Part shown: in pieces, positions 1 to 64,000 of the stretch | Layout: every line of letters starts with the position of its first letter | Position numbering within the stretch: the stretch's first letter is position 1 | From: Ureibacillus manganicus DSM 26584 | GTDB lineage: Bacteria; Bacillota; Bacilli; Bacillales_A; Planococcaceae | DNA: 64,000 nucleotides | Direction: 5' to 3' | Assembly: GCF_000772945.1 (NCBI RefSeq) | Contig: NZ_JPVN01000011.1 | Coordinates: 1-64,000 of the forward strand | Made by a program: the position numbers and the translations under genes | Notes under the pieces: model-generated | The model's input: the letters and a program-made list of their open reading frames with translations, nothing else | The model's database searches: none | What the model was told of the DNA's origin: nothing

Positions 1-47
1 AAAAAGACTGTAGGCAAACTCGAAATTTTCGAGTTTGTCTACAGTCT
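1..47 (-). terminator. Terminator of efp
   Basis: On the minus strand a 21-bp hairpin (arms 5-25 and 27-47, one mismatch) is followed by at least five T residues running to the window edge. It lies just downstream of efp and fits a rho-independent terminator for that gene. Confidence 0.8.
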
Positions 48-49
48 GA

Positions 50-79
50 CCAGAAGAAATGAATTTCTTCTGGTTTTTT
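50..79 (+). terminator. Terminator facing the efp terminator
   Basis: Perfect 11-bp arms (50-60 and 63-73) followed by six T on the plus strand. It faces away from efp, so it would end a transcript that arrives from the left of the window. Confidence 0.7.
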
Positions 80-90
80 CTTATTTATTA

Positions 91-648
91 TTAAGCACGT
101 GATACGTAGGAACCGTCAGTTGTGTTGATGATTAGTTTATCGCCTTCATTCACAAAGAATGGTACGTTAACAACTAAACCTGTTTGTAATGTAGCAGGTT
201 TAGATCCGCCTGTTGCAGTATCACCTTTAATACCAGGTTCAGTTGCTGTTACTTCTAGAACTACTGTATTTGGTAATTCAATACCTAACATTTCACCTTG
301 GTACGTTTGAATGTGAACTTCCATATTTTCAAGAAGATACATTAATTCATCTTCAATTTGGTTTGCAGCAAGCTCAGTTTGTTCATATGATTCCATATCC
401 ATGAAAACATGTGAATCACCTTGTGCATATAAATATTGCATTTTACGGTTTTCAACCATTGCTTTTTCTACTTTTTCACCAGCACGGAAAGTTTTTTCTT
501 GTACGTTTCCGTTACGTAAATTACGTAATTTCGAACGAACGAATGCTGCACCTTTACCTGGTTTAACGTGTTGGAAATCTAATACACGATATAGGTTACC
601 GTCTACAATGATAGTAAGACCAGTACGAAATTCGTTTACTGAAATCAT
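91..648 (-). CDS. efp: Elongation factor P
   Basis: Translation factor that binds between the ribosomal P and E sites and relieves stalling at polyproline stretches. The 185-residue length is typical. The N-terminal KOW-like domain carries the KPGKGAAF loop. Lys32 in it is the residue that in B. subtilis EF-P receives a 5-aminopentanol group (family knowledge). The C-terminal S1-like domain ends with the usual [17 protein letters not shown]. The ATG follows GGAGG. It lies downstream of yqhT and aroQ, the standard Bacillales order, so co-transcription with the peptidase gene is likely. Confidence 0.97.
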
Positions 649-661
649 TAATATTCCTCCA

Positions 662-1723
662 TTACAAAATAATTAGTTCTTTTTTCGAATGAGTTAATAC
701 TTCATTACCTGTTTCTGTAATTAGTATGTCATCTTCAATTCGAACGCCACCAATTCCAGGCAAATAAACTCCAGGTTCAATTGTTACAATCATATTTGGT
801 TCTAATACTGTATTTGAGCGGAATGATAGTCCCGGTCCTTCATGAACTTCTAATCCAATTCCATGACCTGTTGAATGACCAAATGCTTCACCCAAACCTT
901 TAGACTTTAAAAAATCGCGTGCAATTGCATCTGCTTCGATTCCAGTCATGTTAGGTCCAACGTTTTTAAGTGCTAACAGTTGTGCTTCTAACACTGCATC
1001 ATACATATCAACTAATTGCTGTGAAGGCGTTCCAACCGCAATTGTACGAGTAATGTCTGAAACATAGCCATTATAGTATGCACCAAAATCTAATGTTACA
1101 AAATCACCCTTTTCTATCACCTTATCTGTTGCGACACCATGTGGTAGTGCACTGCGTAATCCACTAGCAACAATCGTATCAAAAGATGAAGAATCGGCAC
1201 CTTGTTTTCTCATGAAAAATTCTAATTCATTCGATACCTCAAGCTCAGTCATTCCTGGCTTGATGACATTAAGAATATGTGTAAATGCATTATCTGCAAT
1301 TTCACATGCAACCTTAATAATATTAATCTCTTCATTTGTCTTTATCAAGCGAATTTTTTCAATTAACCCAGAAAGAGGTATTAAATCCGCTTTAATTTTT
1401 GATTTATATTCTTCGTAAGAAGCAAATGTTACCGTATCTTTTTCAAATCCTAAAGATTTTATACCCATTTGTTCTACTTGAGATGCTATTTCATCACCAA
1501 TAAGTTTTTCGTGTTTCACTATACGGAAATCTTTAATTTGTTTTTTTGCCTGTTCCGTATATCGGAAATCAGTAATAAAAACCGCATCATTTTGAGATAC
1601 GATTGCTACACCTGCAGTTCCAGTAAATCCTGTAATATAACGACGGTTAAATTCACTAGTGATTAATAATGCATCAACGTTTTGATCTACTAAAGCACTT
1701 CTTAGTTTTTCTAATTTCGTCAT
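662..1723 (-). CDS. yqhT: Xaa-Pro aminopeptidase family protein (M24B)
   Basis: A 353-residue cytoplasmic peptidase of the M24 pita-bread fold that removes the residue before proline. The N-terminal creatinase-like domain covers about residues 1-130. The C-terminal catalytic domain shows the dinuclear metal ligands: the Asp pair in [17 protein letters not shown], the His in [12 protein letters not shown], and Glu in [12 protein letters not shown] and VRIEDD. The ATG follows GGGGGAAA. It is 13 bases upstream of efp, as in B. subtilis, and both act on proline-containing polypeptides. The exact substrate (di- or longer peptides) cannot be read from the sequence. Confidence 0.93.
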
Positions 1724-1739
1724 AGTAAGTTTCCCCCAT

Positions 1740-2168
1740 TTAGTTCTCTAAAAATTTTCTTAAAGCTAAATCGTATCCCAGTGTCCCTAATCCACATATC
1801 TGACCAACACATTCTGGTGCTAATAACGATGTGTGACGGAAAGTTTCTCGTTTATGTATATTGGATATGTGTACTTCAATGACAGGAACTTCAATTCCTG
1901 CAATAGCATCACGAAGTCCAATACTGGTATGTGTGTATGCACCAGGGTTGAATACAATACCATCAACACCAGTATCTTCTGCTTCATGAATCCAATCAAT
2001 TAGAACACCTTCATGATTCGATTGTCTGAAATCTAGTGAGGCATTAAATTCATTAGAAAGTTTTAATAATCTTGCTTCAATATCTTCTAATGTCTCTTTT
2101 CCATATATTTCAGGCTCTCTTTTACCTAATCGATTTAGATTCGGTCCATTCAAAACTAAGATTTTCAT
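1740..2168 (-). CDS. aroQ: 3-dehydroquinate dehydratase, type II
   Basis: Catalyses trans-dehydration of 3-dehydroquinate to 3-dehydroshikimate in the shikimate pathway; the family forms dodecamers. The 142-residue protein begins MKILVLNGPNLNRLGKREPE, the standard start, with the catalytic Tyr in PEIYG and the conserved NPGAYTHTS and EVHISNIHKRE segments. The frame stays open another 37 codons upstream, but that extension lacks family similarity and the ATG chosen has GGGGGAAATGAG before it. It lies 16 bases upstream of yqhT. A second shikimate gene, aroK, lies in the window near 13.9 kb. Confidence 0.95.
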   Translation of the reverse strand: MKILVLNGPNLNRLGKREPEIYGKETLEDIEARLLKLSNEFNASLDFRQSNHEGVLIDWIHEAEDTGVDGIVFNPGAYTHTSIGLRDAIAGIEVPVIEVHISNIHKRETFRHTSLLAPECVGQICGLGTLGYDLALRKFLEN

Positions 2169-2297
2169 CTCATTTCCCCCAATCAAACCATTAACCGCGG
2201 CGTATTGCACCCGCGAATATAGCGATAAATGGCACTTTTTGCGTAAATTCATTATTAAACATTGAAAAATCTGTGGCATTCACCATAAATTACTACT

Positions 2298-2756
2298 TTA
2301 TTTTATCACAGTGTCTTCATACGGCAACTCATTTTGTTTTTCATTTGAATTCGCTTGAAAATGAAAACTTGCTGTCTCAAAAACAAATCTAGCTGTTACG
2401 ATGACTGTGATCATAAATGGTACTGATAATTTTGTAAATGAATTCAATTCTGCAGGCAACTCAAAAATAAACCACTCTACAATTAATGCGATCAAACCAC
2501 CAATCAGTAGTGATGATACAAAAGCAGGCACTAATACAACGTATTGCATAATCCAATAGAAAATAAAAATAATAATAAAAAGAATGATCCCTAAAAACAA
2601 CCATTGGAAAAACCCGTGACTATTTTGAAGAATGTGAAATCTCTCAGTATAATCTAAAGGTTTCCATTGAATGAATTTAAATAGGGATAACCCACTCAAT
2701 GCTAAAGTAAGAAAGATTGCCGCTGCAAGACTTGTGTATAATGCTGTTCTAAACAT
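2298..2756 (-). CDS. yqhR: YqhR-family membrane protein
   Basis: A 152-residue integral membrane protein with about four hydrophobic segments (near residues 7-28, 50-70, 73-95 and 110-128) and a polar C-terminal tail. Sequence signatures are weak, so the name rests on topology, size and position between yqhQ and aroQ, where B. subtilis has YqhR. The function is unknown. It is divergent from yqhQ and its RBS is GAGGTG. Confidence 0.7.
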   Translation of the reverse strand: MFRTALYTSLAAAIFLTLALSGLSLFKFIQWKPLDYTERFHILQNSHGFFQWLFLGIILFIIIFIFYWIMQYVVLVPAFVSSLLIGGLIALIVEWFIFELPAELNSFTKLSVPFMITVIVTARFVFETASFHFQANSNEKQNELPYEDTVIK

Positions 2757-2890
2757 AGAAACACCTCATTTTTTTCTTATAGTTTCACCAAAACCTTAAT
2801 TTCATATGCTTAGACGTAGTGCTTTTTATGAAAATTTAGTACAATGTAATAGTTACTATTTTTAGATTCTTGTAGAGAGTGGTGTACATA

Positions 2891-3826
2891 TTGAGCAATA
2901 AAACACCTGTATATGGGGGACAAGCACTTTTAGAAGGTGTTATGTTCGGTGGAAAAGATCATACCGTTACAGCAATTCGTCGTAACGATGATTCAATTGA
3001 GTATTATTATGCAAAAAAAGAAAAGAAACCTTTACTTCAAAAGTTAAAGAAAATACCCTTCTTAAGAGGAAACATAGCTTTAATTGAATCTGCTGGGATT
3101 GGTGCAAAACATATGCAATTTTCAGGAGATCGTTACGATGTAAGTCCTGGAGAAGAAGAAGAAAATGTTCAAGAAATGTCAAAGCTGCAAATGATATTAG
3201 GTGTTGCGGTTGTTGGAGTTCTATCTTTTTTATTTGGAAAATTTGTGTTTACTTTGGTTCCAGTATTTATCGCTGAATTATTTAAAACTTGGATTCCAGA
3301 TAAAACAGGACAGATACTACTTGAAACAGTTATTAAACTAATTTTACTTTTTGCTTACCTGTACTTCATTTCAATGATGCCAATTATTAAGCGGGTTTTC
3401 CAATACCACGGCGCAGAACATAAGGTCATCAATTGTTACGAAAACGGCTTAGATCTAACAGTCGAAAATGTACAAAAACAATCTCGCCTACATTATCGAT
3501 GCGGGTCAAGTTTCATCTTATTTACAGTTATTGTCGGGATGTTTGTATATTTCTTTTTCCCAACAGATCCCCTTTGGTTACGTGTTGTGATTCGAGTATT
3601 ATTAATTCCTGTCGTAATCGGAATCTCATTTGAAGTATTACAAGCGACGAATGCTGTAAGAGAAGTTCCTGTACTAAAGTATTTAGGCTATCCTGGTTTG
3701 TGGCTTCAATTATTAACAACAAAAGAACCAAAGGATGACATGGTTGAAGTATCAATCGCATCATTTAAGAAACTTCATGAAGTAGAAAAAAATCCTGAAA
3801 TTGCAAAAGTTTTACATCACGATTAA
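2891..3826 (+). CDS. yqhQ: DUF1385 family membrane protein YqhQ
   Basis: A 311-residue protein of the widely conserved, uncharacterised DUF1385 family. It opens with the family signature PVYGGQALLEGVMFGGKDH. Several membrane segments follow (about 95-125, 140-165, 205-260), and a conserved block FQYHGAEHKVINCYENG, then LHYRCGSSFILF, has His, Glu and Cys residues that could bind a metal (inference). A TTG start is chosen because the AGTGGTG stretch lies 5-8 bases upstream and it gives MSNKTPVYGG, matching relatives. A GTG four codons earlier is possible. It is a single gene followed by a strong terminator. Confidence 0.88.
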   Translation: MSNKTPVYGGQALLEGVMFGGKDHTVTAIRRNDDSIEYYYAKKEKKPLLQKLKKIPFLRGNIALIESAGIGAKHMQFSGDRYDVSPGEEEENVQEMSKLQMILGVAVVGVLSFLFGKFVFTLVPVFIAELFKTWIPDKTGQILLETVIKLILLFAYLYFISMMPIIKRVFQYHGAEHKVINCYENGLDLTVENVQKQSRLHYRCGSSFILFTVIVGMFVYFFFPTDPLWLRVVIRVLLIPVVIGISFEVLQATNAVREVPVLKYLGYPGLWLQLLTTKEPKDDMVEVSIASFKKLHEVEKNPEIAKVLHHD

Positions 3827-3830
3827 GTTC

Positions 3831-3866
3831 AAAGAGAGTTTGGAAAGTTACCAAACTCTCTTTTTT
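3831..3866 (+). terminator. Terminator of yqhQ
   Basis: Arms AAAGAGAGTTTGG and CCAAACTCTCTTT with a 7-base loop, followed directly by a T run. Confidence 0.9.
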
Positions 3867-3945
3867 ATTTTTTTGTAATGGTATATTTACATTTTCCGGC
3901 AAATTAGATAAGATTTCGATATTACTTTTTATAGGGGATAGCATC

Positions 3946-4710
3946 ATGGAATTAGATTTTTTCACTTGTATTATTCTTGTATTTTTTGGCTTTGTCGGCG
4001 CATTTATTAATGCTACTGTCGGGGGTGGTGGGTTAATAACATTGCCAGCATTGCTATCAGTAGGATTACCCCCTTCAGCAGCGATTGCAACCAATAAATT
4101 AGCAGCGACTATGGGGAATTTAACAAGCACTATCACTTTTTTTAAAGCAGGAAAAGTAGATTTAAAACTAATGGGGCCAATTGTTCCTTTTGTGTTTATC
4201 TTTTCCATGTTAGGGGCTTATACAGTACATTTAATAGATTCAAGTATTTTAACCCCCTTAATTATTGTCATGCTAATCGTAGTGCTAATTTTTACAGTTT
4301 TAAAGAAAAATTGGGGTTCTACTGATGCTCATAAACCATTCACATGGAAAACCGGTACTCTTTTTGTCGGGAGTTTATTGTTGTTAGGATTTTATGATGG
4401 ATTTTTTGGACCAGGAACAGGGTCTTTTATCATTTTTGTGTTTCTCTTGATGGGGTTTGATTTTTTACAAGCTGCAGGAAATGCAAAATTATTAAACTTT
4501 GCTAGCAATATCGCAGCCCTCATTATGTTTTTAATATTAGGGGAAGTAGTATTCCTATATGGCTTAATTATGGGCGTTTCAATGATTGTTGGAGCGTTTA
4601 TAGGGACGAAGTTTGCACTAAAAAAAGGGACTTCTTTTGTACGCATTTTGTTTATATTGATGACAATTGTATTGATTGTGAAAAATACATACGATTATTT
4701 TTGGGGTTAA
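3946..4710 (+). CDS. TauE/SafE family sulfite/anion exporter (UPF0721)
   Basis: A 254-residue polytopic membrane protein of the TauE/SafE family (COG0730). It has about eight hydrophobic helices and two internal repeats, each with a Gly-rich signature: NATVGGGGLITLPALLS near residue 25 and YDGFFGPGTGSFIIF near residue 150. Family members export sulfite, sulfoacetate or other small organosulfur anions. The substrate here cannot be assigned. It is a single gene between two terminators, and it occupies the place between yqhQ and lipM where B. subtilis has yqhP, yqhO and mntR. The RBS is AGGGGA. Confidence 0.85.
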   Translation: MELDFFTCIILVFFGFVGAFINATVGGGGLITLPALLSVGLPPSAAIATNKLAATMGNLTSTITFFKAGKVDLKLMGPIVPFVFIFSMLGAYTVHLIDSSILTPLIIVMLIVVLIFTVLKKNWGSTDAHKPFTWKTGTLFVGSLLLLGFYDGFFGPGTGSFIIFVFLLMGFDFLQAAGNAKLLNFASNIAALIMFLILGEVVFLYGLIMGVSMIVGAFIGTKFALKKGTSFVRILFILMTIVLIVKNTYDYFWG

Positions 4711-4714
4711 AAAA

Positions 4715-4753
4715 GGGAGATGCTCTGTAAGTAATACTTTCAGAGCATCTCCC
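4715..4753. terminator. Bidirectional terminator between the TauE-type exporter and nrdJ
   Basis: Perfect 13-bp arms (GGGAGATGCTCTG and its complement) with a 13-base loop. The minus strand has a T run after the hairpin, and the plus side is T-rich. It serves both convergent genes. Confidence 0.9.
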
Positions 4754-4764
4754 TATTATTTATT

Positions 4765-7338
4765 TTATAGACCGCATTTTAGTTGCGCACCACAGCTTGT
4801 ACAAGTGTTACAACCACCTAATTCTTCGACTGTACCTTGACGACAAACTGGACACGTATTCCCTACTTCAGATCCAATTGTTACATTTGTAGTTTGAAGC
4901 GGAGCAATTGTATCAACTAATACAACTGGTTGCTTTTCTTTTATTTCTTCTTCTTTTAGCTCATCAAATGATAATTGCTCATCATGAGAAGATTCTGCTT
5001 TTAATGTAAGTACTTGTGTATCACGACTTCCATCGACATAAACAGTACCACCTTTTGCGCCACCTTTGTACAAACGTTCGTAAACTTTTTGTACTTGTTC
5101 TACAGTGTAGCCTTTCGGTGCATTAACAGTTTTAGAAATCGATGAATCTACCCAACGTTGGATGACACATTGCACATCAGCATGCGCTTCTGCAGATAAT
5201 TCCATAGAAGATATGAACCAATTTGGTAGATTGTTTTCATCTGCTTCAGGATGACGATCTAAATATTCCCTTACAATTTCAGCCTTTACCTCAATAAACT
5301 TACCTAGGCGGCCTGAACGGTAATAAACGAACGAGAAATAAGGTTCAAGCCCTGTGGCAACTCCAACCATCGTCCCAGTCGATCCTGTGGGAGCAACTGT
5401 TAAAAGATGAGAGTTGCGAATGCCATTTTCAAGTACGCCTTGACGCACGTGTTCTGGCATTTTACTCATATAACCTGTGTTAATGAAAGCTTGTCTTAAA
5501 CGATTTGTTTCTTCCTCCGTTTGACCTTGTAAGAATGGGAAGCTACCACGTTCTTTACCAAGTTCAATAGATGTTTCATAGGCAGTTACTGCAATCGTTT
5601 CAAAGATTTTATCTACAAGTTTGTTACCTTCTTCAGAACCATACTCTTTTTCACAGTAGATTAATAAGTCTGCCAGACCCATAACTCCAAGACCAACACG
5701 ACGTTCCCCTAAAGCTTGTTTACGGTTTTCTTCTAAGAAGTAAGGTGTTGCTTCGATAACATTATCTTGCATACGTACGCCCGTACGTACTGTTTCTTTA
5801 AGGGCTTCGTAATCAACTGTTTGTTGATCTTTAATCGCGAATTGTGCTAAGTTTACAGCTGCTAAGTTACATACTGAAAACGGAGCGAGAGGTTGTTCAC
5901 CACATGGATTTGTAGCAACCACTTTTTGCCCGTATGCACGAGCATTTGTCATGTCATTAGCATTATCAATGAAGAAAATACCTGGTTCCGCAGCATATGT
6001 GGCACAAACATTGATCAAATTCCAAAGTTCACGTGCACGAATTGTTCTATATGTGCGAACAGGATACCCAAGTTTTTCCCATTCTCTAACGTCCCCTACT
6101 TCGTGCCATTTTTCATTATATATAGCCATTTCCTCAGGTGTGTAGTTTGCTACATCAGGGAAACGAAGTTCATATTCTTCATCATTTTCTACTGCAGCCA
6201 TAAACTCTTTTGTTAAAGTAACTGAGATATTAGCTCCAGTTAAGAACTCAGAGTTATGAACGCTGTAAGTTCCACCATCACGAAGTTTTTGTTCAGCTTC
6301 TTTTATGATAGCTTCGTTAAAGCCACCCAAGCCAGGAAAGTTCTTATAGTTTACAATACCTTGATACATTGCTTCTTCTTGAGCAGTAAAAGGTTTAAAT
6401 TTTAATTTTTCTTGTGCTAGACGAGTGATTAGCTCTTCATTTGTATTTTCGATTAAATAACGCAAAATACGTGGATTTTGCATTTTCGAAATTATAAATT
6501 CAACAATATCAGGGTGCCAATCTGCCAGCATAATCATTTGAGCTCCGCGTCTAGACCCACCCTGTTCTACAAGATGTGTCAATTTAGCTATGTCATCTAG
6601 CCAAGATACAGAACCGCTTGATTTACCATTTACACCGCGCGCTAACGTGTTACGTGGACGAAGTGTTGAACCGTTCGTACCAACTCCGCCACCACGGCTC
6701 ATGATTTCCATTACTTGCTTACGGTGATCACTAATACCTTCACGACTGTCAGGTACAAATGGCATAACATAACAGTTAAAGAATGTTACATCTGTTTGTG
6801 AACCAGCACCATATAGGACACGACCAGCTGGTACAAATTTCAATGAAACTAATTGTTCATAAAACTTATTGAACCATTTTTCTCGATCTTCTTCGTTTTT
6901 TTCAACAGAAGCAAGTCCTGTGGCATTACGTTTAGCAATTTGTTCATAGTATATTTCTAAAGGTTTTTCAATTACGTCTAGTGAACGTAGAATAACTCCC
7001 GTCTCTTGTTCATTAGGATGATCTAAAACGTGACGATATTCTTCTTCAATTAAAATTTCTGCTTTTTTTGTCTCAATATCAATCGATTGAATATATCCTA
7101 AACCACGTGCTGGAAACTTAGGATCTTCTTTAATCGTTAAAACTACAAAATCTCCAGCTTTTAACGTTTTCTTTTCCGTATCCTTAAAAGAATAACGGTC
7201 AATCATGACTAGTCTTGATACACCTTTGTGTGTAATATGCATATCTGGTGTAATTGGATGGACTTGAGGAAAGTTCTCAATATCTTTGTTTAGTTGATCT
7301 ACGAGGATGGTTGCTTCTTTTGCATCTACCAATACCAT
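4765..7338 (-). CDS. nrdJ: Adenosylcobalamin-dependent ribonucleotide reductase (class II)
   Basis: An 857-residue reductase converting ribonucleotides to deoxyribonucleotides with a B12-generated thiyl radical, independent of oxygen. Visible features are Cys189 in FFNCYVMP; Cys479 in the ATNPCGEQPL loop, with Asn, Cys and Glu as in the class II active site; the APTGSTGTMVGVATG phosphate loop; and a C-terminal tail with CPVCRQG and CTSCGAQLKCGL motifs that shuttle electrons or bind metal. The ATG follows GGGAGG. It is a single gene, convergent with the TauE exporter, behind NrdR boxes. A B12-riboswitch-controlled uptake module occurs later in the window near 59 kb. Confidence 0.96.
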   Translation of the reverse strand: MVLVDAKEATILVDQLNKDIENFPQVHPITPDMHITHKGVSRLVMIDRYSFKDTEKKTLKAGDFVVLTIKEDPKFPARGLGYIQSIDIETKKAEILIEEEYRHVLDHPNEQETGVILRSLDVIEKPLEIYYEQIAKRNATGLASVEKNEEDREKWFNKFYEQLVSLKFVPAGRVLYGAGSQTDVTFFNCYVMPFVPDSREGISDHRKQVMEIMSRGGGVGTNGSTLRPRNTLARGVNGKSSGSVSWLDDIAKLTHLVEQGGSRRGAQMIMLADWHPDIVEFIISKMQNPRILRYLIENTNEELITRLAQEKLKFKPFTAQEEAMYQGIVNYKNFPGLGGFNEAIIKEAEQKLRDGGTYSVHNSEFLTGANISVTLTKEFMAAVENDEEYELRFPDVANYTPEEMAIYNEKWHEVGDVREWEKLGYPVRTYRTIRARELWNLINVCATYAAEPGIFFIDNANDMTNARAYGQKVVATNPCGEQPLAPFSVCNLAAVNLAQFAIKDQQTVDYEALKETVRTGVRMQDNVIEATPYFLEENRKQALGERRVGLGVMGLADLLIYCEKEYGSEEGNKLVDKIFETIAVTAYETSIELGKERGSFPFLQGQTEEETNRLRQAFINTGYMSKMPEHVRQGVLENGIRNSHLLTVAPTGSTGTMVGVATGLEPYFSFVYYRSGRLGKFIEVKAEIVREYLDRHPEADENNLPNWFISSMELSAEAHADVQCVIQRWVDSSISKTVNAPKGYTVEQVQKVYERLYKGGAKGGTVYVDGSRDTQVLTLKAESSHDEQLSFDELKEEEIKEKQPVVLVDTIAPLQTTNVTIGSEVGNTCPVCRQGTVEELGGCNTCTSCGAQLKCGL

Positions 7339-7394
7339 CAGGCAGCCTCCCTTTTCTAAATTCTACATCTAGTATACTATCATCTCTCTACCAA

Positions 7395-7443
7395 ACACAA
7401 TATATTGTGTTATAGCATTTTATAGCAACACTAGATGTAGTAA
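7395..7443 (-). promoter_or_regulatory. Tandem NrdR boxes and promoter of nrdJ
   Basis: A perfect 16-bp palindrome ACACAATATATTGTGT (7395-7410) matches the NrdR consensus. A second, imperfect copy (7428-7443, ACACTAGATGTAGTAA) starts 33 bp away, about three helical turns. On the minus strand a -35-like TTGCTA and a -10-like TATATT with an 18-base spacer place the perfect box over the -10. NrdR, an ATP/dATP-sensing repressor of reductase genes, is the expected regulator (family knowledge). The rest of the interval to 7588 is AT-rich with nothing recognised. Confidence 0.82.
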
Positions 7444-7588
7444 AAATATTCACTTAGAAAAGATTACCTCATAAAATATTTCAATGCAAGGGGTTGATTT
7501 TTTTGAAAATGTTAAAAACCAATAAAATACAAGGATTGGAACTATTAAAAAATTTTTGTAAATATTTTATAACAAAAAGTAATATAAT

Positions 7589-8422
7589 TTATTTTCTATA
7601 ATTCCATTCATCTGACATATATTTTGATTCCTCTAAATGGTTTACATATATCTTTTGGTCATCGGTTAATTCATAAGGTATAAGCTCAATATCCAAAGAA
7701 TCCTCAAAACCTTTTTTAAACGCTTCTATACATTGAGGAATGGTAATGTTTCGATCTGTTAATCGATTAATTGCTACAGCCTTTTCTGGTAACTGCAATC
7801 GCATCTTTTCTTTTGCTTCATCTGAAGAAAAATTAAATACTGAAAGCAATTTATCTTCGTCAAGGTCTAATAAAATCGCACCGTGTTGTAATATTACACC
7901 TTTTTGTCGAGTTTGCGCACTTCCTGCTACCTTCTTACCTTCGACAACTAGTTCGTACCAGCTTGGCGCATCGAAACAAACTTCACTTTTCGGTTTCTTT
8001 AAATCCATTAGTTTTTCCTCAGAATCAGGTATACTAAAATAAGCATTTAATCCTAAATTTTGAAATCCTAGTAGTAAACCTTCACTTAGTACACGATATG
8101 CTTCAGTAACAGTTGCAGGCATATTAGGGTAATCTTCCGTTACGATTATACTATAAGTAAGTTCGCTATCATGTAAAACTGCACGTCCTCCAGTTGGACG
8201 ACGGACAAACCCTAAATTTTGCGACTTTACGGCATTCAAATTTATTGCTTTTTCTGCACTTTGAAAATAACCGATTGATAGAGTAGCTGGATTCCACTCA
8301 TAAAATCGAATGACAGGTGGGATTTCACCTTTACTGTGAAATTCTAATAATGCTTCATCTAAAGCCATGTTATAAGATGGACGACTAGGACCAGAATTAA
8401 TAAAATACCACTTCGTTTTCAT
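7589..8422 (-). CDS. lipM: Octanoyl-[acyl carrier protein]:GcvH octanoyltransferase LipM
   Basis: A 277-residue transferase of the biotin/lipoate ligase fold. It moves octanoate from acyl carrier protein to GcvH, the first step of lipoate assembly in Bacillales. Similarity to B. subtilis LipM (YqhM) is close throughout: [31 protein letters not shown], then Cys149 in [10 protein letters not shown], matching the acyl-thioester Cys150 of LipM, and [14 protein letters not shown]. That Cys separates LipM from lipoate ligases. It is divergent from yqhL and near the gcv operon, whose H protein is its substrate. gcvH itself is not in the window. Confidence 0.95.
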
Positions 8423-8522
8423 ATCTTCATCTCCTCACAATGTAATCTATTTTATCAAACTGATTGAACTATCGCTACTTTCTCTTTTATAATGGAGTAG
8501 AGATAGAAAGGAGAAATAATCT

Positions 8523-8906
8523 GTGCAAGTACTTTATACGATTGCGATTATACTTGTTGTAATAATTGTGTATGTAGTAGTAAATTCTTTACGCTTGAAA
8601 AAGGCGGTTTCGAACCTAACACAAGATCAGTTTATACAAGGATATCGAAAAGCCCAATTAATTGACGTTCGTGAAACGAAAGAGTTTGATGCTGGACATG
8701 TTCTTGGTGCCAGAAACATTCCTTCCACACAGCTTCGCCAACGTTACAAAGAAATCCGTCCTGATTTACCAGTATACTTATACTGCCAAAATTCTGGACG
8801 TAGTGCGAGAGCTGCACTATTCCTTAAGAAAAAAGGATACAATCAACTTTACCAGTTACAAGGTGGTTTCAAAACTTGGACAGGAAAGATTAAAACAAAA
8901 GCGTAG
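8523..8906 (+). CDS. yqhL: Membrane-anchored rhodanese-like protein YqhL
   Basis: A 127-residue protein: one N-terminal membrane helix (residues 3-22), then a single rhodanese domain with LIDVRETKEFDAGHVLGARN and the active-site loop CQNSGRS, catalytic Cys88. The domain probably faces the cytoplasm and handles persulfide sulfur, but no substrate is evident. The GTG start has AAAGGAG upstream. It keeps its B. subtilis place next to lipM, though here divergent from it, and ends at a strong terminator. Confidence 0.9.
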   Translation: MQVLYTIAIILVVIIVYVVVNSLRLKKAVSNLTQDQFIQGYRKAQLIDVRETKEFDAGHVLGARNIPSTQLRQRYKEIRPDLPVYLYCQNSGRSARAALFLKKKGYNQLYQLQGGFKTWTGKIKTKA

Positions 8907-8927
8907 AATTGTTCAACGCTTAAATGG

Positions 8928-8961
8928 CTTGTATTAATGTTTATTAATACAAGTCTTTTTT
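8928..8961 (+). terminator. Terminator of yqhL
   Basis: Arms CTTGTATTAAT and ATTAATACAAG with a 4-base loop, then TC and seven T. Confidence 0.88.
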
Positions 8962-9097
8962 TAATAAAAATAACACGTAATTAATAGAATCAAAATTCTA
9001 CTATATAATAGAGGAAACTCTCGAAATTTAATTACTGCGATTAGTACTAAACTCTCAATTTCCAACTAAATTGCTCGCAAAATTTCAGTTAAAAAGT

Positions 9098-9140
9098 AAA
9101 AGGGCTGTTTTGAAAGTATAACTTTCAAGACGAGCCCTTT
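9098..9140 (-). terminator. Terminator of the gcv operon
   Basis: Outer arms AAAGGGCT/AGCCCTTT enclose an inner hairpin TTGAAAGT/ACTTTCAA. The minus strand continues into a T-rich tract. It lies directly after gcvPB. Confidence 0.8.
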
Positions 9141-9149
9141 GTCATTTTA

Positions 9150-10613
9150 CTATAATTTTTGATAACGTAAAACTGGAGTTCTCGCTGCTCGTGTCTCATC
9201 TAAACGACTTACAACCGTTGTATGAGGTGCTTCTTGAACGATTGAAGGGTTTTCTTCTGTTTCCTTTGCAATTTGAATCATTGCATCACAGAATGCATCT
9301 AACGTTTCTTTAGATTCAGTTTCCGTTGGTTCTATCATCATACCTTCTTCAACATTCAATGGGAAATAGATTGTTGGTGGATGATAGCCAAAGTCAAGCA
9401 AACGTTTTGCCATGTCTAATGTACGTACTCCCAATTTCTTTTGGCGACGACCAGATAATACAAATTCATGTTTACAATGACGGTTGTATGGAAGATCAAA
9501 ATAAGGTTCTAAACGACGCATCATATAGTTTGCATTTAAAACGGCATATTCAGTTACTTCTTTTAGTCCTTCTGGCCCCATTGTACGGATGTAGGTATAT
9601 GCACGAACATTAATACCGAAGTTACCGTAATATGGTTTTACACGTCCAATTGCTTGCGGACGGTCATAATCAAAGTGGAACGTACCATCTTCTTTTTTCA
9701 CTAAAACAGGTTTTGGTAAGAATGGAATTAAATCCGCTTTAACCCCAACTGGACCTGAACCAGGGCCTCCTCCACCGTGTGGACCAGTGAATGTTTTGTG
9801 TAAGTTTAAGTGAACGCAGTCAAAGCCCATGTCACCAGGACGAGCCTTAGACATTACTGCATTTAAGTTCGCTCCGTCATAATACACTTTTCCACCAACA
9901 CTATGAATAATGTCTGCCATCTCAATAATGTTTTCTTCAAATAAACCTAATGTATTTGGGTTTGTTAGCATAAGAGCAGCAGTATCTTCTCCAACAACTC
10001 GACGTAAATCATCAAGATCCACTAAACCATCTTCATTAGATTTTACTGTAATTGTTTCAAATCCAGCTACAGCAGCTGAAGCAGGATTCGTTCCGTGAGC
10101 AGAGTCAGGTACGATTACTTTATTACGGTGACCTTCACCATTTGCTTCATGGAATGCACGAATCATCATAAGAGCCGTCCATTCACCATGAGCACCTGCT
10201 GCTGGTTGTAAAGTTACTTCATCCATACCTGTGATCTCAACAAGAGATGTTTGTAGATTGTAAAGTAATTCCATTGCGCCTTGTACTGTAGACTCATCTT
10301 GTAAAGGATGGATATTAGCAAATCCAGAGATACGAGCTACATTTTCATTAATTTTCGGATTATATTTCATCGTACAAGAACCTAGTGGATAGAATCCAGA
10401 ATCAACACCGTGGTTACGACGAGATAACGCTGTATAGTGACGCATAATATCAAGCTCTGCAACTTCTGGAAGTTCTGCAGCTTCTTCGCGAATTGATCCT
10501 TCAGGCAATAGTTCAGATAAGTCAATATCTTCAACATCTAACTCAGGTAAACTATAACCAACACGGCCTTCTTTTGTTAGTTCAAAAATTAGTGATTGGT
10601 TTTCGTTATGCAT
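9150..10613 (-). CDS. gcvPB: Glycine dehydrogenase (decarboxylating) subunit 2
   Basis: The C-terminal half of P protein (487 residues), which binds pyridoxal phosphate and decarboxylates glycine, passing the aminomethyl group to lipoylated GcvH. The PLP lysine lies in [18 protein letters not shown], followed by the glycine-rich loop. Other conserved blocks are [13 protein letters not shown] and [17 protein letters not shown]. It overlaps the end of gcvPA by 8 bases, which suggests translational coupling of the two subunits. Last gene of the gcv operon. Confidence 0.97.
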
Positions 10614-11952
10614 TGTAAGCCCCCATTTCCGCTACTAAGCTTTCAATTTCCTCTTTTGTACGTAATTCAGTTACTGCGATTAATACGTGGTTTTCTAGAT
10701 CTGGATAAACACGACCTAAATCGAATCCACCAATAATACCTTTTTCCAATAAATTTTTATTTATTTCTTGAACAGATTTTTTCGTTTTCACAACAATTTC
10801 GTTAAAATGTGCACCTTGGAATGGAACTTCAAAACCAGCAGCTTCAAAAGCATTTTTTGCGAAACGAGTCTTTACAATATTTTGTTTAGCCATTTCTTGA
10901 ACACCTTTTTTACCTAATGCAGTCATAGCAACAGATGAAGCAAGAGCTAGTAATGCTTGGTTTGAACAAATATTAGAAGTTGCTTTTTCACGACGAATGT
11001 GTTGCTCACGTGCCTGCAATGTTAATACAAATCCACGGCGCCCTTCTTGGTCTACCGTTTCACCTACTAAACGGCCAGGTACTTTACGCATTAATTGTTT
11101 TGTTGTTGCAAAATAACCACAGTAAGGTCCACCAAAGCTTTCAGGTATACCAAATGGCTGCGCATCTCCAACTGTAATATCCGCTCCAAGTTTTCCAGGT
11201 GGTGTTAAAATTCCTAAAGCTAGAGGGTTAGAAGATACAACAAATAGACCTTTTGCATCATGAGCTAGTTCACCAATTGTTTTAATATCTTCAATTTGAC
11301 CAAAGAAGTTTGGATATTGTACCATCACTGCCGCAGTATCACTATCGAGTAATCCTTTTAACGATTCGATATCTGTTACTCCATCTTTTGTTGGAATAGT
11401 AACGACTTCAATTGATTGACCTTTTGCATAAGTTGCTACGACATCACGATATTCTGGGTGAATTGCTTCAGAAACTAAAAGCTTTTTACGTCTTGTATGA
11501 GCTGCTGCTAACATTCCAGCTTCAGCAAGAGACGTTCCTCCATCGTACATCGATGAATTGGCTAAATCCATACCAGTAAGTTCAGCAATCATTGTTTGGA
11601 ACTCGAAAATAGCTTGTAATTCACCTTGTGAAATTTCTGGTTGATAAGGTGTATAAGCCGTATAAAATTCAGAACGTGAAATGACATGGTCCACAATGAT
11701 TGGTTTATAGTGGTTATAAATACCAGCCCCTAAAAACGATACATTTGCATCTGTATCACTATTTTTAGCAGCAAGTTGTTTTAATTCTTTTAATAAAGCA
11801 GACTCTGATTTTGCTTTAGGAATGTTATATAAACCGTTGAAACGAACTTTTTCTGGAATATCTGAAAATAGTTCATCAATGCTATTAATGCCAATTGTCT
11901 CCAGCATTTCTTTTTTATCAATTTCCGTCATTGGAAGATAACGATGTGTCAT
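10606..11952 (-). CDS. gcvPA: Glycine dehydrogenase (decarboxylating) subunit 1
   Basis: The N-terminal half of P protein (448 residues), partner of GcvPB in the two-subunit type found in Bacillales. It shows the [15 protein letters not shown] region and a [11 protein letters not shown] stretch near the C-terminus. The start gives [17 protein letters not shown], as in relatives. The frame is open 19 codons further upstream, but that would run into gcvT, and GGAAAGAGGG precedes the chosen ATG. It lies 22 bases after gcvT and is controlled by the glycine riboswitch upstream of that gene. Confidence 0.96.
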
Positions 11953-11974
11953 ATTTTTTAGACCCTCTTTCCTT

Positions 11975-13078
11975 TTATTTTGAGCGTTTATAAAAAGGTG
12001 TTGCCACAACTTTTGATTTTAGTTTTTTGTTACGAATTTCAATTTCTAGTTCAGTTTCTAGTTCTGTGAAATTAGAGTTTACTAGAGCATAACCGACATT
12101 TCTTTTTGTTGATGGCAATTGAGTACCTGTAGTAATTTCCCCTATTTCGACACCATCTTTAAATACTTTGTATCCATGACGAGGAATTCCTTTATCGATC
12201 ATTTCGACACCAACAATTTTACGTGGTAATCCAGATTCCTTTTGTTCTGTTAGCGCTTCTTTTCCGATAAAATCACTTTCTTTTTGTAACTTCACAGCAA
12301 AACCTATGCCTGCTTCAAGAGGAGTGATATCTTTTGATAACTCCTGACCATATAATGGTAGACCAGCTTCAAATCTAAGGGTATCACGTGCTCCTAATCC
12401 AGCAGGTACAACCCCTTGTTCTTTACCCGCATCCAAAATCTTGTTCCATAAATCAACAATAGCTTCAGGAGCACCATAAAGTTCAAAGCCATCCTCACCA
12501 GTATACCCACTACGAGAAACAAGAACTTTATTACCCGATACATCCACTTGATCACGGAATTTGAAAGGTTTAATTTCTGAAAGATTTTCATTTGTCAACG
12601 TTTGTAAAACTTCTTCAGCTAATGGACCTTGTAGTGCTATTTGTGCAAATTCACTTGATTTATTTGTAATTGTTACTTCACCTTCACTGTGACTTAACAT
12701 CCAATCAAAATCTTTTTCAATATTTGCAGCATTCACACATAATAAGTAACGGTTATCTTCAAGTTTGTAAACGATTAAATCATCTACCACTCCACCATTT
12801 TCATAGCACATTGCATTGTACTGAGCAGCACCAATTTGAATTTTTGAGATATCATTTGATAATAGTTTTTGTAGATAGTTTAGTGAATCATTGCCTTCCA
12901 CAAATATTTCACCCATATGTGACACATCAAAAAGTCCCGCGCGATGACGTACTGCATCATGTTCTTCCTTTATTGATGAAAACTGAACAGGTAATTCCCA
13001 ACCACCAAAATCAATCGTTTTCCCACCATATTTTGCATATTCATCAAATAATGGCGTTCGCTTTAAATTGGTTTCCAT
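11975..13078 (-). CDS. gcvT: Aminomethyltransferase (glycine cleavage T protein)
   Basis: A 367-residue T protein that releases ammonia from the aminomethyl-GcvH intermediate and makes 5,10-methylene-tetrahydrofolate. It has the GcvT signature [13 protein letters not shown] with the catalytic Asp, the folate-binding [16 protein letters not shown], the conserved [19 protein letters not shown], and a C-terminal barrel with VGYALV. First gene of gcvT-gcvPA-gcvPB, directly behind the tandem glycine riboswitch, so glycine should induce it. Confidence 0.97.
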
Positions 13079-13131
13079 ATTATCTCCCCTTACAAAATAA
13101 TTTTAAATTCCTATAAAACTAATTGAGGGAC

Positions 13132-13179
13132 CATAAAAAAAGACAGAAGAATCCCTCAGTTACTGAGAAATCCCCTGTC
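13132..13179 (-). terminator. Expression-platform terminator of the glycine riboswitch
   Basis: On the minus strand a hairpin (arms with GACAG at 13175-13179 and CTGTC at 13142-13146, inner CTCAGTAACTGAG) is followed by seven T. It lies between the second aptamer and gcvT. Family knowledge: glycine-bound aptamers prevent this terminator from forming. Confidence 0.85.
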
Positions 13180-13495
13180 CTTGCACCTGAAAGTTACACC
13201 TATTCCTATGAGATAAATTAGGTTTATATAGGCTTTCCTCGTTGGTGGCTGTTATGTTGATTGATAACAATAATCAATAATATTATAATAACAGCGCTCT
13301 CCAGAGACGCGTCCTGTACGAGTCTTTTTGCCTGAGAGATTCATAGCTAAACTACTTGCTCCTTCGGCGACGTTTTTTTATCTTCACTACAAATATGTAC
13401 CCATTAATTACTAAGAACATTCTCTTAACATTAAGGGATTCGTAGGATGCATTATGCTTAGCATAACTTGTTCACGTTCTCTCCACGTACATTCA
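13180..13495 (-). promoter_or_regulatory. Tandem glycine riboswitch (gcvT leader)
   Basis: Two aptamers in series on the minus strand. Aptamer 1 has GGAGAG (13479-13484) pairing with CTCTC in GAATCTCTCAGGC (13330-13342), and the invariant GCCGAAGGAGCAAG (13356-13370). The linker and aptamer 2 have CTCTGGAGAG (near 13300), a CTGTTAT/ATAACAG arm, GCCACCAACGAGG and CTTTCAGGTGCAAGGACAG. These match the B. subtilis gcvT glycine riboswitch closely. The P3 arm of aptamer 1 is unusually long, about 100 bases (13373-13472). The interval from 13496 to the end of aroK holds only AT-rich sequence, presumably the promoter. Confidence 0.93.
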
Positions 13496-13626
13496 TCCGC
13501 ACAGTATTTAAAATTCAATGTTCAAAATACTATTTACAGCTATATCCTAACATTACATTAGGTAAAAAGACAATCCTTTTATAAAAATAAAGCAAAAGAC
13601 GAATATTACTTAGAATTTTATCGATT

Positions 13627-14139
13627 TCATTCGCCTTTAAGTCTATTAACCTGGAATGCAATATATTCAACAATTTGCCTAATACTTCTATTTTCGGTTA
13701 ATACTCTAATGTGCCCTGCGGATCTATAAAATTTTCTTCTATAGAAGAATAATTGCTCCAATTCATTTTTTGTGGATTTTTGAACAATTGGTCGATTTTT
13801 ATCATTTTTTATTCTTAGGTATATATCGTCAAAAATAGCGTCAAGAAAAAATACTAACCCAGTTTTCCGCATAATTTTCCGATTTTCTTCATTGAGTGCA
13901 ACACCACCACCAGTTGAAATGATACATGCCTCGTCTCGGAAATTACGCAAAAAATCGGTTTCAATCTTTCTAAAGTATTCCTCGCCGTATTTTTCAAATA
14001 TTTCAGGAATTGACATCCCTTGCTGTTTAACGATTTCTCGATCCATATCGTAATAAGGTAGCTTTAGGAAAAAGCTTAATCTTCGCCCAATTACACTTTT
14101 TCCACTACCCATGAATCCAACTAAATAAATTTTTCGCAT
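13627..14139 (-). CDS. aroK: Shikimate kinase
   Basis: A 170-residue P-loop kinase phosphorylating shikimate at the 3-hydroxyl. The Walker A GFMGSGKSVIGRRLS is at residues 8-22. The shikimate-binding residues appear as YYDMDREI and the STGGGVALNEENR loop, and the lid Arg is in KNDKNRP. The RBS is AGGTGG. It starts 27 bases after the last comG gene on the same strand with no terminator between, so read-through from the comG promoter is possible. Confidence 0.95.
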   Translation of the reverse strand: MRKIYLVGFMGSGKSVIGRRLSFFLKLPYYDMDREIVKQQGMSIPEIFEKYGEEYFRKIETDFLRNFRDEACIISTGGGVALNEENRKIMRKTGLVFFLDAIFDDIYLRIKNDKNRPIVQKSTKNELEQLFFYRRKFYRSAGHIRVLTENRSIRQIVEYIAFQVNRLKGE

Positions 14140-14166
14140 GTTTCCACCTACTTTGCTACAAAAGAC

Positions 14167-14355
14167 TTAATTTCTATTTATTTCTGCTAGTAAGTTTATC
14201 GTAGCACGAACATTGACGAATTCCAATTGATTATAAATATTTATTTGGGATTGATATGATTGAATATAGTAACTAAAAAAAGTAAGGGAAACAAATAGCA
14301 AAAGTATTCCTAACAAAAAACTACTACCCTTTTCATTTTGAATGTATTTGAACAA
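14167..14355 (-). CDS. comGG: Short ComGG-like minor pseudopilin
   Basis: A 62-residue protein with a short polar N-terminus (NEKGSS), a hydrophobic helix (residues 12-30) and a polar tail. The position as last comG cistron and the single N-terminal helix suggest ComGG, but B. subtilis ComGG is about twice as long, so this is a much reduced form. The TTG start overlaps comGF by 23 bases. The cleavage motif is KGSSF rather than a canonical GFTLxE, as is usual for ComGG. The name rests mainly on context. Confidence 0.6.
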   Translation of the reverse strand: MFKYIQNEKGSSFLLGILLLFVSLTFFSYYIQSYQSQINIYNQLEFVNVRATINLLAEINRN

Positions 14356-14788
14356 AAAATGTTCTCTCCTTTACTTTGCCGTCTGGAAATCTAACGATCA
14401 TCTTTAAGTCATTCCCTTGTATTTCAAACTTTAAATTTTGTATACCTATCAACATTGGTACGTTTCCTAAATGTCTAACTTGTTTTCTAATAACATCAGT
14501 TAGTTGACCGATTTGAATGCTGGCACTGTCATCGATATAAGTTAGTTCAATTTTATCTTGATGTCCTGTAACTTTTATTTCTTTAATATTAACTAGATAA
14601 TTTTGAAAGTCGTTTATAAATATCTCCCACATTGTATGTTCAGCTGTTAAATAAATATCATTTTGTTTTTGAATCCATAGAAAAATAATTATAATTAATT
14701 GTGAAAAAAGTAGAAAAACAACCAATTGATATAACGCTTCAAGTATTGTATATCCACGTTCTAAATGAGCCCATTTTGAGTGAAACAT
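14333..14788 (-). CDS. comGF: Competence minor pseudopilin ComGF
   Basis: A 151-residue type IV pilin-like protein. Its N-terminus carries the prepilin motif ERGYTILEALYQL, cut by ComC after Gly (family knowledge), then a hydrophobic helix to about residue 38 and a beta-rich domain with the ComGF-type end VRFPDGKVKERTFF. Minor component of the DNA-uptake pseudopilus. The ATG overlaps the end of comGE by 28 bases, so translation is probably coupled. Confidence 0.85.
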   Translation of the reverse strand: MFHSKWAHLERGYTILEALYQLVVFLLFSQLIIIIFLWIQKQNDIYLTAEHTMWEIFINDFQNYLVNIKEIKVTGHQDKIELTYIDDSASIQIGQLTDVIRKQVRHLGNVPMLIGIQNLKFEIQGNDLKMIVRFPDGKVKERTFFVQIHSK

Positions 14789-15072
14789 TTCATTTCAACC
14801 TCTTTAAATAATTGATAATTCACACAAAGCTTTTGTCCATCGAATGACCACTGAAAATTATTATCGTCAATTTTAACAGAACCAGCGTTTATACCTTTGT
14901 CTTTAATTTGTTTTGCTGCATTATAGGCAACTTCTGATACATGTAAATCTAGTTTTTTTATAAATAGTGATTCATAAAGTTTTGAGCTTAATGGTATTAG
15001 GAAACCTGTTAAAACAAGGATAATTGCAACGGTTAGTAAAGTTTCAACAAATGAAATTCCTTTATTGTTCAA
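14761..15072 (-). CDS. comGE: Competence minor pseudopilin ComGE
   Basis: A 103-residue pilin-like protein with the prepilin-type motif NKGISFVETLLTVAIIL (cleavage expected after Gly5), one hydrophobic helix and a short soluble domain with Cys residues near 80 and 96. Fifth gene of the comG operon. The TTG start overlaps comGD by 11 bases. Family assignment is by motif, size and order. Confidence 0.82.
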   Translation of the reverse strand: MNNKGISFVETLLTVAIILVLTGFLIPLSSKLYESLFIKKLDLHVSEVAYNAAKQIKDKGINAGSVKIDDNNFQWSFDGQKLCVNYQLFKEVEMKCFTQNGLI

Positions 15073-15508
15073 TTATTCTTAACCTTCCTTTTTCAATATT
15101 CAAAATTATTTCATGACGTCCATTAGGCGAGAAGAACACTAATTTTCCAAAATGTGCGATATCCCCATACTTATTAAAACTAATTCTTCTAATAGTGCTA
15201 TTTTCAAAGAAAGTAATTCCTTCTGGAAGCCACTTCTCAAATGTGGGATTTAAATATTCGTTTTGTAAAAAACCCTTATAGGAGTTATCATCATAAAATT
15301 CAATAACAGTATAGATGTGTTCTTTCATGGCTAACGTTTGCATTTGTTGAATATCAAGTGAAACCTGAGCAATAAATTGATCGATAGCAATCTTTTCAAA
15401 AGTCCTTAGAGTTAATTGTGATATTATGGCGCAAACTATGAGAAGGATGAACAAAACAATTAACATCTCAATGAACGTAAAACCACGCTGATTATTTAAA
15501 CTATTCAA
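15062..15508 (-). CDS. comGD: Competence minor pseudopilin ComGD
   Basis: A 148-residue prepilin with motif NQRGFTFIEMLIVLFILL, cleaved after Gly9, followed by the pilin helix and a C-terminal beta domain ending in NGRHEIILNIEKGRLRI, typical of ComGD. Part of the pseudopilus that brings transforming DNA through the wall. A TTG start is used because it is the only initiation codon before the prepilin motif. Confidence 0.87.
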   Translation of the reverse strand: MNSLNNQRGFTFIEMLIVLFILLIVCAIISQLTLRTFEKIAIDQFIAQVSLDIQQMQTLAMKEHIYTVIEFYDDNSYKGFLQNEYLNPTFEKWLPEGITFFENSTIRRISFNKYGDIAHFGKLVFFSPNGRHEIILNIEKGRLRIIEQ

Positions 15509-15556
15509 TTGTCTACATTCACACCTTACATTTACAAACTATTATGATATTTATCT

Positions 15557-15883
15557 TCAATCCTGATTCGGCTCATCATTTTTTTCAACAACGTCAACCT
15601 TACCATCAACAATAATAATTGAACGACCATCTGGACACTTTGCATCTTTATCTTTTATAAACCCACCTGTTGCTAATTCCTCTAAGGTTGGATAATTATG
15701 AAAATCTATTTTATATGCCTCAACTTGTCCTTGAACCATATTTACAAAAGCTTCACAACCTTTTGAATCAATTGAGGCGAAATGTTTAGTTACATTGGGA
15801 ATGGTAACAATTATTAAAACTGAAATAATCAATAACACTATTAACATTTCTACTAAAGTAAAACCCTTTTGATTTTTCACCAT
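15557..15883 (-). CDS. comGC: Major competence pseudopilin ComGC
   Basis: A 108-residue major subunit of the competence pseudopilus. Prepilin peptidase motif NQKGFTLVEMLIVLLII with cleavage after Gly7. Two Cys (43 and 83) match the intramolecular disulfide formed by BdbDC in B. subtilis ComGC (family knowledge), and the YPTLEELATGGFI segment is characteristic. ATG start with GGAGCAT upstream, the only comG gene besides comGF with an ATG, in keeping with its high expected expression. Confidence 0.95.
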   Translation of the reverse strand: MVKNQKGFTLVEMLIVLLIISVLIIVTIPNVTKHFASIDSKGCEAFVNMVQGQVEAYKIDFHNYPTLEELATGGFIKDKDAKCPDGRSIIIVDGKVDVVEKNDEPNQD

Positions 15884-15899
15884 TGTTTATGCTCCTTTA

Positions 15900-16961
15900 T
15901 TATATAATTTCAATTATGTTATACATTGGAAGTAGAATACTAAGATAAGCGGCAATAATCGCTAACGCAATTAAGATAAAGAATAGTGGTTGTACAAATG
16001 ATAGTCCGGTCTTTAATGTGGAGTGCAATTTTTCTTCTAATAAATCACTATAAATAATCATTTCTTTTCCTAAATAACCGCTTTTTTCCCCATGTTTAAT
16101 GAAGTCCTGGAATTTAGGGAAAAAGTATCCTGATAATTGAACCGCACTTGAAAAGGAATCACCGTAAATAATCTTATTTTCAATACTTGTTGCTAAAAAA
16201 TTTAAATATTTATTTAGCTGCTGTTCTTTTAATATTTCTAATGTTTGTTGCAAGGAAAAACCTCCGATTAACAAACTTCCTATCATTCTTGAAAACTGCC
16301 TCGTTATATGCATTTTAAAAAAGTAACCTATTATCGGAATAGTAGTGAGAATTTCTAATTGGAGATGAATAGGTTGTTTTTTAATTTTCAAAATAATAAA
16401 GGCACTAAGAACTGTAATAAGTATCAGACAACCGATCAGTATTTCAGGGAAATATAAAAATACTTTAGAAATAGTAAAATTTGAATTATCATTTGGTGTT
16501 CGCGAATTTACAATTTGTTCAATGTTTGGCATAAAGTAAGTTCTAAATCCAACAAAAATGGCAGCTAAAAATAGAAGTAAAAAAATTGGATAAACAAGTA
16601 ACTTTGTCAATTTCTTTTTGAGTTTTTCATGAAAATCCATTTGTTGAGCAATTAAATTTAAAGTTTTTGCCAAATCACCATTTGCTTCAGCTATTTGAAT
16701 TGAAATTAAATATTGCTCTGGAATAGAGAAACTTTTAAAAATTGAAATGATGTTATCACCATTCCTCAATTTATCTTCAATCATTTTGTACCAATAATCG
16801 TTATGATCAACATGATATGGCAAAAGTATATGAATCGAATCGGAAAGAGTATATCCTTCATCTAATAGAGTGCTCATCCTCTGTAAGAATGAAGGAAGAT
16901 CTCTCAGCCTTTCCATTCTTCTTTTTATTTGTTTGCTAATACTAAATACTTTTTGAAACAA
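15900..16961 (-). CDS. comGB: Competence pseudopilus assembly membrane protein ComGB
   Basis: A 353-residue GspF/PilC-family platform protein. It has two copies of the T2SSF domain (about residues 20-135 and 215-340) and hydrophobic helices near 110-135, 165-190 and 325-350. It sits in the membrane and connects the ComGA ATPase to pilin assembly. The TTG start overlaps comGA by 20 bases. Confidence 0.92.
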   Translation of the reverse strand: MFQKVFSISKQIKRRMERLRDLPSFLQRMSTLLDEGYTLSDSIHILLPYHVDHNDYWYKMIEDKLRNGDNIISIFKSFSIPEQYLISIQIAEANGDLAKTLNLIAQQMDFHEKLKKKLTKLLVYPIFLLLFLAAIFVGFRTYFMPNIEQIVNSRTPNDNSNFTISKVFLYFPEILIGCLILITVLSAFIILKIKKQPIHLQLEILTTIPIIGYFFKMHITRQFSRMIGSLLIGGFSLQQTLEILKEQQLNKYLNFLATSIENKIIYGDSFSSAVQLSGYFFPKFQDFIKHGEKSGYLGKEMIIYSDLLEEKLHSTLKTGLSFVQPLFFILIALAIIAAYLSILLPMYNIIEII

Positions 16962-17955
16962 GTTGTTTTTTCACCATCCTAATTGACTCCATTTGATATA
17001 TGAGTGTATCAAAATTTGGTAGATTATAGGGTTGACCGCGCATTGTTGCTAAAATAGCCTCATAAAGAAAACTATCACTTAAAATTTCATATACTGCTTT
17101 TCTTTTATCCTGTTCAACTTCAACTAAGCACTGGGCAACTATTCCCACTAGTGCTTGTCTAATTTCTTCAATAGTGATGCCTAAATCCATTAATCGATAA
17201 ATACAATTCACCGAATCCTTAGCATGAATCGTTGATAGTACTAGATGACCAGTAAGGCTTGCTTCAATGGCAATCTTAGCTGTTTCATGATCCCTAATTT
17301 CACCAATCATAATCACGTCCGGCGAATGTCTTAAAATTGCTCTTAGTCCAGCTGCATATGTAACTCCTGCACGCTCGTTCACTTGAATTTGAAGTAAATT
17401 TTCCTGACTGTTTTCTACTGGATCTTCTAAAGAAATAACATGACGAGATAATACTTGACTACTGTAATTTATTAATGAATACATCGACGTTGTCTTGCCA
17501 GACCCAGTCGCACCACAAAACAATAGTAACCCTTGTCTATTTGATATAAGACTTATTAATTTTTCAGCTGATTTCTGGTGATAGCAAAGTGAGGAAATTG
17601 GATGTGTAGCATTTTGCAACATAAGACGAATGACGAGGCTTTCCCTTTGGAAGACTGATGGCAATGTAGATACTCGAAAAGCGTATTGCTTCTGTTGCAT
17701 TTCCTTTTGAAAGGAACCACTTTGAGGCTTTCTTTTTTCACTTATATCTAACAAGGATAAAAATTTAAAATAGGATATCATTCTAGTTCCTAAATCTAAA
17801 GAAATTTCCCCAGCATTAAATAATTTTCCATATTTTCGAAAATGGATTGAATAATTGTTACTTGTCGGCACTATATGAATATCCGATGCACCAAACATTA
17901 TTGCTTTCAATAATAGTTGTTCACTTCTATTTTCTACTACAATTTCTACATTCAC
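16942..17955 (-). CDS. comGA: Competence pseudopilus ATPase ComGA
   Basis: A 337-residue secretion-type ATPase powering pseudopilus assembly. It shows SDIHIVPT near the N-terminus, Walker A GATGSGKTTSMYSL near residue 150, the Asp box ISLEDPVE, Walker B DVIMIGEIRDHETA and the His box TGHLVLSTIHAKDS. The GTG start has GAGGTG 7 bases upstream. First gene of the seven-gene comG operon. The 292 bases upstream, shared with the divergent regulator, are very AT-rich. A convincing pair of ComK boxes was not found there. Confidence 0.95.
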   Translation of the reverse strand: MNVEIVVENRSEQLLLKAIMFGASDIHIVPTSNNYSIHFRKYGKLFNAGEISLDLGTRMISYFKFLSLLDISEKRKPQSGSFQKEMQQKQYAFRVSTLPSVFQRESLVIRLMLQNATHPISSLCYHQKSAEKLISLISNRQGLLLFCGATGSGKTTSMYSLINYSSQVLSRHVISLEDPVENSQENLLQIQVNERAGVTYAAGLRAILRHSPDVIMIGEIRDHETAKIAIEASLTGHLVLSTIHAKDSVNCIYRLMDLGITIEEIRQALVGIVAQCLVEVEQDKRKAVYEILSDSFLYEAILATMRGQPYNLPNFDTLIYQMESIRMVKKQLVSKSI

Positions 17956-18247
17956 ACTTCAACACCTCAATAATGATAGATTTTTCGACCGCGATTATTT
18001 AGCAATAGTATAATTTGAAATATTTAAATATTAAATCCTTTTTCCCAACATATTTGTTTGACTAAAATAATATAGTTCAAACTAGATTTTTAAGCCGTAA
18101 GTACACATCATTTTGATATTTACCCGTTAAATCTACTTTTTGAAGATATTTCTATAATTGAAATTTATTATTTAATTCCCTATCATTTCATATTTAGAAC
18201 ATATAAAATGGAAGGTAGATGCGGGGCTAATGAAATGAGGTGAATTA

Positions 18248-18955
18248 ATGAATAATTTAAAAGTAATGAATATTTTAGCTGATGAAACTCGCTATCAAAT
18301 TTATCAATATGTACTACGAAACCAGAAACCATTCACTGTACAAGAAATTGCTGAACAATTCAACATACACCCAAATGTTGCAAGATTACACTTAACAAAA
18401 TTATGTGAAATAGGAATCGTTCAAGCAGAATTTGTGAAGTCAGGAAAAGGTGGTCGCCCTGGAAGAGTTTATAATGCAACTGAACAAGGAATAAATATTA
18501 GCTTTCCTAAAAGAGATCCCGAAAAATTGTTAAGTTGGACGCTTTCATATATTTCACAAATTGGCGATTCTGCAATTGAAAGTATAAAATCAATCAGTTA
18601 TGAAGATGGTTATAATGAGATGTCGTCATTATTAAATAAAACGAAGTTAAAAAACTCATTAACTTTTGAGGAAAAAATCGACTTATTATCCGAGGCAGCT
18701 AACCAAGTCGGATACATACCATCAATCATTGAAAAAGATGGTGTAAAACAAATTATTTTATCAATTTATAATTGTCCATTTATGAATCAATTACATGGAA
18801 ATGCACATGTTATTTGTGCATGTCATGAATCTTTTCTAAAAGGACAAATCGATGTATTGTTTCCAGACAGCAATATAATTCAAATTGATAGTATGTTAAA
18901 TAGTTGTGATAGCTGTAAATATAAAATAAATATAAAAGTTTCGCATAAATATTAA
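18248..18955 (+). CDS. HTH regulator with C-terminal Cys cluster (SufR/COG2345-like)
   Basis: A 235-residue transcription factor. The N-terminal winged helix (residues 1-75) has the DETRYQIYQYVL start of DeoR/ArsR-like helices and FTVQEIAEQFNIHPNVARLHL as recognition region, plus a basic wing GKGGRPGRVY. The C-terminal half contains Cys176 in YNCPF, CACHESF, and CDSCKY, a layout like the Fe-S-binding domain of SufR-type regulators (inference). A cluster or metal sensor is plausible; the target is unknown. RBS TGAGGTGAATT. It is divergent from comGA and upstream of yqgY. Confidence 0.72.
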   Translation: MNNLKVMNILADETRYQIYQYVLRNQKPFTVQEIAEQFNIHPNVARLHLTKLCEIGIVQAEFVKSGKGGRPGRVYNATEQGINISFPKRDPEKLLSWTLSYISQIGDSAIESIKSISYEDGYNEMSSLLNKTKLKNSLTFEEKIDLLSEAANQVGYIPSIIEKDGVKQIILSIYNCPFMNQLHGNAHVICACHESFLKGQIDVLFPDSNIIQIDSMLNSCDSCKYKINIKVSHKY

Positions 18956-19071
18956 TAATTTCCACTTGATTGTCACAAACTATTGAAAGTATGAGTTTAC
19001 ATTATTGTTCAAAATCATTTATAATAAAACGTGAGATAATTGTGTCGCATGGCAAAAGGAGGGGATTCTTC

Positions 19072-19314
19072 ATGGCTAACATGTATAAAGTTATGGCTTG
19101 GTTTACAGGTATATTTGCCGTTTTCTTCTATCTCGGAGATATGAATGAGATTTCGCTATTATTTATAGGTAATACTGGATTATTTTTATTATTAGGCTTC
19201 TTAAACCTTTCTGAAAGAATGTACATGTATATTTTCGGAGCATATTTAACAGTCTTCTGGGCAGGATTTACGTACTATACAACGTTCATTCACATGCCTG
19301 GTGGAGGTCACTAA
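19072..19314 (+). CDS. yqgY: DUF2626 small membrane protein YqgY
   Basis: An 80-residue protein with two or three hydrophobic helices and a conserved MANMYKVMAWFTGIFAVFF start, belonging to the DUF2626 family, ending in HMPGGGH. The function is unknown. The ATG is chosen because AAAAGGAGGGG lies just upstream. The frame is open further 5' but without family similarity. It keeps its B. subtilis place beside yqgX. Confidence 0.88.
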   Translation: MANMYKVMAWFTGIFAVFFYLGDMNEISLLFIGNTGLFLLLGFLNLSERMYMYIFGAYLTVFWAGFTYYTTFIHMPGGGH

Positions 19315-19326
19315 ATCTCATAACTA

Positions 19327-19360
19327 AAACACCGTTTGCTTAAATGCAAACGGTGTTTTT
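19327..19360. terminator. Terminator between yqgY and yqgX
   Basis: Arms AACACCGTTTGC and GCAAACGGTGTT around a 6-base loop, with T on the plus side and A/T-rich flank on the minus side. It serves the convergent genes yqgY and yqgX. Confidence 0.9.
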
Positions 19361-19369
19361 CCTTTTCAT

Positions 19370-20014
19370 CTAAAATCCATTTAAAAAAGGATTCATCTCC
19401 ATTTCAGCTTCAGGTGTAGTATAAGAGCCATGACCTGGATAAATAATGGTATTTTCTGGAAGTGTTAAAAGTTTTTCATGAATCGATTTTAATAACACTT
19501 CGTGAGAGCCTCCAATTAAATCTGTTCTTCCTATACTTCTCTCAAATAAAGTATCACCTACAACCGCAAAACCGTCATTCGGAAAAATATAAGAAATGCT
19601 ACCTGGAGAATGTCCCGGAGTAAATACTGCATTAAACTCAAATCCACCTATTTCAATCTTTTGTTCTTTACGAATAATATGCTGTTCATCGGGTAAATTA
19701 ACTATATAATTTGGAAGCTCAGCATATTTTCCAGAACCATTTTTCATTGGATCATTTAGCCATTTAACTTCTTTCTCGTGGACATAGAGTGGCAAATTAT
19801 ACTTATCTCTTATAGAATCCACCGCACCTATATGATCGAAATGTGTATGAGTTAAAAAAATTGCTAATGGTTTATACTGATTTGTATCGATTACCTTTAT
19901 TATTTTTGCTGCTTCTTCCCCTGGGTCAAAAATAATACATTCTTTTTCTTTGTTACTGACAATATAACAATTCGTTTGAACAGGACCTAATGAATATACT
20001 TTTACATTTAACAT
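19370..20014 (-). CDS. yqgX: Metallo-beta-lactamase-fold hydrolase (glyoxalase II type) YqgX
   Basis: A 214-residue metallohydrolase. The metal motif THTHFDHIGAVD is near residue 58, with further His in FTPGHSPGSISY, Asp in VVGDTLFERSIGRTDL, and C-terminal His in IIYPGHGSYTT. This is the set of the glyoxalase II branch, which cleaves thioester adducts such as S-lactoyl-thiols. In Bacillales the thiol would be bacillithiol (inference). RBS GAGGTGA. Single gene. Confidence 0.9.
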   Translation of the reverse strand: MLNVKVYSLGPVQTNCYIVSNKEKECIIFDPGEEAAKIIKVIDTNQYKPLAIFLTHTHFDHIGAVDSIRDKYNLPLYVHEKEVKWLNDPMKNGSGKYAELPNYIVNLPDEQHIIRKEQKIEIGGFEFNAVFTPGHSPGSISYIFPNDGFAVVGDTLFERSIGRTDLIGGSHEVLLKSIHEKLLTLPENTIIYPGHGSYTTPEAEMEMNPFLNGF

Positions 20015-20181
20015 TTATATCACCTCTTCAAATAGTATACTGTTGTCTGGGAAAAATTACAGCAACTGTTCATATAAACGTCAAGATTAGTTCTCGACAA
20101 AACTATTTTGTTGCTTTACAATAAGAATGAATATTGTCTACCGACATTCATTTTCTGATGTCGAAAGGAGTGTCTAGTTTA

Positions 20182-20361
20182 ATGAACTTATTAATGGTTA
20201 TTTTTGCTTTAATCGCAGTTTTATCTCTAGTAAGCGCATTTAAGTCAATTCGTAACAAGAATGTACTTGCGCTAATTTTCGGTATCGCTTCATTTGCGAT
20301 TTTTGGATGGTTTACAGTAATGACTGTTTTAAACCAAGGCTATCCACCAACATTACACTAA
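20182..20361 (+). CDS. yqgW: DUF2759 small membrane protein YqgW
   Basis: A 59-residue protein with two hydrophobic helices joined by a short basic loop (SIRNKN) and the terminal sequence VLNQGYPPTLH typical of DUF2759. No function is known. GAAAGGAG sits 11 bases before the chosen ATG. An upstream in-frame extension of 16 codons covers the RBS and is rejected. Confidence 0.85.
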   Translation: MNLLMVIFALIAVLSLVSAFKSIRNKNVLALIFGIASFAIFGWFTVMTVLNQGYPPTLH

Positions 20362-20374
20362 TTATAGAAAAAAA

Positions 20375-20407
20375 GGACGTCTCAATCTAATTGAGTCGTC
20401 CTTTTTT
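20375..20407 (+). terminator. Terminator of yqgW
   Basis: Arms GGACGTCTCAA and TTGAGTCGTCC with one mismatch, followed by six T. Confidence 0.88.
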
Positions 20408-20433
20408 CTTTTCCATCATTTTCATAAAATAAA

Positions 20434-20462
20434 CTGCGACTTGTTATCAAAACAAGTCGCAG
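20434..20462 (-). terminator. Terminator of the LTA-synthase-like gene
   Basis: Perfect 12-bp arms CTGCGACTTGTT/AACAAGTCGCAG with a 5-base loop, followed on the minus strand by TTTATTTTAT, immediately after the gene. Confidence 0.85.
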
Positions 20463-20468
20463 TCTATA

Positions 20469-22367
20469 TTATTGCACAGCATCTTTCTGTAAATTACCTG
20501 TCATTTCGTCATAAAAACGGAGCAAATCTCCATTAATAATTTTATCTGAGTAACTTAATTCAACTTGCGCACGATCTATATAAGGTTGACACGCTGCAAT
20601 GTCTACTTCCTCACCTGATGGACGCTCAAAACACGTTTCACCAGCAAAGATAAGTTCATCTGTTACAAATCGACCATCGCGGAATATAACAAATTCTTCG
20701 TGCTCCTCAGAGAATAGATCTGCACCTAATTGCATGTCATTCGAAGTATCAATTCCTAGTAAATGGAGAACTGTAGGTCGAATATCAATTTGTCCTGCAG
20801 TTTCATCAACTACTTTCCCATCTCCTGAACCAGGAATATGGATAAATAATGGAACTGATTGTAATAATGCACTATCGTAAGCTGTAATTTCCTCTTTATC
20901 TAAGTACATTGCCATTGCTTTATTATGGTTTTCAGAGATACCGTAATGGTCTCCATACATAACAATGATTGAGTTTTCATATAACCCTTTTTCTTTTAAT
21001 TGTTCGAATAGTACTTTAATCGATTCATCTAAGTAACGAACTGTTTGGAAGTAACGATTTAATGTACCGGAATTAGATGTATATTCAGGTATCATCTTAT
21101 CATCTTCATTTAAATAGAACGGGTAGTGGTTCGTTAACGTAATCAGACGAGAATAAAAAGGCTGTGGCATTTCTGTCATCAGTTCTACGGATTGCTCAGC
21201 AAATGGAATATCTTTTAGTCCCCAGTTCACTGAATTTTCATCTGTTACTGAATAAGAATTTACATCATAGAATTTATCTATATTAAGAGCTTTGTACATC
21301 ATATCTCGATTCCAGAATGAATCGTTGTTAGAGTGCATTACATTTGTAAAATACCCGTTGTTTCCAAGGCGTTCAGCCATGGAATTATAAGTATTACCAC
21401 CATGGGTAAAGAATACTGCCCCACGACCTAATCCGAATAATGAATTCTCAACGATGAATTCGGAATCACTCGTTTTTCCTAAGCTTGTTTGGTGATAGAA
21501 ATCATTGAAATAGTAAGTATCTTTGTCATTTGTTAGGGAATTTAAAAATGGAGTTACAACTTCACCATTCATTTCATTATTAATAACAAAATTTTGCAAT
21601 GACTCTAACTGAACTAAAATCACATTACGACCTGCGTACTTCCCAAACATTTCTTCGTTTGGTGAAGCTTGATTTGCCTGAACATAGTTGTCTATTTCAA
21701 CAAGCTCACTACCGTTTGCAAGTGCACGTTGAGCTGACGATTTCGACTGAATATAAAAATCATATAAGTGATAATTATATGTCCCAATGTTTTTCACAAG
21801 TATTTCACGATCAAAACTACGAGTTAAAAGCTGAGGTCTTTCAGTTTCAGCTAATCCTAAGTTTAAGAACGCTATTGCCAATGCGATTACAAAATATGCA
21901 CGTCGAACATTTTTTCGAATTGCAATTTTGTTATCCAATTGAGGAATAAAAATCATAGCAATAATTAATACTAAAACATCAATGAAGAATAAAAAGTCAT
22001 ACCAATTTACAATTTCTGTAATCGAAGATCCTAATTGACCAACATTATCTGTTTGGAATAATACCGGCAAAGTAATAAAGTCGTTATAAAAACGGTAAAA
22101 AGCTACGTTTGCATAAAGTACAATCGAAAGTAAAGTACTTACAATTATTAAATAACTATTTTTAACCTTTGGCGAGTTGAAGAACAATGATATTCCATAA
22201 ACAAATAGTAAAAAGCTTAAAGGATTTATAATTAAAATAAATTCTTGCATTGCATTTTCAATGTCAATTTCAAAACTTGTATGGTAGGTGATTGCTGTTT
22301 TAACCCAAGTAGCAATTATCGCTATTAGCAAAATGGAATGTTTTGGCCATTTTGTTGACTTCATCAT
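20469..22367 (-). CDS. yqgS: Lipoteichoic acid synthase family protein (YqgS-like)
   Basis: A 632-residue membrane enzyme of the LtaS family, which polymerises glycerol phosphate from phosphatidylglycerol outside the membrane. Five N-terminal helices (about residues 10-190) precede an extracellular sulfatase-fold domain. Metal and catalytic residues are visible: Glu in VQLESLQNF, the nucleophile Thr in LGKTSDSEF, VMYGDHYGISE with Asp/His, and NHYPFYL. Position beside yqgW matches B. subtilis YqgS, which is a minor LTA synthase. Whether this is the main or a minor enzyme here is unknown. MM at the start leaves a one-codon ambiguity. Confidence 0.92.
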   Translation of the reverse strand: MMKSTKWPKHSILLIAIIATWVKTAITYHTSFEIDIENAMQEFILIINPLSFLLFVYGISLFFNSPKVKNSYLIIVSTLLSIVLYANVAFYRFYNDFITLPVLFQTDNVGQLGSSITEIVNWYDFLFFIDVLVLIIAMIFIPQLDNKIAIRKNVRRAYFVIALAIAFLNLGLAETERPQLLTRSFDREILVKNIGTYNYHLYDFYIQSKSSAQRALANGSELVEIDNYVQANQASPNEEMFGKYAGRNVILVQLESLQNFVINNEMNGEVVTPFLNSLTNDKDTYYFNDFYHQTSLGKTSDSEFIVENSLFGLGRGAVFFTHGGNTYNSMAERLGNNGYFTNVMHSNNDSFWNRDMMYKALNIDKFYDVNSYSVTDENSVNWGLKDIPFAEQSVELMTEMPQPFYSRLITLTNHYPFYLNEDDKMIPEYTSNSGTLNRYFQTVRYLDESIKVLFEQLKEKGLYENSIIVMYGDHYGISENHNKAMAMYLDKEEITAYDSALLQSVPLFIHIPGSGDGKVVDETAGQIDIRPTVLHLLGIDTSNDMQLGADLFSEEHEEFVIFRDGRFVTDELIFAGETCFERPSGEEVDIAACQPYIDRAQVELSYSDKIINGDLLRFYDEMTGNLQKDAVQ

Positions 22368-22763
22368 TCCTAATCATCCTTTCTAGTATTTAAGATAAAA
22401 ATTTCACAGATTTCAAAAAAATTTTACATTAATTTAACATTCATCCCGAGAGACAAAGATTATCATAATATTTTTTTCGCTATATTGCAATAGGTTTAGG
22501 ATTACACGCAATATGCTGAAAATTAGAATATTCAAGATGTTTTTTACAATTCCCACATATAATATTTACGTTCTTTTAATAAAAAGGTTCCCTTCGAAAG
22601 ACACAGTTCAATCAAAATACGTTGAACTGATGTTCTTCCCTAAGTGGAATTCAAAAACACATTATAATTTTTTATCTACCAAAAAGAAAACAGTGATTTC
22701 ATATCACTGTTTTCTAATATACTAACCAAAAAGAATCACTTCTAATTTGAATGGTCACATTAT
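22368..22763. other. Intergenic region with yqgQ-yqgN terminator
   Basis: 396 AT-rich bases between convergently ending or spaced minus-strand genes. The left end is the promoter region of the LTA-synthase-like gene. Around 22686-22714 there is a perfect 12-bp hairpin (GAAAACAGTGAT and complement) with a T run on the minus strand. A 70-codon plus-strand frame in the middle has no RBS and low-complexity composition and is not called. Confidence 0.6.
22686..22714 (-). terminator. Terminator of yqgN-yqgQ
   Basis: Perfect 12-bp arms with a 5-base loop, followed by CTTTTTGG... on the minus strand, 50 bases after yqgQ. Confidence 0.82.
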
Positions 22764-22970
22764 TTAATTATTATTTTTTGTCTCAAGTTTTGTTACTTCG
22801 TGACGAATAATTAACAGTGCCGTTTGAAAATCCTTCACATCTAATACTTGCGCTTTATAAAGTTCTCGAATTTCATCTTCCATTAACATTAAATCACCAA
22901 TTCGATCCCCCGTATAAATAAACGTTCCATATTGTTTTAGTAAATCATATATATCAATCATTGATTTCAT
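22764..22970 (-). CDS. yqgQ: DUF910 family protein YqgQ
   Basis: A 68-residue acidic helical protein of the YqgQ/DUF910 family (a small three-helix fold). It shows IYDLLKQYGTFIYTGDRIGD and the following MEDEIRELYKAQVL, matching the B. subtilis YqgQ layout. The function is unknown. The start is chosen from GGAG followed by ATG; it overlaps yqgN by 17 bases. The longer open frame lies inside yqgN. Confidence 0.88.
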   Translation of the reverse strand: MKSMIDIYDLLKQYGTFIYTGDRIGDLMLMEDEIRELYKAQVLDVKDFQTALLIIRHEVTKLETKNNN

Positions 22971-23553
22971 TTGAGAGCTCCTTTCGATTGGACGAACAAG
23001 CAATCCTGCTTTTTTCAGAAATGATAATATCAACAGGAACATCATGTGATTCTCGTGGTACTTCTTTTCTAATTTGTAAATCAAATGCTAAAGAAATAAG
23101 TGTCCCTGTATAATTTACAAGATAGCGATCATAATATCCACCACCAAAACCGACACGATATCCGTTTAGATCATATACAACACCTGGGACAATAATTACA
23201 TCTATTTCATCGGAATTTCTTAGGATGGTTTTCTCTGGAATAGGCTCTCGTAAATTCATATAAACAGTTTCAAGTTGGTCAAAATTTTGTATTTCATAGA
23301 ACTGCATTGAACGGTCAATTGGTGAACATTTTGGTACAACAACTTTTTTCTTTCTTTCCCATAGCTTTTCTATTAACGAGTATGTATCTACTTCAGGTCT
23401 GTTAGATAAAGTAATTGCAATTGTTTGAGCGTTTTGTATAGCAGTTTCCAACAAGAGCTTCTCTATAATAATCTTTGATAACTCAAAATATTGCACGTCT
23501 GTTAGTTGTGTTAAATTTGACATAACAAGTTTACGCAGTTCTTTCTTGTCCAT
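22954..23553 (-). CDS. yqgN: 5-formyltetrahydrofolate cyclo-ligase
   Basis: A 199-residue enzyme converting 5-formyl-THF to 5,10-methenyl-THF with ATP. N-terminal KKELRKLVMSNL, the middle block FYEI, and the signature IIVPGVVYDLNGYRVGFGGGYYDRYL near residue 120 are all present. It recycles the folate by-product that inhibits glycine-metabolising enzymes such as serine hydroxymethyltransferase, which fits the nearby gcv genes functionally. Overlaps yqgQ; both probably one transcript. Confidence 0.95.
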   Translation of the reverse strand: MDKKELRKLVMSNLTQLTDVQYFELSKIIIEKLLLETAIQNAQTIAITLSNRPEVDTYSLIEKLWERKKKVVVPKCSPIDRSMQFYEIQNFDQLETVYMNLREPIPEKTILRNSDEIDVIIVPGVVYDLNGYRVGFGGGYYDRYLVNYTGTLISLAFDLQIRKEVPRESHDVPVDIIISEKSRIACSSNRKELSNEIND

Positions 23554-23585
23554 TTGAAAACTACCCCTTTTTTATGTATATAAAA

Positions 23586-23615
23586 CAAAAAGCCAAAACC
23601 TTGAGTGGTTTTGGC
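23586..23615 (-). terminator. Terminator of rpmG
   Basis: Arms GCCAAAACC/GGTTTTGGC with a 6-base loop, then TTTTTG on the minus strand, just after rpmG. Confidence 0.85.
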
Positions 23616-23629
23616 AATGACGCAAAAAC

Positions 23630-23779
23630 TTATTTTGTTTCGCGGTGAAGAGTAACTTTCTTCTCGCGTGAGCAGTATTTTTTAAGTTCAAGACGTTCTG
23701 GATTATTACGTTTGTTCTTTTTAGAAATGTAATTACGTTCACCGCAATCAGTGCAAGCTAATGTAATGTTTACGCGCAT
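23630..23779 (-). CDS. rpmG: 50S ribosomal protein L33
   Basis: A 49-residue protein reading [20 protein letters not shown] at the start and ending [10 protein letters not shown]. It has CTDC and a single later Cys in KKYCSREK. B. subtilis keeps L33 paralogues, the zinc-binding form having two CxxC motifs; here only the first CxxC is complete, so this resembles a paralogue with reduced zinc binding. Two ATG codons in tandem; the second is taken. RBS GGGAGGG. Confidence 0.95.
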
Positions 23780-23940
23780 CATTAACCCTCCCACTCTATA
23801 TGAAAAGTTGTATTTATTTTGAGCATGATTTATACGACTTACCCATTATAACATAATCTAAAGAAAAATCTACTATGATTTATTATTAACTTTTCTTATG
23901 TTAAAATTATTTAAAACACATAATTAGTGGAGGAAGCAAA

Positions 23941-24384
23941 GTGGATTTTTCAATCATATTGTTGATAATAGGTATACTTTTAATGATTATATCATTTTTC
24001 ATAAAAGATACTTCAAAAAAAATCGAAAAAGATGTAGAAGAACTTTCTATTAGTATATACCAAGAAACAAATGCATTAAAAAGACGTTTAAAGGTTGTCG
24101 AAGAAGAATTACTGCTAGATTCTAGTTTTCATGTTAAGTCACCGACTAGTCCAAAAAAAGGCGCTTTAAATAGGAATAAACCCAATTTAACAGAACAAAT
24201 CATTTCTTCACAAGACCATAGTAAAAGTACGGTAAAAAAGTCCAAGCCTATTAATGAAATTCTTGTACGCCAAGTGATTGAACTTGATAAGCAAGGTTAT
24301 ACCTTTACTGAAATTAGTAAGTTGTCTACTTTATCTGAAGAACAGATTAGAGACATACTAAAAAATAGTGGAGGTAATAAATGA
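23941..24384 (+). CDS. Membrane-anchored coiled-coil protein with HTH-like C-terminus
   Basis: A 147-residue protein of unknown function. Residues 3-22 form a membrane helix. A charged coiled coil follows (about 27-60, KKIEKDVEELSI and ALKRRLKVVEEELLL), then a Ser/Lys-rich linker, then about 45 residues, VRQVIELDKQGYTFTEISK onward, resembling a sigma-factor or resolvase-type HTH. The GTG follows GGAGG. It overlaps the next gene by 4 bases (ATGA), so the two products are probably made together. Not recognised as a named gene. Confidence 0.75.
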   Translation: MDFSIILLIIGILLMIISFFIKDTSKKIEKDVEELSISIYQETNALKRRLKVVEEELLLDSSFHVKSPTSPKKGALNRNKPNLTEQIISSQDHSKSTVKKSKPINEILVRQVIELDKQGYTFTEISKLSTLSEEQIRDILKNSGGNK

Positions 24385-24881
24385 ACAGGTCCTCTATCCG
24401 AGCTTTTGGAATAGCTTGTTTTCTAATAGGTGCAAGTTTAGTTTTATTTGATAAATTTGGGAGTACAAAATCAGATAATAACGAAATAAAATATAAAGAA
24501 CAGATTTCAGTTTTACAACAACAATTAGAGAAGGCTAATGAACAAATTGCTTTACTAGAAAATTCGCAGCAAACTGACGGAACAGCGATTAAACCTTCCA
24601 ATGAGGTACAAGATGAAACAACAAATACTTCAAATGGCAAACCAGAAGCTACAAAAACATCTAATAACGCAGTTGAAGCAACACTACATATCTATTCAGG
24701 TTTAACCGCCTATGATATAGGTAAAAAACTCGAAGATTTAGGTATTGTAAAAAACGGCTTAGAATTGGAGCTATTTTTAGCGAAACCCGAATATGCAAAA
24801 TATATTCAAATTGGCCAATTTGAATTGAATTCATCCATGACAATTGAAGAAATTGCAAAAATTCTTACTGGTAAAAAATAG
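24381..24881 (+). CDS. Membrane protein with stand-alone MltG/YceG-type LysM-like domain
   Basis: A 166-residue protein. An N-terminal membrane helix (residues 6-24) is followed by a coiled coil rich in Gln and Glu (33-62), a low-complexity Thr/Asn linker, and a C-terminal domain (about 102-166, YSGLTAYDIGKKLEDLGIVK) that looks like the LysM-like N-terminal domain of the lytic transglycosylase MltG. The catalytic YceG domain is missing. It probably binds or positions at the wall without cutting (inference). Second gene of a two-gene operon ending at a terminator. Confidence 0.72.
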   Translation: MNRSSIRAFGIACFLIGASLVLFDKFGSTKSDNNEIKYKEQISVLQQQLEKANEQIALLENSQQTDGTAIKPSNEVQDETTNTSNGKPEATKTSNNAVEATLHIYSGLTAYDIGKKLEDLGIVKNGLELELFLAKPEYAKYIQIGQFELNSSMTIEEIAKILTGKK

Positions 24882-24903
24882 GTTAACACTTGCAAGTGTT
24901 AAC
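24882..24903. terminator. Terminator between the two-gene operon and the LysR gene
   Basis: 22-bp near-perfect inverted repeat (GTTAACACTT and complement) followed by TTATTTTTTC on the plus strand; the minus side has A/T. Both flanking genes converge here. Confidence 0.8.
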
Positions 24904-25791
24904 TTATTTTTTCTTAGCCTTGAAGTAGGTACGTATAAATTCTAAAAATTGTAATGTTACATCACTTAAATATCGACCATTAACGTAAGCAAGACCAATT
25001 TCTCTTTTACAATCTTTCGAATTAACACGAATAATCTTCAAATTATACTGGTCAAGCCCTTTAATTTTAGGAATTAATGAAACCCCTAACCCACTTTCAA
25101 CTAATCCTGCTACTGTATGTATTTCTTCCCCTTCAAAAGCTACATTCAATTTATAACCATTATTGTTAAATAACTCATCGACTGATTGTCTTAATGAATT
25201 TCCTTTTTTAATTGAAATAAACGGATATTCGGCGAATTCTTCAACACTAACTATTTTTTTAGCGATTAGCGGATGATTTTGTGGAACAATTAAGAAAAGT
25301 TCCTCATCCCAAAGCTTTTCCCAAACGACGTCCCTATTTGTATCTAAAGAAGATATTAAACAAAGATCTAATTCTCCATTCTCAAGCTTCTTCATTAGCA
25401 CACTTGAATTGCTTTGCGTTAACTGGAACTTCATATGTGGAAAAGGCTTCTTCACATGCGTCATTAACGAAGGTATCACTTGTAAACCAAGCGTATGCAT
25501 AAAACCTAAAGATACTTCCCCGAGTCCTGGGGCTACCATATTTTGAAGGTCTTCTTTTGCACGTTCATATTCTCTTAAAATGAATTCAGTTCGTTCTAAG
25601 AAAAACTTTCCGTATCGATTTAACTTAATGGAACGGCCATTACGATCAAACAATATGACCCCTAAATTTTCTTCCAAAAGTGAAATGGATTTACTTAATG
25701 CCGGTTGAGAGATGTGCAAAATTGCAGCTGCACGAGACATATTTTCATATTTTGCTACAGTTTGAAAATAAACAAGCGAAGTAAAATCCAT
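24904..25791 (-). CDS. LysR family transcriptional regulator (YybE-like)
   Basis: A 295-residue LysR regulator. N-terminal HTH (residues 1-60) MDFTSLVYFQTVAKYENMSR with the recognition helix SQPALSKSISLLEENLG, and a C-terminal periplasmic-binding-type effector domain (90-290). Divergent from a drug-type MFS transporter, an arrangement like B. subtilis yybE-yybF, so it probably controls that gene and itself from the shared interval. The inducer is unknown. Confidence 0.9.
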   Translation of the reverse strand: MDFTSLVYFQTVAKYENMSRAAAILHISQPALSKSISLLEENLGVILFDRNGRSIKLNRYGKFFLERTEFILREYERAKEDLQNMVAPGLGEVSLGFMHTLGLQVIPSLMTHVKKPFPHMKFQLTQSNSSVLMKKLENGELDLCLISSLDTNRDVVWEKLWDEELFLIVPQNHPLIAKKIVSVEEFAEYPFISIKKGNSLRQSVDELFNNNGYKLNVAFEGEEIHTVAGLVESGLGVSLIPKIKGLDQYNLKIIRVNSKDCKREIGLAYVNGRYLSDVTLQFLEFIRTYFKAKKK

Positions 25792-25801
25792 CTTCAGTCT
25801 C

Positions 25802-25822
25802 CTTATAACTTATTTTTATAAG
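25802..25822. promoter_or_regulatory. Likely LysR operator between divergent genes
   Basis: CTTATAA and TTATAAG separated by 7 bases form an interrupted palindrome with T-N11-A character, 11 bases upstream of the LysR start. A -10-like TATAAT at 25865-25870 with a weak -35 (TTTTCA, 18-base spacer) could serve the MFS gene. Confidence 0.55.
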
Positions 25823-25932
25823 ATGTATAAAAACAATCAATTTTCATTATATGATTTATCTTATTATAATAAACTCAGGCTCCATGTTCAAAAAAATGTC
25901 ATAAACTGACGATTAAAATGAGGCGAATCATC

Positions 25933-27150
25933 ATGACTTATCTTAAAAAAGGTACGAAAGAATTTAAAATGGCAAATCTAGCTTTATTTGCTGCTGCATT
26001 TATTGTTTTTGCAAACTTATATATTACACAACCATTATTTCCGCAATTTTCGTTGGAGTATGGTGTATCACCAACAATAGCTAGTTTATCACTCTCTTTA
26101 GCTACCATTGTTCTTTCAATAAGTTTAATTCTATTCGGCTCACTTTCTGAAAGCTGGGGACGAAAACGATTGATGACTTTTTCCATCTTTGCCGCATCAT
26201 TATTGACAATTGCCCTTGCATTCGCACCAACCTTTGAAATATTACTTTTTTTACGCGTCATACAAGGATTTGTATTTGCAGGTATTCCAGCAATAGCAAT
26301 GGCCTATTTAGGTGAGGAAGTAGATCCGTCAAGTTTAGGTATTGCCATGGGGTTATATATAAGCGGAAACTCAATTGGGGGCCTTTCTGGTCGTGTAATT
26401 ATGGGAACGATGACCGATCTATTTAGTTGGCAAACTGGAATGATCATATTAGGAATTATTAGTTTACTAGTATCAATATATTTTGTTTGGGCGTTACCAG
26501 AATCTAAAAACTTTGTTCCTAGAAAACTTGAATTAAATGGCCTATCAAAATCTTTAGTAACCCATCTAAAAGACCCCGGTTTAATATGTTTATTTGGTAT
26601 TGCATTTACATTAATGGGTGGCTTTGTAACACTTTATAATTACATAAGCTACCAGTTAGTTGGGTCGCCTTATAACCTAAGTGCTGGAATTGTTGGTTGG
26701 ATATTTATCGTCTATTTGGTTGGTACTTTTAGCTCTGCTTGGTTTGGTAGCCTTTCAGATAAGTTTGGCAGACATAAGGTTTTATTCATCGGAATTATCA
26801 TTATGTTTACAGGGGCTCTTATAACTCTTAATGTGAACCTACTCTTAAAAATAGTAGGGATTGTTGTTTTTACTTTTGGATTTTTTGGATCACATTCCAT
26901 CGCAAGCGGTTGGGTAAGCTTTCGTGCGAAAAAAGACAAAGCTCAGGCATCCTCCCTGTATTTATTTGCTTATTATTTCGGTTCTAGTGTAGGTGGAACA
27001 ATTGGTGGAATCTTTTGGTCAATGTGGGGATGGAATGGAGTAATTGCATTTATCAGTGCTTTTTTAATTACTTCCTTCTTATTTGCTGTTATACTCTTCG
27101 TATTGAGTAAGAAAGCACATACAAAACTGGAAGACCATCTGCAATACTAA
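25933..27150 (+). CDS. MFS transporter (YybF-like)
   Basis: A 405-residue major facilitator with 12 predicted membrane helices. The first-half loop motif GSLSESWGRKRLMTF and the matching second-half motif GSLSDKFGRHKVLFIG (residues near 75 and 275) mark the MFS fold. The GRVIMGTMTD stretch in the middle is like YnfM/YybF exporters. An ATG with GAGGCG about 8 bases upstream is chosen over one five codons earlier. Probably a drug or metabolite exporter controlled by the divergent LysR protein; the substrate is not visible. Confidence 0.88.
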   Translation: MTYLKKGTKEFKMANLALFAAAFIVFANLYITQPLFPQFSLEYGVSPTIASLSLSLATIVLSISLILFGSLSESWGRKRLMTFSIFAASLLTIALAFAPTFEILLFLRVIQGFVFAGIPAIAMAYLGEEVDPSSLGIAMGLYISGNSIGGLSGRVIMGTMTDLFSWQTGMIILGIISLLVSIYFVWALPESKNFVPRKLELNGLSKSLVTHLKDPGLICLFGIAFTLMGGFVTLYNYISYQLVGSPYNLSAGIVGWIFIVYLVGTFSSAWFGSLSDKFGRHKVLFIGIIIMFTGALITLNVNLLLKIVGIVVFTFGFFGSHSIASGWVSFRAKKDKAQASSLYLFAYYFGSSVGGTIGGIFWSMWGWNGVIAFISAFLITSFLFAVILFVLSKKAHTKLEDHLQY

Positions 27151-27167
27151 GGGAAGAAAGGGATTAC

Positions 27168-27638
27168 ATGAACATTTATGACTTTAAAGTCACTACTGAA
27201 AATGGTGAACAATACTTACTTGAACGGTACAAGGGAAAAGTTTTACTTGTTGTAAATACAGCTACAAAATGCGGTCTTGCTGGGCAATTTGATGATTTAG
27301 AAGATTTGTATAAAAAGTATCGCGAACAAGGATTTGAAGTTTTAGGGTTCCCTTCGGATCAATTCAAACAAGAACTTTCATCAGGTAGTGAGGCCGCAGA
27401 GGCATGTCGATTATCTTATGGGGTTACGTTTCCAATGCATGATTTAGTAAAGGTTAATGGAGAAGCAGCACATCCATTATTTAAGTATTTAACCGAAAAC
27501 ACAAAAGGTCTACTCGGTAAAAATGTAAAATGGAATTTCACAAAGTTTTTAATAGATCGTGATGGAAACGTCGTAAAAAGATTTTCTCCGACAGATAAAC
27601 CTTCGAAATTTGTAAAAGAAATTGAACAATATTTATAA
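27168..27638 (+). CDS. bsaA: Glutathione peroxidase family protein (thiol peroxidase)
   Basis: A 156-residue peroxidase with Cys35 in NTATKCGLAGQF at the position of selenocysteine in animal enzymes, the FPSDQF motif (usually FPSNQF, here Asp for Asn), Cys80 in EACRLSYG as possible resolving Cys, and WNFTKFLIDRDG with the conserved Trp-Asn. Bacterial Cys forms normally use thioredoxin. It starts 17 bases after the MFS gene and may be co-transcribed. The following repeat element supplies its terminator. Confidence 0.93.
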   Translation: MNIYDFKVTTENGEQYLLERYKGKVLLVVNTATKCGLAGQFDDLEDLYKKYREQGFEVLGFPSDQFKQELSSGSEAAEACRLSYGVTFPMHDLVKVNGEAAHPLFKYLTENTKGLLGKNVKWNFTKFLIDRDGNVVKRFSPTDKPSKFVKEIEQYL

Positions 27639-27902
27639 CAGGCTGGAACATAAGTGAAAAAGTACAATCCATCATTCAATTTGGATTGTACCTTTTTGAT
27701 ATAGCGACGTTCGTTTCCGATGCATGCTTCGCTTTCCGCAGGGAAGCCATGAGCCTCCGGGAGCTAAAGCTCCGGGGTCTCATGACTGCTTCTACATCCT
27801 GCAGGAGTCTTCGCATGCCTCTCCAACGAACGACTTTCTAATATAGCGTTAGCGGATTTTTATTATACGTAATACTGACTTTTGGTTGAAAGTTATCTTT
27901 TG
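27639..27902 (+). repeat. Interspersed structured repeat, copy A
   Basis: 264 bp that recur at 57933-58254 in the same orientation. It begins right after the stop of the peroxidase gene with CAGGCTGGAACATAAG, then an intrinsic terminator hairpin (27662-27691 plus T run), then a long stem whose outer arms (CGTTCGTT, GATGCATGC) pair with GCATGC and AACGAACG downstream, enclosing a GC-rich arm (CCGGGAGCT/AGCTCCGG, CATGAG/CTCATG). It ends with TTGGTTGAAAGTTATCTTTT. It is much richer in G+C than its surroundings. No coding sense in either copy. Confidence 0.85.
27662..27697 (+). terminator. Terminator inside repeat copy A
   Basis: Arms GTACAATCC and GGATTGTAC then CTTTTT. It ends the MFS/peroxidase transcript and is conserved in repeat copy B. 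Confidence 0.85.
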
Positions 27903-27923
27903 TCCATGCCTCTTATTTGAACA

Positions 27924-28505
27924 TTAACTTGAAACTACAGCGGTATTTAAAAAAGTTTCAACCATTTTCGTACCTGTTTCTGTACCTATTGATTCGGGAT
28001 GGAATTGCAATCCGTAAATTGGATAGTGTTTATGCTGTATAGCCATAATTTCTTGATCATCCAATGATATGGCAATAACCTCTAAATCTTCATGTAGGGT
28101 AGACGGTTCAATGATTAGAGAATGATATCTCATAACACTGATTTCACCATCAAGATAACTGAACAGCCCTTTTTTCTCATATGACAACTTAGAAAGTTTT
28201 CCGTGCATTATATTTTTTGCACGAACAATTTGTCCTCCAAATGCTTCACCAATTGATTGATGTCCCAAGCAGATCCCTAGAATCGGAAATTCTTTATATA
28301 ATGCTTTTACCACATCTACTGTAATACCTGCCTCTTTTGGCGTACCTGGCCCTGGGGAAAGTATTATTGCTTCAGGTTTTAGTTCACGAATATCTTCAAT
28401 TGTTAAAGCATCATTTCGAACTACTTTCACTTCTTTACCGAGATTTGAAATTTGTTGATATAAATTGTAGGTAAACGAATCATAATTATCGATTAATAAA
28501 ATCAT
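27924..28505 (-). CDS. trpG: Anthranilate synthase component II (glutamine amidotransferase)
   Basis: A 193-residue class I amidotransferase giving ammonia from glutamine to TrpE, possibly also to PabB for folate as in B. subtilis (family knowledge). It starts MILLIDNYDSFTYNLYQQ, has LSPGPGTPKEAG, the nucleophile Cys in GICLGHQSIGEAFGG, and HPESIGTETG with His/Glu. It overlaps trpE by 4 bases (ATGA). Its transcript is controlled by the tRNA-Trp T-box upstream of trpE. No further trp gene follows; the repeat element comes next. Confidence 0.95.
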   Translation of the reverse strand: MILLIDNYDSFTYNLYQQISNLGKEVKVVRNDALTIEDIRELKPEAIILSPGPGTPKEAGITVDVVKALYKEFPILGICLGHQSIGEAFGGQIVRAKNIMHGKLSKLSYEKKGLFSYLDGEISVMRYHSLIIEPSTLHEDLEVIAISLDDQEIMAIQHKHYPIYGLQFHPESIGTETGTKMVETFLNTAVVSS

Positions 28506-29890
28506 CTTTGGACCTCCAATAACGCTTTTGCTTTGTTCAGCGTTTCCTCATATTCCGATTCTGCGATTGAATCATACACAATTCCTGCACCTGCTTGAAC
28601 ATACGCTTTTTCATCTTTTACAATCATTGTACGGATTGCCAACGCAAGATCCATATTCCCATTAACTGAAATATAACCTATAGCACCTGCATAAACTCCG
28701 CGTTTTTTTTCTTCTAAATTATTTATAATTTGCATTGCACGTATCTTAGGAGCACCTGATACTGTTCCGGCTGGTAAAGATGATGTTAATACGTCTAATA
28801 CATGTATCTCATCTTTTAGTTCGCCAACTACTTCAGAAACGATATGCATGACATATTTATAACGTTCAATGTTCATATATTTACTTACCTTTACTGAACC
28901 TATTTTACTCACACGCCCAATATCATTCCTGCCTAAATCCACAAGCATTCTATGTTCTGCTATTTCCTTTTCATCTTGAAGCAAAAGTTTTTCTAATTCT
29001 AAATCTTCCTCAGAAGTTTTACCTCGAGGTTTTGTTCCGGCAATGGGATTTGTTGTTACCATTCGATTATTTACTTTTACTAAACTTTCTGGCGAAGTAC
29101 CTAAAATCGTATATTCATCATACTCTTGATAAAACATATATGGTGAAGGGTTCGATGTTCTTAATTTTCTATATAAACTAAAGGGATCCCCATTATATGA
29201 AGCATGGAACCTTTGAGATAACACAACTTGGAAAATGTCTCCACAAGCGATATGCTCTTTTGCCTTTTCAACCATTTGAATAAACTGCTCTTTACGAACC
29301 GTTGGATGAAATTGAACAGAAGCTAGTTCATCTTGTTGAAATGTTTGGCCGCTTTTAATTTCTTCTTCAATTTTTTCAATCGATTGATTCATATTTTCAG
29401 TAGTACGATTTTGTTGAAACAAATCAATCGAAGCAATTGTAACTGTTTGTAATAAATGATCAAAAACAATAAATGTATCATAAAAATAAAGATGCACATC
29501 TGGCATATTTAGCTCATCTGGTAATACTTCACCAATTTTTTCACTATAAAAGGCAGTATCATAGCCAAAATAACCAATTGCTCCACCAAAAAATGAAAAT
29601 GGATAACTATTATTTTGAATCGGCATGATTTCACGTAATTTTTCGAGTACAGAACCTTCTTCAATAGCTACTTCTTCATTTTCAAAACAATACGAGTAAG
29701 TATAATTGTTGCCTCTTAATTCTGCAATAGGGTCAACCGCTATAAATGAATATCTACCACTTTCCTCATGTTTTGCAGATGATTCAAATAATACCTTTCG
29801 TTTACCCTTCAAACTTCGAAAAACAGAAATGGGTGTCATCATATCCCCTTGTAACTCACGGATAACAAAATGCTGATCTGTACTAATCAT
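28502..29890 (-). CDS. trpE: Anthranilate synthase component I
   Basis: A 462-residue chorismate-using synthase, with an N-terminal regulatory domain (to about residue 160) and the catalytic chorismate-binding domain. Conserved features are LLQDEKEIAEHRMLVDLGRN, TSSLPAGTVSGAPKIRAM, and YAGAIGYISVNGNMD near the C-terminus, the last also shared with PabB. The T-box Trp leader supports TrpE over PabB. The ATG with GAGAGGAG upstream is chosen; a TTG two codons before is less well spaced. It makes anthranilate with TrpG. Confidence 0.94.
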   Translation of the reverse strand: MISTDQHFVIRELQGDMMTPISVFRSLKGKRKVLFESSAKHEESGRYSFIAVDPIAELRGNNYTYSYCFENEEVAIEEGSVLEKLREIMPIQNNSYPFSFFGGAIGYFGYDTAFYSEKIGEVLPDELNMPDVHLYFYDTFIVFDHLLQTVTIASIDLFQQNRTTENMNQSIEKIEEEIKSGQTFQQDELASVQFHPTVRKEQFIQMVEKAKEHIACGDIFQVVLSQRFHASYNGDPFSLYRKLRTSNPSPYMFYQEYDEYTILGTSPESLVKVNNRMVTTNPIAGTKPRGKTSEEDLELEKLLLQDEKEIAEHRMLVDLGRNDIGRVSKIGSVKVSKYMNIERYKYVMHIVSEVVGELKDEIHVLDVLTSSLPAGTVSGAPKIRAMQIINNLEEKKRGVYAGAIGYISVNGNMDLALAIRTMIVKDEKAYVQAGAGIVYDSIAESEYEETLNKAKALLEVQR

Positions 29891-30008
29891 TCTCAACTAA
29901 CTCCTCTCGGCTCATGTTCTATTACTAAATTTGGATAGAAAAGACGCAACATGGTCCATTCTATTACGGATTCTAACATTTTAGGTTGAATAATCCGCAA
30001 ATAAAAAA

Positions 30009-30225
30009 AGGCTTTCCATCACAAAAAGGACGGATAAGCCGTGGTGCCACCTTTATTGACTAAAACAAAATTATCTGTACGTAACTGTCTTAGTCCACTC
30101 TACTTGTTATAACGTAACTATACGCTAGTACCTACTATAATTTCAGTACCAGTAGCTAGAAAGCCCATTCATATTATGTCATGTACTAGCTCCCACCTTA
30201 TGCTAGCTCTCTGAAACACTTCATA
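30009..30225 (-). promoter_or_regulatory. T-box riboswitch, tRNA-Trp specific
   Basis: On the minus strand the T-box AAGGTGGCACCACGG (30039-30053) is followed by a terminator hairpin GGCTT...AAGCC (30009-30042) and T7. Stem I upstream contains the specifier UGG at 30165-30167 in GAATGGGCTTT, reading Trp. Uncharged tRNA-Trp should stabilise the antiterminator and turn on trpE-trpG. The specifier identity is read directly. The stem boundaries are approximate. Confidence 0.92.
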
Positions 30226-30334
30226 ATATTACTTTTTTTCATCATCGCTTTTTAAATATACAATTATAAATATTTTAAACGATATAGATTAACTATTCAA
30301 ATAAATTTGAAAGTTAAGCCGGAAATTACGAAAA

Positions 30335-30362
30335 AGGACTCCTCTTTTAAAAAAGGAGTCCT
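30335..30362 (-). terminator. Terminator of the pst-phoU operon
   Basis: Arms AGGACTCCT/AGGAGTCCT around a short loop, with TTTTTCG on the minus strand. It is just after phoU. Confidence 0.85.
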
Positions 30363-30368
30363 CAAAAA

Positions 30369-31025
30369 TTAATTGTTTAGGTCAAATCGTTGACCTTTTT
30401 TCAAATACAGTAAATATTCAGCGATATTTGTTGCAAGATCTGCACAACGCTCTATATAACGGCAAATGAAAGCTAGATTAGTAATTTGTGGAACACTTTC
30501 TGGTTTCAAACTTGAAAGTTGCATTAATTGTTTAATCATATTTCCATACATTTCATCAACTTGGTCATCCAGTTCAGCAATTTCTTTAGCCTTTGTCGTA
30601 TTTTCTTCAACAAAAGCATCCACAATTTGTCTTAACATTTGAGTTGCTTTTAAGCACATATCTTCTAGTAACTCAACCGAAGTAATAAATGGCTCATTAC
30701 CAATACGGATAGTTTCTTTAGCAATATTTACAGCATAATCACCAACGCGTTCCATATCGGAAGCGGCTTTCAACAGAACAACCATTCTACGCAAATCAGT
30801 AGCAACGGGTTGTTGTCTCGTTAAAAGTAAAATTACTCTGTCATTAATACCCTCTTCAAAACGATTAATTTCAGCATCACGTTTTACAATATCCTGTGCT
30901 GTATCAATATCCTTTTTGATAAGAGCAGAGAATGATTCTTCAAGGCGATCAATACTTTGATCACATAATTTTAAAAAGTCTTTTTGTACTGATTGCATTT
31001 CTGCCTGAAAACGTTCACGACTCAT
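30369..31025 (-). CDS. phoU: Phosphate transport regulator PhoU
   Basis: A 218-residue all-helical protein with two three-helix repeats, each with an E/DxxxD-type metal motif: DIVKRDAEINRFEEGI near residue 40 and EIAELDDQVDEMYGN near 145. PhoU tunes Pst uptake and signalling to PhoR. The ATG has AGGAGG upstream. Last gene of pstS-C-A-B-phoU. B. subtilis lacks phoU in its pst operon, so the operon differs here from that species. Confidence 0.93.
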   Translation of the reverse strand: MSRERFQAEMQSVQKDFLKLCDQSIDRLEESFSALIKKDIDTAQDIVKRDAEINRFEEGINDRVILLLTRQQPVATDLRRMVVLLKAASDMERVGDYAVNIAKETIRIGNEPFITSVELLEDMCLKATQMLRQIVDAFVEENTTKAKEIAELDDQVDEMYGNMIKQLMQLSSLKPESVPQITNLAFICRYIERCADLATNIAEYLLYLKKGQRFDLNN

Positions 31026-31044
31026 AACGACACTCCTCCTAAAA

Positions 31045-31893
<849 letters not shown>

Positions 31894-31905
31894 TATTCCA
31901 CTTCC

Positions 31906-32784
31906 TTAATATCTTTTTGAGAACTTATTGCGAATGAAAATTGCAATAGAGTTCATAATCACTAGGAACAGCATAAGAATAATAATCCCTGCTGAAGCGA
32001 CATATAAGAATTCTTCTTGTGGACGTTTTGCCCAGTCATAAATTTGCATTGGTAGAGCAGTAAATTCACTTAGTAGACTATCTGGTAAGAAACGCAAAAT
32101 AACTGGAATACCAATAACAACTAATGGTGCTGTTTCACCAATTGCACGTGATAACGCCAAGATACTACCTGTTAAAATACCAGGAATAGCGGCTGGTAGT
32201 ACAACACGTGTGATAGTTTGCCATTTTGTTGCACCCATACCATAAGATGCTTCCCTTTGTTCTTTCGGTACTGCACGAATCGCTTCTTGTGCAGCAACGA
32301 TAATAACAGGAAGAATCAATAAACTCATCGTAAATCCAGCAGCCAATAAACTTTTCCCTAAAGCTAGAGCACGAACAAAGATCGTTAAACCAAGTAACCC
32401 GAATACGATTGATGGTACCCCAGCTAGGTTTGAGATATTCATTCTTATAAAATCATTAATTTTATTTTTCTTTGCATATTCTTCTAAATATATTGCTGTT
32501 GATACACCTAGAATCATGGAAACTGGCGCTATAATACACATCATGTAAATTGAACCAATTAGAGCTGCTTTAATACCAGCTCTTTCTGGAGAGCGCGATG
32601 CAAAACTTGTGATAAAATCCCAATCTAAATAACCAATTCCTTGAGTAACAATGCGAACTAATAATATAACTAAGCATAATAAAGCAAATAAAGTACCTGT
32701 TAGAAAAAGTGCTTTCCAACTTTTGTTTTTATTTAATCGGGTTTTCATACGCTTCATTACGACAGAATCATCGATGTATCTCAT
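31906..32784 (-). CDS. pstA: Phosphate ABC transporter permease PstA
   Basis: A 292-residue membrane permease with six helices and a cytoplasmic coupling loop EAIRAVPKEQREASYGMGATKW. The ATG follows AGAGGAG. The frame runs on upstream into pstC and is not used. With PstC it forms the phosphate path through the membrane. It starts one base after the pstC stop. Confidence 0.95.
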   Translation of the reverse strand: MRYIDDSVVMKRMKTRLNKNKSWKALFLTGTLFALLCLVILLVRIVTQGIGYLDWDFITSFASRSPERAGIKAALIGSIYMMCIIAPVSMILGVSTAIYLEEYAKKNKINDFIRMNISNLAGVPSIVFGLLGLTIFVRALALGKSLLAAGFTMSLLILPVIIVAAQEAIRAVPKEQREASYGMGATKWQTITRVVLPAAIPGILTGSILALSRAIGETAPLVVIGIPVILRFLPDSLLSEFTALPMQIYDWAKRPQEEFLYVASAGIIILMLFLVIMNSIAIFIRNKFSKRY

Positions 32785-32785
32785 A

Positions 32786-33733
32786 TTAATACTCCTCTCT
32801 GAAGCGTTTTGAAATGTAATGTGCAAGTAAATTCATGATTAATGTAAAGATAAACAGCGTAAAACCTACTGCGTAAATAGAATAGTAAATTGTCGTACCA
32901 TAACCAGCATCACCTGATGATACTTGAACGATGTAAGCTGTCATTGTTTGAATAGAACCAGTAACGCTAAAGTCAAATGACGGTGAAGCCCCACCTGCAA
33001 GTGATACAATCATCGTTTCACCAAGAGCACGGGAAACTGCTAATACGATGGATGAAATGATCCCTGACAATGCGGCTGGTAGTACAACTTTAATAGCGAC
33101 TTCGAATTTGGTTGCACCTAGAGCGAGTGCACCTTCTCGAATTGAATTTGGAACGGAACTCATCGCATCTTCTGATAATGATGCAATCATAGGGATAATC
33201 ATAATCCCTACCACAATTCCTGGGCTAAGCGCGTTGAATATTTTCAGTGACGGTATCAATTGTTGTAAGATCGGTGTTACAAATGTTAAAGCGAAGAATC
33301 CATAAACAATTGTTGGTACGCCAGCTAAAACTTCTAATACCGGTTTAATAGAACGGCGTGCTCTATCCGAAGCGTATTCACTTAAATAAATAGCAGCCGC
33401 TAATCCTATTGGAACCGCAACAATTACTGCGATTACAGTTACTTTTAATGTACCCATAATTAGAGCTAATACACCGAACGTCGGATTATTCCCTGAAAAT
33501 GGATACCATTGAGTACCGAATAGGTAATCTGTAATTGATACTCTCTGAAAAAATTCAAAGGTCTCGAAAATTAATGTGAAGACGATTCCTATTGTTGTTA
33601 ATACAGAAATAAATGCAGCTATAAATAATAATATTGGCATTGTTTTTTCTGTAATTTTTTTACCTTTTCTATTTCGAGACTTTGCGATCAAATCTTGTAT
33701 CGATTGACCGTTCCTTAAGTCTTGCGAAGCCAT
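32786..33733 (-). CDS. pstC: Phosphate ABC transporter permease PstC
   Basis: A 315-residue permease with six helices and the coupling loop DAMSSVPNSIREGALALGATKFE. It begins with a soluble stretch of about 30 residues (MASQDLRNGQSIQDL). The ATG is 12 bases from GAAGGGAG; the open frame upstream lacks a good RBS. Partner of PstA. Confidence 0.95.
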   Translation of the reverse strand: MASQDLRNGQSIQDLIAKSRNRKGKKITEKTMPILLFIAAFISVLTTIGIVFTLIFETFEFFQRVSITDYLFGTQWYPFSGNNPTFGVLALIMGTLKVTVIAVIVAVPIGLAAAIYLSEYASDRARRSIKPVLEVLAGVPTIVYGFFALTFVTPILQQLIPSLKIFNALSPGIVVGIMIIPMIASLSEDAMSSVPNSIREGALALGATKFEVAIKVVLPAALSGIISSIVLAVSRALGETMIVSLAGGASPSFDFSVTGSIQTMTAYIVQVSSGDAGYGTTIYYSIYAVGFTLFIFTLIMNLLAHYISKRFREEY

Positions 33734-33826
33734 AATATAAACTCCCTTCATATACACGTGAGAAAATGTGTGGGCGCTAGATTTACCCACACATTTTAAA
33801 AAATCTAGTTTATCAAGTTAAGAATA

Positions 33827-34813
33827 TTATTTTAAACCTTCTAAAGTTTTTAATCCTTCTTCATACATTGCATCTGGTAAACGTACATAGCCTACTTCGC
33901 CAGCCATGTCACCAGCGTTTTTCAATGTAAATTCCATGAAATTATAGAATGCTTCATTGTCTTTAAGTGCACTGTTTTTTGCGTAAACGAATAATGGACG
34001 AGAAAGTGGAGAATATTCGCCTTTTTCAATTGTTTCACTGTTTGGTTCTACACCATTAACTTTAACTGCAGTTAATTTGTCAGTGTTTTCTAAGTAGTAA
34101 GCATATCCGAAGAATCCAATTGCATTTTTATCTCCAGCAACACCAGTTACTAGAACGTTATCGTCTTCTGATAATTCAGCCGATTTCACTAAATCAGCAC
34201 CATCTAAAATTACTTCATCGAAGTAGTCATAAGTACCTGAGTCAGTACCCGGTGAGTAGAATAAGATTTCTTCAGCTGGCCAAGATGGATCGATGTCAGA
34301 CCATTTTTTAGTTGTTCCATCTTCAACCCAAATTTGTTGTAATTGTTCTACAGTTAATTCAGTAGCCCAAGTATTTTCTGGGTTAATTACTACTGTTAAA
34401 CCATCATAAGCAAGTAGGAATTCTGTATAGTCAATACCAGCTTCTGCTAACTTAGCTTTTTCTTCATCTTTGATTGGACGAGAAGCGTTTGAGAAGTCAG
34501 TTTCACCAGCGATGAATTTTTCAAAACCTCCACCAGTACCTGAAACACCTGAAGATACTCGAACTTCTGGTTGTTCTTCTTCATATATTTCTACTAATGC
34601 TTCTGTAATTGGAGCAACTGTAGATGAACCGTCACCTGAAACTGAACCAGTAAGTTGTGCTACTTCATTATTTGTAGTTTCAGAACCTGTATTAGTTTCT
34701 GTTCCTTTGTTAGTATCAGTTTCTTTTTCTCCAGCTTCGTTAGATCCACAAGCTGCTAAGAATAAAGCTGAACCAACTACAGCTGTCATCGTTAAGTACT
34801 TCCATTTTTTCAT
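33827..34813 (-). CDS. pstS: Phosphate-binding lipoprotein PstS
   Basis: A 328-residue solute-binding protein that catches phosphate outside the membrane. The signal peptide has the lipobox LAAC with Cys22, then a Thr/Asn/Glu-rich tether (to about residue 55), then the binding domain with [17 protein letters not shown] and [15 protein letters not shown], the phosphate-contact loops, and [13 protein letters not shown]. First gene of the operon, behind a PhoP-like box. Confidence 0.96.
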
Positions 34814-34886
34814 GTTTTATTTCCTCCATCAAATTCATAGTAAGTTGTCTTACAAGGAATACTATAAAATTTTTTTGTTGATGTCA

Positions 34887-34934
34887 TATAAACGTAATGT
34901 TAAGAGATTGTGCGAAATGTTAAGAGATTGTAAA
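34887..34934 (-). promoter_or_regulatory. PhoP-type box and promoter of pstS
   Basis: On the minus strand TTTACA and TTAACA 11 bases apart (34918-34934), then TTAACA and TTTATA again 11 bases apart (34887-34903), i.e. two PhoP dimer repeats. A -10-like TATAGT lies at 34861-34866, about 20 bases downstream. This arrangement is that of PhoP-activated promoters in Bacillus (family knowledge). A 16-base direct repeat (ACAATCTCTTAACATT) overlaps both halves with period 20. Confidence 0.75.
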
Positions 34935-35015
34935 CCTACTAGTTTTTTTCTTTGAGCTTAGTGATTATTTTTTGCTTTGAATCATATATTAATATTTTGT
35001 TTAAAAAATAAAAAA

Positions 35016-35047
35016 AGACTCAAAAGGAAAAAATCCCTTTTGAGTCT
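35016..35047 (-). terminator. Terminator of pbpA
   Basis: Perfect 12-bp arms AGACTCAAAAGG/CCTTTTGAGTCT, followed by a long T run on the minus strand, just after pbpA. Confidence 0.9.
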
Positions 35048-35057
35048 AACTGAATAT

Positions 35058-37271
35058 TTATTCTTCAACGATTTGTTCTTCTGTTTCTTCATCAATTTTT
35101 TCATCAGTTGTTGGTGGTAAAATTTGCTGTTCTACAGTGCTTGATGAAAGTCCATTTTCTGTGTATTTCTTTTTAAGTTCGAAATAATAATCTAAAATTT
35201 CTCTTGCAATTTCATTATTATGTGGCAAGTAAATATTAAAATTAGTTGACGCCCACGGAATCATTACCGCATATGCAACTTCTGGATTATCATAAGGTGC
35301 AAATCCAGCATGAGATAAAGTAACCGTATCTGTTCCCCATTCTTCTCTAATTGGACCAAAATAAACTACCTCGGCTGTTCCTGTTTTACCAGCAGCTGTG
35401 TAAGGAGCGTTTGCGAAATTACCACGAGCAGAACCTTGCGATCCTATATACACTTGTCTTAGACCTTTTTTAACTTGTTCTATTTCTTCTTCTGTATTAG
35501 AAATCCGATTTAATACAGTAGGAGTGACTTCCTCTACTAATAAACCTAATTTTTGACCATCTTCTGAAGGTTCTCGAACTTCTTTCAACATTCTCGGCTG
35601 AATGCGATAGCCCCCATTTGCAATTGTCGACATATATTGTGCAAGTTGTAAGGTTGTATAAGTATCATATTGTCCAATAGCTTGGTTTAAGATGACACCT
35701 GCATTATCTGGAATCCCTTTAAAACCAGATGCTTCACCTGGCAAATCTACTCCAGTATTTACCCCAAGACCAAATTCAGCATAACCATTACGCATTTTAC
35801 TTAAAGTATTGTCTCTAATGATAAGCGGCATGTTATAAGTATAGTTCGTACCGCCCATGAACATAGCTATTTGGAACATATATGAGTTGGAAGATCTCTC
35901 CAATGCTTTAATATCATCCATAGGTATTGCACCAGAACGGTTAAATATTGAGCTTTTTGGATCTGTATTTAAAAGTTTAATTGGTTGATCTATTAATCGA
36001 GTTCCAGGGTTAATAACGCCTTCTTTATACCCCATTAATATTGTTGCAGCTTTTATGGTAGATCCAGCTTCATAAGCTGATGTAAATGTACCGTAGGAAA
36101 AGTCAATAACATAATTTTCACCTGTTGTAGGATCTGTTTCAATTTTTTTTCCTACCATCGCTAACAATTCACCCGTATTAGGGTTCATCATAACAAAAAA
36201 TGCCCGATCCAATAATTTAGAGCCACCCATAGATTTTAATTCTAATAACTTTTCTTCAACGATACGCTCTGCTTCTAATTGAAGCTCAATATCAATTGTT
36301 GAAACTAAATCATTCCCTGGCTCACCTTCATAGGTAGTGACAGTATCGACAACTTGACCTTGTTTGTTTGTAATATTTTTTACTACTGATTTTTTACCTT
36401 GTAGTAATTCTTCATATTGAGCCTCAAAATAACTTTCCCCAACTCGATCGTTTCGTGAATAGTCTCTAGCTAAGTAATAATCAAGTTTTGTTAATGGAAT
36501 ACCTTTGCTAGGTACCGTAGTTCTTCCTAATACAGAAAGAGGTGCTAGCTTTACTCGTTTCCAATCAGTCGTTGTGTTTACACCAGGTAAATCTGAAAGA
36601 CGCTCTGAAACACGAGCAAATTCCTCTGGTGTAACATCTTCATTTTTAATAATTTGTGGAGAAAGATAATATCCAGACGTCATTTCACGGTAAATTGCTA
36701 ATACTTCTAAATCATATTCCGTCAATTCTGCTAATTCTTCATCTGTTATACGTTCACGTACTAATCGGTCGATTTCTACCTGTACTTCTTTTGCCTCTAG
36801 TTCTTCATTTGCTTTAAGTTCTGCTTCTTCTTCTTTTGAAACTTTTGCGTATGCTTCATCTTTATTACGTAATATCCAAAAATCCAGTTTATCACGGTAT
36901 GTAATTCGCTTCGTTGGTTGTTCGATAAGCATTGCTAATTGTTCAGCAATGGAAAGCATCTCACTAGAAGTTGTACTAGGCATTTTTGTATAAGTAATGG
37001 CATTTTCAGGTTCATTATCAACAAGAATTCTGCCAAAACGGTCATAAATTCTACCTCTAGCAACACTTGTGTTTACTGAAATTTCTTCTGTTCTCTCTAT
37101 TGCACGAACATAGTCTTCTCCTTTAACAATTTGCAGGTAGCCTAATCGAAAAATCAAAAGAGAAAATAAAACAAAAATAGAAAAGAACAGGACATTCATA
37201 CGAAAAGATAAATTCGCACGATATTTTGCCTTCACACTTGTCGCTCGGTTATTTTTTGGCAATTTCCTCAT
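35058..37271 (-). CDS. pbpA: Penicillin-binding protein 2 (transpeptidase, PbpA-like)
   Basis: A 737-residue class B PBP. A cytoplasmic tail and membrane helix (about 28-48) are followed by the dimerisation domain and the transpeptidase domain with SxxK (AGSTIKAATIL), SxN (ERSSNSYMFQIAM) and KTG (AAGKTGTAEVVY). It builds side-wall peptidoglycan in rods (by relation to B. subtilis PbpA/PbpH). A long insert of about 90 residues (130-220) with acidic Lys/Glu-rich stretches extends the N-terminal region. An Asp/Glu-rich tail closes it. The ATG with AAGGAGG upstream is chosen. Located beside pst as in B. subtilis. Confidence 0.94.
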   Translation of the reverse strand: MRKLPKNNRATSVKAKYRANLSFRMNVLFFSIFVLFSLLIFRLGYLQIVKGEDYVRAIERTEEISVNTSVARGRIYDRFGRILVDNEPENAITYTKMPSTTSSEMLSIAEQLAMLIEQPTKRITYRDKLDFWILRNKDEAYAKVSKEEEAELKANEELEAKEVQVEIDRLVRERITDEELAELTEYDLEVLAIYREMTSGYYLSPQIIKNEDVTPEEFARVSERLSDLPGVNTTTDWKRVKLAPLSVLGRTTVPSKGIPLTKLDYYLARDYSRNDRVGESYFEAQYEELLQGKKSVVKNITNKQGQVVDTVTTYEGEPGNDLVSTIDIELQLEAERIVEEKLLELKSMGGSKLLDRAFFVMMNPNTGELLAMVGKKIETDPTTGENYVIDFSYGTFTSAYEAGSTIKAATILMGYKEGVINPGTRLIDQPIKLLNTDPKSSIFNRSGAIPMDDIKALERSSNSYMFQIAMFMGGTNYTYNMPLIIRDNTLSKMRNGYAEFGLGVNTGVDLPGEASGFKGIPDNAGVILNQAIGQYDTYTTLQLAQYMSTIANGGYRIQPRMLKEVREPSEDGQKLGLLVEEVTPTVLNRISNTEEEIEQVKKGLRQVYIGSQGSARGNFANAPYTAAGKTGTAEVVYFGPIREEWGTDTVTLSHAGFAPYDNPEVAYAVMIPWASTNFNIYLPHNNEIAREILDYYFELKKKYTENGLSSSTVEQQILPPTTDEKIDEETEEQIVEE

Positions 37272-37441
37272 TTGCAACCTCCTTTTCACTTAATAAACTG
37301 AATCAGTTAATCTGTATTCATGCATTACATTTTAGTATATCATTTAATTAAAAAGAAGTACTAGCTATCATTTAAGACGGATTATTCCTTACTTGGTTTC
37401 TCAATTTCAAACTAATTTTTGAAGTAAAGTAAATGTAAAAA

Positions 37442-37463
37442 GAAGAGAGTAAATACCCTCTTC
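37442..37463 (-). terminator. Terminator of the Lnr-like ABC operon
   Basis: Arms GAAGAG and CTCTTC with a 10-base loop, then TTTTTAC on the minus strand. Short but well placed after the last gene. Confidence 0.65.
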
Positions 37464-37469
37464 CAACAG

Positions 37470-38576
37470 CTATCTTTGTTCTTTTTTCTCTAAAAAGTTT
37501 ATACCTAATCCCATGAGCAGAACAGTCATAAACAACAAGACACTAATAGGTTCTATCATGGCAGTTAGTGGCTCACCAAATAAAGTGACTCCATATAATA
37601 AATCCATTCCGTATTTAATAGGCGAAATATAAGAAATAGCTTGCATGATTTCTGATGTAACGATCTCTAACGGCCAAAATCCTCCACCAATCATTGCAAT
37701 GGGAACTGCAACTACAGATATATATGCGTTAAATTTACCTGGCGTATTCGAAATAGATGCTATAAATATTGACAAAGCCACGATACATAGTAAATATGGT
37801 ATGACAGCAATTAGCGCATTGATATAACCACCGTAGAAATTAACTCCAACACCAAAGTTAAATATTGATAGAACTAATGCCACTTGAATATACCCAAGTA
37901 AAAAACTATATGTTAGATTCGCTAAATATATTTTCGTTTTACTCATAGAAGATATTGTCAAGCGATCCCATATATTATTCCTACGTTCTATTACAATATG
38001 GAATACACCGTTTGCTACTGTATAGATCACCATATACAAAGTAAATCCAAATAGGCTTTGAAGTTTAGCATCCCATATAAAACCCTCATCATTTGAAAAG
38101 TTGGAATAATGAACTTGGAAACTAGGGTGTTGTTCAGCTTCATTAAGTACAGTTTCAACCTGAGATTGCATTCCTAAAGGAAACGAATTTAAGATAGCAT
38201 CCTTCTGCATAATTTCCCCATATAATGTTGTCAATTGATTTTGTAAGACTGGTGCTTCCATATAATCCGGAGCAATTATTAAGTCAAATCCTTCATTTTG
38301 TAAATGAATTGTGACATCTACTTCACCATCTTCAACCTTTCTCAACGCTTCTTCTTCCTCGTAAATAGTAAATTTAGAAAGAGGGAATTCATTTAACTTT
38401 TCTACTATATCATTTGTAAGATCTTCTTTTAAATCAGAATATACCGCGATTGGTACCTTGGCTTGTTGTCCTAATCCTAATACAAAGGCAAAAACACAAA
38501 TTACAATTGTAATAATGATAAAGCTAGCGGGTTGTCGTGCTAACAGTAAAAACTTAGATTTTAATATATTCATCAT
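37470..38576 (-). CDS. lnrN: ABC-2 type permease (LnrN-like)
   Basis: A 368-residue ABC-2 exporter permease. One N-terminal helix (16-35), a large external loop (to about 160) and five more helices in the C-terminal half with the family stretch YISPIKYGMDLLYG. It starts within the stop of the previous permease (ATGA overlap). By order (kinase, regulator, ATPase, two permeases) it corresponds to YfiN/LnrN of the linearmycin-resistance exporter. MM gives a one-codon start ambiguity. Confidence 0.82.
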   Translation of the reverse strand: MMNILKSKFLLLARQPASFIIITIVICVFAFVLGLGQQAKVPIAVYSDLKEDLTNDIVEKLNEFPLSKFTIYEEEEALRKVEDGEVDVTIHLQNEGFDLIIAPDYMEAPVLQNQLTTLYGEIMQKDAILNSFPLGMQSQVETVLNEAEQHPSFQVHYSNFSNDEGFIWDAKLQSLFGFTLYMVIYTVANGVFHIVIERRNNIWDRLTISSMSKTKIYLANLTYSFLLGYIQVALVLSIFNFGVGVNFYGGYINALIAVIPYLLCIVALSIFIASISNTPGKFNAYISVVAVPIAMIGGGFWPLEIVTSEIMQAISYISPIKYGMDLLYGVTLFGEPLTAMIEPISVLLFMTVLLMGLGINFLEKKEQR

Positions 38577-39835
38577 GCAAGACCACCTCTTTTCGGGAAC
38601 AACAGAAATGCAAGTAAAATAAAGACAAACGCTAATATTCCAAGGTTCAGTAAGATCTGCTGAATACTGCTAATCGTACCGTCTTGAATAAGTCTTAAAT
38701 ATCCTTCCAACGCTGCACCATTTGGCGTCCATAAACCGATTTCCGCTAATACAGGTGATAATCCACTTATATTAAAGAAGCTGCCTCCTAGTAATGCTAG
38801 AATCGCCACGAATGCATTTGAAAAAAGATTAGATGCCGTAGCAGAATTACTTCTATAATTCAGTGAAGAAAGTAGTGCACTGATTCCACCTATTACGAGT
38901 GAAACCATAAATGTAATTAGTAAGTATAAAAGTAAATTTGTAAATGGAATTTTAAAAACGTAATAGCTAAATAGGAATAATATACCGATTTGTAGCATCG
39001 TTAAAATAATAGTAGAAACGACAATACTTGCTAAATAGACTAAAGGATGAACTTGAGCAAGTAGGATCCGGTCAAAGATATGTGAATCCTTCTCTAAATA
39101 AGCTTGGCTAGCAATAGTACTAGCTAGAAATAATATAAACATCACGCTCATACTAAAGGTATAATAAGTGCTCGATGTAATGTGCTCTTTTGATGCAACC
39201 GTGCGAATCTCAGAAGTTAAATCTAGTGTTGGAACCGATATTTCTTCAGTAAATAATTGATTTTTTCCGAGCTGTGAAAATAACGAGTACTGGTATTGAT
39301 AGTAATCTAATATATTTTGAAGAATTACCGAAGTCGTCTGTTCAGATTCATTTAAATAGACTTGGAACGACGGTATATCTTCTTCATCTTCTAAAAATAA
39401 AGAACTTAGGTAATCAACCGTGAATCCTTCCGGAATTTCAATTATTGCATTGTATTTTCCGTTATTTCTAGCCAATTCTAGTTCATTTACTTCGAGTTGT
39501 GTAACTGTTATAAATTCTTGGGCTTCAGGGTTACCAAGTACTTGATTTAGCAGTGTAGATACGGGTAACATTTCTTCTATATTTTGAACCATCAAATCAT
39601 TTACAGGAATCCTTTTACTTAGAGTATTTAAAAATTCTTCCATTTGCCCTACTTCATCATTATGTTGAACTACTGCAACTTCTATTTTTTTAAATTCTGA
39701 ATTACCATCCCAAATTGAACCAAGAGCAAAGCTTAATATTAGGATTAATCCGACGGGCATTGCAAGAAGTAATAATAATTCTGAAGGGCTACGTAAAAAC
39801 AGTTTAACTTGTTTTTTTATTAATGATAAAAACAT
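38573..39835 (-). CDS. lnrM: ABC-2 type permease (LnrM-like)
   Basis: A 420-residue ABC-2 permease with one helix near the N-terminus (20-38), a long extracytoplasmic domain (about 40-230) and five C-terminal helices. It resembles YfiM/LnrM by order and topology and would pair with the next permease as a heterodimer. GGAGGAG precedes the ATG. Confidence 0.82.
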   Translation of the reverse strand: MFLSLIKKQVKLFLRSPSELLLLLAMPVGLILILSFALGSIWDGNSEFKKIEVAVVQHNDEVGQMEEFLNTLSKRIPVNDLMVQNIEEMLPVSTLLNQVLGNPEAQEFITVTQLEVNELELARNNGKYNAIIEIPEGFTVDYLSSLFLEDEEDIPSFQVYLNESEQTTSVILQNILDYYQYQYSLFSQLGKNQLFTEEISVPTLDLTSEIRTVASKEHITSSTYYTFSMSVMFILFLASTIASQAYLEKDSHIFDRILLAQVHPLVYLASIVVSTIILTMLQIGILFLFSYYVFKIPFTNLLLYLLITFMVSLVIGGISALLSSLNYRSNSATASNLFSNAFVAILALLGGSFFNISGLSPVLAEIGLWTPNGAALEGYLRLIQDGTISSIQQILLNLGILAFVFILLAFLLFPKRGGLA

Positions 39836-39846
39836 CCATTCTCCTC

Positions 39847-40791
39847 CTAATTACGCAATGCGCGCCCAGTTAAATGAAGAAATACATCTTCTAATGTTGG
39901 TTCTTCAACTTGGAAACTGTTTAGGACAACTTTATATTGATCACATAGATTCATTAACAAAGGTAAGAAATTCGTATCTTTTGCAACCGTAAAACTAACC
40001 TCCGATTCTTTCACGCTCACATTTGAAAGTAAAGGTTGATCCATCAATTCTTTTATTAATGAATTTGAATGTCTATTAAACTTTACAACAATAATTTTTT
40101 CAGAAGAAAGTATGGATTTTATTTCCTCTTTTGTACCCGAAGCAATTATACGACCTTTATCCATAATGTAAATTCGGTTACATAAATATTCGACTTCTTC
40201 CATGTAATGACTTGTATAAATAATGGCTGTTTTCATCTCTTGGTTCAGCTGTTTAACCGTTTCTAATATATGATTACGAGATTGTGGATCAATTCCAACT
40301 GTTGGTTCATCCATTATTAAATATTGTGGCTCGTGTAAAAGGGCTACACCAATATTCAACCTTCTTTTCATTCCACCTGAATAATGTTTAACTAGCTTTT
40401 TATGTTCATGTTCTAATCCAATTTGCTTTAAAACGACTTCAATTCTTTCCTTCAATAATTTCTTAGGCATTTTATGCACACTTCCAAAAAACTCTAAGTT
40501 TTCCCGGGCAGTAAAATCTCCGTACAACGCAATTTCTTGTGGTACTACACCTAAAATTTCTCGTAGTTTCGTTGGATCCTTAATCACGTTATGATTTTGT
40601 AATAACACATCACCTGCACTTGGAGAAATCAGTGTAGAAATCATCGCAATTGTCGTTGATTTCCCCGCACCATTCGGCCCAAGTAAACCAACAATTTCAC
40701 CAGGTTCAATATAAAAGTTCACTTGATCGACAGCCTTGTTCTTTTTATAGACTTTTGATAAATTTACAACTTCAAGCATACTTTTCGCCAT
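39847..40791 (-). CDS. lnrL: ABC transporter ATP-binding protein (LnrL-like)
   Basis: A 314-residue DrrA-type ATPase: Walker A GPNGAGKST, signature YSGGMKRRLNIG, Walker B LIMDEPTVGIDPQ, H-loop TSHYMEE, and a C-terminal extra domain of about 80 residues ending VFLHLTGRALRN typical of antibiotic-export ATPases. A second start at residue 5 (RBS AAAGGATGG) is possible and better spaced. It heads a separate transcript because a terminator sits between it and the regulator genes. Confidence 0.88.
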   Translation of the reverse strand: MAKSMLEVVNLSKVYKKNKAVDQVNFYIEPGEIVGLLGPNGAGKSTTIAMISTLISPSAGDVLLQNHNVIKDPTKLREILGVVPQEIALYGDFTARENLEFFGSVHKMPKKLLKERIEVVLKQIGLEHEHKKLVKHYSGGMKRRLNIGVALLHEPQYLIMDEPTVGIDPQSRNHILETVKQLNQEMKTAIIYTSHYMEEVEYLCNRIYIMDKGRIIASGTKEEIKSILSSEKIIVVKFNRHSNSLIKELMDQPLLSNVSVKESEVSFTVAKDTNFLPLLMNLCDQYKVVLNSFQVEEPTLEDVFLHLTGRALRN

Positions 40792-40889
40792 CCTTTCCTC
40801 TCTATGTAGAACGATATCAATATTTTCTTTTTATCAGAAGTCACTTGCGTCATCCATTGACATGACCTGAGTCACAAAAAAATAAAAAA

Positions 40890-40913
40890 GTAGCCTCAAA
40901 TCATAAGACTACT
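40890..40913 (-). terminator. Terminator between the regulator pair and the ABC genes
   Basis: AGTAG/CTACT arms with inner CT/AG pairs, followed on the minus strand by TTTTTTATTTTTTT. It lies after the response regulator, before the ATPase gene, so the transporter probably has its own promoter. Confidence 0.75.
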
Positions 40914-40989
40914 CCTTGTTTTTAATATGAATTCCCATTGCTCACAGCCTATACTAGACTAAACTTTATTAGTCCTCATCCTTATTAAG

Positions 40990-41634
40990 TTAAACGAGAC
41001 CATTTTTAATAGCATAAATGGCGATCTGTGTTCGATCTCGTAACTCCAACTCTTGTAAAATATGTGTAATGTGATTTTTTACAGTTCCAACAGATAAAAA
41101 TAGTAAAGTAGCAATTTCTTTATTTGTTTTACCTTCCCCAACCAATTTTACAATCTCTAATTCACGTTCAGATAAGTTGATAAGTTGTTCATCTATTTGT
41201 GGCTTGAGTTGGTGCTGTAGGAGTTTCGGCATTAGTTTCGCTGCAACATCTTCTTGTATGACTAATCCACCTTCTCGAACACTTCGAATAGATTGAAGTA
41301 GTTTTTTGGGATCAGATGATTTTAATATAAAACCCATAGCACCATCTTTTAACGTTTGGTAAGCATATTCTTCATCATCAAACGTTGTTAAAATAAGTAT
41401 CTTCATCGAAGGAAACCGTGCTTTTATTTTTTTTGTTGCTTCTATGCCGTTCATTTTGGGCATTCTTACGTCCATTAATATCAAATCGATATGTACTTTT
41501 TCTAAAATTTCTAATGCTTCGAATCCATTACTTGCTTCTGCAACAATTTGGTATTCTTTATCTTGTTCTATAATCATTTTCAAACCATTCCGAACAATTG
41601 CTTGGTCTTCAACTAGTAGAATATGAATTGCCAT
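40990..41634 (-). CDS. lnrK: NarL/LuxR response regulator (LnrK-like)
   Basis: A 214-residue response regulator with receiver domain (HILLVEDQAIVRNGL, the phospho-Asp in LILMDVRMPKMNG, Lys in ILKSSD) and a C-terminal LuxR HTH (LSERELEIVKLVGEGKTNKEIA). Cognate partner of the histidine kinase whose gene ends one base into its start (TAATG). It should activate the following ABC exporter. Confidence 0.92.
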   Translation of the reverse strand: MAIHILLVEDQAIVRNGLKMIIEQDKEYQIVAEASNGFEALEILEKVHIDLILMDVRMPKMNGIEATKKIKARFPSMKILILTTFDDEEYAYQTLKDGAMGFILKSSDPKKLLQSIRSVREGGLVIQEDVAAKLMPKLLQHQLKPQIDEQLINLSERELEIVKLVGEGKTNKEIATLLFLSVGTVKNHITHILQELELRDRTQIAIYAIKNGLV

Positions 41635-42728
41635 TAATCTTCTCTCCTTAATGGAAATGTCCCTTCAACTATAAACTGTTGATTGGTATTATTTATTCGT
41701 AAATCACCGCCAATCTCTTGGAGACGCTCCTTCATATTTGTTAAGCCAAATCCAAGAATTATTGGGTAGTGAGAAAATACTTTATTTTTCACAAAAAACT
41801 GTACTTGTTGCAAAGAGTTCATCGCTAGGATTACTTCAACTTCTTTCGATTCACTATGTTTCATAGCGTTTGTTAATGACTCTTGTAAAACCCTATATAA
41901 AACTATGGATTGGGCATTCGATAATGGAATAGAGAGAATTCCTTTTTCTAATGTGAACTTAATCATTAGATGACTCTCCATCTCTAGTTTTCGAATTAAT
42001 TGAATGACAGATTGAATACCAGTTGTTTCACTTGATTTTAATTGATGTACTGCAAATCGAGTTTCTTCCAAACTTTCTCTAGCTAAACTTTTTACATTTT
42101 GTAAGATTGAACGACTTTCATTTTGAAGGTCCATCACTTCTAATTGCATCAGTAAAGCTGTGAGTTTATGGCCAACTGAGTCATGCATATCCCTTGCTAT
42201 TTTAGTTCTTTCTTCTGCACGGACAAGTTCTTCCTGTTCTACAGATAACCTTTTTAATTTTCTATATTGCAATAAAAGCTGTTCATATAATTCCTTTTTC
42301 TCCTTATTTTCAATCACTGCATGATGTAAGAAACTAGCACAGATAACAAAAAGGATGATGAGTAGAAGACTGTTTATTGGAAGATAAGAAAAGAATGCAA
42401 TAACAATGAAAACGATCATTGAGTAGGAACTAAAAATATAAAAATTGCGAGTTGTTAAGTTTAAAGACCCTTCAATTAAAAAGAAAGAGAGTAAAAGTAA
42501 TAAATACTCCATATTGTGATTTAAAACAGCTGAAACTGGTATAACAGAACTAATTATTATGTAATTGATGAGTGGTTTTTTAAGTACTGGAATTAAAAAA
42601 TAAGAGAGTAATAGAATTGTTAAAATAATAATTAAACTAACAATTGAACCATTAACAGCATAAGATTGAAACAAAACAATAAAGGTTAATACAGTTAAAC
42701 TACCGTATCTAAACAACAGTTCCAGCAT
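41634..42728 (-). CDS. lnrJ: Sensor histidine kinase (LnrJ-like)
   Basis: A 364-residue membrane kinase. About six hydrophobic helices lie in the first 135 residues with almost no extracellular domain, so it likely senses something within the membrane, as proposed for YfiJ/LnrJ-type kinases. A coiled coil leads to the HisKA_3 motif RDMHDSVGHKLTALL, and an HATPase with GFGLTNMKERLQEIGG. RBS GAGGTAA. Confidence 0.9.
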   Translation of the reverse strand: MLELLFRYGSLTVLTFIVLFQSYAVNGSIVSLIIILTILLLSYFLIPVLKKPLINYIIISSVIPVSAVLNHNMEYLLLLLSFFLIEGSLNLTTRNFYIFSSYSMIVFIVIAFFSYLPINSLLLIILFVICASFLHHAVIENKEKKELYEQLLLQYRKLKRLSVEQEELVRAEERTKIARDMHDSVGHKLTALLMQLEVMDLQNESRSILQNVKSLARESLEETRFAVHQLKSSETTGIQSVIQLIRKLEMESHLMIKFTLEKGILSIPLSNAQSIVLYRVLQESLTNAMKHSESKEVEVILAMNSLQQVQFFVKNKVFSHYPIILGFGLTNMKERLQEIGGDLRINNTNQQFIVEGTFPLRRED

Positions 42729-42778
42729 AAAATTACCTCAATTTTAAAAATTTCTAAAATTATTATAACATGAATAAA

Positions 42779-42812
42779 GGAAGCGTTAGGATATCTTTCC
42801 AAATCGCCTCCT
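42779..42812 (-). terminator. Terminator of the M48 protease gene
   Basis: AAAGGAGGCG pairs with CGCTTCCTTT (one G-T type mismatch) around a loop of about 13 bases, just after the gene. The T run is weak, so this is likely but not certain. Confidence 0.6.
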
Positions 42813-42818
42813 TTAATT

Positions 42819-44078
42819 TTATTTATTCTTTATTGTATCTTCGATAGTTTTTATTCTTTCAATCATCGGTGGATGGGTATATCTAAACCATTTCACTAAG
42901 GCAGGTGGATTCACTTCACTTAAACCTGCTTTTGCTAGCTTTTGGAACCCTGTAATTGCAGCTTCAGGTTCTTGAACAATTTCTAGGGCAAACTGATCTG
43001 CTCTTGCTTCTTGATATCTTGAAACCGTGTTAAAAATAGGATTCGAGAAAAAAAGTAAAAAGGAAGATAGTAACAGTAACAACGGCAATGAATGAATCTG
43101 GTGAATGTTTGTAATCTTAAACACTTTTCCATATTTTTTAATGAACCATGGCATAATTTTTGAAATCAACCAAAGACCAACGAACATCATAAGTATATAC
43201 CCGAAGATTCCTATATAAATATGTTTCTCGACATAATGGCCCATTTCATGACCCATGATAAAAAGAATTTCTTCATCTGTTAAACGTTCTAAAGTAGTAT
43301 CCCATAGAACAATTCGCGAATTATCCCCTACTCCAGTTACGTAAGCATTTAAGGCATTTGTTTTATCTGCCATGTTCACTTCGAATACATGTTCAGCAGG
43401 AATATTTGCTTGCTCTGCTAAATGTAATATCTTTTCTTCAAGTTCTTTATTTTTTAAAGGATAAAACTCATTATACAGTGGGTCAATGATTACAGGCTGT
43501 AAATACATTAAAAAAATTGAAAATGGTATTGTTAGTAGCCATGCATATAACCACCATCTCTTTGTACTTTTCTTAATGATCCAATAAAGAACAGAAATAA
43601 CAATAACAGTAATCACAAAATTTACCCAAAAATCAATTACATTATCTCTCATCCAAGATGAAAAGTCTTGTGTACTAATTCCATATCCTTTACTTAATGT
43701 ATAACGTAAATAGTTAATTGGAAAAAAGACTGCAAATGTTAACAGTGATAATAAAAACAAATAGATTGAATTATGAATTACTTTCCATTTAGAAACCATC
43801 GACCATTTTTCGAAAAGATACGATAACCCAGAGATTAAAATAAAGAAATACATTAACCATTCAAATGGTGTCAAAATGAAAAATAAAAAGTTTCTAATTT
43901 TTGAATATTCTTCACTTAAGATTAGTTCTTGTCCAGTCATGAAGGTTTTAGGATCACTTGTTGAACCTAAAAGTGACACTGGAATTCCCCCATCGTTTAG
44001 GTGAAAAATATACACATACATAATTAGTAGATAAATCAAAAAGGCCAATACCGCCCGGATTCCCCATTTTTTTGCCAT
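42819..44078 (-). CDS. yhfN: M48 family membrane metalloprotease (STE24/YhfN-like)
   Basis: A 419-residue integral membrane zinc peptidase of the CAAX-protease-1 family. The zinc motif HEMGH lies in IMGHEMGHYVEKHIYIG, with the third ligand Glu in ARADQFALE. Seven or so helices surround it, and GVGDNSRIVLWDTTLERL is the family's conserved approach segment. The ATG with AGGTGGGTG upstream is taken over a GTG two codons earlier. Its role is probably membrane-protein quality control; no partner is adjacent. Confidence 0.88.
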   Translation of the reverse strand: MAKKWGIRAVLAFLIYLLIMYVYIFHLNDGGIPVSLLGSTSDPKTFMTGQELILSEEYSKIRNFLFFILTPFEWLMYFFILISGLSYLFEKWSMVSKWKVIHNSIYLFLLSLLTFAVFFPINYLRYTLSKGYGISTQDFSSWMRDNVIDFWVNFVITVIVISVLYWIIKKSTKRWWLYAWLLTIPFSIFLMYLQPVIIDPLYNEFYPLKNKELEEKILHLAEQANIPAEHVFEVNMADKTNALNAYVTGVGDNSRIVLWDTTLERLTDEEILFIMGHEMGHYVEKHIYIGIFGYILMMFVGLWLISKIMPWFIKKYGKVFKITNIHQIHSLPLLLLLSSFLLFFSNPIFNTVSRYQEARADQFALEIVQEPEAAITGFQKLAKAGLSEVNPPALVKWFRYTHPPMIERIKTIEDTIKNK

Positions 44079-44224
44079 AGTCACCCACCTAAATTTATCG
44101 CTTACTTCACTAATATAAGCAAATTGTTAAATTTATAGAACTTCTATACTTTATTAAAACTTGTGAACCCGTGAGTATTGAAACCTTATACAAATTTTCA
44201 TTTTTTAAATCAAATCAATATTGT

Positions 44225-45571
44225 TTAATGAAGTATTGGCTCATACTTTTTTATATTTTTAGATTCTTGTTTAAGTTGTTCATAAATAAGTTCGACGATG
44301 TGAACCGCTTGAATAGTACTAGTCAAACCTTCTTTACTAATTCCTGCTTTCATTTGCATTAAACAACCAGGATTAGAGGTTACAATGTAAGTAGGGTTCA
44401 CTTCCTTAACATAGCCCATTTTTGTAGCTAATATTTTACCAGCCATTTCAGGTTGTAATAGATTATAAATACCTGCTGAGCCACAGCAACTATCTGCCTT
44501 TGTCATTTCTTCATATTGTAATCCTGGTAGATTTCTAAGTATCAATCTAGGTTGTTCAAAGACTTTATTCACATTGCGTAAATGGCAAGAATCTTGATAT
44601 GTTGCAACAACTGACGATTCAGAAGAAGGGAATGTTTTTAAATAGTCGATTATGCCTAACTTAACAAGTAATGAAGAAATATCAATTAATTTACTTGAGA
44701 AACGTTTTGCTTTTTCTGCATACAAAGGATTATTGTTTAGGTGTTTTTCATATTCACTCAAAAATGCTCCACATCCACCCGCATTGTTAACAATATAATC
44801 GTACTCATCGCTATCAAATGCTTCAACGTTTAATTTTGCGTTTCCAATACCTTTCTGTAATTCTCCACTATGAGCATGCAATGCCCCACAACATTGTTGG
44901 TTAGCAGGCACTTCTACTTCTGCTCCTAGTAGTTTAATCAGTTCTACTGTCTTGTCATTGATTTCTTTAAACAAAGAATCCATCAAACATCCAGTAAAAA
45001 ATGCCACTTTAGTTGTTGATGTTTTTATCGGTTTTAAATGTTCAACCTTTTTCGGTACGTCAGGAAGAGCCTTTTCCATGTCTTTCATAAAAGGGGGAAA
45101 CAAATTTAAAAAGCCTATTTTTCTTGTTACCTTTTGAAGTCCAGACTTTTGATAAAAGCGAACTAATTTAACCGCTCGATTTAACTCTTTTTTATTTGCA
45201 AAAAGGTGGTTAAAAGTAACGTTACGAACGGTTTTCACTAATCTTCTCTGTGGCTTAACTTCCTGAATGGCCTCTCTAGTTTGTTCAATTAAAGCGCCAT
45301 ACTGTACACCTGCTGGACAGGCTGGTTCACATGCACGACAACCTAAACACAAATTAAATGATTCCTCAACAGATGAATCCCATTGTACTTTTCCATCTCT
45401 TATCGCTTTCATGAGAGCAATTCTTCCACGTGGCGATTGTGTTTCGTCTTGTTCCGAATGGATATATGTTGGACAGGATGATAGACAAAAACCACAACGC
45501 ATACAATCTAGTAGCAATTCTTCATCGATATGCTTTTGAAAAGATTGTTTCATTACTAGATTACTAGACAT
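44225..45571 (-). CDS. glcF: Glycolate oxidase iron-sulfur subunit GlcF
   Basis: A 448-residue electron-transfer subunit. Two 4Fe-4S motifs, CMRCGFCLSSCPT and CLGCRACEPACPAG, lie in the first 110 residues. Two CCG domains follow with QQCCGALHAHSGE and DSCCGSAGIYNLL, the heterodisulfide-reductase-type sites. With GlcD it oxidises glycolate (or lactate-like 2-hydroxy acids) and passes electrons on. The start is chosen by GAGGGTGG; glcD overlaps by 8 bases. B. subtilis homologue YsfD. Confidence 0.92.
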   Translation of the reverse strand: MSSNLVMKQSFQKHIDEELLLDCMRCGFCLSSCPTYIHSEQDETQSPRGRIALMKAIRDGKVQWDSSVEESFNLCLGCRACEPACPAGVQYGALIEQTREAIQEVKPQRRLVKTVRNVTFNHLFANKKELNRAVKLVRFYQKSGLQKVTRKIGFLNLFPPFMKDMEKALPDVPKKVEHLKPIKTSTTKVAFFTGCLMDSLFKEINDKTVELIKLLGAEVEVPANQQCCGALHAHSGELQKGIGNAKLNVEAFDSDEYDYIVNNAGGCGAFLSEYEKHLNNNPLYAEKAKRFSSKLIDISSLLVKLGIIDYLKTFPSSESSVVATYQDSCHLRNVNKVFEQPRLILRNLPGLQYEEMTKADSCCGSAGIYNLLQPEMAGKILATKMGYVKEVNPTYIVTSNPGCLMQMKAGISKEGLTSTIQAVHIVELIYEQLKQESKNIKKYEPILH

Positions 45572-46976
45572 GTTGCAGCACCACCCTCTTTTTAGTTTCC
45601 TTCGCAAATATTTTTCCAGGATTCATGATGTTATTTGGGTCAAAGGCTGCTTTTAAACCTTTCATCAGTTGAATCCCTGCTTCTCCAACTTTCCATTCTA
45701 AATAAGGAGCTTTCATTTCACCAACACCATGTTCCCCTGTAATAGTCCCCCCCAAAGATAGTGCTACTTCAAATATTTCTTCTAGAGCTAATTCAACCCG
45801 TTTTATTTCTTCTTGATCTCGTACATCTGTAAGGCAAGTTGGATGTAGATTACCATCCCCAGCATGACCAAATGTCGCAATTGTAAGTTGATATTTTTCA
45901 GCAATTTCATCGATTCTTCTAACCATTTCAGCTATGGCAGAACGAGGTACTGTCGCATCTTCTAATATAGTTGTAGGTCTAAGTCTTGATAATGCGGATA
46001 AAGCTACACGACGTGCAGTTTTAAGTTGTTCAGCTTCGCTTTCATCATTTGCAATTTTACTAAAGGTTGCACCATGTTTTACTGCTATTTCCGTCATCAG
46101 CTTTATATCTTGTTCCACCTGCTTTAAGTCTCCGTCCTGTTCAAAAATAAGCATCGCCTCTACGTCTGTTGATAACCCTATGTTCATGAATTGCTCAACG
46201 GCATCGATTGTCTTTTTATCAAGAAATTCAAGTGTTACTGGTATGATTTTATGTGCAATGATTGCTGAAACTGTTTTTGCTGCTTCCTCAAGTGATTGAA
46301 AATAAGCAATACTTGTCATTTTGTACTTAGGTAGAGGAATGAGTTTTAACGTTATCTCGGTTATAACTGCGAGGGTCCCTTCAGAACCGACTAATAACGA
46401 TGTAAGGTCATAGCCCGCAACGTCTTTCGCAAGTTTTCCACCAGTTTTAATAATTTCACCATTTGGGAGAACTGCTGTGAGTCCTTTTACATAATCCTTT
46501 GTTACACCATACTTAAGTCCGCGCAATCCACCTGAATTTTCGCTTACATTTCCACCAATTGTAGAAATCTTCATAGAGCTTGGGTCAGGAGGGTAAAAAA
46601 GGTTTTCTTTTTCTACAAAGTTACAAATATCCGCAGTAATCATCCCTGGTTGAACTGTAATGGTTAAATTCTCTTTATCAAAATCTATTATTTGATTCAT
46701 ATGGTTAAATAGCAAAATGATTCCGCCTTGATTTGGAACTGTTCCTGCAGCCAAATTTGAGCCAGATCCTCTTGGCACTATAGGAATCTTGTATTCATTA
46801 CATATTTTTAGAATTTCTGAAATTTCTTCAGTATTTCGCGGAGACAAAACTAAATCCGGCAAAGCCTGAAAATTCGCTGTTGCATCGTATGAATATGCAA
46901 GTAATTGTGCAGTTGATTGTTTAACATTTTTTTCACCAACAATATTTATAAAAAGTTGGATAATTTGTTGATCCAT
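45564..46976 (-). CDS. glcD: Glycolate oxidase FAD subunit GlcD
   Basis: A 470-residue FAD-linked oxidase of the PCMH type. PRGSGSNLAAG and IGGNVSENSGGLRGLKYG form the FAD-binding region; the C-terminal cap has FGHAGDGNLHP and TGEHGVGEMK with metal and substrate residues. Oxidises a 2-hydroxy acid, giving electrons to GlcF. The ATG follows AGGGGTGAG. First gene of the two-gene operon. Confidence 0.93.
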   Translation of the reverse strand: MDQQIIQLFINIVGEKNVKQSTAQLLAYSYDATANFQALPDLVLSPRNTEEISEILKICNEYKIPIVPRGSGSNLAAGTVPNQGGIILLFNHMNQIIDFDKENLTITVQPGMITADICNFVEKENLFYPPDPSSMKISTIGGNVSENSGGLRGLKYGVTKDYVKGLTAVLPNGEIIKTGGKLAKDVAGYDLTSLLVGSEGTLAVITEITLKLIPLPKYKMTSIAYFQSLEEAAKTVSAIIAHKIIPVTLEFLDKKTIDAVEQFMNIGLSTDVEAMLIFEQDGDLKQVEQDIKLMTEIAVKHGATFSKIANDESEAEQLKTARRVALSALSRLRPTTILEDATVPRSAIAEMVRRIDEIAEKYQLTIATFGHAGDGNLHPTCLTDVRDQEEIKRVELALEEIFEVALSLGGTITGEHGVGEMKAPYLEWKVGEAGIQLMKGLKAAFDPNNIMNPGKIFAKETKKRVVLQHV

Positions 46977-47097
46977 ATACTCACCCCTAGACTTTCTAGT
47001 ATATTGATTTCTTAATTCAGAATATTTAAATATTATACACTAATTATAATATATTGGTATTAAAACTGCTCTTTTGATATGTGCTTCAAACAAAAAA

Positions 47098-47126
47098 AAT
47101 AGAGCTAGTAATCCATTCTAGCTCTA
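47098..47126 (-). terminator. Terminator of the 73-residue membrane protein gene
   Basis: TAGAGCTAG/CTAGCTCTA arms around TAATCCATT, with TTTTTTTTG on the minus strand. Confidence 0.85.
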
Positions 47127-47139
47127 AAACTTTTCCTAT

Positions 47140-47361
47140 TTAACTCTTTATTTTAAATGCAGCCACAAACGGAATTATTGATAGGAGGGCAAAAGCGATA
47201 AAATATAGCTCATAGATTGAGAAATATAACATTGGTAATAGATAACCAAAAACGCTAAAGAAAATAGTTGTAGGTGATTTTTCTTGAAAACCCCTTACCA
47301 TAAAAATTAATGATACGATCACAATGAGCCAAAGCGTTATTCCTAGTAGAAGAAACTCCAT
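47140..47361 (-). CDS. Small membrane protein, unknown
   Basis: A 73-residue protein with three hydrophobic helices (about 2-22, 33-48, 51-70) and a basic C-terminus KIKS. No family recognised. The ATG with AGGTGGTG 6 bases upstream is chosen over tandem GTG codons that overlap the RBS. Monocistronic, between glcD and a terminator. Confidence 0.65.
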   Translation of the reverse strand: MEFLLLGITLWLIVIVSLIFMVRGFQEKSPTTIFFSVFGYLLPMLYFSIYELYFIAFALLSIIPFVAAFKIKS

Positions 47362-47594
47362 TTGCTTCACCACCTAACTGTTGGTATGTACAAAGATGAA
47401 AAGTTAGGTAGTACATTAAATTTGTTCGGATATGTATTTTTAATATATTATATTCCTAGATTTTATTTACGTTCGTGTTTTTATTAGATCACACGATATT
47501 AATTCACATCATTTCCTTCCAAAAAAAATCAAACCTGATAGTTGACATACTTGCACAGTGATTTTGTACGTGTTTTTTTGATATCAATGCAAAA

Positions 47595-47629
47595 AAAGCT
47601 AGTTTTGATTAATTTCAAAACTAGCTTTT
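47595..47629 (-). terminator. Terminator of the PPOX-like gene
   Basis: AAAGCTAGTTTTGA and its complement around a 6-base loop, then T-rich on the minus strand (TTTTTTTGC). The interval 47374-47673 otherwise holds only AT-rich sequence with nothing coding seen. Confidence 0.82.
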
Positions 47630-47673
47630 CATAGTGAAGTTTTATTCGAATATTAAATAGGAAAAAATAGTAA

Positions 47674-48093
47674 TTACAGGTCTACAATTTTTGGGTCTTC
47701 CCCTTTTGTATTCATTAAACGGATTTGTGAAGGTGTCACTTTTAAAACAACCATTTTCGGATCTTCTGGGCCATCGAACCAAGACTCTAAAGCTTTATTC
47801 CAAACTTTTTCCTTCATTGAATCATCCGATGAAATTTCTACCTTTCCTTCAATTTCTAAAAATTCATCACCGAGTCCTTTTCCATCATAGCCAATAAGTA
47901 TATGTGTATATGGGTTTTTCGATAATTCTTCGACCTTGTGGGTATCTTTACTTGTTACAGTATATAAAGTTAAGTTGTTATTAAAAAACGTCATGTATCT
48001 TGTATGAGGTTTGTTACCTTCAATTGTTGCCATTGTTCCAACCATATTGTCTTCTAAAATTTTTTCTGCAATTTCTCGTGCTGTTTTTGCCAT
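47674..48093 (-). CDS. Pyridoxamine 5'-phosphate oxidase-like (split-barrel) protein
   Basis: A 139-residue single split-barrel domain with IEGNKPHTRYMTF, HKVEELSKNPYTHILIGYD and GKGLGDEFLEIEGKVEI, typical of the general-stress-26-like flavin-binding family. It probably binds FMN or F420-like cofactors; the enzyme activity is unknown. RBS AAAGGAG. Single gene. Confidence 0.82.
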   Translation of the reverse strand: MAKTAREIAEKILEDNMVGTMATIEGNKPHTRYMTFFNNNLTLYTVTSKDTHKVEELSKNPYTHILIGYDGKGLGDEFLEIEGKVEISSDDSMKEKVWNKALESWFDGPEDPKMVVLKVTPSQIRLMNTKGEDPKIVDL

Positions 48094-48144
48094 CCTATTT
48101 GTCTCCTTTATGAAATACTACATTTTAGTATTGCTAAGAAAGAG

Positions 48145-49050
48145 TTACTTTATCCGATATAATACGTCCTCCATTGGAATCCAAGTTTTTAAAAACTTCT
48201 CTGTTCTCTCTCTTCCAATTTTAAGTAATGCTTCTTTAGAATTTATATCTAAATCAAAATTTGTAGCGCTATATTCATCAACAGGAATAAATATTATATT
48301 TTTTTCATGCTTCCTAGAAATGTATCGTTCATCATGGGCATCTTTCATTGTTGCAAACAGGGCTTCAAATAAGTTTAATCCATTTTTGATTGTATGGGGT
48401 TTTGTTTCTTCGCTAGGATGACTAAGTTTCATACCGAGTAATGGACGTTGTTTATCTTGGTCAAAAATCCAAAGTGGGAAGTTACTTAAAACACCACCAT
48501 CTACAAAAATACATTCTTCTTTCTTTTGATCTCTTAATTTTACTGGTTCAAAGAAGAAAGGTATTCCACAGCTCATCCTCAGTGCTTTTGCAACGGAAAA
48601 GGATTTCCAATTAAATCCATACGACGGTAAATCATCAGGAAGTATAACCATTTTGCCATTTGTTAAATCTGAAGCGACCAATTTTAGTGATCCTCTTGGC
48701 AAGTCATCAAATGTCCGTATATCTTTTGCTGCAAGTTTTTTATAAAACCACTTTTCTAACGCTTTTCCTTGGTATAATCCCATGCGAAAATATAAATTTA
48801 ACCATTTTAAGAAAGGCAATGTACGAGAAAGTTTGGGAGGGTCTAGTAGTGATTTAAGATCAAGTTCATCTAACAAATCTTCAATTTCCGAAGCATTGTA
48901 TCCAGCTGCGATAAAACAGGCTAAAATAGCGCCTGCGCTAGTTCCAGCAACACGTTTGAATTCAATTCCCTTTTTCTCTAACACTTGCATGGCACCGACA
49001 TAGGCAAATCCTTTTATACCACCACCTGAAAAAACTCCATCGATGATCAC
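48145..49050 (-). CDS. yqhO: Patatin-like phospholipase (YqhO-like)
   Basis: A 301-residue serine acyl hydrolase of the patatin family. The oxyanion hole GGGIKG, nucleophile elbow GTSAG (Ser near 37) and the catalytic Asp in DGGVLSNFPLW are all present. The GTG start (MIIDGVFSGGG) has GGGGAG 7 bases upstream and agrees with YqhO-like proteins; the longer frame begins in AT-rich sequence. B. subtilis yqhO lies near yqhQ; here the gene has moved about 45 kb. Confidence 0.9.
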   Translation of the reverse strand: MIIDGVFSGGGIKGFAYVGAMQVLEKKGIEFKRVAGTSAGAILACFIAAGYNASEIEDLLDELDLKSLLDPPKLSRTLPFLKWLNLYFRMGLYQGKALEKWFYKKLAAKDIRTFDDLPRGSLKLVASDLTNGKMVILPDDLPSYGFNWKSFSVAKALRMSCGIPFFFEPVKLRDQKKEECIFVDGGVLSNFPLWIFDQDKQRPLLGMKLSHPSEETKPHTIKNGLNLFEALFATMKDAHDERYISRKHEKNIIFIPVDEYSATNFDLDINSKEALLKIGRERTEKFLKTWIPMEDVLYRIK

Positions 49051-49177
49051 AGCAAACTCCCCATTCTTAGTCTTTTTACACTTTAAGAAAAATGAGGAAA
49101 TATTAGAACTTATGTAGTGAAACTTTAATTTAAAAAACATAATTTGACCAAAAATTGGGTTATTTTTTTTAAAATGA

Positions 49178-49225
49178 AAAAGTATTTGGCAAAACAAAAT
49201 GATTTTGTCATGGCCAAATACTTTT
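49178..49225 (-). terminator. Terminator between the short acidic gene and yqhO-like gene
   Basis: AAAAGTATTTGGC/GCCAAATACTTTT arms with an inner imperfect stem, followed by a T-rich tract on the minus strand. Confidence 0.8.
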
Positions 49226-49230
49226 ATCAA

Positions 49231-49410
49231 CTATTCGTTTAGTCTTGATGGATTATGTCTATTATCAGGTTTGTCCTTATTTTCATTTTTGTTCTTTCTT
49301 TTTGCTTCGTCATTTTGACCGATTACATCAAAATCATCTGGACTTAGGTCAAAACCATATCCATATTCTTCGCGATCTAATCCTTTTTTACTTTTCTTCT
49401 CTTTTGACAA
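49231..49410 (-). CDS. Short charged protein, unknown
   Basis: A 59-residue hydrophilic protein: basic start SKEKKSKK, then GYGFDLSPDDFDVIGQND, then an Asn/Lys/Glu-rich tail ending NPSRLNE. Probably disordered. No family recognised. A TTG start is used because GGAGGTGA lies 5 bases upstream, while the longer ATG form would start inside the promoter region. Confidence 0.6.
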   Translation of the reverse strand: MSKEKKSKKGLDREEYGYGFDLSPDDFDVIGQNDEAKRKNKNENKDKPDNRHNPSRLNE

Positions 49411-49479
49411 AATGGTCACCTCCACAAAAACAATATGCACTAAATTTGATTGTTTTATGCTAGACCTTTCAAACCAAAA

Positions 49480-49517
49480 AGAAGTGCAAACTCCCTAATA
49501 TGGAAGTTTGCCCTTCT
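49480..49517 (-). terminator. Hairpin between sodA and the short gene
   Basis: AGAAG-GCAAACT arms and complement with small bulges, then TTTTTGG on the minus strand. Probably the terminator of sodA together with the hairpin next to it. Confidence 0.6.
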
Positions 49518-49528
49518 ATTTTACGTTC

Positions 49529-49570
49529 ATTATTTTGCGACTGACGCTAAGCTTTCGTCGCAGAAATAAT
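49529..49570 (-). terminator. Hairpin just after sodA
   Basis: ATTATTTTGCGAC pairs with GTCGCAGAAATAAT (one mismatch) around a 15-base loop, 17 bases after the sodA stop. No clear T run, so it could be an RNA-stabilising end rather than a terminator. Confidence 0.55.
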
Positions 49571-49587
49571 GAAGTGCAAGCATTTTT

Positions 49588-50193
49588 TTATTTTGCAGCA
49601 GCGAATTTCTCAGCTACTACATCCCAGTTTACTACGTTCCAGAATGCAGAGATATAGTCAGGACGACGGTTTTGGTAGTTTAAGTAGTAAGCATGCTCCC
49701 AAACGTCTAAGCCTAATACTGGAGTTTTCCCTTCCATTACTGGAGAGTCTTGGTTTGGTGTAGAAGTGATTGCGATTTCGCCGCCATCAACTACTAACCA
49801 TGCCCAACCTGAACCGAAACGGCCAGTTGCTGCTTTTGCAAATTCTTCTTTGAAAGCATCGAAGCTACCGAATTTAGCATCAATTGCAGAAGCTAATTCG
49901 CCAGTTGGTGCTGTAGCGCCACCTGGAGCTAAAATTTCCCAGAATAATGTATGGTTAGCATGTCCACCACCATTGTTACGTACTGCAGTTTGTTTGTCAG
50001 CTGGAAGTGCATCAATATTTGAGATTAACTCTAATAAGTCTTTACCTGCAAATTCTGTACCTTCAACAGCAGCGTTTAAGTTTGTCACGTAAGTGTTGTG
50101 GTGTTTTGAGTGGTGGATCTCCATCGTTCTTGCATCAATGTTTGGTTCTAATGCATCATATGCATAAGTTAATTTTGGTAATTCATAAGCCAT
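49588..50193 (-). CDS. sodA: Superoxide dismutase (Mn/Fe)
   Basis: A 201-residue enzyme with metal ligands His27 (IHHSKHH), His in [11 protein letters not shown], and Asp/His in [16 protein letters not shown]. The Gly-Gly-X-His-Ala stretch and QDSPVME point to the manganese form (inference). Converts superoxide to peroxide. RBS GGGAGG. In B. subtilis sodA lies beside yqgB as well. Confidence 0.97.
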
Positions 50194-50511
50194 TTTGTAT
50201 TTCCTCCCTGATTTAGAAATAATGTTAATTACACTAGTAGGTTATCAAATTAATCTGATACGTTCAAATAATTGACACTTTGGTTGCCCAAATTTCAGTC
50301 TTTTGACTGAAATAGAGAAAAAAACTATTTTTATAACCTAATAGAGATGATTCCACATCCCCCCTATAGACTATCCATCCCCTCTTTATTTATTCAGCAT
50401 ATAAAAATCAATTCATTAAAACTTTTTTAAATATCTTTAAGCGAAGTAGTTGTCAATTCAATTCATTTTTCGTTTATTTCATGGTAAAATTCCAAAGGTG
50501 GAGGTGAAACA
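50194..50511. other. sodA-yqgB intergenic region
   Basis: 318 AT-rich bases carrying both divergent promoters. A small perfect hairpin TTTCAGTC/GACTGAAA (50293-50312) lies in the middle and is the only notable structure. A -35-like TTGATA with a poor -10 for sodA can be seen near 50240. Nothing coding is seen. Confidence 0.4.
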
Positions 50512-51024
50512 ATGGTAAAACATTCACAACTTTTTCTTGATGGTTTATTTCACCCGAAAAAATTAGCTGGTTATAGAATGCTTTCGATTGGAAAAGTAAT
50601 TCAATATGTTTTTATTTTGACTACTTTAGTGACAATTTTTTACTATATCCAATACATTACCGGGGTATCCAATGAAAATTCGTTCGATATAGAAGGATTC
50701 ACACAATATGTGAAAGAAATTCAATGGTTATTATATCCATTTGCGCTTTTCATATTATTCTTAACCACTACAACTATATTTTTAATTCAAATTAGTATTT
50801 TTGCACTTGTTGGAACTGGATTACTCAAAGTTATGAAAAAGCGTGGAGAATATCGTCATATGTGGAGATCTTCTGCGTTAGCGATCACATGGCCAGCCCT
50901 ACTATCTATTCTATTTCCATTTCTACCAATACATAATTTAATAGGCACTTTGCTAGGAATTCTTGTTACAATTCTTCTATTAATCATTGCAGCTACAAAA
51001 TATCCTAAATTGCCAGTAAAATAG
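50512..51024 (+). CDS. yqgB: DUF1189 family membrane protein YqgB
   Basis: A 170-residue membrane protein with about four helices (30-48, 68-98, 120-140, 142-162). Its start MVKHSQLFLDGLFHPKKLAGYRM and the following helices match the DUF1189 family. The function is unknown. The ATG follows GGAGGTG. Upstream of yqfZ and ispG as in B. subtilis. Confidence 0.88.
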   Translation: MVKHSQLFLDGLFHPKKLAGYRMLSIGKVIQYVFILTTLVTIFYYIQYITGVSNENSFDIEGFTQYVKEIQWLLYPFALFILFLTTTTIFLIQISIFALVGTGLLKVMKKRGEYRHMWRSSALAITWPALLSILFPFLPIHNLIGTLLGILVTILLLIIAATKYPKLPVK

Positions 51025-51076
51025 TATGCATGAATCCCTCTTGTCTTCATATAGTGGAGAAAGGAGGGATATTTTT

Positions 51077-51421
51077 ATGCGATATATTATCATAACTGCT
51101 ATTATTTTTATCATTGCTTTTGCTGTAAAAGTAGATTTAACTGAAGGAACTCTACCAATTGCAGCATTTGAAAATCCTAAAGTTATCCAAAAATGTGAGA
51201 AGGAATATACGATTAAAACTATACCTGTGATAACTGAATTAGGTGATTCACCGCAATCGCTTTTTGCTACATACCCTTCCGAGTTAAACATACCTTTACC
51301 AGAACGATTATCGAAGTTTTATCAACTAAATCCACATTTACAGAAACAGTCAATGGTACCTGGTGAACTCATTAAAATACCTATTTATGTTAATGAATAT
51401 AATAATTGCACAAAACTATAG
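51077..51421 (+). CDS. yqfZ: LysM-like protein YqfZ
   Basis: A 114-residue protein with an N-terminal membrane helix or signal (2-18) and a C-terminal LysM-like segment (SLFATYPSELNIPLPERL and FYQLNPHL) that would bind peptidoglycan outside the membrane. B. subtilis yqfZ has this position directly before ispG. AAAGGAGGG lies 9 bases before the ATG. Confidence 0.82.
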   Translation: MRYIIITAIIFIIAFAVKVDLTEGTLPIAAFENPKVIQKCEKEYTIKTIPVITELGDSPQSLFATYPSELNIPLPERLSKFYQLNPHLQKQSMVPGELIKIPIYVNEYNNCTKL

Positions 51422-51528
51422 CTTCTATATCCTTGTCATTTCCTTTAGAAGACTGATAAAATAGATTGGCGATGGTACAATTAAATATGCGTCTTATCCA
51501 CGTACCTTTATAAAGGAGAGAATTTTTC

Positions 51529-52638
51529 ATGAATGAAATGACACACCGTACAAAAACTAGACCAGTCCGTGTCGGTAATTTAACAATCGGTGGAAGTAAC
51601 GAGCTATTTATTCAAAGTATGTGTACAACAAAAACTCATGATGTTGAAGCAACAGTTGCAGAAATTTTACGATTAGAAGAAGCTGGATGTCAAATTGTCC
51701 GTGTAGCTGTTCCTGATGAGCGTGCTGCAAATGCAATCGCTGATATTAAAAAACGTATTAATATCCCATTAGTAGCGGATATTCATTTTGACTATAAGCT
51801 TGCATTAAAAGCAATTGAAAACGGGATCGATAAAGTTCGTATTAACCCAGGTAATATTGGTCGCCGTGAAAAAGTTGAAGCTGTAGTAAATGCTGCAAAA
51901 GCAAAAGGCATTCCAATTCGTATTGGTGTAAATGCTGGATCATTAGAACGTCATATTCTAGAAAAATATGGTTATCCTACTGCTGACGGTATGGTAGAAT
52001 CCGCTTTACATCATATTAAAATATTAGAAGACTTAGATTTCCACGATATTATCGTGTCAATGAAAGCATCAGACGTAAATCTAGCGATTGAAGCATATGA
52101 AAAAGCTTCTAGAGCCTTTGATTATCCACTACACCTTGGAATTACAGAATCCGGTACGTTATTTGCAGGTACAGTTAAATCTGCGGCAGGACTTGGAGCT
52201 ATTCTTTCAAGAGGTCTTGGTAATACTCTACGTATTTCATTATCAGCAGATCCTGTTGAAGAAGTTAAAGTAGCACGTGAGCTATTAAAATCTTTTGGCT
52301 TAGCTTCAAATATGGCAACGTTAATTTCTTGTCCAACATGTGGTCGTATTGAAATCGACTTAATCTCTATTGCAAATGAAGTTGAAGAATATATTTCTAA
52401 ATTGAATGTTCCTTTAAAAGTGGCTGTTTTAGGATGTGCGGTTAATGGTCCTGGTGAAGCACGTGAAGCGGACATTGGTATTGCAGGTGCACGTGGCGAA
52501 GGGCTTCTATTTATGAAGGGTAAAACTGTACGTAAAGTTCCAGAAGAAACAATGGTTGAAGAATTGAAAAAAGAGATTGATAAACTTGCTGTAGAAATGG
52601 CGGAAGAAAGAGCAAAAGCTGAGTCCGCTCAAAACTAA
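51529..52638 (+). CDS. ispG: 4-hydroxy-3-methylbut-2-enyl diphosphate synthase (flavodoxin)
   Basis: A 369-residue 4Fe-4S enzyme of the MEP isoprenoid pathway. The TIM-barrel part ([24 protein letters not shown]) is followed by the iron-sulfur C-terminus with [10 protein letters not shown] and [13 protein letters not shown]; three Cys hold the cluster. It reduces 2-C-methyl-D-erythritol cyclodiphosphate. AAGGAG upstream of ATG. Possibly co-transcribed with yqfW, 15 bases later. Confidence 0.97.
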
Positions 52639-52653
52639 TCGGGAGTTTTTTAT

Positions 52654-53226
52654 ATGCAAATGAAACCTCGTTTTGGAATAGATATTGATGGTACAGTAAC
52701 AACTCCAGATACGTTAATTCCACATATTAATAAGCAATATAAAACGAATATTGTTTTAGATGATGTGGTTGAATACGATTTCCTTAGTGCTTTTAGAGAA
52801 CCTGTGGACCGTTCCGAGTTTTCACGATGGTTTAAAGAAAACGAAGCCTATATGTACTCTGTTAGTGAAATTGCAAAAAATGCTAAAAGCATTTTAAGTG
52901 AATGGCATTCATTGTATGAATTATTTTATATTTCTGCTAGGGATCAGAGTGTATACCCTATTACAAAGAAATGGTTTGAGGAAAACAATGTACCTTTTCA
53001 CCAAATCGAGTTAATCGGGAGTCATGACAAGTTAGAAGTAGCTAAAAAACATCAAGTACAAGTCTTTTTTGAGGATAAACATGATAATGCAGTATGTTTA
53101 GCTGAGGAATTGAAAATTCCAGTAATTTTATTTGATACCCCATATAATCGAAAAGCTGTGCCCAATAATGTGATACGAGTACATGACTGGTTAGAAGCTA
53201 AGAGCTGGATCCAACGCCTTTTTTAA
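52654..53226 (+). CDS. yqfW: HAD-type nucleotidase YqfW
   Basis: A 190-residue HAD phosphatase of the 5'(3')-nucleotidase family. The nucleophile motif GIDIDGTVTTPDT lies at the start (Asp near 11 and 13); FYISARDQS is the second motif and EDKHDNAV the acidic third. Family members remove phosphate from nucleotides; the substrate is not determined. GGGAG RBS. In B. subtilis yqfW is next to zur and ispG. Confidence 0.86.
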   Translation: MQMKPRFGIDIDGTVTTPDTLIPHINKQYKTNIVLDDVVEYDFLSAFREPVDRSEFSRWFKENEAYMYSVSEIAKNAKSILSEWHSLYELFYISARDQSVYPITKKWFEENNVPFHQIELIGSHDKLEVAKKHQVQVFFEDKHDNAVCLAEELKIPVILFDTPYNRKAVPNNVIRVHDWLEAKSWIQRLF

Positions 53227-53238
53227 AAGAAATCAAGA

Positions 53239-53275
53239 GCCGTCTAGAGATTAACATACTCTAGACGGCCTTTTT
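53239..53275 (+). terminator. Terminator of ispG-yqfW
   Basis: Perfect 11-bp arms GCCGTCTAGAG and complement with a 9-base loop, then CTTTTTAT. Confidence 0.9.
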
Positions 53276-53290
53276 ATTTACATCATCTTG

Positions 53291-53419
53291 TTATACATCC
53301 AAAATTCCTCTTAACCAACGATCGACAAATGTTTCAAACGTAATTCCATAGCGATTATAAATATCGTGATAAACAAAGTAGACCCCTAATTTATCAAGAA
53401 TCACATCATCAATCTTCAC
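53291..53419 (-). CDS. Small protein, unknown (42 residues)
   Basis: A 42-codon frame starting GTG with AAAGGAAG 5 bases upstream, ending TAA. It reads MKIDDVILDKLGVYFVYHD, then a Tyr/Arg-rich helix and FVDRWLRGILDV; amphipathic and likely helical. Composition differs from random AT-rich spacer. No family recognised. It lies alone between the ispG-yqfW terminator and the lipoprotein gene, on the opposite strand. Confidence 0.5.
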   Translation of the reverse strand: MKIDDVILDKLGVYFVYHDIYNRYGITFETFVDRWLRGILDV

Positions 53420-53615
53420 TTTTTCTTCCTTTCGTTAGATAGAGTAAAATATTTAACCTTTTCAATACTAGTTTCTAGCCATTCCGAAAGATTATAAGTT
53501 AACAATCAAATATAAATTCATACTTTTGTCTTAAATCAATTGAAATTTAGTGACCGTTCTCTATTTAAATTAGGGTAAGATTAGATTGGAAAATATTATA
53601 TATGGAGGAATTATT

Positions 53616-54104
53616 ATGCGAAATATAAAACTACTATTAGTAACTTTCTTTCTAACAAGTATATTAGCAGGTTGTTCCGATATTACAAATGCACTTTCGG
53701 GAATAGACGATCAAGCACAAAAAGCTGCAAACGCACTTACACCAGAAGCCAAAAAAGCAAAATCCATTCAACTAGAATATAAAGGTGAAGGTTATTCAAT
53801 AGATGAATTATTTACAACTATATTACGTGATACCCAATGGGAATATGAAAAAAATAATCATTTGGAATTTTTAACAGTAAAAGGGAGTTGGAAGGAAGGT
53901 TTATTTGAAGAAAATAATTTCTCAGGTGATATGAAGGAAGACTTAAAAATAGATGGAAAAATTACAATTAACTTGGAGATTGAAAACGGCCAATTAATAA
54001 CAAACAAAACATATGTACAAATGACTTTAAACGGAAAAAAAATAATTGATGAAAATGGTGACCAAGCACTAAATAAATTGCATGAAGCATATTTAATGCG
54101 TTAA
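53616..54104 (+). CDS. Lipoprotein, unknown
   Basis: A 162-residue lipoprotein with signal peptide RNIKLLLVTFFLTSILAGC, lipobox LAGC, lipidated Cys near 20. The mature part starts helical with SGIDDQAQKAANAL and continues as an acidic/basic beta-rich domain with KITINLEIENGQ. No family recognised. The ATG follows GGAGG. Single gene. Confidence 0.75.
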   Translation: MRNIKLLLVTFFLTSILAGCSDITNALSGIDDQAQKAANALTPEAKKAKSIQLEYKGEGYSIDELFTTILRDTQWEYEKNNHLEFLTVKGSWKEGLFEENNFSGDMKEDLKIDGKITINLEIENGQLITNKTYVQMTLNGKKIIDENGDQALNKLHEAYLMR

Positions 54105-54230
54105 ATTACTACAAAAAACTACTTAAAAAAACAAATTTCAATAGATTAAAAGAATCTTCTCGGCAAGTTAACATAGATTTGATATAATACACTAAAAATA
54201 AGATTATTTTCCAATTTAGGGGGAACAATA

Positions 54231-56405
54231 ATGTACATACCAAATAAGATGCCCCATACAAAAGAACAATTAATATCTTTTCTTATGTTTTTATCCGAGC
54301 AAGCAACAATTGGTATAGCAATCGTTGATCAATCTGATTGTCAACAATCTTTTTTATATTGCAATGAATCATTAGTACATTTAACAGGGTTTTCCCGACA
54401 AGAACTAATTGGGAGTAATCTGAAACAATTTAGAGGAACGAAAACAGATTCTGAAATTGAATCAGAAATACAGATCAATATTAAATCAGAAACACCATTC
54501 GAATTGAATGTAATCCACTATCATAAAGATGGCTCACCATTTTGGAATTGTATTAATTCTTTTCCTATCAAAGATTATACAAATAAAGTCCAGTATACAC
54601 TTTTATACTTTAAAAATATTACCGATAATTCATTAGATAAGATGCTTTCTAAATTAGAAAGAGAGGTTTATGCTGGGCTTGAACAAGGTTCAGATTCCAC
54701 CAATATTTTACAGTTAATAACTGAAAAAATTGAACAATATTATGTTCGTGATATCTATTGTGCTATAAGAGTATTAAAACCAACAAATGATTTAAAAGTT
54801 GTAGCTACCGGCTCTTTACCCATCAAGGTAGTTGAAGATATTAATGAGCAATTACTAGAACCAAATATAGGATTTAATGAAAATGCAATTTATATTGATA
54901 ACTATTCATCAAAGTCTGAAAAGCAACTTGTTTCTGACCAACTACATACTTATGCTGTTATTTCTAGCTGGTCAAAACCAATAGTCAATCAAGATAAGCA
55001 AATTTTAGGTAGTATTACAATCTATTTAAAAAATGAATCTTCCTTAAAACAAACAGATATAGAATTTCTAAATAAACTGACACCCATTATTTCACTATCG
55101 TTAAAATATGCTGAGCACAAAAAAGAGTTAAAAAAACTAGCATTCACGGATTTAAACTCTGGTTTACCTAATCAAAATTATTTTTATACAAACCTATCGA
55201 ATTGGCTAGAACAAAAATCTTCCGGTGCATTACTGATTATTCAACCTGTTGAATATGCTGGAATTGTTGATTTATATGGTAGAAAAAGCGGAGATGAATT
55301 ATTAAAACAAATTGGTTTACGACTTAATTCGATACAAGAAGTTCAGAGTGACTTAATTTACGGTCGTTTCTCGAATTCCTCTATTGTATTGGCACAAAAG
55401 ATGATCAAAGATGAAGTTGAACAATTTGTAAATAACTTGAGACAATTACTTACACAAACTCCATATAAATTTATCGAAAGAGAAATGTTTATCGATTTTA
55501 ATATTGGCGTTTCGTATTTTTGTAATCACGTAGCTTTAGAAGAAAGTATTCGCCGAGCAGATATTGCCCTCACAAGCTCAAGGAAAAAGCACGGTACGGT
55601 TGTGACTTTCTTTGAAGAAGAAACAAATAATATTATGCAAAAGGAAATGGATACTTTAAACCAGTTGATTTACGGATTGAAAAACAATGAGTTCACTGCT
55701 TTTCTACAACCAAAGGTAAATTTATTAACTGAGGAAATCGTAGGATTTGAGGCTTTAGCTAGGTGGAATTCACCTGTTCTAGGCTTTGTATCTCCGGCGG
55801 CTTTCATTCCTATTGCAGAGTCAAGCGGTAAAATTCGAGAAGTTGATAATGCAATATTGAAACAAGTATTAGAATGGCAACACAAAAGGAAAGTAAAAGG
55901 GTTAAAACTGTTTCCTGTATCGGTAAATATCTCGCCTGTTCATTTTTATCACGAATCATTTGTTGATGATTTTATTCAACTAGTAAGCCAATATGATATT
56001 AGTCCAGATTTGATCAATATTGAGGTTACAGAAAACTTTGAGCTTGTTGATTTTGAAAAAGCGAAGGAAATTTTACTAAAGTTAAAATCCTATGGTTATC
56101 AAAGTTCTATTGATGATTTCGGTGTTGGATTTTCTTCATTAAGCTACTTACAACAACTACCATTCTCTGAAATAAAAATTGACCGTTCTTTTGTTAATAA
56201 TATGAATAATGAAGAAATGTATTATGTTGTACAAACCATTGTCCAACTCGCTGCGAATTTAAAGATGCATGCTGTCGCAGAAGGAATTGAAACGTTAGAT
56301 CAATATAACTTCTTAAAAAGTATTGGCTGTCTTATTGGTCAAGGGTTCTATTTCCACAAACCAATGCCACTTGATGATGTTGAAAAGCTATTAAGTTCAA
56401 TTTAA
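54231..56405 (+). CDS. PAS-GAF-GGDEF-EAL protein; probable c-di-GMP phosphodiesterase
   Basis: A 724-residue signalling protein without membrane helices. PAS (residues 15-135) with NESLVHLTGFSRQELIG, then a GAF-like domain (150-300), a GGDEF domain (305-450) and an EAL domain (470-720). GGDEF is degenerate: around residue 380 the motif is replaced by FSNSSI. EAL is intact: FEALARW, VNISPVHF, EVTENF, DDFGVGFSSL, IKIDRS and AEGIET, the metal and catalytic residues. It should therefore cut c-di-GMP. RBS AGGGGGAA. Confidence 0.9.
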   Translation: MYIPNKMPHTKEQLISFLMFLSEQATIGIAIVDQSDCQQSFLYCNESLVHLTGFSRQELIGSNLKQFRGTKTDSEIESEIQINIKSETPFELNVIHYHKDGSPFWNCINSFPIKDYTNKVQYTLLYFKNITDNSLDKMLSKLEREVYAGLEQGSDSTNILQLITEKIEQYYVRDIYCAIRVLKPTNDLKVVATGSLPIKVVEDINEQLLEPNIGFNENAIYIDNYSSKSEKQLVSDQLHTYAVISSWSKPIVNQDKQILGSITIYLKNESSLKQTDIEFLNKLTPIISLSLKYAEHKKELKKLAFTDLNSGLPNQNYFYTNLSNWLEQKSSGALLIIQPVEYAGIVDLYGRKSGDELLKQIGLRLNSIQEVQSDLIYGRFSNSSIVLAQKMIKDEVEQFVNNLRQLLTQTPYKFIEREMFIDFNIGVSYFCNHVALEESIRRADIALTSSRKKHGTVVTFFEEETNNIMQKEMDTLNQLIYGLKNNEFTAFLQPKVNLLTEEIVGFEALARWNSPVLGFVSPAAFIPIAESSGKIREVDNAILKQVLEWQHKRKVKGLKLFPVSVNISPVHFYHESFVDDFIQLVSQYDISPDLINIEVTENFELVDFEKAKEILLKLKSYGYQSSIDDFGVGFSSLSYLQQLPFSEIKIDRSFVNNMNNEEMYYVVQTIVQLAANLKMHAVAEGIETLDQYNFLKSIGCLIGQGFYFHKPMPLDDVEKLLSSI

Positions 56406-56414
56406 AATATTGAA

Positions 56415-56450
56415 AAATCCACGTAACCATTAATATTGTTACGTGGATTT
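56415..56450. terminator. Bidirectional terminator of the EAL and esterase-like genes
   Basis: Perfect 13-bp arms AAATCCACGTAAC/GTTACGTGGATTT with a 10-base loop; T run on the plus strand and T-rich on the minus. Confidence 0.9.
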
Positions 56451-56452
56451 TT

Positions 56453-57094
56453 TTAATTTATTTTATTAATTTCAATAAATGATAGAAGGTCTTGCAAATT
56501 TTCCGGTGATACACCATGTCCAACAGGATATGTTTTAAAGGTCACATGTGCTGAGTATTCTTCGAAAAATTGCTTACTTCCCTCTCCCCAAGTTATTGGG
56601 TAGTCATAATCATACTCGCCATGTGAGATGAAGATTCTTGCATTTTCAAGGTTAGTTTTTCTGTATTCATTCTTTACAAACTCGGGAACAAAACCACTTA
56701 ATGCAACAGTTCCAGCTATTTCATTTCCTAGGAAAAGTGCTAAAGTTTGTGCAACTACAGCCCCTTGATTGAAACCGATAATATAAACTTTATTTCTATC
56801 TAGTTTGTATTCATCAATTGCTTCCTTTACAAAGTCCAGTGTAAATGAAATCATTCGATCTAATACTTCTCTGGTCGGTTTTCCCTCTTCTTCAAATGTA
56901 TAAAATGCAAAACCAGGATGATGGGTGATTGGGCCCCTTAAGCTAAAAATATGACACTTTCCCTTTAATGGCTCGATTAATTGAAGTAAATCTTCTTCAT
57001 TACTACCTAGTCCATGTAACAAAAAAATAGCTGTCTCGTTATGATTAATGCTATTAGATGGAGCGATGTGTTTAAACGTAAAAGGTGATTTCAT
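56453..57094 (-). CDS. Phospholipase/carboxylesterase family protein lacking the nucleophile Ser
   Basis: A 213-residue alpha/beta hydrolase of the YodD/Est family: HGLGSNEEDLLQL at the start, FSLRGP, the Asp in ISHGEYDYDYPI and the His in PVGHGVSPENL. The nucleophile elbow reads GFNQG instead of GFSQG: Asn109 replaces the catalytic Ser (codon AAT; one base from AGT). So it is either inactive or has a changed role. RBS AAGGAAGG; convergent with the EAL gene. Confidence 0.85.
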   Translation of the reverse strand: MKSPFTFKHIAPSNSINHNETAIFLLHGLGSNEEDLLQLIEPLKGKCHIFSLRGPITHHPGFAFYTFEEEGKPTREVLDRMISFTLDFVKEAIDEYKLDRNKVYIIGFNQGAVVAQTLALFLGNEIAGTVALSGFVPEFVKNEYRKTNLENARIFISHGEYDYDYPITWGEGSKQFFEEYSAHVTFKTYPVGHGVSPENLQDLLSFIEINKIN

Positions 57095-57313
57095 TTTCTC
57101 TATATTTCCTTCCTAGATCTTTACAAGTTTAATTTTATCAAAAAATTTACTTTTTCGAAATAAATCGTACTTAAAGGATGAATAAGTTTGAAGTAACATG
57201 AATGGTTATTTAAATATTGCGAAAATTAAACTAGTAATTATACAACAATAGTTATAAAATTAAAGTATTCTATTTTTCCATAATTGCTAATTACTAGTTA
57301 AGAGGTGCACTAA

Positions 57314-57898
57314 GTGCAAGATATAATATCGGTTGAGAGAAGCTTACTTTATATACAACAACATCATGTAGAGCTGTTTAATTGCACTGCACATGAAATG
57401 AAAGAGTTTGAATATCTTATTAAAAATGGTGGCTTAAATGAAAATGATGCATGGATAATCGCTTTTAACATTTGGTTACTTTTAATACCAGATAAAAATG
57501 ATATCATCTATTCAGCTGAAAAAACACTTTATTATCCAGCAAACTTTTTAATTATGAACGAACTTGTTCTTAATTATTCTTTCAAACAATTTAAACGCAA
57601 TCATCATCAAAAAAGAACCATTTTTATCGTTGCATTGTCTATTGCTAATGGCATTAACCAATGGATTTATTTGGTTATGGAAAAATACAATTTGATGGAT
57701 CTTTATGAGAGAAATAAAGCACGGAGATATTTCGACTCCCATCTTGGAAACCCAGAAGAAATTAAAATATTAGCTGAGAATCAAGCGCGTTTTGTCAAAG
57801 CATCCGTTAAAGAGCTAAAAACTAATTCATTTAATCAGATGATTAAAAATTGTTGTGATGAAGCTATTAACATTTCAATGCAATATTCTCATATTTAG
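57314..57898 (+). CDS. Hypothetical protein, unknown
   Basis: A 194-residue mostly helical protein with a Cys near residue 24 and CCDEA near the C-terminus. A hydrophobic stretch FNIWLLLIP near 60 and FIVALSIANGINQWIYLV near 108 suggest membrane association but no clear span. No family recognised. The GTG start follows AAGAGGTGC. Immediately downstream lies repeat copy B, whose terminator would end its transcript. Confidence 0.65.
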   Translation: MQDIISVERSLLYIQQHHVELFNCTAHEMKEFEYLIKNGGLNENDAWIIAFNIWLLLIPDKNDIIYSAEKTLYYPANFLIMNELVLNYSFKQFKRNHHQKRTIFIVALSIANGINQWIYLVMEKYNLMDLYERNKARRYFDSHLGNPEEIKILAENQARFVKASVKELKTNSFNQMIKNCCDEAINISMQYSHI

Positions 57899-57932
57899 CA
57901 ACCCAAGTTAAAATTACATAATAAGAAAAAAA

Positions 57933-58254
57933 CAGGCTGAGACATAAGTAAAAAGGTACAATCATTCAAATTGGGATTGTACCTTTTTGATATAGCGACG
58001 TTCGTTTCTGATGCATGCTTCGCGCATCCAGGGGAAGCCATGAGCCTCCGGGAGCTAAAGCTCTCCGGGGTCTCATGACTGCTTCTACGTCCTGCAGGAT
58101 AAGGAATGCTTCCTTGAAATATCATCGCAACGAGAAAATACTTTAGTATTTTCGAGAGAGTCTTCGCATGCCTCGGAAGCGACGACTTTCTAATCTAGCG
58201 TTAGCAGATTTTTATTATACATAATACTGACTTTTGGTTGAAAGTTATCTTTTT
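57933..58254 (+). repeat. Interspersed structured repeat, copy B
   Basis: 322 bp homologous to 27639-27902 in the same orientation. Terminator hairpin GGTACAAT/ATTGTACC then T5 (57955-57988), the long stem GATGCATGC/GCATGC, the GC-rich arm with CCGGGAGCT/AGCTCTCCGG, and the same TTGGTTGAAAGTTATC end. Compared with copy A it has about 58 extra bases after CCTGCAGGA that form two hairpins, AAGGAA/TTCCTT and GAAAATACT/AGTATTTTC. It runs into the stop codon of the ECF gene. Confidence 0.85.
57955..57988 (+). terminator. Terminator inside repeat copy B
   Basis: Arms GGTACAAT and ATTGTACC followed by TTTTT, equivalent to the hairpin of copy A. Confidence 0.85.
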
Positions 58255-58804
58255 ATCTAAATAACTTTTTCTTTTCTTTTTCCATAATTTTAATAATAAT
58301 TGGGCCGAGTACTAAAAAGAAAAAGAAATTTCCTATTGCATGATAGATATCGAATGGTATGCCCGCTAAATAGTATGCAACGAACATGAGTCCATCACCT
58401 ATAAACAGCATATTTAAAGAGACCATTAAGCCAAAGAACATCCCCATCAGTGCAGAATACAATGCAAGGATGAAAAATGGAATCTTTTTGTATATCTTAC
58501 CTATCAACCCTGAAACAACGGCTACAGAGCCCCAAGCAATCAACTGCATAATCAAGAATGGTCCAAATCCTAAAACAAGATTAGAGCCAAACACTGTAAT
58601 TATCGCTAAAGTTAAGCCAACTTTTATGCCAAAGACAAGCGATACGCAGATAATTATGGTTGTAGATGGTTGCACATTCGGAATACCAACTGTATATATT
58701 CTACCAACAATACTTAATGCTGCAAGACAAGCGATAATTGTCATAACTCGAGTAGATTGTCTAATTTGCATTGTCGAACGTAATTGAAGATTTTTATCTT
58801 CCAA
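58253..58804 (-). CDS. ECF transporter S component, candidate cobalamin uptake
   Basis: A 183-residue membrane protein with five or six helices. LAALSIVGRIYTVGIPNVQP near the N-terminus is like the CbrT-type S components described for B12. An S component binds the vitamin and needs the shared EcfA/EcfT energising module, which is not in the window. The TTG start has GAGGTG upstream. Its gene follows the DUF4430 lipoprotein gene, which sits behind a cobalamin riboswitch; the cobalamin assignment is inference from that context and motif likeness. Confidence 0.75.
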   Translation of the reverse strand: MEDKNLQLRSTMQIRQSTRVMTIIACLAALSIVGRIYTVGIPNVQPSTTIIICVSLVFGIKVGLTLAIITVFGSNLVLGFGPFLIMQLIAWGSVAVVSGLIGKIYKKIPFFILALYSALMGMFFGLMVSLNMLFIGDGLMFVAYYLAGIPFDIYHAIGNFFFFLVLGPIIIKIMEKEKKKLFR

Positions 58805-58993
58805 TTTTTCACCTCATTCAAATACGCCAAAACGTATTTACACCTGTCACTTCTCATTCGAATCAGTAAAAAATGTGTTAGCTAAATTGTTTCGAGCATA
58901 CTAAATCCTTAAGGAAATTTATATCGAGAATGTCATTCTGACGAAAAGCAGCTATCTTTTATTCAACTATCCTCTATTATGTGTGGCTAAATA

Positions 58994-59407
58994 TTAATAA
59001 GATGTTAACTCCCAAGTGATTTTATCGCCATCTTTAAGGATAACTTCCGCAGCGCCTACCATTGACATTTCACCATTTACTGATAATGCCCAGTAAGTTT
59101 TCGTTTCTTCCCCTGCTTCTACCCCGTTAATTGTAGTGACAAAACCGCCTTCTTCAATAGCGTTTAACTCTCTAACTGTTACTTCTAGCGCATTTTCCCC
59201 TTCTGTAAATGCAGCTTCTTTTACATCTGATTTACCATCATTAATAACTTCAAGTTCAACTGACAGTTGCTCTACGTTCGATTCAGTTGTTTCATTTGTT
59301 GTTTGTTCTGCTGGTTTTACTTCTTCCTGTGCTCCATTTGAACTACAGCCAAATAATGCAATAACGACTAACATTAATAAAGATATTCTTTGTAATAATT
59401 GTTTCAT
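58994..59407 (-). CDS. DUF4430 (transcobalamin-like) lipoprotein
   Basis: A 137-residue lipoprotein. Signal peptide LLMLVVIALFGCSS with Cys21 lipobox, a Glu/Thr-rich linker, then a DUF4430 domain (55-137): TYWALSVNGEMSMVGAAEV and DKITWELTSY. DUF4430 resembles the C-terminal domain of intrinsic factor/transcobalamin (family knowledge). It lies directly downstream of a B12 riboswitch and upstream of an ECF S component, so a role in external cobalamin capture is likely (inference). Confidence 0.82.
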   Translation of the reverse strand: MKQLLQRISLLMLVVIALFGCSSNGAQEEVKPAEQTTNETTESNVEQLSVELEVINDGKSDVKEAAFTEGENALEVTVRELNAIEEGGFVTTINGVEAGEETKTYWALSVNGEMSMVGAAEVILKDGDKITWELTSY

Positions 59408-59595
59408 TTATATCTCTCCTCAAGTGTTCTATAAATTACTATGTAGCAAAAATCGTTAGTTCCACTTCCCCCAATACTAAAGTAATAAGTGAATGGTGCC
59501 TCTTGGATGGAATCTAGATAGATTAAGATGTCCGTTTTATTTAAGTGATGACTTACTGTTTCGAGTTTTTAAAAATACTAGAGACTAAAAACGCA

Positions 59596-59870
59596 AAATA
59601 AAAAGCCACCCAAGAATGGATGGCAAAAGAACAAGTTTCAACACAAATAATGTGTGATTTAAGCATTTCGCCGTACATTCTCTTTAATTCCGAAGAGGTT
59701 TGTTACGATCAGAAAAAGACAGGTCTCCTGGCTTGTGCATTTGCGTTTTGAAGCCTTCCCATCATTAGACAGTGGCATATTCCAAAACTAGCACTTACAG
59801 TTGCGGATACAGCTTCGGTCTCTAACCGAATTCCCAATTAAGCATTAAGCGTCTTCTTCCTGCATGATTA
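59596..59870 (-). promoter_or_regulatory. Cobalamin riboswitch with terminator
   Basis: On the minus strand the aptamer shows GGGAATTCGGT, CCGAAGCTGTATCCGCAACTG, TGCCACTG, TGGGAAGGC, and the B12 box AGCCAGGAGACCTGTC (59717-59733), in the right order. A terminator hairpin GCCATCC/GGGTGGC at 59605-59624 with T-rich tail follows. B12 binding should favour termination and turn the downstream DUF4430 and S-component genes off. 5' boundary approximate. Confidence 0.94.
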
Positions 59871-59947
59871 TTCACTTGACTATCAATTTATCATACTATT
59901 CATAAAAATCATAGTGAAATTTAAAGTTTTAGTAATTTCATGAAACA

Positions 59948-60358
59948 CTAAGCGCAATTTGAACACTTTCCGTAAATTTCAAACTTATGCGATTGGATTT
60001 CATATCCTGGTAATTTTTCAGTGAGCATTTCCATAGGACATACTTCAATTTCTCTCACATTCCCACATTCCATACATATAAAATGATGATGGTGGTGGTC
60101 TGATTCACATTGCATACGGAAGTTTCGTTCTCCATTTAACTCAGTTTCTTCTAAAATACCTAGCTCTACAAAAGTAGAAAGATTGCGATAGATTGTATCG
60201 AAGCTCATCCCAGGAAACTCCAACTTCAAAACATTTAGTAAGTCACGTGCTGTTAAATACTTTTCCGTCTCCTCAAACATATTTAAGATTAGTTCGCGTT
60301 TGTCTGTTTTTTTATAGCCGTTTTCTTTTAATATTTCCCATGCTCGTGTAATATTCAC
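59948..60358 (-). CDS. zur: Zinc uptake repressor Zur (Fur family)
   Basis: A 136-residue Fur-family repressor: winged helix [15 protein letters not shown] and [18 protein letters not shown], metal-site [15 protein letters not shown], and a structural zinc site CMEC...CSNCA. Zn-bound dimer represses zinc uptake genes. Its GTG overlaps the znuB stop (GTGA), so it is in the znu operon and probably autoregulated. In B. subtilis zur is beside yqfW. Confidence 0.93.
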
Positions 60359-61212
60359 TGTTCTATCCCCTTTCTACTAAAATTCAATACCAGTTTTTTT
60401 ATAGAAATAACTGCGAATAAAATGATAATCGATGTTACTACAATGGTACCTCCAGGGGCTAAATTTAAATAGAAAGCTCCCACTAGTCCAATAATGACAG
60501 CAGTTTCCCCGAAAATTATAGAAAATAGTATTGTTTCTTTAAATCCTTTGGCAAAACGCATAGCTGTTGCAACTGGTAATGTAATAAGCGAGGAAACTAG
60601 TAAAATACCTACGATTCGCATACTTGCTGCAATGACTAATGCAACGACTATCATAAATAATAAGTGAATCGACCTAGAGGGTAATCCTGTGGCTTTTGCA
60701 TATTCTTCGTCAAAGGATAAAACAAACATCTCTTTAAAAAATAACGATAAAAATATAATGACAACTAATGCAATTAGGATGACTACTACTAAATCCTGCC
60801 TTGACACGGCAGAAACAGAACCAAATAAATAACTCATTAAATCTGTACTAAAACCACTTGCTAGAGATATAAAAATTGCTGATAATCCAATTCCCGCTGA
60901 CATAATTATAGGTATAGCTAATTCTTCATAATGTTTATACAATCTTCGTAATCGTTCTATTAATACAGAACCCCCAACAGACGCAACAATCCCAAGGTAA
61001 ATTGGATTAAGCAAAGCTAAGCTTGCAAATGTTTGACTTAAATAAAGGCTTCCCGCAATTCCTGCAAGAGTCACATGTGACAAAGCATCTGCAATTAAAG
61101 ACATACGACGTACGACAATGAAAACTCCTAATAACGGCGCAATAGCACCAATAATTAATCCAGAGAGAAAGGCATTTTGTAAAAATTCATAGTTTAATAT
61201 AGCTTCGATCAA
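60355..61212 (-). CDS. znuB: Zinc ABC transporter permease ZnuB
   Basis: A 285-residue membrane permease of the ABC-3 family with eight or so helices ([36 protein letters not shown] near the start). TTG start with AAGGAGAGAAGG upstream, giving [10 protein letters not shown]. Passes zinc across the membrane with ZnuC. The binding protein ZnuA is not in the window. Confidence 0.93.
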
Positions 61213-61226
61213 TGTCCTTCTCTCCT

Positions 61227-61973
61227 TTAATGAATTTTTCGAACCGAATGTCCGTACCAATCATTTAACTGCTCATTTGAAATGGCATCAAAGTCTTTTT
61301 TATATCCATGAAAATGAATCGTTTGATTTAAACAAGCAACGTGACTAATACGATTAGAAACCGTATCAACATCATGTGTGACTAAAATAATTGTCTTTTT
61401 TTGTTCCTCGTTCAATCTCACTAACATATCATAAAATGATTGAACATTTTCATGATCAATACCTACTGTCGGCTCATCTAAAATTAGTAACTTTGGTTCA
61501 GCAATTAATGCTCGAGCGATAAAAACTCGTTGTTGTTGACCGCCAGATAATTGACCGATATTACGTGATAAGTAATCTTCCATACCAACAGATTTTAATG
61601 CTTCAATAACTAATTCCTTAGAATTTTTTGGCATTCGCTTAAATAAACCAACTTTTTTAGTTAAGCCACTTTTTACAACTTCTTCTACTGTTGCAGGGAA
61701 ACTTGAGTTAAATGCGTTTGATTTTTGTGAAACATACCCAATCCATTCACGATTGACAAATGAATTCGTTGATACTCCAAACAAATTAACTTCACCTGTA
61801 AGAGGTTTTTCAATTCCTAATATAAGCTTTAATAATGTAGATTTTCCTGATCCATTTGGACCGAGCAACGCTAAAAAATCACCTTCAGAAACACTGAAGG
61901 ATATATTATGTAATACTTTTGTATGTTCATATTGAAACGAGACATTTTTCAATTCTATTAATGATTTGGTCAT
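61227..61973 (-). CDS. znuC: Zinc ABC transporter ATPase ZnuC
   Basis: A 248-residue ATPase with Walker A GPNGSGKSTLLKLILG, Q-loop VSQKSN, signature [15 protein letters not shown] and Walker B LLILDEPTVGID, H-loop THDVD. The ATG with AGAAAGAAG upstream is chosen; the longer frame runs into the GC-rich island and has no family similarity. First gene of znuC-znuB-zur, behind a Zur box. Confidence 0.94.
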   Translation of the reverse strand: MTKSLIELKNVSFQYEHTKVLHNISFSVSEGDFLALLGPNGSGKSTLLKLILGIEKPLTGEVNLFGVSTNSFVNREWIGYVSQKSNAFNSSFPATVEEVVKSGLTKKVGLFKRMPKNSKELVIEALKSVGMEDYLSRNIGQLSGGQQQRVFIARALIAEPKLLILDEPTVGIDHENVQSFYDMLVRLNEEQKKTIILVTHDVDTVSNRISHVACLNQTIHFHGYKKDFDAISNEQLNDWYGHSVRKIH

Positions 61974-61998
61974 AATTTCGCTTCTTTCTAATTCTAAT

Positions 61999-62013
61999 TC
62001 ATAATCATTACGA
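61999..62013 (-). promoter_or_regulatory. Zur operator upstream of znuC
   Basis: TCATAATCATTACGA matches the Zur palindrome consensus TCGTAATNATTACGA with one mismatch. It lies 26 bases upstream of the znuC ATG, near a -35/-10 pair (TTACAA and TTATGA, 17-base spacer). Zinc-loaded Zur should repress the operon. Confidence 0.78.
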
Positions 62014-62059
62014 TTTACATTTTGTAAGTATACGTGTTTCTTTTTCGTTTGTAAAGAAA

Positions 62060-62345
62060 TCCATCTTAATGAGAAAAGCGGAGAACGCCTGCTCAGCTCC
62101 GCGTCGGTGAAAACGCAACGTCGTGCTCCTGTGCTGCAGTAGCTGCTCGTCGCAAAATGCTTTTGTTGCATCTCCGACATGACCAACGGCAGTCAAAAGC
62201 GCAACGTCCTGTTGCATTGACTGCATGACCGACGTCGTGTCGGCCCTCGTGTTAACCTCTGTCGCACTACCGGCACTCGTACATCCATGTACTTCGGAGA
62301 AACCGACAAAATGGCGCTCTTTGCCCTTACAGGCGGTTTTTAAGT
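62060..62345. repeat. GC-rich multi-hairpin island, probable interspersed repeat
   Basis: About 285 bases clearly richer in G+C than the surroundings with at least four hairpins: GCGGAG/CTCCGC (62078-62102), GTCGG/CCGAC (62103-62178), AGTCAA/TTGACT enclosing GCAAC/GTTGC (62191-62222) and CCGAC/GTCGG (62229-62243). The motif GCAACGTC recurs twice. No RBS or coding frame is convincing on either strand. It lies between the divergent znuC and yqfT promoters. Confidence 0.65.
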
Positions 62346-62424
62346 TGCTGAGGAGCTGGGTTCGAAGCTAGACATTACTCAAAAATGTTATACATTCTTA
62401 TACTTTAAGAAAGGACATGAAAAT

Positions 62425-62673
62425 ATGCGTGCAGTTGAGATATGGGAATCCTTGTTATCTAAGCCTGATAAAGAAGTCATCAAAATTGCAAGATACTACG
62501 GAGTAGAACTAACTATTGATGAAGTTCGCCAGTTAAGACCTTTAGCAGAACAAGCTAATATAACTTGGTTAGTAACAGGTATTCCAAAGAGTGTATTAAA
62601 AGAGGCTGAAAGAATATTAGGGCCGAAAAAGTTTAGACAATATAAGAAGCTTCTTGATAGTTATTCGTCGTAA
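62425..62673 (+). CDS. yqfT: DUF2624 family protein YqfT
   Basis: An 82-residue small helical protein: MRAVEIWESLLSKPDKE at the start, ITWLVTGIPKSVLKEAERILGP in the middle. DUF2624, unknown function. AAAGGACATG upstream is a usable RBS. Next to zur/znu in this window; B. subtilis yqfT is in the same neighbourhood. Confidence 0.85.
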   Translation: MRAVEIWESLLSKPDKEVIKIARYYGVELTIDEVRQLRPLAEQANITWLVTGIPKSVLKEAERILGPKKFRQYKKLLDSYSS

Positions 62674-62683
62674 CAAAACATTG

Positions 62684-62716
62684 AAAGTGGTTGAAAATAT
62701 GAAGTTCAACCACTTT
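62684..62716. terminator. Terminator of yqfT and the DD-peptidase
   Basis: Perfect 12-bp arms AAAGTGGTTGAA/TTCAACCACTTT with a 9-base loop; T-rich on both sides. Confidence 0.85.
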
Positions 62717-62721
62717 TATAT

Positions 62722-64000
62722 TTAATATTGATCTATAAACATTTTTACTAATTCATCTATTGAACTAAGTTTTATTGTTTTTTGATTTTGTGTCAGTATA
62801 GTAAAAGCATATTCCTTCCCACTTTTTGCAGTAAAGTAGCCAGATAATGTATAGACACCTGAAATATAACCTGTTTTTGCAACAACTTTGTTCATTAAGT
62901 TAGGTGTGCTAAACCTTTCTCTTAATGATCCTCCCACTAGACGGTCCGGTTGTCCTCCAATTGGTAAACTATTATAAAATACTGAATAATACGGTTCATT
63001 TCTAACATTATACAGTAGGTTAGTTAATTGGTTTGCAGTTACTTTATTATTATGGGACATGCCTGAACCATCCTCAAAATCCCACTCATTCATTTGTAGG
63101 CCTAACTTTCTACCATAATCATTCATCACCTGTAAACCATGTTCCAGACTTCCTACACCAAAGTTTTCTTTTCCCATTGTTTTAACGAGAATATCCGCTA
63201 TGTTGTTATTACTCAATTTTAAAAATGGAACCATAATTTTTTTTAGAGGAATTGATTTTTTCGTGTAAAGTAAAGTTGCATTTGTTGGTACAACTTTTCT
63301 TTCAATTTTAGAAGTTGTGGAAAAGGAAATACCAGTTTCCTTTAGTACATTTTTCATTGCATACAGTGTGTTTACAGTCGGATCTTGCAGGGAAATCCAT
63401 TCTTTTGATGTGTTCCCCACAGGAATTTGACCAGAAATTACAATCTGGTTCGTATTATACTCACGACTTATTTCTAAAGTATCCTTTTCACTTTTTGAAA
63501 CAGTCAATGCCTTATTGAGTATGACCATTCCACTCAGATTTGGTTCAATTTGAACAATTGGAGTTTTACCTACACTTGTTGCATTTACTTGCACTAGAAC
63601 TGTTCCAGAGTCATAATCATCATCTGGCGACATTGTTATCGCTGAAGTTCTAGCAGCATAATAATAACTTTCATCATGTTTTGCAATTCCTGGTGTTAAT
63701 TGTGGACCAATAAACATTGAATCATCACCATAGAGATTCCCAGAAATTGATGTTATACCATGTCGTTTTAAAGCATTACCAAGTGTTTGAAAATTCTCCG
63801 CTTGTAAGGTTGGATCTCCCCCACCTTTTACATAAATGTTACCATTAAGTACTTGGTTTTTTATCTCACCATCGTAATATATTTGTGTTGTAAATCGGTA
63901 TTCTTCTCCTAGTACATGTAAGCTACTTACAGCTGTTAATAACTTTAAAGTAGAGGCTGGTTTTATCCCAATATCTCCATTACTTTCAAATACAACTTGT
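62722..64000 (-). CDS. dacB: D-alanyl-D-alanine carboxypeptidase/endopeptidase, S13 family (5' truncated)
   Basis: The frame continues open to the window end, so this is the C-terminal about 426 residues of an S13 (PBP4-type) DD-peptidase. The active-site SxxK lies in KPASTLKLLTAV close to the cut edge. SxN is in FLKLSNNNIADILV, KTG in VVAKTGYISGVYTLSGY. The substrate-domain insert between SxxK and SxN contains YVKGGGDPTL. Acts outside the membrane on peptidoglycan stem peptides. An internal Met near 63717 is not the start. Confidence 0.9.
   Translation of the reverse strand, partial: QVVFESNGDIGIKPASTLKLLTAVSSLHVLGEEYRFTTQIYYDGEIKNQVLNGNIYVKGGGDPTLQAENFQTLGNALKRHGITSISGNLYGDDSMFIGPQLTPGIAKHDESYYYAARTSAITMSPDDDYDSGTVLVQVNATSVGKTPIVQIEPNLSGMVILNKALTVSKSEKDTLEISREYNTNQIVISGQIPVGNTSKEWISLQDPTVNTLYAMKNVLKETGISFSTTSKIERKVVPTNATLLYTKKSIPLKKIMVPFLKLSNNNIADILVKTMGKENFGVGSLEHGLQVMNDYGRKLGLQMNEWDFEDGSGMSHNNKVTANQLTNLLYNVRNEPYYSVFYNSLPIGGQPDRLVGGSLRERFSTPNLMNKVVAKTGYISGVYTLSGYFTAKSGKEYAFTILTQNQKTIKLSSIDELVKMFIDQY

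Follow-up and report, generated by a model that had tools for sequence, protein, structure and literature searches.

A DUF4430 lipoprotein and a CbrT-like S component under a cobalamin riboswitch in Ureibacillus manganicus: a probable corrinoid capture and import module

The locus considered here raises the question of whether a lipoprotein on the surface of a Gram-positive bacterium may catch vitamin B12 and pass it to an ECF transporter. It lies in a 64,000-nt window of Ureibacillus manganicus DSM 26584 (positions 1 to 64,000 of contig NZ_JPVN01000011.1, the whole stretch of DNA that was analysed), where an earlier note had proposed that a cobalamin riboswitch, a DUF4430 lipoprotein and an ECF S component together form a cobalamin capture module. 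So far, descriptions of B12 uptake by ECF transporters in Gram-positives include no capture step outside the cell. If DUF4430 lipoproteins do bind B12, around one third of the sampled Bacilli (DUF4430 is present in 141 of 399 genomes) would capture the vitamin with a protein related to the B12 carriers of humans.

All parts of the locus are encoded on the minus strand and are transcribed in the order riboswitch, terminator, DUF4430 lipoprotein gene, spacer, S component gene. The cobalamin riboswitch aptamer (RF00174) occupies positions 59701-59871 and was matched by Infernal over the full length of the model (positions 1-189), scoring 90.4 bits where the cut-off is 31.5 (E=4.6e-21). An intrinsic terminator stem-loop follows at 59624-59605, consists of GCCATCCATTCTTGGGTGGC and a T run, and probably serves as the expression platform; the 8-pair stem is followed by TTTTTATTTT, and the T run extends to about 59595. 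As terminator-like sites in this region are no commoner than in shuffled sequences, the terminator call rests on position and conservation. The terminator is kept across three orthologous leaders, and the aptamer, the kissing-loop region and the terminator are all kept in two orthologous Ureibacillus loci (aptamer in L005 and L006). Based on the usual behaviour of riboswitch-terminator leaders, B12 would be expected to repress the genes downstream.

The lipoprotein gene (58994-59407, 137 aa, Pfam DUF4430 E=8e-19) and the S component gene (58253-58804, 183 aa, TTG start) lie on the same strand, separated by an intergenic spacer of 189 nt (58805-58993) that measures 12 nt in the two orthologous Ureibacillus loci. 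Rfam, ORF and Pfam matches bear out the coordinates and the order that had been claimed for riboswitch, lipoprotein and S component. The spacer is present as a single copy in the host genome, which rules out a repeated insertion, and it contains a small hairpin (AAATACG/CGTATTT) directly before the S component ribosome-binding site. Upstream of the riboswitch, at 59948-62186 on the minus strand, sits a zinc-uptake-type unit comprising a Fur-family regulator, an ABC-3 metal permease and an ABC ATPase, which also adjoins the module in the orthologous loci. Membership of the lipoprotein and the S component in this unit was ruled out, as the riboswitch leader lies in between.

To which vitamin does the S component belong? 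A phmmer search of the PDB returned 6fnp_A (E=2e-25) as the only S component at E<=1, and a profile built from 13 relatives of the S component found 6fnp_A as its sole match (E=1e-34). This entry, whose own label reads merely 'Membrane protein', we take to be the ECF-CbrT structure of PMC5997447. CbrT is therefore the best specific match, as the earlier note had supposed, and the S component of no other vitamin matches better. The Pfam models for riboflavin and for generic ECF S components both fell just below cut-off; a riboflavin S component was ruled out on these grounds, CbrT being the only specific sequence match. A structural model of the protein (pLDDT 77, pTM 0.71), built from 4 sequences, shows the six-helix S-component fold, and its top Foldseek rows (probability up to 1.00, E>0.05) were S components for riboflavin, thiamin, pantothenate, biotin and folate. 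Given these poor E-values, we use the model as supporting evidence only.

The first helix of the S component carries an A25-x3-A29 motif, in which both A25 and A29 are nearly invariant among the 13 relatives. In S components, the AxxxA motif serves docking on EcfT. The host genome contains a single CbiQ/EcfT-family protein, inside an ecfA1-ecfA2-ecfT-truA cluster, and since this is the only EcfT available the S component most likely uses the shared (group II) EcfA1-EcfA2-EcfT module. CbrT from L. delbrueckii has an affinity of about 9 nM for cyanocobalamin and about 36 nM for cobinamide, and it supports cobalamin uptake powered by ATP (PMC5997447). We consider it very likely that the Ureibacillus S component imports corrinoids as well.

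The lipobox of the DUF4430 lipoprotein reads L18-F19-G20-C21, in agreement with the Cys21 previously assigned, and 23 of 24 relatives have the cysteine in the same column. Pfam finds DUF4430 only, with no alpha/alpha-toroid domain in the 137-aa protein, and a periplasmic binding protein domain of the BtuF type was not found with Pfam or NCBIfam. The earlier note had likened DUF4430 to the C-terminal domain of intrinsic factor and transcobalamin, and profile searches show that this likeness is one of homology. As a single sequence, the protein matched haptocorrin weakly in the PDB (E=0.054). A profile built from 24 small DUF4430 lipoproteins of diverse Bacilli matched human haptocorrin (4kki) at E=5.4e-6 over residues 332-432, which make up its entire C-terminal beta domain; the match to intrinsic factor was weak (E=0.096). 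The same profile matched the solved bacterial protein 3u7z at E=1.3e-6; this is the nearest full-length solved relative, and its depositors labelled it a 'putative metal binding protein'.

Structural modeling of the DUF4430 domain with AlphaFold2 from a 3-row alignment gave a poor result (pLDDT 48, pTM 0.34), for which Foldseek and VIA-align returned no meaningful match. The missing match of this unusable model to the transcobalamin fold does not count against the homology. The order strand-strand-helix-strand-strand-strand predicted in this low-confidence model (pLDDT 48) agrees with the published description of the beta domain. Judged by its sequence, the mature lipoprotein appears to be a transcobalamin-type beta domain. 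The homology to transcobalamin, haptocorrin and intrinsic factor covers the whole of that domain; the vertebrate carriers differ in having an alpha domain, whereas the Ureibacillus protein has none and is lipid-anchored and bacterial.

What is known of the vertebrate carriers fits a capture role for such a domain. In these carriers cobalamin attaches to the beta domain first, and B12 transport proteins made of the beta domain only exist in some organisms (PMC11107200). The human transcobalamin beta domain alone binds cobalamin in crystals, and the two halves of the carriers join only with cobalamin between them (PMC5599065). We think it probable that the lipoprotein captures corrinoid as part of import by the S component, while a direct hand-off from the lipoprotein to CbrT, which we favour with less assurance, seems somewhat likelier than its absence.

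The association of DUF4430 with B12 genes extends well beyond this locus. One DUF4430 genome from each of 35 genera was searched for cobalamin riboswitches, and 26 of these genomes contained at least one (G271 among them with a match just below the curated cut-off). In 25 of the 26 genera a riboswitch lies upstream of the DUF4430 gene, on the same strand and within 6 kb, against 0.06 expected by chance placement with uniform riboswitch positions and genera taken as independent. Close inspection of 20 loci, a non-random sample picked for small lipoproteins and for missing riboswitches, found a CbrT-like gene in the DUF4430 cluster of 18, as the immediate neighbour in 17. The combination of DUF4430, S component and B12 riboswitch therefore recurs across the Bacilli, and the B12 link of DUF4430 is not local chance.

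Where the riboswitch is weak or missing, the neighbours still concern B12. A locus without a riboswitch (L110) has the order rtpR (TIGR02505)-S component-DUF4430-pduO, and one with a weak riboswitch (L114) has pduO-DUF4430-S component. Plasmids of Enterococcus and Lactococcus, again without a riboswitch, carry nrdJ-pduO-DUF4430 together with a divergent S component: nrdJ and DUF4430 are found in L008, L009 and L010, and pduO and the divergent S-component gene in L008 and L010. On these plasmids a B12-dependent reductase travels with its own uptake genes. As a separate observation, a Clostridia MAG (L007:2929-6570) contains metH, then a 150-aa lipoprotein without a Pfam match, then an S component; this lipoprotein is perhaps a diverged or a different B12 capture protein.

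The proposal itself can already be found in annotation and in print. The L. delbrueckii cluster nrdJ-cbrS-cbrT-pduO includes cbrS, a partner gene beside cbrT that was named without a function (PMC5997447). The homologous cluster rtpR-S component-DUF4430-pduO in L110 makes it probable that cbrS corresponds to this DUF4430 gene. The L. delbrueckii system resembles ours in that a partner gene adjoins that of a CbrT-like S component, and in its shared EcfAA'T and B12 context; it differs in being clustered with nrdJ and pduO, whereas the Ureibacillus pair is not, and stands under a cobalamin riboswitch. In L. rhamnosus, a DUF4430 protein beside rtpR was reported with its function called unknown, and the same paper has an entry 'Additional lipoprotein component of putative cobalamin ECF transporter' (PMC9963975); on our own reading the two are the same protein. 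It shares the lipoprotein annotation and the B12 gene context with the Ureibacillus protein but adjoins rtpR, whereas the latter adjoins cbrT under a riboswitch. An Enterococcus DUF4430 protein is annotated 'cobalamin ECF transporter'.

Thus the idea of capture by a DUF4430 protein paired with an S component is supported by homology, the CbrT match and recurrence, but its novelty does not stand. The pair is a further example of a widespread, already annotated capture module, whose function we infer with good support. Our literature search found no test of binding or hand-off by DUF4430 proteins; earlier reports of the association at the level of regulons may exist. Surface lipoproteins of gut Bacteroides also capture B12 for a transporter (PMC6143338), in a Gram-negative outer-membrane system.

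Taken together, the locus probably encodes a corrinoid capture and import module of the CbrS-CbrT type. When cellular B12 is low, transcription would read through the riboswitch and terminator, and the lipoprotein and CbrT would be made. The lipid-anchored DUF4430 protein would then catch cobalamin or other corrinoids at the outer face of the membrane and pass them to CbrT, which would dock through its AxxxA helix on the shared EcfA1-EcfA2-EcfT, and the corrinoid would be imported at the cost of ATP. Once inside, it would be adenosylated and serve NrdJ and further B12-dependent enzymes, and with plentiful B12 the riboswitch would switch the lipoprotein and CbrT genes off. The lipoprotein is not strictly needed for transport as such, since ECF-CbrT of L. 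delbrueckii carries cobalamin without an added lipoprotein (PMC5997447), and the presence of BtuFCD in the genome is a further point against this reading. The homology to vertebrate carriers and the near-universal riboswitch linkage make a binding test worthwhile. If DUF4430 lipoproteins bind B12, the way in which ECF transporters are loaded would become testable with small, easily expressed proteins, as would a bacterial origin of intrinsic factor and transcobalamin.

How does this module fit the B12 physiology of the host? The genome has two further cobalamin riboswitches. One host cluster led by a riboswitch has the order btuF-btuC-btuD(CbiS-like domain)-cbiA-cobT-cobA-cobQ; its BtuD-type ATPase (L070:5553-7046, on contig C15 of the host) has a C-terminal domain matching CbiS-type adenosylcobinamide hydrolase. 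A cobalamin riboswitch is also found at L071:9225-9404 (host contig C11), upstream of class Ib nrdI-nrdE and a further gene. The class Ib reductase is the B12-independent counterpart of NrdJ. CbiD was not found in the host genome. The route proposed here had been presented as separate from BtuF-BtuCD. Both involve extracellular capture followed by ATP-driven B12 import, and both are riboswitch-controlled in the host genome, whereas their folds are unrelated and the class of transporter is different. The genome has both, and the module adds to BtuFCD and does not replace it.

The earlier note had also pointed to nrdJ in the same window. The gene is real (4765-7338, minus strand; NF005991 1693.8 bits, TIGR02504 588 bits) but lies about 51 kb away and outside the operon, and at that distance it was ruled out as a member of the module. 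NrdJ is instead a likely consumer of the imported cofactor. The simplest reading is that the host is a corrinoid scavenger with two import systems, which uses NrdJ when B12 is present and then shuts off its B12-independent reductase.

Several other roles for the pair have to be weighed against corrinoid capture. The main rival is that the lipoprotein is not a free carrier but a lid or partner, docking on CbrT only when it is loaded with cobalamin, for example to hasten toppling or to prevent back-release. As the vertebrate halves join only around cobalamin (PMC5599065), a beta domain could also close on cobalamin held by CbrT, and the fact that the lipoprotein and CbrT genes are immediate neighbours in most loci would suit such a partnership. 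However, the beta domain is the first-binding half in the vertebrate proteins (PMC11107200), and the DUF4430 domains of larger relatives are found in secreted S-layer-anchored proteins, off the membrane, where capture fits better, so that a lid seems unlikely to us.

A different possibility concerns the ligand, in that the pair may import another compound of the corrinoid pathway (cobinamide, cobyric acid or a lower-ligand base) and not cobalamin. The host is without a detected CbiD yet has CbiA, CobT, CobA and CobQ and the CbiS-like domain on BtuD, suggesting salvage of incomplete corrinoids, and a transporter, CblT, has been described for alpha-ribazole (PMC5064896). The match of the S component to CbrT speaks against this, as does the fact that relatives adjoin nrdJ/rtpR, pduO and metH, all genes that use or finish cobamides; we regard such a ligand as distinctly improbable, and the proposal partly merges with corrinoid capture because CbrT binds both cobalamin and cobinamide. 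It is hardly credible that the lipoprotein binds a metal or other small ligand, or is a ligand-free surface protein, and is merely co-regulated with B12 genes. The deposition of its relative 3u7z as a putative metal binding protein would point that way, as would the zinc-uptake-type ABC permease and Fur-family regulator just upstream. Those genes, however, lie ahead of the riboswitch and seem to form a unit of their own, a position next to CbrT and a cobalamin riboswitch recurs in many families while the neighbours vary, and the homology of the domain is to B12 carriers.

Corrinoid capture by DUF4430 may also involve larger proteins. Downstream of the riboswitch, several relatives encode secreted proteins of 500-1,968 aa, some of which combine toroid-like segments, DUF4430 and S-layer anchors; the toroid-like segments resemble a prenyltransferase-like alpha/alpha-toroid, below the Pfam cut-off. 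After these large proteins come a DUF4430 lipoprotein of about 300 aa, a dedicated EcfT, a fused EcfAA' and an S component. Loci with this layout are L054, L055, L056, L057, L060, L061, L062, L065 and L066. The pairing of a toroid with a DUF4430-like domain, as in intrinsic factor and transcobalamin, is shared by some of the larger bacterial proteins, which we treat as a lead only, since the toroid match is to a general fold and not specific to B12 carriers. One speculative extension, for which we would claim a small but real chance, is a composite site in which the beta domain binds cobalamin first and CbrT then encloses it from the other side, much as the two domains of intrinsic factor, beta and alpha, enclose it; the larger toroid and DUF4430 proteins would then be the bacterial equivalents of the vertebrate carriers and perhaps their evolutionary origin.

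Elsewhere in the window, further regulatory RNAs were seen: a T-box leader (30023-30254, minus strand), a glycine riboswitch aptamer (13310-13396, minus strand) that precedes glycine cleavage genes, and a Bacillaceae-1 small RNA (62178-62243, plus strand).
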